Below are positions 1 through 20,399 of a stretch of 20,399 nucleotides of DNA, piece after piece (position 1 is the stretch's first letter; every line of letters starts with the position of its first letter). The position numbers were made by a program, and so were the translations under genes. The notes under the pieces were generated by a model. It searched no databases and was not told where the DNA came from. It saw only the letters and a list, made by a program, of their open reading frames with translations. The DNA is from a virus, in IMG/VR virus record IMGVR_UViG_3300046804_002903, positions 1-20,399 of that record. The stretch is one strand, 5' to 3'.

Positions 1-729
1 CCTGCAACAGCGGCCGGCGACGGCAGTGCAAAAATAACGCCTCAAACACCTATTCAACAATCTGCTATGAACGCACAACCTACTAATATGGGAACTGCTA
101 TTGCGGCAGCAGGCGGAGAAGGCAATGGGAGTCAAGTCGGAAATCCAAGTGCGGCGCCAACCAGCGGCGCTGTAGCAGCATTTGGTAAATCAGCCACGGC
201 CAATGCACAACCAAATGCCGGCCAACAAGCAGTTAATCAAACCAATAAAGATATTCTAGGTGCAATCCAAAAAAATCAACCAGGGCAACAAACAGCAGCT
301 GGTTCGGAATTTGGTACTGATGCAACATTTGCGGCAGCACAACAACAAACGCAGGATCAACTAAATGCACAAGGACAAGCTGGACAAGCAGTAACTAGAG
401 GCCTTGGACAAAATAGTGGCACTATTCAAGGACAACAAGTTAATCCAGATGCTAATGCGGCGCCTGCCGCCAGCACACCGGCTGCATGGTCTCCAACACC
501 TGAACAACAAAAATGGTTGGGAGGCGCAAACCCACAAGATCCTTATGTTCTATCTAGAATGCCAGGCCCTAAACCTCCCGTAAGTTATTTTAAAGATCCT
601 AAAGATCAAAAAATTGCCTCGGGACGAGGAATGCCTTTTGCCAAAGAATCTGTTGAATCTGATGGACAACTGCTTACAGCTGATCCTGCATTAGCCCGTA
701 TTGTTAGTTTAATTAATTACGGGAAATAA
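1..729 (+). CDS. Ala/Gln/Gly/Asn-rich protein, probably structural (5' end outside window)
   Basis: The reading frame is open from the first base of the window, so the ATG at 67 is probably internal and the gene is cut by the window edge. At least 242 residues are visible. The visible N-terminal two thirds is low complexity, rich in Ala, Gln, Gly and Asn, with no predicted membrane segment. The last ~75 residues are more ordered, with a Pro-rich stretch (PGPKPP) and the terminus NYGK. Codon use looks phage-like and the frame runs to a stop two bases before the next ATG, so the two genes are probably co-transcribed. No family is recognised. Low-complexity proteins beside the propeptide-like gene at 732 suggest a head-associated or other virion protein, but this is inference from neighbours and composition only. 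Confidence 0.7.
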   Translation, partial: PATAAGDGSAKITPQTPIQQSAMNAQPTNMGTAIAAAGGEGNGSQVGNPSAAPTSGAVAAFGKSATANAQPNAGQQAVNQTNKDILGAIQKNQPGQQTAAGSEFGTDATFAAAQQQTQDQLNAQGQAGQAVTRGLGQNSGTIQGQQVNPDANAAPAASTPAAWSPTPEQQKWLGGANPQDPYVLSRMPGPKPPVSYFKDPKDQKIASGRGMPFAKESVESDGQLLTADPALARIVSLINYGK

Positions 730-731
730 TT

Positions 732-1085
732 ATGAAAATTAAAGACATAACTGAAGGTAGCATTCGTGGCGGAGTATGGACATCAGATCCGCCTGATAAA
801 GGTAAACCAGACATTCCGCCTCCTAACGAGCCCGATGACGGCATTTTAAATAGACCTGCTCCTAGGCCAGTTAAACCAAAACCAAATATTAAACCAAGCA
901 CTCCAAACAAACCAAACGCGAAGCCTGGAGAAAAACCAGACCCGGCACTAGGTACTATAAAAAATGGTGTGTGGACATCAGATCCTCCGAAAAAAGGAGA
1001 AAAAGGTGTACCAATACCAGTACCAATGGACGAAGCATATTCCGAAGAACTAGAACAACTGCGTAGTCTTGCATTTGGCAAATAA
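732..1085 (+). CDS. Pro/Lys-rich small protein with prohead-propeptide-like N-terminus and internal WTSDPP repeat
   Basis: A 117-residue protein that starts two bases after the preceding stop. It begins MKIKDITEG, a short amphipathic segment ending in I-T-E|G. This fits the (L/I)xE rule for cleavage by the T4 prohead protease gp21 and resembles the capsid-targeting leaders of T4 internal proteins. The middle is almost pure Pro, Lys and Asn and is presumably disordered. A motif GVWTSDPP followed by a Lys-rich turn occurs twice, near residues 14-21 and 79-86, suggesting an internal duplication. The terminus LRSLAFGK echoes the INYGK end of the upstream gene. No enzymatic motif is present. A packaged internal head protein is my inference. 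Confidence 0.7.
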   Translation: MKIKDITEGSIRGGVWTSDPPDKGKPDIPPPNEPDDGILNRPAPRPVKPKPNIKPSTPNKPNAKPGEKPDPALGTIKNGVWTSDPPKKGEKGVPIPVPMDEAYSEELEQLRSLAFGK

Positions 1086-1117
1086 AAATCGCTTTTAGGC
1101 AAAATAATACTTGCAGA

Positions 1118-1125
1118 TATAAATA
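1118..1125 (+). promoter_or_regulatory. T4-type late promoter motif TATAAATA, abutting terminator hairpin
   Basis: An exact match to the T4 late -10 element lies 95 bases before the gp32 ATG. Its last base is the first base of the terminator stem. A transcript from it would start inside the hairpin 5' arm and disrupt the stem, so this promoter could read through into gp32. The match could also be chance in an A/T-rich gap. Confidence 0.4.
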
Positions 1126-1163
1126 AAAGTGCGTATACTACAGGGTATATGCACTTTTTGTTT
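1125..1163 (+). terminator. Strong hairpin terminator before gp32
   Basis: A 14-bp stem is formed by 1125-1138 and 1145-1158, perfect except for one G-U pair, with a six-base loop at 1139-1144. The 3' arm runs into TTTTTGTTTT. It separates the upstream structural pair from the gp32 gene. The 5' arm begins with A residues, so it could also stop minus-strand transcripts. Confidence 0.85.
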
Positions 1164-1219
1164 TATTAACTAGTAAAACATACAGGCAAAAACAAAGGCA
1201 TATTAAAAGGAGAAATATT

Positions 1220-2197
1220 ATGGCAACTTTGGCTGAAATTAGAGCAAAACTTAAGGCATCTGAATCAAAAGGTTCAGGAGAACGTACAGGCGGTGATAAT
1301 TCAATTTATCCGTTCTGGAATCTAAAAGAGGGTAGCGAATCAACACTTCGCTTTCTACCCGACGGTAACGAAAACAACACTTTTTTCTGGGTTGAACGTG
1401 CGATGATTAAATTGCCGTTTGCAGGCATTAAAGGTGAAACCGACAACAAGCAAACAATTGTACAAGTTCCATGCATGGAAATGTATGGCGAAACTTGCCC
1501 TATCTTGACTGAAGTTCGTGCTTGGTTCAAAGACCCTGCACTAGAAGATATGGGCCGTAAATATTGGAAGAAACGCAGTTATATCTTCCAAGGCTTTGTA
1601 GTTGAAGACGGTTTGAAAGAAACTGAAAAACCAGAAAATCCAATTCGTCGATTCATTATCGGTCCTCAAATTTATGAGCTAATTCGTGCGGCACTTGTTG
1701 ACCCAGAATTGGAAGATTTACCAACTGATTATGTCAATGGTATTGATTTCCGTATGAAGAAAGGTAGCAAAGGCGGATATGCTGACTACTCAACTTCAAC
1801 ATGGAGCAGAAAGACAAGACCATTGCGTGATGATGAACAATCTGCTATTAAAGATCATGGCTTGTACAATTTGTCCGACTTCTTGCCTAAAAAGCCAGGC
1901 GAAGTCGAGCTTAAAGTCATCAAAGAAATGTTTGAAGCATCTGTTGATGGCGAACCGTTTGATGTTTCTCGCTGGGGACAATATTACAAACCAGCAGGTA
2001 TGAGCCAGAACACTGGCGATCCTGTTAAATCAACTCCTAAAGCATCATCAGCACCAGCGGCAAGTGATGACTATGATGACGAGCCTACTCCAGTAGCTAA
2101 GGCAACACCTGCTCCGGCACCAAAAGCTGAAGCAAGCGCAGGTGGTGATTCACGTGCCCAAGATATCTTGGCAATGATTCGCAATCGTCAGAAGTAA
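1220..2197 (+). CDS. 32: Single-stranded DNA binding protein gp32
   Basis: The 325-residue product matches T4 gp32 in size and layout. A short basic N-terminal arm leads into the OB-fold core (about residues 25-250) with the aromatic/basic YPFW and FLPDGN segments, followed by an Ala/Pro/Asp-rich flexible tail (about 255-325). It would coat single-stranded DNA during replication and recombination and recruit partners such as UvsX, UvsY and the helicase. A good ribosome binding site (AAAAGGAG, eight bases upstream) fixes the ATG. The T4 zinc site (His-Cys-Cys-Cys) is not intact: only Cys85 and Cys93 remain, these are the only cysteines, and no histidine lies near them. The tail ends with a basic segment, DILAMIRNRQK, rather than a purely acidic end. 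Confidence 0.93.
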   Translation: MATLAEIRAKLKASESKGSGERTGGDNSIYPFWNLKEGSESTLRFLPDGNENNTFFWVERAMIKLPFAGIKGETDNKQTIVQVPCMEMYGETCPILTEVRAWFKDPALEDMGRKYWKKRSYIFQGFVVEDGLKETEKPENPIRRFIIGPQIYELIRAALVDPELEDLPTDYVNGIDFRMKKGSKGGYADYSTSTWSRKTRPLRDDEQSAIKDHGLYNLSDFLPKKPGEVELKVIKEMFEASVDGEPFDVSRWGQYYKPAGMSQNTGDPVKSTPKASSAPAASDDYDDEPTPVAKATPAPAPKAEASAGGDSRAQDILAMIRNRQK

Positions 2198-2205
2198 AAA
2201 ATATA

Positions 2206-2248
2206 GCTCCCGGTACAGTTCCTATAAGGTCCCTCGGGGGCGTTTATC
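2206..2248 (+). terminator. Possible hairpin between gp32 and the next gene
   Basis: GCTCCCG (2206-2212) pairs with CGGGGGC (2235-2241) around a 22-base loop that contains a smaller CCT/AGG pairing, followed by GTTTAT. It could be a weak terminator that lowers expression after the abundant gp32, or an RNA processing or translational control site. The long loop and short U-tract make it uncertain. Confidence 0.4.
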
Positions 2249-2263
2249 ATTAGGAGAAAACAA

Positions 2264-2455
2264 ATGGCAAAATTAACTAAACTAGCAAAAGTAAATGAAT
2301 CAATCACTATCAATCGTTATGATAACGCATGGATGGTCGAAATTGGTGGTCGTGACAAGAAAGAAGACTGGAAGAATACAAAAACAGTCTGCAATACAGA
2401 AGAAGAATTGATCGCATTGATCAAAGAATACAATACTATGGATTTGGATAATTGA
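2264..2455 (+). CDS. Small conserved-type protein between gp32 and UvsX
   Basis: A 63-residue soluble protein starting after a clear ribosome binding site (TAGGAG). It has a basic N-terminus, a central stretch typical of a small beta-rich fold (INRYDNAWMVEIGGRD) and an acidic helical C-terminus (EEELIALIKEY). It sits between gp32 and uvsX and ends one base before the uvsX ATG, so it is very probably co-translated with uvsX. I recall similar small proteins at this place in marine T4-like phages, without a known function. A role in recombination or replication is suggested only by position. Confidence 0.8.
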   Translation: MAKLTKLAKVNESITINRYDNAWMVEIGGRDKKEDWKNTKTVCNTEEELIALIKEYNTMDLDN

Positions 2456-2456
2456 T

Positions 2457-3509
2457 ATGGCTACTAAAGCATTTGACTTATCAAAATTTAGAAAGACATT
2501 AACAAAAAGTATTGACGGTTTAGGTGTTGGGTTTAATGATCCAACTGATTGGGTTAGTACAGGCAACTTTACTCTCAATTATCTTATCTCAGGTGATTTT
2601 CATAAAGGTGTTCCTCTCGGCAAAGTCACGGTGTTTGCTGGGGAAAGTGGTGCAGGCAAAAGTTATATTTGTTCTGGCAACTTAATCCGCAATGCACAGA
2701 AAGATGGTATCTATGTTATCCTAGTAGACAGTGAAAACGCCCTTGACGAAGAATGGCTTAAGGCGTTAGGTGTTGATACTAGCGAAGATAAACTGTTAAA
2801 ACTCAACATGGCGATGATTGACGATGTTGCTAAAACAATTCACGAGTTTATGAAAGAATATAGGGCAATGGAGGAACGTCCAAAAGTCTTATTTGTTATT
2901 GACTCATTAGGAATGTTGTTAACTCCAACCGACATCAATCAGTTTGAAGCAGGAGATCTTAAAGGTGATATGGGTAGAAAGCCTAAAGCACTTACGGCGC
3001 TGGTTCGTAATTGTGTTAACATGTTTGGTAATTATAATGTCGGCATGGTATGTACAAATCACACATACGCTAGCCAAGATATGTTCGATCCAGATGACAA
3101 AATCTCAGGTGGACAAGGCTTCATTTACGCAAGTTCTATCGTGGTTGCCATGAAGAAGTTGAAATTAAAAGAAGACGAAGATGGCAACAAAACATCTGAG
3201 GTACATGGAATACGTGCCGCATGTAAGATCATGAAAACACGTTATGCTAAGCCATTTGAAAGTGTACAGATCAAAATTCCTTATGCTACTGGTATGAATC
3301 CGTATAGCGGATTAGTAGACATGTTGGAATCTGAAGGTATTCTTAAACAAGAAGGCAATAGACTTAAGTATATAGATCCTGAAACTGGAGAAGAATTCAA
3401 ATTCTACAGAAAAGAGTGGAAAGATGATAAATTAGATATGATAATGGAAAAATTTCATCTGTCTAATAATAAAATCATTCCCCAGGAGACCTTAGAAAAT
3501 GTTGAATGA
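2457..3509 (+). CDS. uvsX: UvsX RecA-like recombinase
   Basis: A 350-residue RecA/UvsX-family ATPase. Walker A is GESGAGKS at residues 62-69. A catalytic glutamate lies in VDSENALD (about residue 93), as in RecA's AEHALD. Walker B is VLFVIDS with Asp149. It forms filaments on gp32-coated single-stranded DNA and carries out strand invasion in recombination-dependent replication and repair. The length is slightly below T4 UvsX (about 390). The ATG follows the previous stop by one base. The 3' end overlaps the next gene by 11 bases, suggesting translational coupling. Neighbouring gp32 and the UvsY-like gene complete a presynaptic set. Confidence 0.96.
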   Translation: MATKAFDLSKFRKTLTKSIDGLGVGFNDPTDWVSTGNFTLNYLISGDFHKGVPLGKVTVFAGESGAGKSYICSGNLIRNAQKDGIYVILVDSENALDEEWLKALGVDTSEDKLLKLNMAMIDDVAKTIHEFMKEYRAMEERPKVLFVIDSLGMLLTPTDINQFEAGDLKGDMGRKPKALTALVRNCVNMFGNYNVGMVCTNHTYASQDMFDPDDKISGGQGFIYASSIVVAMKKLKLKEDEDGNKTSEVHGIRAACKIMKTRYAKPFESVQIKIPYATGMNPYSGLVDMLESEGILKQEGNRLKYIDPETGEEFKFYRKEWKDDKLDMIMEKFHLSNNKIIPQETLENVE

Positions 3510-3738
3510 AACGCAAATCGCTGATATTTGGTTAAACTTTGTTGACTATATTGAAAAAAAGAGTTTAGATACATGTGCTGAACGGTTTGTTGACCTGTTA
3601 GCAGATTTAGGTGTCCCTGATAAGGTACTTAAAAGTGTTATAGGTGTAGACGAGTACTTAGATCAGGCTGTTGAGTATTACTTAGGCGACGATGAAGAAC
3701 CAGAGGAAGACGACGAATACAAAGAATTGGATTTTTAA
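3499..3738 (+). CDS. Small acidic protein downstream of UvsX
   Basis: A 79-residue protein whose ATG lies inside the 3' end of uvsX. The first ~60 residues look helical. The last ~15 are extremely acidic (GDDEEPEEDDEY), giving a DNA-mimic-like tail. No catalytic motif is visible. Its stop (TAATG) overlaps the start of the UvsY-like gene, so it lies in a tightly coupled recombination cluster. I recall a comparable gene after uvsX in marine T4-like phages, annotated only as hypothetical. A modulator of UvsX or gp32 is possible but unsupported beyond position and charge. Confidence 0.8.
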   Translation: MLNETQIADIWLNFVDYIEKKSLDTCAERFVDLLADLGVPDKVLKSVIGVDEYLDQAVEYYLGDDEEPEEDDEYKELDF

Positions 3739-4193
3739 TGGGCTGGTACGTTAAGATATCAAAAGACATATCTCATATTCCCGATGCTGTGGAGTATTAT
3801 AAAGCAGAGTTAGCTGCCGCCAAAGAAGAATGCCGTATAACGGGAAATATTGAAAAAGCCGCGGCAAATATGCCCGGTATCGTTGAACAGAGATTTGGCC
3901 AGCTTCAAGAAATTGAAGCAATTTTAGAATATCTTAACATTGAATTACGCCGTTTAAAAAGCCAACATTTTCGCAAATACTTAGAAAACTATCAACGTGC
4001 TCTAAGTAGTCGAGATTGCGAAAAATTTGTGGAAGGTGAGGCAGATGTAGTTGACTTTGAAAAAATTATCAACGAATTTGCCTTGCTACGCAACAAGTGG
4101 CTTGGCATTACTAAGGCATTAGATCAAAAGCAATGGCAATTAACAAATATTGTTAAACTACGTGTTGCAGGCATGGAAGATGCCTCTTTATAA
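3738..4193 (+). CDS. uvsY: UvsY-like recombination mediator (probable)
   Basis: A 151-residue, largely helical, charged protein close to the size of T4 UvsY (137). The C-terminal pattern (LDQKQWQLTNIVKLRVAG) matches the layout of the T4 UvsY end (long helix, aromatic, then IxxMR-A-G). A central segment, NYQRALSSRD, could match the UvsY DNA-binding region. UvsY loads UvsX onto gp32-covered DNA, and the direct adjacency to uvsX fits. Similarity is at the level of pattern, so a different helical protein remains possible. The 3' end overlaps the convergent epimerase gene by six bases. Confidence 0.6.
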   Translation: MGWYVKISKDISHIPDAVEYYKAELAAAKEECRITGNIEKAAANMPGIVEQRFGQLQEIEAILEYLNIELRRLKSQHFRKYLENYQRALSSRDCEKFVEGEADVVDFEKIINEFALLRNKWLGITKALDQKQWQLTNIVKLRVAGMEDASL

Positions 4194-5189
4194 TAATTGA
4201 TCTTTCCAAGTCTTAGGAGTTTTTTCATTAATAATTTCTAATGGAAACTCGTAATTAAATAATTTAGGACCTTTAGATCTAATCCAGTTAGCAGTTTCTT
4301 TAATTGCTGTCTTAACTGTAGTTTTTGTCTCATAACCTAAAATTTGTCTTGCTTTATCAGCGGAACAACTTGCATGTTTAACTTCTCTTGGTCTATCAAA
4401 TGTATAGATTGGTTGGCCTGTAAAATTACATTCTTCTGCAATAATTTTTGCAAGTTCATTTATAGTAATAGTGCCTTCATCTGGGCCAATATTGATAATT
4501 TGGCTTGTTAACATTGGATCTAATGCTAATTTTTCTAAACAAAATATACAGTCATCAACGTAACTAAAACATCTAGTCTGTGTTCCATCCCCGTAAATAA
4601 TTGCAGGCTTATTTTGAAGGTTTCTATTAATCATTATGCTTAATACATTTCTAAAAGGATCATCAAATCGTTGCCTTGGTCCTATAATATTGTGAGGTAT
4701 AGCAATATTCCACTCCATACCGTGAGTTTCCGACAAAATTTGCAAAACTTGCTCAGAAGCTACCTTTGCAACAGCATAAGGATCAACAGGCCTAGGAGGC
4801 ATATCTTCGGAAAAAGGAGCCACTTGATCACCATACCGCGCCATACTAGAGCAAAATACAAAACGTCTGACTTTATTTTGAACTGCGGCAGAAATAGTGC
4901 TTACACTTGCTTCAAAAATATTTTTTGTTATAAAACTTGGACTAAAAACACTCAAGCCCTCGTGTGCTGTGGCCGCAGTATGGATTACAACATCCATGTT
5001 TTTTGTTATTTGCGCCATTGCATTTAAATCACGACAATCTACATTATAAAAAACAGCCCGGGGATTAACATTGTCCAAATATCCGCCTAATAAGTTGTCG
5101 TTTCCGTGTACTGTATGGCCAAGAGATATCATTTTATCTGCCAAATGACTACCAAGAAATCCTGCTACGCCAGTTATAAAAATATTCAT
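4188..5189 (-). CDS. NAD-dependent sugar-nucleotide epimerase/dehydratase (extended SDR)
   Basis: A 333-residue extended short-chain dehydrogenase. The NAD-binding GxxGxxG motif (GVAGFLG) is at residues 7-13. An acidic residue follows beta 2 (GNDNLLGG). The catalytic Ser is in FCSSMARYG (about 114-115), and YxxxK is Tyr138-Lys142 (DPYAVAKVASEQ). The C-terminal half has the substrate-domain motifs GDGTQTRCFSYVDD and NIGPDEGTITI typical of UDP-glucose 4-epimerase and related nucleotide-sugar enzymes. It would remodel a nucleotide sugar for a surface glycan or a glycosylated phage component; the substrate cannot be read from the sequence. It is the only minus-strand gene in this half of the window. 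It has its own AAAGGA ribosome binding site and a late-type promoter, so it behaves as an inserted accessory gene. Confidence 0.92.
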   Translation of the reverse strand: MNIFITGVAGFLGSHLADKMISLGHTVHGNDNLLGGYLDNVNPRAVFYNVDCRDLNAMAQITKNMDVVIHTAATAHEGLSVFSPSFITKNIFEASVSTISAAVQNKVRRFVFCSSMARYGDQVAPFSEDMPPRPVDPYAVAKVASEQVLQILSETHGMEWNIAIPHNIIGPRQRFDDPFRNVLSIMINRNLQNKPAIIYGDGTQTRCFSYVDDCIFCLEKLALDPMLTSQIINIGPDEGTITINELAKIIAEECNFTGQPIYTFDRPREVKHASCSADKARQILGYETKTTVKTAIKETANWIRSKGPKLFNYEFPLEIINEKTPKTWKDQLL

Positions 5190-5206
5190 TAAAAAATCCT
5201 TTCAAA

Positions 5207-5214
5207 TATTTATT
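5207..5214 (-). promoter_or_regulatory. Late-type promoter AATAAATA for epimerase
   Basis: The minus strand reads CAATAAATA 17 bases before the epimerase ATG, followed by an AAAGGA ribosome binding site. It differs from the T4 late consensus TATAAATA only at the first base. Confidence 0.55.
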
Positions 5215-5282
5215 GGTGCAAAGTGTATCTGCTCAAATTTCATGCAAAGTATCTTAAATAATTTAAAGCCTCAAAAAATTAC

Positions 5283-5311
5283 TTGACTTTTTAATCTATT
5301 GACACTAAAAT
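5283..5311 (+). promoter_or_regulatory. Sigma70-like promoter whose start site falls on the ATG at 5319
   Basis: TTGACT (5283-5288), a 17-base spacer, then TAAAAT (5306-5311): five of six matches in both boxes. The expected start of transcription (about 7 bases on) is at the ATG 5319, and no Shine-Dalgarno sequence precedes that ATG. A second TTGACA at 5299 pairs only with boxes inside the gene. Confidence 0.6.
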
Positions 5312-5318
5312 AACTTAT

Positions 5319-6506
5319 ATGTTATATATTGATAATTTATTGGAAAAAGTTGTACTGTCAACTGAACCTAATTATGGTAAGATTTTACCTGCACGAGATT
5401 TTTCTACCCTGACAAGTTTGTTAAAGGCATGTCAGAGTGAAATTTATATTACAAAAAGGCAGGCAAATTTAATTTTGAAAATTTTTAATAAACATCTGGA
5501 AAAACTATCAAATTTTCAAAATGAAATACAAGATTTTACAACCTATCCAAAATATGCAAGAACATTTAGAGAACTAGAAGAAGTAAAAAAAGTTTATATA
5601 GATAAAGATAGTAACTCAGATACACAGCTTATAATAGAATGCAGTTACATCCTGGAAAATTTCAAAAATTTCAAGAAATTTTACAAGTCTTTAGACATAG
5701 GTTATATGTCAGCTTCAGGCAAAAAACTTGCAGTTAAGTTTACAGAAGAAAATATAATCAAGTGCTATGATTTTTTCTTTAGTTTTGATTTTCAATTTGA
5801 TGAAACTATTGTAAATTATTACAAAACCATAAAATCTTGGAATTCTGTGGATTTTTTTGAAAAGTTTGATCTTGCCGGAAATAACAATCAATACTACATT
5901 AACCATCTTGAAAATGAATTAGGCAAAATTTCTGACATACCACCATTGCTACTTCAAGACAGATCTCTTAGATATCAGTATTTTTATAATTTACCACAAA
6001 ATTATGAAAAAACACTACTAAATCGTATAGCAACTAGAAAAACATCTAAACTGTATATCGATCAAAAAGCATTCTCTCTCCAGGAAGTTATCGAATGCCT
6101 TGTCAAACTAGAACGCTTACCATTAATGGTCGTATTTGGTAACGACAATGAAACAGCAATACTTAACGATATGGAAAATTTTGTCAAAATTGTCAAAAAT
6201 TATGAAAATTTCAAAGATGTTGGGTTTTACTTTAGATTAGAAAATACTGAGGTTGGTAAAAAAGTTAATGGCTTAATCAAAGACAATAACTTTAACACCT
6301 ATCTTACAAGTGATACTAAAATAGTAGGAATACAAAATAATAAAATACCTAAATTTTTCATGAAAAATACCTGGCAACCAAAGAGTGTGCTAGCATTAGG
6401 AGTTAGAATGATAAACGGAAAAATTTTAGCATATTCCAACAAATGTGATTTGATCATTTCATACACAGATTCCGAACCAGTGACTCAAACATGGATATCA
6501 AACTAA
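5319..6506 (+). CDS. Unknown 395-residue protein coupled to UvsW
   Basis: A long AT-rich gene of unrecognised family. The product is rich in Lys, Asn, Phe and Tyr, with no signal peptide or membrane segment. The N-terminus contains a helical segment (ITKRQANLILKIFNKH) like those used by phage replication proteins to pack an N-terminal accessory domain. A central block reads RSLRYQYFYNLP, a hydrophobic strand (LPLMVVFGND) lies near residue 271, and the C-terminus has another beta-rich part (LIISYTDSEP). The layout suggests two domains, the second perhaps nucleotide-binding in shape but without a Walker or Toprim motif. It overlaps the UvsW start by 16 bases. I recall a similar protein just before UvsW in marine T4-like phages, so a helicase partner is a fair guess, not shown. 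Confidence 0.85.
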   Translation: MLYIDNLLEKVVLSTEPNYGKILPARDFSTLTSLLKACQSEIYITKRQANLILKIFNKHLEKLSNFQNEIQDFTTYPKYARTFRELEEVKKVYIDKDSNSDTQLIIECSYILENFKNFKKFYKSLDIGYMSASGKKLAVKFTEENIIKCYDFFFSFDFQFDETIVNYYKTIKSWNSVDFFEKFDLAGNNNQYYINHLENELGKISDIPPLLLQDRSLRYQYFYNLPQNYEKTLLNRIATRKTSKLYIDQKAFSLQEVIECLVKLERLPLMVVFGNDNETAILNDMENFVKIVKNYENFKDVGFYFRLENTEVGKKVNGLIKDNNFNTYLTSDTKIVGIQNNKIPKFFMKNTWQPKSVLALGVRMINGKILAYSNKCDLIISYTDSEPVTQTWISN

Positions 6507-7960
6507 TAATTAAAGACGAAGTTAACATTAAATTTGAAGGGTTACCTTTAGATGCACGTAAAAAACTGGCTAATACTTTTAAGTATGAAGATCCAACAGC
6601 ACGGTATAGACCTGCATATAAATTAGGCCGGTGGGATGGTACCACAAGCATGTTTGGACTCGGTGGCAACGGCTATCTAAGTCAATTAGAAAAGTGTTTT
6701 GAAATACTAGCTAATATGAATATTGACGTAGATCAAGTTGAAGATTTACGCAAGCCAGTTAAAATTACCTTTAAAGAAATAACGACAAATTATTGGGCAG
6801 ACTTAGGTAAAACATGGCCGCCCGGCCATCGGTTTGCTGGACAGCCCATTACATTGCGCGACGACCAAGTAGAAGTTGTAAACAGATTTTTTACTAACAC
6901 ACAAGCCTTGCAAGAAGTAGCAACAGGTGCTGGTAAAACTATTATGACCGCTACCCTTGCTCATTGTGCCGAAAAGTATGGACGTACAATTATCATTGTT
7001 CCTAACAAAGATCTTGTTACACAAACCGAAGAAGACTTTATTAATGTCGGTTTAGATGTAGGTGTGTACTTTGGAGACCGTAAGATGATCGGGCATACAC
7101 ATACTATTTGTACTTGGCAATCGTTAAATGTATTAGATAAAAAATCAAAGAATTGGGATTTAGAACAAGCATTAACACTTGCTGAATTTTTAGAAGGTGT
7201 AGAGACAGTCATTGTTGACGAAGTACACATGGCAAAGGCACAAGTATTGCAAAACTTGTTAACACAAAATTTAAAAAATGCACCTATACGATGGGGATTG
7301 ACAGGAACTGTGCCTAAAGAAGAATTTGAATCGGCTCCTATCTTTGCAAGCATCGGACCTGTAGTAGGAGGTATTGCGGCACATGAACTACAAGATATTG
7401 GTGTACTAAGTGCCCTGCAAATACAAGTATTACAACTTATAGATTTACCAGAATTTAAGTCCTACGCAGAAGAATTAAAATATTTGGTCACTAATAAAGA
7501 TCGTATAACATATCTAGCAAATTTAATCAAAAGCATATCAGAATCAGGCAATACACTTATCTTAGTTAATAGAATCGACTCAGGCAAATTTTTAACAGAA
7601 TTAATACCCGACTCAGCATTTATTTCAGGCGAGGTAAAGGGAACTAAACGAAAAGAGGAATACAAAGAACATGCAACAAGCGATAAAAAGATTACTGTGG
7701 CGACTTATGGTGTGGCCGCTGTTGGTATTAATATTCCAAGGATTTTTAATTTGGTTCTTTTGGAACCCGGAAAGAGCTTTACAAGGGTTATACAAAGTAT
7801 TGGGCGAGGCATTAGACGAGCAGAAGACAAAGACTTCGTTCAAATCTGGGACATCACGTCGACTTGCAAATATGCCAAGCGCCACCTTACGACAAGGAAG
7901 AAATTTTATAAGGAAGCCAAATATCCGTTTACAATTGAAAAGGTTGACTGGCAAAAATAA
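6491..7960 (+). CDS. uvsW: UvsW RNA/DNA helicase
   Basis: A 489-residue superfamily 2 helicase of T4 UvsW length (about 500). The first ~100 residues form the UvsW-type small N-terminal nucleic-acid-binding domain (PAYKLGRWDGT). Walker A is ATGAGKT at 144-150, motif II is DEVH at 243-246, motif III is GLTGT, and motif VI is QSIGRGIRRA near residue 435. UvsW unwinds R-loops and branched DNA, switches off origin-dependent initiation late in infection and works with UvsX in recombination-dependent replication. The ATG lies inside the end of the preceding unknown gene. The next gene starts five bases after its stop. Confidence 0.95.
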   Translation: MDIKLIIKDEVNIKFEGLPLDARKKLANTFKYEDPTARYRPAYKLGRWDGTTSMFGLGGNGYLSQLEKCFEILANMNIDVDQVEDLRKPVKITFKEITTNYWADLGKTWPPGHRFAGQPITLRDDQVEVVNRFFTNTQALQEVATGAGKTIMTATLAHCAEKYGRTIIIVPNKDLVTQTEEDFINVGLDVGVYFGDRKMIGHTHTICTWQSLNVLDKKSKNWDLEQALTLAEFLEGVETVIVDEVHMAKAQVLQNLLTQNLKNAPIRWGLTGTVPKEEFESAPIFASIGPVVGGIAAHELQDIGVLSALQIQVLQLIDLPEFKSYAEELKYLVTNKDRITYLANLIKSISESGNTLILVNRIDSGKFLTELIPDSAFISGEVKGTKRKEEYKEHATSDKKITVATYGVAAVGINIPRIFNLVLLEPGKSFTRVIQSIGRGIRRAEDKDFVQIWDITSTCKYAKRHLTTRKKFYKEAKYPFTIEKVDWQK

Positions 7961-7965
7961 AAAAC

Positions 7966-8472
7966 ATGCAAATATTAACATTAGATAACACTACATTTAG
8001 TTTGAATAATTTACCGGAAGAAGTGGACGAAAACACAAGATTTGCGGTACTAGATAATAGCAGTCCAAACGAACCCGACTTCTTTTTTGTACCATTAATA
8101 TTTTTAGAATCGTTTAACGCACCTGCAATGGTATTAAAAATAGGCGAGGATGAAATAGCAATGCCGATAGATTGGTCAATTGCTGTGGGCGATAGTTCAA
8201 GCTCTAGCGATATAGAAATTTTACCTTTAACTAGTCTTAATGACCGAGGCTTTGAAGCACTTTGTTTTAATCCGCTAAGTTCTTTTAGAATAGAATTTAA
8301 AAAAATTGAAATTATAAATTTTTATAGCGATGTTAAATGGTATTTTCCTAAAATGCGAAATGGACAACTATTAGCTACACCTACTAGCTATAATCCTAAA
8401 CCAAATTGTGTTTACTTTGTCAAAGATATTAGCCGTCAAAGTGAAATTATACAATTAGATAAGTTACTATGA
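7966..8472 (+). CDS. Unknown protein downstream of UvsW
   Basis: A 168-residue soluble protein, acidic and beta-rich in appearance. Alternating hydrophobic segments (FAVLDN, FFFVPLIFLESF, MPIDWSIAVGD, EILPLTSLNDRGFEAL, WYFPKMRNGQL, CVYFVKDISRQ) are joined by polar turns. No catalytic motif was recognised. It begins five bases after uvsW and its stop overlaps the next ATG (ATGA), placing it firmly in the operon. I recall relatives in other marine T4-like phages annotated only as hypothetical. Nothing in the sequence supports a specific function. Confidence 0.82.
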   Translation: MQILTLDNTTFSLNNLPEEVDENTRFAVLDNSSPNEPDFFFVPLIFLESFNAPAMVLKIGEDEIAMPIDWSIAVGDSSSSSDIEILPLTSLNDRGFEALCFNPLSSFRIEFKKIEIINFYSDVKWYFPKMRNGQLLATPTSYNPKPNCVYFVKDISRQSEIIQLDKLL

Positions 8473-8714
8473 GTAGACTTAAACCGGGAGCCAGTTATAT
8501 TTACGAGCATGCCGACGGTGTTACTTATGCTAGAGAAGTTGGCGCACCTATCTCTTCAAGATTTGAAATTGGAAGATCTGTAGGCAGGCTAGATCTTGAC
8601 GATCATAACGAATGGATTAAGATTCGACAAGAAGCAAAAACCAATCCTACTTTACAAAAGGCAGTAGATCGTGTTAAACTAATATATAAGCTAAGTAAAG
8701 AAAAATATGAGTGA
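8469..8714 (+). CDS. Small basic conserved-type protein
   Basis: An 81-residue protein beginning MSRLKPGASYIYE, which forms a short beta region (GVTYAREVG). A charged helical C-terminal half follows, with NPTLQKAVDRVKLIYKLSK. The start overlaps the previous stop and the 3' end overlaps the next gene by eight bases, so expression is coupled in the chain. No family is recognised. The small size and mix of acidic and basic helices suit a protein-binding accessory factor, but no role can be assigned. Confidence 0.8.
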   Translation: MSRLKPGASYIYEHADGVTYAREVGAPISSRFEIGRSVGRLDLDDHNEWIKIRQEAKTNPTLQKAVDRVKLIYKLSKEKYE

Positions 8715-9183
8715 CAAAGTTGAACTAAAAGAAAAGCTACAGGCAGTAGATCAAAATATTCGAGAGCTTTGGGATGCCATGACGCCTGACCAACAAAAGT
8801 CGTTAAAAAGTGAATTGTTTATCTTAAACAGATATATTAGTAATATTCAAAGTACAAATAGAGAAATACAAGAACATTTTGTATTAACTGTAAATGAATA
8901 TTTTAATAAGAACTGGAATGATTTACAAAAGCACCCTAAGCTACTTTGGTTTTTGCTCTGTATGTGTAATTACGGAGATGGTAAGACACATTATCATCCT
9001 TGGTTAGGCACAAAGAAAAAATCAGGCAGTACAAAAAAATTAAAATTTTTAGAAGAAATATATCCTAATAGAAAAACCGATGAGTTAGAATTATTGTCTG
9101 AAATATCATCGGATCAAGACTTAAAAAATCTTGCAAGAAAATACGGAATGGATGAAGCTACTATTGCTAAAAAATTAAAATGA
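8707..9183 (+). CDS. Unknown helical protein with CNYGDGKTHYHPW segment
   Basis: A 158-residue helical protein. Residues 1-70 look like a coiled or bundle-type helix set (LKEKLQAVDQNIRELW). A central segment around 85-105 carries Cys and His (LLCMCNYGDGKTHYHPWLG) that could bind a metal. The C-terminal 30 residues (DLKNLARKYGMDEATIAKKL) look like a small helix-turn-helix or helical hairpin. Its size is near that of T4 gp62 (187 residues), but I see no convincing clamp-loader pattern and do not assign it. It is coupled to both neighbours by start/stop overlaps. Confidence 0.8.
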   Translation: MSDKVELKEKLQAVDQNIRELWDAMTPDQQKSLKSELFILNRYISNIQSTNREIQEHFVLTVNEYFNKNWNDLQKHPKLLWFLLCMCNYGDGKTHYHPWLGTKKKSGSTKKLKFLEEIYPNRKTDELELLSEISSDQDLKNLARKYGMDEATIAKKLK

Positions 9184-9872
9184 TAGCGTTAGTTGAACAA
9201 CCTTATACTTGCCAATATTGTAATCATAAATTTACAAAAGAAAAAACTTTGGCGGTACATATCTGTGAACAAAAACGTAGAGCATTATCAAAAAATGAAA
9301 AACATGTTTTGTTAGGATATGAAACTTACAACCAATTTTATAAATTAACACAAAAATTTGATGGTAATAAAACATATGATGATTTTGCAAGAAGCCCTTA
9401 CTACAACAGCTTTGTAAAATTTGGTAGCTTTTTAAGTAATGTTAATCCGTTATATCCTGATAAATTTATTCATTATGTTGTTACATCAGGAGTAAAATTA
9501 GACCACTGGTGCCGTGACGAGTTATATGACAAATACGTTGTTAACCTAATAAAAACCGAATCAGTTGAAACAGCATTAGAAAGAAGCATTAGGTATATGA
9601 TGCAGTGGGCTGACGAGCACAATTCAGTATGGAATCATTATTTTTTATATGTTAGCTTGTCTAGAACAACATATGACATTAAAGATGGTAAAATAAGTCC
9701 TTGGCTCATTTTAAACAGTAATAATGGTAAAGAAATGCTAAAAAAATTAACAGATGAACAATTGACAATTTTAAATCCTATTTTAGATATTCCGTACTGG
9801 TTAAATAAATTTTCAAAGCTACCTGCAGATGTTGAATTAGTCAAAGAAGTAATTAAGGAATCACAAATATAA
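9180..9872 (+). CDS. Unknown protein with N-terminal zinc-finger-like motif
   Basis: A 230-residue protein. It opens with a compact finger (YTCQYCNHKFTKEKTLAVHIC) with Cys11, Cys14, His27 and Cys29. The C-x2-C part and the Phe/Leu spacing are like a C2H2 finger, but the second pair is H-x-C, which is atypical. The rest (about 35-230) is an all-helical domain rich in Trp and Tyr with no known catalytic motif; it includes DHWCRDELYDKYVV and a Trp-rich MQWADEHNSVWNHY. The gene ends TAATG, sharing a base with the start of the DnaE-like gene, so the two are strongly coupled and may act together on DNA. Confidence 0.82.
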   Translation: MIALVEQPYTCQYCNHKFTKEKTLAVHICEQKRRALSKNEKHVLLGYETYNQFYKLTQKFDGNKTYDDFARSPYYNSFVKFGSFLSNVNPLYPDKFIHYVVTSGVKLDHWCRDELYDKYVVNLIKTESVETALERSIRYMMQWADEHNSVWNHYFLYVSLSRTTYDIKDGKISPWLILNSNNGKEMLKKLTDEQLTILNPILDIPYWLNKFSKLPADVELVKEVIKESQI

Positions 9873-10450
9873 TGCCTGACATAGATATTGATTTTGCAGA
9901 TCGTACAAAAGCACTCAAACACTTTAAGCATGTGGTTGCGTCTATAGAAGATAATGGCGCTTTTAAAAAGCATAATACTGGTATATATTGTACTTCTGTG
10001 CCTCACAATCCTCTAACAGGACTAAGTACTATAGATTACAAAGAAGCAGAAGATAGAGGTTATTTCAAAATAGATTTTTTGAATGTAAGTGTATATGAAG
10101 GTGTAAAAGATAGGCAACATCTTAAACAACTAATGGAGACTGAACCACTATGGGATCTACTAGAACAGGACGACTTTACAAATTTACTATTCCACGTAAA
10201 TGGGCATGGCTACTTGATGAGACAGATGAAACCTCAAAGTATCGAACAATTGGCTATGTGCCTAGCTATGATCAGACCAGCCAAGCGGCACCTAATTGGG
10301 AAGACTTGGAACGAGATTGGTATGGAGATCTGGACGAAGCCGGATAACGAAGAATACTACTTTAAAAAAGCTCACGCCGTCGCTTATGCTCATGTAGTAG
10401 TTGTACAGATGAATTTAATTTGTGAGAAAATAAGTTATGGATATAGTTGA
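9872..10450 (+). CDS. Miniature C-family DNA polymerase (DnaE) palm-like protein
   Basis: A 192-residue protein that starts directly with the DnaE palm signature: MPDIDIDFADR (Asp3 and Asp5 match E. coli alpha Asp401/403). It also has RGYFKIDFLNV (Asp68, matching the KFDFLGL motif with Asp555), then EQLAMCLAMIRPAKR (like the DnaE AxxxLYRPGP segment) and FKKAHAVAYAHVVVQMN-type residues at 165-181 (like FNKSHAxAYxxxxYQ). These appear in the same order as in bacterial PolIII alpha, but PHP, thumb, most of the fingers, beta-binding and OB domains are absent; alpha is normally over 1,000 residues. Whether it polymerises is unknown. I recall similar short proteins in marine T4-like phages, listed as hypothetical. 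It overlaps the next gene by 14 bases. Confidence 0.8.
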   Translation: MPDIDIDFADRTKALKHFKHVVASIEDNGAFKKHNTGIYCTSVPHNPLTGLSTIDYKEAEDRGYFKIDFLNVSVYEGVKDRQHLKQLMETEPLWDLLEQDDFTNLLFHVNGHGYLMRQMKPQSIEQLAMCLAMIRPAKRHLIGKTWNEIGMEIWTKPDNEEYYFKKAHAVAYAHVVVVQMNLICEKISYGYS

Positions 10451-11009
10451 TTATTTTATACAAGCTCAAACAGAGCCAAGCGATATTGTCCAACATATTG
10501 AGACATTGTATCGCTATTCATTAAGATGTAATCATATAACTGAGATGGGTGTTCGAGGTGTAGTATCTAGCTGGGCGTTCTTGATTGCAAGGCCAAAAAA
10601 ATTAATATCGTATGATATTAATCAATGTCCAGTTGACGAGCTTAGTAAATGCGCTAAAGAGGTTAACGTTGAATTTGAATTTAAAATAGCAGACACTGGC
10701 CATCCAGATACAGTTATAGAAAATACTGATTTATTGTTTATAGATACCTGGCATATATATGCTCAATTAAAACAAGAGCTTAGTTTACATTCACCTAAAG
10801 TTAACAAATATATTATAATGCACGATACCGCATCTTTTGGTTTTACAGGTGTAGAGGCCGAAAATTATGAAGGTTATGTAAAGAGAGATCCTGAGAATCG
10901 CGGTCTATGGCCGGCTATTGAAGAGTTCTTAGAAGATAATCCTAACTGGATATTAAAGGAAAGATTTTATAATTGTAATGGATTAACTATTTTAGAAAAG
11001 ATTAAGTAA
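10437..11009 (+). CDS. SAM-dependent methyltransferase-like protein (class I)
   Basis: A 190-residue protein with a Rossmann-type methyltransferase layout. A motif I-like segment ITEMGVRGVVSSW is at 34-46, and an acidic residue at the end of the second strand (LISYDI, Asp60) would hold the SAM ribose. TDLLFIDTWHIYAQL lies in the motif IV/V region and YIIMHDTASFG follows. The closing part (WPAIEEFLEDNPNWILKERFYNCNGLTIL) is typical of CmcI/Methyltransf_24-type sugar or small-molecule O-methyltransferases. The substrate is unknown; given the epimerase and carbamoyltransferase nearby, a sugar or glycan is plausible. It ends the overlapping gene run and converges with the minus-strand gene. Confidence 0.72.
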   Translation: MDIVDYFIQAQTEPSDIVQHIETLYRYSLRCNHITEMGVRGVVSSWAFLIARPKKLISYDINQCPVDELSKCAKEVNVEFEFKIADTGHPDTVIENTDLLFIDTWHIYAQLKQELSLHSPKVNKYIIMHDTASFGFTGVEAENYEGYVKRDPENRGLWPAIEEFLEDNPNWILKERFYNCNGLTILEKIK

Positions 11010-11376
11010 CCTTTCTAATTAGTTGTACACTTTTACGTTTTACACGTTTTAAAGTTAAATTCATTAAGTTTACAACTGGCCCTAAAATAATTCTTGTATC
11101 TTTGCTATTAAATGTTTTTATAGCATAAGCAAACGGCCCTATTTGTTCTCTGCAAAAAATGTTAATAGGAAATTGACGGTTACTTTCCCACCACCAAATT
11201 TCTCCTATTTCTAAAAACAGGTTCCGTTCTTCTGTAGTTTTAATAGCGTTTAAATCGTAAAAACTTGTTACGTATTGATCTTGATTAATTATGATGCCTA
11301 CGTACTCGTCCTCACCATAGTTTATAACACTAATAAAGGGTAAATTTTGTTCTATATCGTCTCTTAACTTTGCCAT
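11002..11376 (-). CDS. Conserved-type small basic protein
   Basis: A 124-residue protein. I take the ATG at 11376 (MAKLRDDIEQ) rather than an upstream TTG at 11418, because the only promoter motif on this strand (11421-11428) would start RNA downstream of the TTG. The protein is beta-rich with a Trp cluster (EIWWWESNRQFPINIF) and ends in a strongly basic tail (LKRVKRKSVQLIRK), suggesting nucleic-acid or membrane contact. The segment AIKTFNSKDTRIILGP is distinctive; I recall relatives in T4-like marine phages with no known function. It overlaps the convergent methyltransferase-like gene by eight bases. Confidence 0.8.
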   Translation of the reverse strand: MAKLRDDIEQNLPFISVINYGEDEYVGIIINQDQYVTSFYDLNAIKTTEERNLFLEIGEIWWWESNRQFPINIFCREQIGPFAYAIKTFNSKDTRIILGPVVNLMNLTLKRVKRKSVQLIRKVT

Positions 11377-11381
11377 AAATA
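11374..11381 (+). promoter_or_regulatory. Late-type promoter CATAAATA for the 11403 gene
   Basis: CATAAATA lies 21 bases before the ATG at 11403. It overlaps the start codon of the divergent minus-strand gene (11374-11376). A second A/T box (ATATAAAG, 11383-11390) follows, and AAAGGG at 11387-11392 may serve as ribosome binding site. Confidence 0.55.
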
Positions 11382-11402
11382 CATATAAAGGGCTTGCGCC
11401 AA

Positions 11403-12248
11403 ATGCAAAAAATTTCAAGTTATTTATATCCTAACAGAATTCAGCTATTGGCTAATTTGGCTAGTTTCAATGTGGAGTATACCAACGTGTATCAGAGAAC
11501 AATTAAAATTTACAAAGGTGTTGATAACGTCTTAGAATTCGATATCAAAAATTCAGACCAAAAAAAATTAGATTTAATAACAGCACCGTTAGTGTCAAAT
11601 TTGAAATTAAATTTAATGGATGCCGGCGGCAAGGCCTTGCCCAATAGCCCTTATTTGGTCACACCTAGTACTAGTTTAAAAGGTATTGCAATATCAGTAA
11701 TACCTAGTACCGACTTAGAAGATTTTGATGATCAATATTTTACATATAGTGTAACAGCCGATGATGCAGATTCTAACAACATTGTACTATATGCAGATAC
11801 TAGATTTGGTGCAACTGGCCAAATTCAACTGGTTGGAAATGCAACTCCTGCTACACGAAAATCTGTAGTTTACGATAGATTTAGCGGAGAGATTGATTTT
11901 GTTGGAAACGTAAAAAATCACTCTAGCGCAATTCCTACTAAATTTTACGAAGCAGTACCAACTACTAGTTTATCTTTTTCAATTGATATGACCAATTATA
12001 AAGGAAAAGTTGTTGTCGAAGCAACAAAGGACAGCACTATCAGTGTTGAATCTTTTAGTAAACAGGGTGTTGAATTGTTTAGCAGAACCTACACCAATGC
12101 CAATTCTCTAACATTAGATACTGGGCCCATTAGTGTTGAGGACTACAATTATTTTAGAGTATCTTGGATTTATTTAGATCCTACTGTTATCGGAGTTTAC
12201 GGCAATCCAAATCCAACCGGAACAGTTGACAAAATAACTGTTAGTTAA
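11403..12248 (+). CDS. Probable virion structural protein
   Basis: A 281-residue protein. The ATG at 11403 (MQKISSYLYPNRIQLLANL) is chosen over a TTG three codons upstream. The product is almost wholly beta-sandwich in character, with many Thr, Ser, Asn and Asp. It shows repeated strand-turn patterns (KIYKGVDNVLEFDIKN, VSNLKLNLMDAGGKAL, YSVTADDADSNNIVLYADT) and no catalytic motif. The composition fits a tail, baseplate or head-decoration protein. I recall proteins with this N-terminus in marine T4-like phages, unnamed. A late-type promoter just upstream supports late, structural expression, unlike its replication-gene neighbours. Confidence 0.8.
   Translation: MQKISSYLYPNRIQLLANLASFNVEYTNVYQRTIKIYKGVDNVLEFDIKNSDQKKLDLITAPLVSNLKLNLMDAGGKALPNSPYLVTPSTSLKGIAISVIPSTDLEDFDDQYFTYSVTADDADSNNIVLYADTRFGATGQIQLVGNATPATRKSVVYDRFSGEIDFVGNVKNHSSAIPTKFYEAVPTTSLSFSIDMTNYKGKVVVEATKDSTISVESFSKQGVELFSRTYTNANSLTLDTGPISVEDYNYFRVSWIYLDPTVIGVYGNPNPTGTVDKITVS
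11421..11428 (-). promoter_or_regulatory. Late promoter TATAAATA (minus) for the 11376 gene
   Basis: The plus strand reads TATTTATA, which is an exact TATAAATA on the minus strand, 44 bases before the ATG at 11376. It lies inside the coding region of the opposite gene, so the two promoters point at each other. Confidence 0.55.
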
Positions 12249-12255
12249 GTATAAT
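12226..12255 (+). promoter_or_regulatory. Consensus sigma70 promoter for primase
   Basis: TTGACA (12226-12231), an 18-base spacer and TATAAT (12250-12255): both boxes match the consensus perfectly. The -35 box lies in the last codons of the preceding gene. The ATG begins seven bases after the -10 box, which is the expected transcription start. Confidence 0.75.
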
Positions 12256-12261
12256 AGTGCT

Positions 12262-13269
12262 ATGAGTCTCATAGCCGACACATTACTATCCCATTTACCT
12301 ACAAAACGCAAACAGACTCCGAGTGGTTGGATAAGTTTTAATGCGCCCTGTTGCGGTGAAAAACGAGGACGTGGCGGATTTATTGTCAATGCAGGCGATG
12401 CAGTTAGTTATCACTGTTTTAATTGTCAATATAAAGCCAGTTGGCAACCAGGTAGAACAATAAGCCAAAAAATGAGCAAGTTAATGCGCTTGCTCAATAT
12501 CCCAGACGATGTAATAAATCAACTAAGATTAGAAGCTCTTAGGTTAAATGAAAATTCGCCGACGGAACTTCGTAGTGTTATTCCTAAATTTGAAGAACGT
12601 GTCCTGCCAATGGGTGCAAAGAGTTTAGAAGAATGGTCTACTTGGATCGAGCTACAAGGTTGGGAAAATGCTGACCAAGAACTTATTAATGCTTTCTGCT
12701 ACATTAGAAATAACCGTGGACTAGACCCATATAACTATCCTTATTACTGGTCTAATAAAATAGGCTTTAAAAATCGAATAATCATTCCTTTTTTTATTGA
12801 TAATAAAATTGTAGGTTGGACTGCTAGAGCTATTAATGATGCTACACCTAAGTTTATTAGTGAACAGCAACCTGGCTATTTGTTTAATTTAGATAATCAA
12901 ACACAGGATAAGGCTTTCGTAATTGTATGCGAAGGTCCGTTTGATGCGCTAAGTATTGATGGATGTGCTTTACTAGGCGCAGAAATAAAAGAAAGTCAAA
13001 ATTATCTTGTACGCCAATTGGGCAAAGAGGTTATTCTAGTTCCAGACAGGGATCACAAAGGTCCTAAGACAGTAGAACAAGCAATAGAATATGGTTGGTC
13101 AGTGAGTATGCCCGACTGGCCCGATAGCGTTAAAGATATCAACGATGCAGTTAGAAAATTAGGTAGGCTAGCAACATTATATTTGATTATTCAAGCAAAA
13201 GAATCAAATAGTCTTAAAATACAATTACAAGCAAAGAAGTGGTTTAAGGATTATGGAAAAAATAATTAA
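12262..13269 (+). CDS. 61: DNA primase gp61 (DnaG-type)
   Basis: A 335-residue primase of T4 gp61 size (about 340). An N-terminal zinc-binding domain is at about 28-60, with Cys30/Cys31, His51, Cys52 and Cys55 (APCC and YHCFNC). The catalytic Toprim fold follows, with VIVCEGPFDALS (conserved Glu) near residue 220 and VILVPDRDHKG (DxD) near 255. It makes the RNA primers for lagging-strand synthesis as part of the gp41-gp61 primosome; gp41 lies two genes downstream. A perfect sigma70 promoter sits directly before it and no Shine-Dalgarno is visible, so its mRNA may be leaderless. The 3' end overlaps the small ORF at 13253 by 17 bases. Confidence 0.94.
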   Translation: MSLIADTLLSHLPTKRKQTPSGWISFNAPCCGEKRGRGGFIVNAGDAVSYHCFNCQYKASWQPGRTISQKMSKLMRLLNIPDDVINQLRLEALRLNENSPTELRSVIPKFEERVLPMGAKSLEEWSTWIELQGWENADQELINAFCYIRNNRGLDPYNYPYYWSNKIGFKNRIIIPFFIDNKIVGWTARAINDATPKFISEQQPGYLFNLDNQTQDKAFVIVCEGPFDALSIDGCALLGAEIKESQNYLVRQLGKEVILVPDRDHKGPKTVEQAIEYGWSVSMPDWPDSVKDINDAVRKLGRLATLYLIIQAKESNSLKIQLQAKKWFKDYGKNN

Positions 13270-13366
13270 ATTTATTTTATCTCCCTGGACAAAATGGCAG
13301 GAGAGACGCAAACTTCAAAAACGTTTAGAAGAATTGCGGAAGAGAGATCCGTTCATTTACAAATGA
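13253..13366 (+). CDS. 37-residue basic small protein between primase and carbamoyltransferase
   Basis: A short ORF beginning inside the end of the primase gene and ending TGA overlapped with the ATG of the next gene (ATGA at 13363-13366). The product has a hydrophobic start (MEKIIKFILSPWTKW) followed by a very basic helix (QERRKLQKRLEELRKRD) and ends PFIYK. It could be a membrane-edge amphipathic peptide. The overlaps on both sides, the clear protein-like composition and my recollection of similar short ORFs after primase in marine T4-like phages support a real gene. The function is unknown. Confidence 0.72.
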   Translation: MEKIIKFILSPWTKWQERRKLQKRLEELRKRDPFIYK

Positions 13367-14835
13367 TTAGTTGGGGCATATCAGCAAATAGCCACGATGC
13401 TGCCTTGGCTGTTTTTGTGGATGAAAAACTGGCATTTGCCAGTCATAGTGAACGATTTAGCAAGAAGAAAAACGATCGAGATCTTGATAAGAATCTTGTA
13501 AGTTATGCTAAACGTTATTGGGGAGAACCTGATCAAATATTTTGGTATGAAAATCCTAAACTAAAAACTTTAAGACAGTGGTATGCTGGCCAAGGCTGGA
13601 GATGGCCAGAAAATAACATTAAAGAATATTTAGAACAGTACGACTTAGATTGTCCTATAAAATATACTAGCCATCATCGTAGCCATGCGGCCCTTGGATA
13701 TTATACTAGTAAGTTTGAGTCAGCATGTGTACTAGTTATAGATGCCATTGGTGAATTTGAAACAGTAACTATATGGAAGGCCGAAGGATTAAAACTAAAA
13801 AAAGTTTACAGTAAATGGTTTCCAAACAGTATTGGTTTATTCTATAGCGCAATGACACAGCGCCTAGGACTTAAACCAAACGAAGAAGAATATATTTTAA
13901 TGGGCATGTCTGCCTACGGTGACCCTAATGAACATTACGCAGACATGATAGGAGATTTTGTTAAAAGATTTGATAATTTTTCCTTTGAAAGAAACTTGCA
14001 TAGAGGATGTAACGATTGGAAAGAAGGGACACCAATAAGTGAATATTTTAACATTGCGGCTTCTACACAAGTAGTATATGAAAGATACTTTGAGGCAGCA
14101 CTAGCATTAGGTAAAAAACTTACTGGCTCAGATAATTTAGTACTAATGGGTGGTTGCGCCCTTAATTGTCTTGCCAACAGGCTTACAGGAAATTATTTTA
14201 CCGACACATGGATATATCCTAATCCGGGAGATGCAGGCAGTGCTATTGGTGCAGTACTAGCACACAAACCATATTGGAAAGATTATACTGACTGGTCTAT
14301 GCCTTTCTTAGGCTATGACATGAAATCGCTAACTGATAATAGAACGATTGTTGACTATTTAAAAACAAACAAAATATGTGGACTAGCTAGGGGCCGCGCA
14401 GAATTTGGTCCAAGAGCATTAGGCAATCGTTCATTGCTGGCAGATCCTAGAGGAACAGATATAAAGGACAAAGTAAATGCAATTAAACAACGACAAGAAT
14501 TTAGACCATTTGCGCCGGTTATTTTGGAGGAGCTATGTGATCAGTATTTTAATATGCCTAATGGTTGGACTAACAGTAGGTATATGCAGGTCGTCGCTAG
14601 GTGCCGGTTTCCTGACCTATTTCCTGCTATCATTCATCGCGACGGTACTAGTAGGGTACAGACACTACCTGCTGATGGTTCTCCATTTAGACAACTTCTA
14701 GAACTTTGGTATAAGGAAACTGGTTGTCCTATGTTGCTCAACACTAGTTTAAATATCAAAGGGCAACCAATGGTAAATGATCATATAGATGCACGGAACT
14801 TTGCTAACCATTATGGTGTTAAAGTTTTTACATAA
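13363..14835 (+). CDS. NodU/CmcH-type carbamoyltransferase
   Basis: A 490-residue member of the carbamoyltransferase family that moves a carbamoyl group from carbamoyl phosphate, via carbamoyl-adenylate, to a hydroxyl of a sugar or small molecule. I take the start at 13363 (MISWGISANSHDAALAVF) because this is where the family fold begins; an ATG at 13294 in the same frame lies within the 37-residue ORF. The metal/active-site motif HHRSHAA is at 104-110, DAIGEFET is near 127, and the C-terminal domain has GRAEFGPRALGNRSLLADPR and LNTSLNIKGQP. It is shorter than typical members (about 550-600), with reduced loops. It sits inside the replication block between primase and gp41. The acceptor, a glycan or modified base, cannot be told. 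Confidence 0.9.
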   Translation: MISWGISANSHDAALAVFVDEKLAFASHSERFSKKKNDRDLDKNLVSYAKRYWGEPDQIFWYENPKLKTLRQWYAGQGWRWPENNIKEYLEQYDLDCPIKYTSHHRSHAALGYYTSKFESACVLVIDAIGEFETVTIWKAEGLKLKKVYSKWFPNSIGLFYSAMTQRLGLKPNEEEYILMGMSAYGDPNEHYADMIGDFVKRFDNFSFERNLHRGCNDWKEGTPISEYFNIAASTQVVYERYFEAALALGKKLTGSDNLVLMGGCALNCLANRLTGNYFTDTWIYPNPGDAGSAIGAVLAHKPYWKDYTDWSMPFLGYDMKSLTDNRTIVDYLKTNKICGLARGRAEFGPRALGNRSLLADPRGTDIKDKVNAIKQRQEFRPFAPVILEELCDQYFNMPNGWTNSRYMQVVARCRFPDLFPAIIHRDGTSRVQTLPADGSPFRQLLELWYKETGCPMLLNTSLNIKGQPMVNDHIDARNFANHYGVKVFT

Positions 14836-14839
14836 AATA

Positions 14840-14845
14840 TATAAT
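14840..14845 (+). promoter_or_regulatory. TATAAT box before gp41
   Basis: A TATAAT -10 box lies eight bases before the gp41 ATG in an A/T-rich gap (TATATAATAATAAC). No good -35 box is seen at 16-18 bases (TGTTAA at best), so this is a weak or activator-dependent promoter if real. Confidence 0.35.
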
Positions 14846-14853
14846 AATAACTT

Positions 14854-16275
14854 ATGAAACAGAATATAGACTACGGATTTGACATACAAAAATTATACTT
14901 AGAAATGATGTTGGCAGATGCAGCCACATTTGTTCGTTGCCAAAGTATTTTTGATCACACCTTATTTGACCGTAAACTGCAAAAGGCAGCAGAATTTCTA
15001 AACCATTATGTTGAAGAACATAGCGTAATGCCTACTATTGACATTATGAACGCAGCCACCGGCATCGATTTTAAACCGGGCTCAGAATTGCGAGAAGAAC
15101 ACTTTGATTGGCTAATGAATGACTTTGAAACTTTCATTCGTCACAAGGGCCTAGAACGTGCTATACTAGAGTCAGCAGACTTATTAGAAAAGGGCGAGTA
15201 CGGCCCCGTAGAAGACAAAATCAAACAGGCAGTTCAAATTGGTTTGCAAAAAGACATGGGTACTGATTATTTTGAAGATCCTCGTGCTAGACTATTAAGG
15301 ATTAAAGATAAAAATGGACAAATTTCGACGGGCTGGAAAGCTATTGATGACAAGTTATTTGGAGGCTTTAACCGTGGCGAGCTCAACATTTGGGCGGGCG
15401 GCTCAGGTGCTGGTAAATCCTTATTTCTGGCTAATCTTGGTGTCAATTATGCTCTTAGCGGATTAAATGTACTTTACTTAACATTAGAACTTAGTGAAGA
15501 ACTTGTTAGTATGCGTATTGACGCAATGGTAACTGGAGTGCCTACTAGAGAGATTTTTAAAAGCATTGATGATGTAGAAATGAAGGTTAAAATGATTGGT
15601 AAAAAATCAGGCCAACTACAGGTCAAATATATGCCTAGCGGTAAAACTGTTAATGACATACGTGCGTATCTAAAAGAATATGAAATTAAACTAGGGCGTA
15701 AAATCGACATACTATTAGTTGATTACTTGGATTTGCTTATGCCTATAAGCCGTAAAATTTCAGCAGAAAATCTCTTTATCAAAGACAAATTTGTATCAGA
15801 AGAATTGCGTAATCTAGCAGTTGAAAAGAACTGTGTACTAGTTACTGCGGCACAGTTGAACCGAGGTGCCGTAGAAGAAGTTGAGTTTGATCATAGTCAT
15901 ATTTCAGGTGGCCTGTCAAAGATTCAAACAGCAGATAATGTGTTTGGTATCTTTACGTCACGTGCTATGCGTGAACGTGGACGCTATCAAATACAACTAA
16001 TGAAGACACGTAGTTCAAGTGGTGTTGGCCAAAAGATTGACCTAGAGTTTAACATTGACACACTACGCATCACTGACCTTGTTGAAGATCACGGTAATGC
16101 TCCTAGCAGTGCAGGCACTACCTTGCTCAATCAAATTAAACAACGTGCCACCGTCGATCCTTCAACAGGTGAAGTTAATCCCAACAGCCTCGGGGCTGCA
16201 CCAAAGGTACGCAGTGAAGTTGGCAGTAGTAAACTTAGAGACTTGTTAAACAACTTGCCAACCACAGAAGTCTAA
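14854..16275 (+). CDS. 41: Replicative DNA helicase gp41 (DnaB-like)
   Basis: A 473-residue hexameric replicative helicase of T4 gp41 length (475). The N-terminal helical domain (about 1-130) has the DnaB-type pairing helices. The RecA-like motor follows, with Walker A GGSGAGKS at 182-189, the TLELSEE box near 213 and Walker B DILLVDYLDLL near 285. A later AQLNRGAVEE segment corresponds to motif H3, and a glycine-rich SGVGQK loop (about 390) follows MKTRSS. It unwinds the fork 5' to 3' on the lagging strand together with primase gp61. The tail is Pro/Ser-rich and ends in a short acidic helix (LRDLLNNLPTTEV). No clear Shine-Dalgarno precedes the ATG. Confidence 0.95.
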   Translation: MKQNIDYGFDIQKLYLEMMLADAATFVRCQSIFDHTLFDRKLQKAAEFLNHYVEEHSVMPTIDIMNAATGIDFKPGSELREEHFDWLMNDFETFIRHKGLERAILESADLLEKGEYGPVEDKIKQAVQIGLQKDMGTDYFEDPRARLLRIKDKNGQISTGWKAIDDKLFGGFNRGELNIWAGGSGAGKSLFLANLGVNYALSGLNVLYLTLELSEELVSMRIDAMVTGVPTREIFKSIDDVEMKVKMIGKKSGQLQVKYMPSGKTVNDIRAYLKEYEIKLGRKIDILLVDYLDLLMPISRKISAENLFIKDKFVSEELRNLAVEKNCVLVTAAQLNRGAVEEVEFDHSHISGGLSKIQTADNVFGIFTSRAMRERGRYQIQLMKTRSSSGVGQKIDLEFNIDTLRITDLVEDHGNAPSSAGTTLLNQIKQRATVDPSTGEVNPNSLGAAPKVRSEVGSSKLRDLLNNLPTTEV

Positions 16276-16316
16276 ACTGTTTTTGACGGTTTTTACCAGC
16301 AATTGATAAGTACGTA

Positions 16317-16322
16317 TATAAT
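16317..16322 (+). promoter_or_regulatory. TATAAT box before GNAT-like gene
   Basis: A TATAAT box lies 20 bases before the ATG at 16343. The best upstream box is TTTACC with a 19-base spacer, so support is weak. The same TATATAATAAT string occurs before gp41. Confidence 0.3.
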
Positions 16323-16342
16323 AATCCGAAGAAACACTTATC

Positions 16343-16783
16343 ATGTTGTACCATCTACGCACTACCACCGACCCTCTTATTGATCATGTTAAAGATGATC
16401 CAGTTCGTCCTCACATTCCTATCGAAAAGCGTGTTAACGATCGCAGTGAAATATTAATGCTACGCGAAGCAGAACGTGTGTTGGCCGTTACCTGCATGAC
16501 CTGGACTGACGCAGTACCCAAAGATGAACAAGACCTAGAACAAAAACCTCAAGAAGCTACAACGGCAGTTTTTTACACCATTTGGAGTTATGCTCCAGGT
16601 GCTGGCGCTAGACTGTTACGTGAAGCAGCTGATTGGTTGGTCAAAGACTTTCCTAACTTAAAAAACATAGTTACGCTCAGTCCTCAAACTGAAATGGCTC
16701 GACGCTTTCATTTGAAAAATGGCGCTAAGGTACGCAGAGAAAACACCACCAGCGTTAACTACGAGTACTACACCAAAGAATAA
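16343..16783 (+). CDS. GNAT-like acetyltransferase fold protein
   Basis: A 146-residue protein with the C-terminal half of a GNAT N-acetyltransferase. A strand (ATTAVFYTIWSY) leads to the acetyl-CoA pyrophosphate loop (PGAGARLLREAADWL), a conserved strand (LKNIVTLSP) and the motif RRFHLKNGAKVRRENTT, typical of GNAT motif B. The N-terminal part (VKDDPVRPHIPIEKR) is less typical. It would transfer an acyl group from acetyl-CoA; the target is unknown. It is the first gene after gp41 and the boundary where composition becomes more GC-rich. I recall relatives in marine T4-like phages annotated as hypothetical. Confidence 0.72.
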   Translation: MLYHLRTTTDPLIDHVKDDPVRPHIPIEKRVNDRSEILMLREAERVLAVTCMTWTDAVPKDEQDLEQKPQEATTAVFYTIWSYAPGAGARLLREAADWLVKDFPNLKNIVTLSPQTEMARRFHLKNGAKVRRENTTSVNYEYYTKE

Positions 16784-16797
16784 AAAATTCCTGTGCT

Positions 16798-16805
16798 AAT
16801 AAATA
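16798..16805 (+). promoter_or_regulatory. Late-type promoter AATAAATA for the 16810 gene
   Basis: TAATAAATA ends four bases before the ATG at 16810 and 13 bases before a second in-frame ATG at 16819. The spacing leaves almost no untranslated leader. Confidence 0.55.
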
Positions 16806-16809
16806 TTAG

Positions 16810-17055
16810 ATGCAGAGAATGTTCCCTGAATATTCTATATTTGAGCACTTGGCAGTAGTGCCCTGGCCCAATTATGACAGCCAAGTTGACTGGATCAACA
16901 ACAGTCAAACCCTTGAACGTTGGCTAAATCAATATGTGGGCGCACACTGGGTTAAATGGACTTGGGCTCAAACAGAACTACAAAAAGCCAGCGAAGCATG
17001 TGTGGCCTTTCGTTGGGACAAACATCGCACATTATTTCTTCTTCAATGGGCTTGA
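16810..17055 (+). CDS. Trp-rich small protein of unknown function
   Basis: An 81-residue protein; if the second Met (16819, MFPEYSIFEHLAVVPWPNY) is used, 78 residues. The second Met is slightly favoured by the position of the late-type promoter. It is unusually rich in Trp (about eight residues) and ends with a run of aromatic and basic residues (VAFRWDKHRTLFLLQWA). No motif is recognised. The last 24 bases overlap the end of a convergent minus-strand ORF. The late promoter suggests a late or virion-linked product. Confidence 0.62.
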   Translation: MQRMFPEYSIFEHLAVVPWPNYDSQVDWINNSQTLERWLNQYVGAHWVKWTWAQTELQKASEACVAFRWDKHRTLFLLQWA

Positions 17056-17235
17056 CCACTTGTGCAGTACAGGGTCAATTTGCCATTCAGGCTTAACTGA
17101 TATCAATAAGGGATCTAATTGAAACACTGGAGCAGGCTCAGTAAACCAGGGCCTGAATTCAAAGTGTCTGCGCCAGTCAGCATCAGGGCTAGGTGCAGAA
17201 TACCGAGGGTCGTTGATGGGATTTGTATCAGTCAT
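17032..17235 (-). CDS. Small Pro/Trp-rich protein of unknown function
   Basis: A 67-residue ORF starting MTDTNPINDPRYSAP, rich in Pro, Trp and Asp in the first half and ending in KWSSPLKKK. The composition looks like a short disordered or peptide-like phage protein. The plus-strand ORFs across the same region read as poor protein, which favours this strand. A TATAAGTA box lies four bases upstream of the ATG, sharing its TATAA core with the plus-strand late promoter at 17244. No Shine-Dalgarno is visible. Existence is likely but not certain. Confidence 0.5.
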   Translation of the reverse strand: MTDTNPINDPRYSAPSPDADWRRHFEFRPWFTEPAPVFQLDPLLISVKPEWQIDPVLHKWSSPLKKK

Positions 17236-17239
17236 ACAT

Positions 17240-17247
17240 TACTTATA
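17240..17247 (-). promoter_or_regulatory. Late-like promoter box TATAAGTA (minus)
   Basis: Minus-strand TATAAGTA, one base off the late consensus, lies four bases before the ATG at 17235. It overlaps the plus-strand TATAAATA at 17244-17251, giving a shared, divergently used A/T core. Confidence 0.35.
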
Positions 17248-17251
17248 AATA
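17244..17251 (+). promoter_or_regulatory. Late promoter TATAAATA for exported small protein
   Basis: An exact T4 late consensus lies 21 bases before the ATG at 17273, with GGGAAC between as a possible ribosome binding site. Confidence 0.65.
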
Positions 17252-17272
17252 ACTGGCACTGGGAACATAATC

Positions 17273-17578
17273 ATGAAAAAACTCTTTTTAGCCATGGCCT
17301 TTGCGCTACCCATGGCCAGCACCAACGCTGAATTTCAAATGCGCAAAATCTTGGTCTGTGATGAACGCGAAGTAATATTAGGCGCATTGAGTGAAAAGTT
17401 TAATGAAGTACCAGTTTGGACCGGTCACAGCCCTAGTCAAAAAACTGATCTTGTGCTAACGGAAAATGCCGAAACGGGCGCTTGGACTTTGGTAGAACTA
17501 ATAGACGAGCGCATAGTGTGTGTTCTAGCAGTAGGAGAGCGCACCAGCCACAAGATCAAAAGTCGGTATAGTACTTGA
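17273..17578 (+). CDS. Exported small protein with signal peptide
   Basis: A 101-residue protein with a classic type I signal peptide: MKKLF basic start, hydrophobic core LAMAFALPMA, and a likely cut after STNA (about residue 19). The mature part (about 80 residues) is a small alpha/beta protein with two Cys (CDERE, VCVLA) that could pair in the periplasm, and the segment TGAWTLVELIDERIVCVLAVG. No family is firmly recognised. It has its own exact late promoter. A late exported product of this kind could act at the host envelope (lysis, exclusion or particle release), but this is only inference. Confidence 0.75.
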   Translation: MKKLFLAMAFALPMASTNAEFQMRKILVCDEREVILGALSEKFNEVPVWTGHSPSQKTDLVLTENAETGAWTLVELIDERIVCVLAVGERTSHKIKSRYST

Positions 17579-17584
17579 ATAAAA

Positions 17585-17592
17585 CATAAATA
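17585..17592 (+). promoter_or_regulatory. Late-type promoter CATAAATA before small frameshifted ORF
   Basis: CATAAATA lies 25 bases before the ATG at 17618, and a very strong ribosome binding site (GGGAGGAAA, 17605-17613) lies between. Confidence 0.55.
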
Positions 17593-17617
17593 AGTATGCA
17601 ACAAGGGAGGAAATACT

Positions 17618-17738
17618 ATGTATAAGCGCACCCGTAAAATGTGTCATTTGGAAAATCCGCCAAACTGATGTTGCAGTAATCAATGACGAAAAATACATTA
17701 TCGGGACGGTCCCGAATAACCCAGCCCTAATAGATTAG
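17618..17738 (+). pseudogene. Small ORF apparently split by +1 frameshift in an A run
   Basis: From the ATG at 17618, preceded by a strong GGGAGGAAA site, the frame reads MYKRTRKMCHLENPPN and stops at 17668. In the +1 frame, starting after the A-run at 17636-17639, a protein-like sequence continues (CVIWKIRQTDVAVINDEKY, then IIGTVPNNPALID) to a stop at 17736-17738. That frame has no start codon of its own. Dropping one A would give a single 39-residue protein ending on the terminator hairpin. It may be a true frameshift mutation, a sequencing or assembly slip in the homopolymer, or programmed frameshifting. Confidence 0.45.
17701..17715. repeat. Perfect short inverted repeat TCGGGA-CGG-TCCCGA
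   Basis: Six perfect pairs around a three-base loop, inside the 3' part of the small split ORF and eight bases before the terminator stem. It could be an extra RNA hairpin or an operator. Confidence 0.5.
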
Positions 17739-17749
17739 GGCTTTTTTTT
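17723..17749 (+). terminator. Perfect rho-independent terminator
   Basis: AGCCCTAA (17723-17730) and TTAGGGCT (17735-17742) form a perfect eight-pair stem with a TAGA loop, followed by seven more T residues. This is the clearest terminator in the window, closing the transcript from the late promoter at 17585. Confidence 0.92.
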
Positions 17750-17760
17750 GAGGAAAAATT

Positions 17761-17955
17761 ATGACAGAAACACACCGTAGAACCATAATCAGAGCCATAA
17801 GCTGGCGCATAGTGGCCACCCTGGTAACAGCAGCGTTCACAGGCCTATCAGGCGCCATATTGATCAATATTTGGATGACACTAGCGCACTATGCACATGA
17901 GCGTGCGTGGTTAAAGCTCAAGTGGGGATTAGAGCCGCAGAGCGGAAAAGATTAG
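17761..17955 (+). CDS. DUF2061-family small membrane protein
   Basis: A 64-residue protein matching the DUF2061 pattern. A basic start (THRRTIIRAISWRIVATLVTA) carries the conserved SWR-x-x-ATL, followed by a hydrophobic segment (GLSGAILINIWMTLAHY) and the hallmark HERAWLKLKWG. It would form two short membrane helices. The family is found in bacteria, with no established biochemical role. A strong AGGAAAA ribosome binding site lies just upstream, immediately after the terminator, so it must be expressed by read-through or by an unseen promoter. Confidence 0.82.
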   Translation: MTETHRRTIIRAISWRIVATLVTAAFTGLSGAILINIWMTLAHYAHERAWLKLKWGLEPQSGKD

Positions 17956-18017
17956 AAAATCGCGAAGCGCAAAAAAGCCGCGTAGCGGTAGCGGTGCGCA
18001 CGACCCAGTGCTACTGA
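17956..18017. other. Short GC-rich intergenic stretch with imperfect hairpin
   Basis: Between the DUF2061 stop and the end of the minus-strand 54-residue gene. GCGCA (about 17962) and TGCGC (about 17994) can pair around a GC-rich core with repeated TAGCGG. No U-tract follows. It may be a weak bidirectional terminator between convergent genes. Confidence 0.35.
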
Positions 18018-18182
18018 TTAGGCCGGAACATCACGGGCCACACAGCGAGCCACTAGATCAGGTTTATTTTTTACAATGATTGTGGCCACTTCCCAACACT
18101 CTTCAAAGCGTGTGTAACTCTTCCACTCCTGTTCTTGCCCAGTGCTTAGCCAAAATACAAACAGCACATAAACAGTGGTCAT
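18018..18182 (-). CDS. 54-residue protein with hydrophobic N-terminus
   Basis: A short gene whose ATG at 18182 lies 12 bases after the stop of the metallopeptidase-like gene, with a good AAAGGAAAA ribosome binding site between. The product begins MTTVYVLFVFWLSTGQ, a signal-like or membrane segment. A polar part follows with two Cys (YTRFEECWEVA and LVARCVARDVPA) that could form a disulfide outside the cytoplasm. No family is recognised. The tight spacing indicates co-transcription with the HELTH protein and suggests a shared job at or beyond the inner membrane. Confidence 0.75.
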   Translation of the reverse strand: MTTVYVLFVFWLSTGQEQEWKSYTRFEECWEVATIIVKNKPDLVARCVARDVPA

Positions 18183-18194
18183 AATAGTTTTCCT

Positions 18195-18719
18195 TTATTG
18201 ATTAGGATGAGCTGCACAGCTTCTCTGCACCTCATCCCACATGGCATAACGTTCGCGCTCTCCGTGATACACACTGTAGACCACATCAGCAAGTGCTTTT
18301 GTTATAGCCATATATTCTCTGTTACAATGATGTTTATTATTAAAATCATGTACAAATTGACTTCTAGTATATTCCCAATTGTTTTCACGCATGATAAATG
18401 CATAGTGTGTAAGCTCATGCCCTACAGCCCAGTCTAGCATTTCATACCCATAGTTTTTTAAAGTACTGGGTGCAATGCTGATCTGCATGGGATAAGCGTC
18501 AGTGGGCAGTATGGGAAACTGAAATATCATTCTAGCACCCGGCGGCAATTCTTCTACCACAATAGGCGGCATGGGTAGGTTGGCGGGAGCACCTACTGCT
18601 TGTTTGATAAATTTCCACTCTAGTTCAATTACAGGCCAGTCTAAACCTGTGGGCCTGGCGCTGGCAAAACAAGTCCCAGTAATTAGACCAAATAACAAGG
18701 CCACAGCTAATGATCGCAT
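18195..18719 (-). CDS. Exported putative zinc metallopeptidase (HELTH motif)
   Basis: A 174-residue protein with a signal peptide (MRSLAVALLFGLITGTCFASA, likely cut near 20-21). A zincin-type motif HELTHYAFI is at 101-109 (the HExxH zinc ligands and catalytic Glu). Downstream, HHCNREYMA at 130-138 could give the third ligand (His or Glu). Cys132 and Cys168 may pair. The length after cleavage (about 153) suits a minimal zincin, and no prodomain is visible. It presumably acts in the periplasm or outside the cell, on peptides or envelope protein, but the substrate is unknown and the third ligand is not proven. AAGGA precedes the ATG and a late-type promoter lies 20 bases upstream. Confidence 0.78.
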   Translation of the reverse strand: MRSLAVALLFGLITGTCFASARPTGLDWPVIELEWKFIKQAVGAPANLPMPPIVVEELPPGARMIFQFPILPTDAYPMQISIAPSTLKNYGYEMLDWAVGHELTHYAFIMRENNWEYTRSQFVHDFNNKHHCNREYMAITKALADVVYSVYHGERERYAMWDEVQRSCAAHPNQ

Positions 18720-18738
18720 GGCACAGTCCTTAAACTAG

Positions 18739-18746
18739 TATTTATG
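18739..18746 (-). promoter_or_regulatory. Late-type promoter CATAAATA for the metallopeptidase gene pair
   Basis: The minus strand reads CATAAATACTAG, 19 bases before the ATG at 18719, followed by AAGGACTG as ribosome binding site. Confidence 0.6.
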
Positions 18747-18767
18747 TACAGGCTAAAAGGGTCTACA

Positions 18768-18803
18768 ACGCAAAAAAATTTGCCAAGTACTTGAGCTTGG
18801 TGC
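18768..18803. repeat. Copy A of AAGTACTT-centred intergenic repeat
   Basis: Contains CGCAAAAAAATTT, then AAGTACTT (18785-18792) and a nearby TTGGTG. Copies B (20211-20250) and C (20297-20335) share the layout. Read on the minus strand, CCAAG/CTTGG can pair, followed by CAAATTTTTTT, so it could also end the minus-strand gene that stops at 18804. Confidence 0.5.
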
Positions 18804-19550
18804 TTAACCGATATTGCCCTGACGAACGTCGTTAATGTTTGGTAGTGTGGCCATTACCTGGTGCGCCGTAGCAGCATCTGTAGCCCAAGGATTTAACTTG
18901 TAAAGTAGTCTTGGAGCCACATCACCGTTTAAGAACAGAGCTTGTCCCGCAGGATAAGTCAGTGCTTTGGCTATATACTCCCATCCGCTTTCATTTGGTC
19001 TATTTGGATCTGCATCAGTTCCAGTATATGCCGGCCCGGTTTGTCCACGCACAGCATCAACTAAGCGGGCAAATGGATAGCTTGACGAATTCAATGTGCC
19101 AATTGCGTCAGGATCGTGTTTGCCGTAGTATTCAGGATTGGCTTCTTTTTCAGCAAAGGCCTTGTATCGGTCCAATTGTTTCTGCTTTAGATCAGCGGCT
19201 GCTGCCTTGCCCTGTTGACGTAAGGCTGCAATAGAAGCAGTGTATCGAGCAAAAGTTTGATCCCATTTGGCCTTATCCTGTGCTTGTTCTTCTGGACTGC
19301 GACCTTGACTGGTTAACCCGTTACCAAACTCAGATATGTCCTTGTATGTGGCTTTGAGTTGTTCAGCAGTAGGAGTTACTAGTTTAGGTAATTTTTGTGC
19401 TGGCTGCGCACCTTGCGCACTCGCCCCAGGTTGTGTAGGTGCAGTAGTAGGTGGTGTTGGCGCAGCGGGAGCAACGGGTTGTGTGGGAGCTGGGATTTCA
19501 GCTTCTTTTAAGATATCTATGTATTTTCTAAAAAATCGTGGGTCACTCAT
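18804..19550 (-). CDS. Probable internal head/structural protein with propeptide-like N-terminus
   Basis: A 248-residue protein starting MSDPRFFRKYIDILKEAE. This basic amphipathic leader ends L-K-E|A, matching the (L/I)xE cleavage rule of T4 prohead protease. A long Pro/Ala/Gln/Thr linker (about 20-55) follows, then a helical charged segment (about 60-130) and a more globular C-terminal part (SSSYPFARLVDAVRG to the end). No catalytic motif was found. A late-type promoter and GAGG ribosome binding site lie directly upstream. The pattern (leader, disordered linker, domain) fits a protein packaged in the prohead, as with T4 internal proteins. This is inference; the sequence shows only the leader and composition. 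Confidence 0.75.
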   Translation of the reverse strand: MSDPRFFRKYIDILKEAEIPAPTQPVAPAAPTPPTTAPTQPGASAQGAQPAQKLPKLVTPTAEQLKATYKDISEFGNGLTSQGRSPEEQAQDKAKWDQTFARYTASIAALRQQGKAAAADLKQKQLDRYKAFAEKEANPEYYGKHDPDAIGTLNSSSYPFARLVDAVRGQTGPAYTGTDADPNRPNESGWEYIAKALTYPAGQALFLNGDVAPRLLYKLNPWATDAATAHQVMATLPNINDVRQGNIG

Positions 19551-19568
19551 GGTCTGGTCCTCATTGAG

Positions 19569-19576
19569 TATTTATG
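19569..19576 (-). promoter_or_regulatory. Late-type promoter CATAAATA (minus) of a back-to-back pair
   Basis: The minus strand reads GCATAAATACTC, 18 bases before the ATG at 19550. One base separates it from the plus-strand late promoter at 19578. Confidence 0.65.
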
Positions 19577-19577
19577 C

Positions 19578-19585
19578 TATAAATA
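19578..19585 (+). promoter_or_regulatory. Late promoter TATAAATA (plus) of a back-to-back pair
   Basis: An exact late consensus (CTATAAATA), four bases before the ATG at 19590. The normal late start site would fall on the start codon. Confidence 0.65.
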
Positions 19586-19589
19586 CACG

Positions 19590-20183
19590 ATGCGAGTAAG
19601 AGAAATATTAGAAGCGTTTGACACAGACGTGCCTGCCAACATAGAGTGGGAACAAAAGAAAGGACAAATCAATGCGTACTTTCGTGATCCTACGGGTGGT
19701 GGAAGGGGCAATATCTTGCACGATCTAAACCCGCTTAAAATACCCTACACTGAAGGACAGATGCAACAAGATCCAGTATTCAGCGATCCAGAATTGGTAA
19801 AGATACTGTCATACTATCTAACACCCCGTGTAATGAACTTGCTGGCACCTATGAGTCCTTATACTCCGGGAAGTGGTAACGAACGTTGGAAGAGCAAGTA
19901 TGACGCTATTGTAGCCATTATTGGGCCCATGCTTAAAAAGCCCAATCCAGATATTCACGCAATAATACAAGTAGTGGACAAGCAAATTCCCATAGTAGGC
20001 ATGCCAACATGGATTAAGGATGTAATACTATCAGCAGATCAACGCTATAAGCAAGCTGAACTAGCATATCAGAAGAATCAAGCAGACCGAAAGAATTGGC
20101 GACCAACAGGTGATAAGCAAGCGGGTAATTGGGTAATAGTAGACGAACCGCCGGACACAATGCCGGCACCTTTTAAGCCATAA
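19590..20183 (+). CDS. Probable structural protein with propeptide-like N-terminus
   Basis: A 197-residue protein starting MRVREILEAFD. The leader ends I-L-E|A, again fitting a T4-type prohead protease site. After a Gly-rich turn (DPTGGGRGNIL), the body is mixed helical with several Pro-rich loops. It includes LVKILSYYLTPRVMNLLAPMSPYTPGSG and a long charged helix (SADQRYKQAELAYQKNQADRK). The end is Pro-rich. No enzymatic motif is visible. The start is fixed by the leader similarity to 732 and 18804, although there is no ribosome binding site and the late promoter sits only four bases away, so translation may be leaderless. Confidence 0.75.
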   Translation: MRVREILEAFDTDVPANIEWEQKKGQINAYFRDPTGGGRGNILHDLNPLKIPYTEGQMQQDPVFSDPELVKILSYYLTPRVMNLLAPMSPYTPGSGNERWKSKYDAIVAIIGPMLKKPNPDIHAIIQVVDKQIPIVGMPTWIKDVILSADQRYKQAELAYQKNQADRKNWRPTGDKQAGNWVIVDEPPDTMPAPFKP

Positions 20184-20210
20184 TTGGTCCTGCACTGATA
20201 AAAAAATACC

Positions 20211-20250
20211 GCGCAAAAAAAATTTAGCAAGTACTTAGGGATTTGGTGGG
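20211..20250. repeat. Copy B of AAGTACTT-centred repeat
   Basis: GCGCAAAAAAAATTTAGC precedes AAGTACTT (20229-20236), followed by AGGGATTTGGTGGG. It is the closest match to copy A on its left side and to copy C on its right side. Confidence 0.5.
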
Positions 20251-20296
20251 AGAATCGGCTAGGGCAGAATGGGTCCTAGGGTCAAAAAAAATAGCC

Positions 20297-20335
20297 GCGC
20301 GAAAATAATAAAAGAAGTACTTGGCGTTTAGTGGG
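20297..20335. repeat. Copy C of AAGTACTT-centred repeat
   Basis: CGCGCGAAAATAATAAAAG precedes AAGTACTT (20315-20322), followed by GGCGTTTAGTGGGG. Its core lies 86 bases from that of copy B. Confidence 0.45.
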
Positions 20336-20399
20336 GTGATTTTAACCTCGGTACCCATGCGCTTTTAGCAGTTTGTAGGATAATAATAATCATATGCCC

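Follow-up and report, generated by a model that had tools for sequence, protein, structure and literature searches.

Why should a phage carry the gene for a small, exported protein with the HExxH motif, and what might such a protein do in an infection? The question is raised by the gene at 18195-18719 (minus strand) of the virus record analysed here, the whole 20,399 bases of which we call the window. This gene is real. It codes for a peptidase-like protein of 174 amino acids, as small as an earlier note made from the letters of this DNA had said, and it has the motif HELTH at codons 101-105 (18405-18419, minus strand), from which we name the protein and its family. The earlier note also took the protein to be exported and expressed late, and prediction supports it on both points. 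The N-terminus, MRSLAVALLFGLITGTCFASA followed by RP, combines a charged n-region with a hydrophobic core (Kyte-Doolittle 2.65 over 11 residues) and, by a simple hydropathy rule, an ASA cleavage site; together these look like a tripartite type I signal peptide occupying codons 1-20 (18660-18719, minus strand). Signal peptides are likewise apparent in phage and host relatives. As for late expression, CATAAATA lies at 18746-18739 (minus strand), 19 bases 5' of the ATG of the HELTH gene, and this word and TATAAATA are what we take to be the T4-type late element. The window is not significantly enriched in the pattern YATAAATA, which occurs there 8 times against 5.0 expected, and 13 of 100 shuffles reach 8. 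When the window is taken together with 81 related loci, 76 of 136 TATAAATA sites and 68 of 97 CATAAATA sites lie 8-50 bases 5' of a start on the same strand, as against 775 of 11,747 (6.6%) for the 55 other letter orderings of TATAAATA that served as a control. It is this position relative to permuted words, not abundance, that makes a T4-type late promoter for the HELTH gene a well supported prediction.

The phage setting agrees with such a promoter. PHROG matches in the window are to a single-strand binding protein, a UvsX-like recombinase, helicases, a primase and a DnaB-like helicase, and because of these replication and recombination matches the window was placed among the T4-like phages, of one of which it is a fragment; it has both T4-type replication and recombination genes and late promoters. 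The likely hosts are freshwater Burkholderiales of the Comamonadaceae. Inside the replication gene cluster two genes look, by eye, like a carbamoyltransferase (13294-14835, plus strand) and an NAD-dependent epimerase (4188-5189, minus strand). As probes of phage kinship, a 395-aa protein proved to be non-conserved, and the helicase found a match of 56% identity in G013 and none in G012, G014 and G015, all three of which are fragments.

No Pfam, PHROG or NCBIfam model matched the HELTH protein at its cut-off or at E ≤ 0.001 and, as judged from sequence, the family is claimed by no curated family. Exact-peptide scans with the single protein gave no match in viral contigs or genome contigs, tblastn of phages gave only matches with E of at least 4, megablast gave none, and of the PDB sequence searches one had a best E of 0.16 and another had no match. 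The family was found by means of a degenerate DNA pattern for GHELTHYA. In viral contigs this pattern had seven matches, and relatives are encoded on four other viral contigs; three of the seven matches (L083, L084 and L088) are due to chance. In genomes it had 14 matches, of which 11 are real loci in freshwater Burkholderiales MAGs and three (L095, L097 and L104) are again chance. The family search that the earlier note had proposed has thus yielded kin in phages and, what the note did not foresee, a chromosomal host family. The four viral contigs encode two distinct proteins that are about 62% identical to that of the window, the phage copies being 62-69% identical to one another, and the host kin are found by phmmer with E values from 3e-47 to 7e-21. 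The HELTH protein has all the marks of the family, namely, a signal peptide, W97, GHExxHY, HHC, E163, SC168, P172 and Q174.

In one genus, 21 of 84 genomes hold 39 copies, with at most three in each, whereas at the level of the family matches occur in 2 of 299 genomes and at that of the order in 1 of 300 (both of the latter counts include the centre genome, G006). This argues that the HELTH family is, as far as sampled, nearly confined to one genus of freshwater bacteria and its presumed phages. The host genes are chromosomal and their neighbourhoods recur: with neighbours named by eye, one type lies with petC, sspA/sspB, DUF721 and secA, and a second type adjoins an ankyrin-repeat protein and a PQQ-type dehydrogenase. 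Some host members (L101, L094, L098, L119, L120, L139 and L140) are long, about 320-350 aa, with an extra exported N-terminal domain fused to the peptidase domain. Two of the MAGs, L100 and L103, are titled Bordetella parapertussis and Rickettsia typhi; they have the same secA-linked neighbourhood and fall within the genus set of the freshwater Comamonadaceae, and the titles look mistaken. A search of the literature on phage-borne exported metallopeptidases found no paper on this family, which does not prove its absence from print; a term search of a paper on a Limnohabitans phage (PMC12195039) gave no match for peptidase, protease, periplasm, SprT, signal peptide or M48.

Does the motif mark a zinc site? 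The earlier note, which called the protein zincin-like, would have given this up if HExxH varied among homologues or if the fold had no room for zinc. His101, Glu102, His105, His130, His131, Cys132, Glu163 and Cys168 show no variation in 37 of 37 aligned rows; at position 135 there is Glu in 35 rows and Asp in two. The 37 rows represent 36 genes, L099 being a truncated copy of L111; the partial rows L087, L089 and L096 were dropped before counting, and 33 of the 39 host places in the genus are included, one of the six excluded, G323, having an internal TAG. Since HExxH is kept in every row, the motif is more than chance. The fold was predicted with AlphaFold2 from 14 sequences (mean pLDDT 88.2, pTM 0.83, with values under 50 only at residues 1-18). 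In VIA-align this model ranks selecase first (Z 8.9, 107 residues aligned, 3.2 A), then abylysin (8.1), jannalysin (7.9) and Spartan (7.7), and most of the rows below these are larger zincins, with the best Z close to the 7-8 that the tool states as typical where there is no clear match. Foldseek had no match at E ≤ 0.001, its best being 0.076 for Spartan, with selecase at E of at least 0.2. The match is nevertheless credible because the top rows are all HExxH enzymes, and we regard the HELTH protein as having, below clear significance, a predicted zincin-type fold nearest to selecase, the minigluzincins and Spartan. The note's two refuting conditions thus leave the zincin-like reading standing, with the zinc site itself a candidate.

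For the third zinc ligand there are several candidates. Codons 130-133 (18321-18332, minus strand) read HHCN and supply His130 and His131 as well as Cys132; the alignments of two SprT models to the HELTH protein, weak as they are (E 0.052 and 0.0087), both stop at residue 131, which favours His131. His130, Glu135 or the invariant Glu163 (18231-18233, minus strand) are possible alternatives. In the model Cys132 and Cys168 (18216-18218, minus strand) lie at corresponding ends of the two helices of the last hairpin (134-151/154-170), and they probably form a disulphide, which would fit an oxidising compartment.

How did the gene come to the phage? In a tree of 35 rows, from which L099 and L138 were additionally dropped, the three phage proteins form one clade (100/98) that is sister to group C of the host paralogues (95/93), with phage and group C joined by long branches of about 1.1 each, a kind of join that the tree program warns may be false. 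The GC content of the HELTH gene is 43%, that of the window 38% and that of sampled host genes roughly 46-55%. To us this suggests one ancient event of capture by phages, or of passage among them, and since the host family is broad and its loci are fixed the direction would be from host to phage.

Comparison with a sister phage, L082, shows what can stand in place of the gene. L082 is 95% identical to the window over 15390-18198, and identity resumes at 18795; the segment between, at 18199-18794 (no strand assigned), is exchanged as a one-gene cassette for 2811-3568 of L082. The HELTH gene is absent from the whole 21.8-kb record of L082 and is therefore probably dispensable. This raises the alternative that it is a neutral passenger, a captured host gene of no benefit to the phage, and its absence from L082, and from each of the 80 other helicase-linked loci within its extent, is what one would then expect. 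The phage copies, however, are under purifying selection (dN/dS 0.13 between two of them), all candidate catalytic positions have been kept in spite of the divergence among these copies, the gene has its own phage-type promoter, and its GC has drifted from the host range towards lower values. A neutral passenger is thus already disfavoured, and we consider it improbable.

In L082 the slot is filled by a gene for a 252-aa protein with HEVGH and ELAAD, which beyond the motif has no similarity to the HELTH protein. It is nearest to peptidase models U49, M78 and M48, just under their cut-offs, and has kin in L029 and L008. The three M48/M78-like HExxH proteins of these T4-like phages are encoded at L082 2807-3565 (minus strand), L029 19980-20690 (minus strand) and L008 14324-15223 (plus strand); two of them start with possible head-targeting leaders (ALSEA in L082 and ALTEA in L029) and may be packaged peptidases. 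In the window and the 81 loci only 11 of 1235 ORFs of 80-350 aa contain HExxH, and because the motif is so rare it is suggestive that one slot should hold two HExxH proteins that are unrelated, as a single case that was noticed after the fact. The broader reading, in which a stolen host periplasmic protease serves late in infection to weaken the envelope (or for exclusion) and, in addition, the slot is one where phages exchange different zinc peptidases, that of L082 being perhaps head-packaged, is tentative, and we doubt it more than we believe it. With the swap found in a near-identical phage, the peptidase-slot idea can nevertheless be put to the test.

The same region bears on whether the HELTH protein might itself be packaged. 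In the window, proteins with short leaders ending in L/I-x-E are encoded at 732-1085, 18804-19550 and 19590-20183, and such leaders are a motif of the internal head proteins of T4 and of head targeting. The 19590-type gene is partly replaced in L082. The earlier note had thought of virion-associated entry, and a head-packaged protein acting at entry would suit a slot that is flanked by the second and third of these genes and is held in L082 by the ALSEA protein with its L029 relative. The HELTH protein, on the other hand, has a signal peptide instead of a head-targeting leader, its host relatives resemble cellular proteins that are exported, and we found no evidence of virion association, which makes this reading very improbable.

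Downstream of the HELTH gene is an ORF of 54 amino acids (18018-18182, minus strand), which the earlier note described correctly as beginning 12 bases after the HELTH gene and as having a ribosome binding site, a hydrophobic N-terminus and two cysteines. The ribosome binding site, AAGGA, overlaps the upstream stop codon, and the cysteines are Cys29 and Cys47. Close spacing and these features would suit a dedicated partner, that is, an inhibitor, anchor or immunity protein that restrains or tethers the peptidase, and precedents exist in that a small ORF often lies downstream of VgrG2b-type peptidases (PMC6899460) and that Mtz is paired with Tim (PMC8235301). Co-occurrence, which the note had proposed as a check, does not bear this out. 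Of the 33 phage records that were searched, 2 have the 54-aa ORF, namely the window and L082. L082 is without the HELTH gene, and the ORF is absent from all four other HELTH phage contigs, which are fragments; at the host loci, where ORFs of at least 70 aa were listed, no obvious equivalent stands beside the HELTH gene. Since co-occurrence is broken both ways, an inhibitor or anchor dedicated to this peptidase is unlikely, and we look on the ORF as a neighbour; that it should be a dedicated partner of any kind is quite improbable.

Another neighbour keeps better company with the gene. About 0.6 kb from it, at 17273-17578 (plus strand), is the gene for an exported protein of 101 aa whose relatives are encoded on every one of the five HELTH phage contigs and which has a PHROG match of unknown function only. 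Members of its family are about 100 aa, exported and have two cysteines, and the gene is duplicated in L085/L086. This family is not restricted to those contigs: 6 of 80 helicase-linked loci that lack HELTH have a member, as does L082, and its range among phages is thus wider. The gene lies near primase and helicase genes, a position like that of T4 spackle. Spackle of T4 is an exported exclusion protein encoded near genes 61/41. These parallels, together with the predicted export and late expression of the HELTH protein, would be consistent with superinfection exclusion or surface change, in which cleavage by the peptidase of a periplasmic target, either a receptor or an incoming phage protein, would protect the infected cell or the progeny. 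We consider this rather unlikely, as any such receptor or target is so far hypothetical and the neighbouring family has nothing beyond its uninformative PHROG match.

The reading that we prefer, and to which we give an even chance of being right, is that a T4-like phage carries a captured zincin of a host family which is made late, exported, binds zinc and cuts envelope proteins of the infected cell. The phage would have acquired the zinc-peptidase-like gene from its likely hosts and would transcribe it from the late promoter. Its signal peptide should take the HELTH protein to the periplasm, in which a disulphide between Cys132 and Cys168 could form; with a fold of the minigluzincin/SprT type it would hold zinc through His101, His105 and the third ligand, with Glu102 as the general base. 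Late in infection it may then cleave one or a few envelope proteins, and the outcome would be easier lysis or an envelope remodelled as it is by the host enzyme. The role in lysis, and with it the envelope weakening that the earlier note had listed, is drawn from analogy. The gene, its kinship, its conservation and the purifying selection on it are established, whereas export, timing and fold are predictions, and catalysis, substrate and benefit to the phage are conjecture. Export of a phage's own proteases into the envelope is, to our knowledge, a little-known phenomenon. The HELTH family is small, defined and probably disulphide-bearing, and its host and phage versions can be compared directly. 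If lysis is indeed eased, a protease step would be added to those of holin, endolysin and spanin; if instead the protein keeps out rivals, there would be a new exclusion mechanism.

Among known systems, SprT/Spartan (PF10263, NF003339; PDB 6MDX) shares with the HELTH protein a weak but repeated signal ending at His131, which for the best member of the family reaches E 0.0017 and 0.00013, as well as the fold similarity noted above, and SprT-like proteins of phages turn up often in the viral structure list. Nevertheless, the scores of the HELTH protein are far under the cut-offs (13.8 against 25.6 bits for PF10263 and 15.7 against 113 bits for NF003339), none of four records is over the cut-off of the SprT models, the profile-profile probability is 18% with four SprT proteins, and SprT and Spartan act in DNA repair in the cytosol or nucleus whereas the HELTH protein is, by prediction, exported. 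The minigluzincins abylysin, jannalysin and selecase (PDB 4JIU, 4JIX and 4QHI) are, like it, single small HExxH domains, and the predicted fold aligns over all 107 of the 107 residues of selecase. Unlike them the HELTH protein has an apparent export signal, an invariant HHC and a probable disulphide, and Glu as its third ligand is a candidate only; minigluzincins are absent from its PDB sequence matches at E ≤ 10. The C-terminal gluzincin of VgrG2b is also an HExxH peptidase with periplasmic action, which for the HELTH protein is predicted, and it is reported to lyse cells while leaving peptidoglycan unhydrolysed (PMC6899460). VgrG2b has features of its own, being of the DUF4157 type and delivered by a T6SS, with Glu as third ligand and a cognate immunity protein; DUF4157 was not among the Pfam matches at E ≤ 10 for the HELTH protein or at E ≤ 1 for 14 family members. 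The Mtz-Tim pair of Listeria, a secreted metzincin of phage origin with a TIMP-like lipoprotein partner, is reported to raise phage lysis and release (PMC8235301) and, like the HELTH protein as predicted, is a phage-associated secreted metallopeptidase. Mtz, however, is a metzincin of a Gram-positive system that requires Tim, whereas the HELTH protein is without a conserved partner. The likeness of the HELTH protein to VgrG2b and to Mtz is taken here as one of analogy, and by this analogy the cutting of envelope proteins late in infection could be of consequence.
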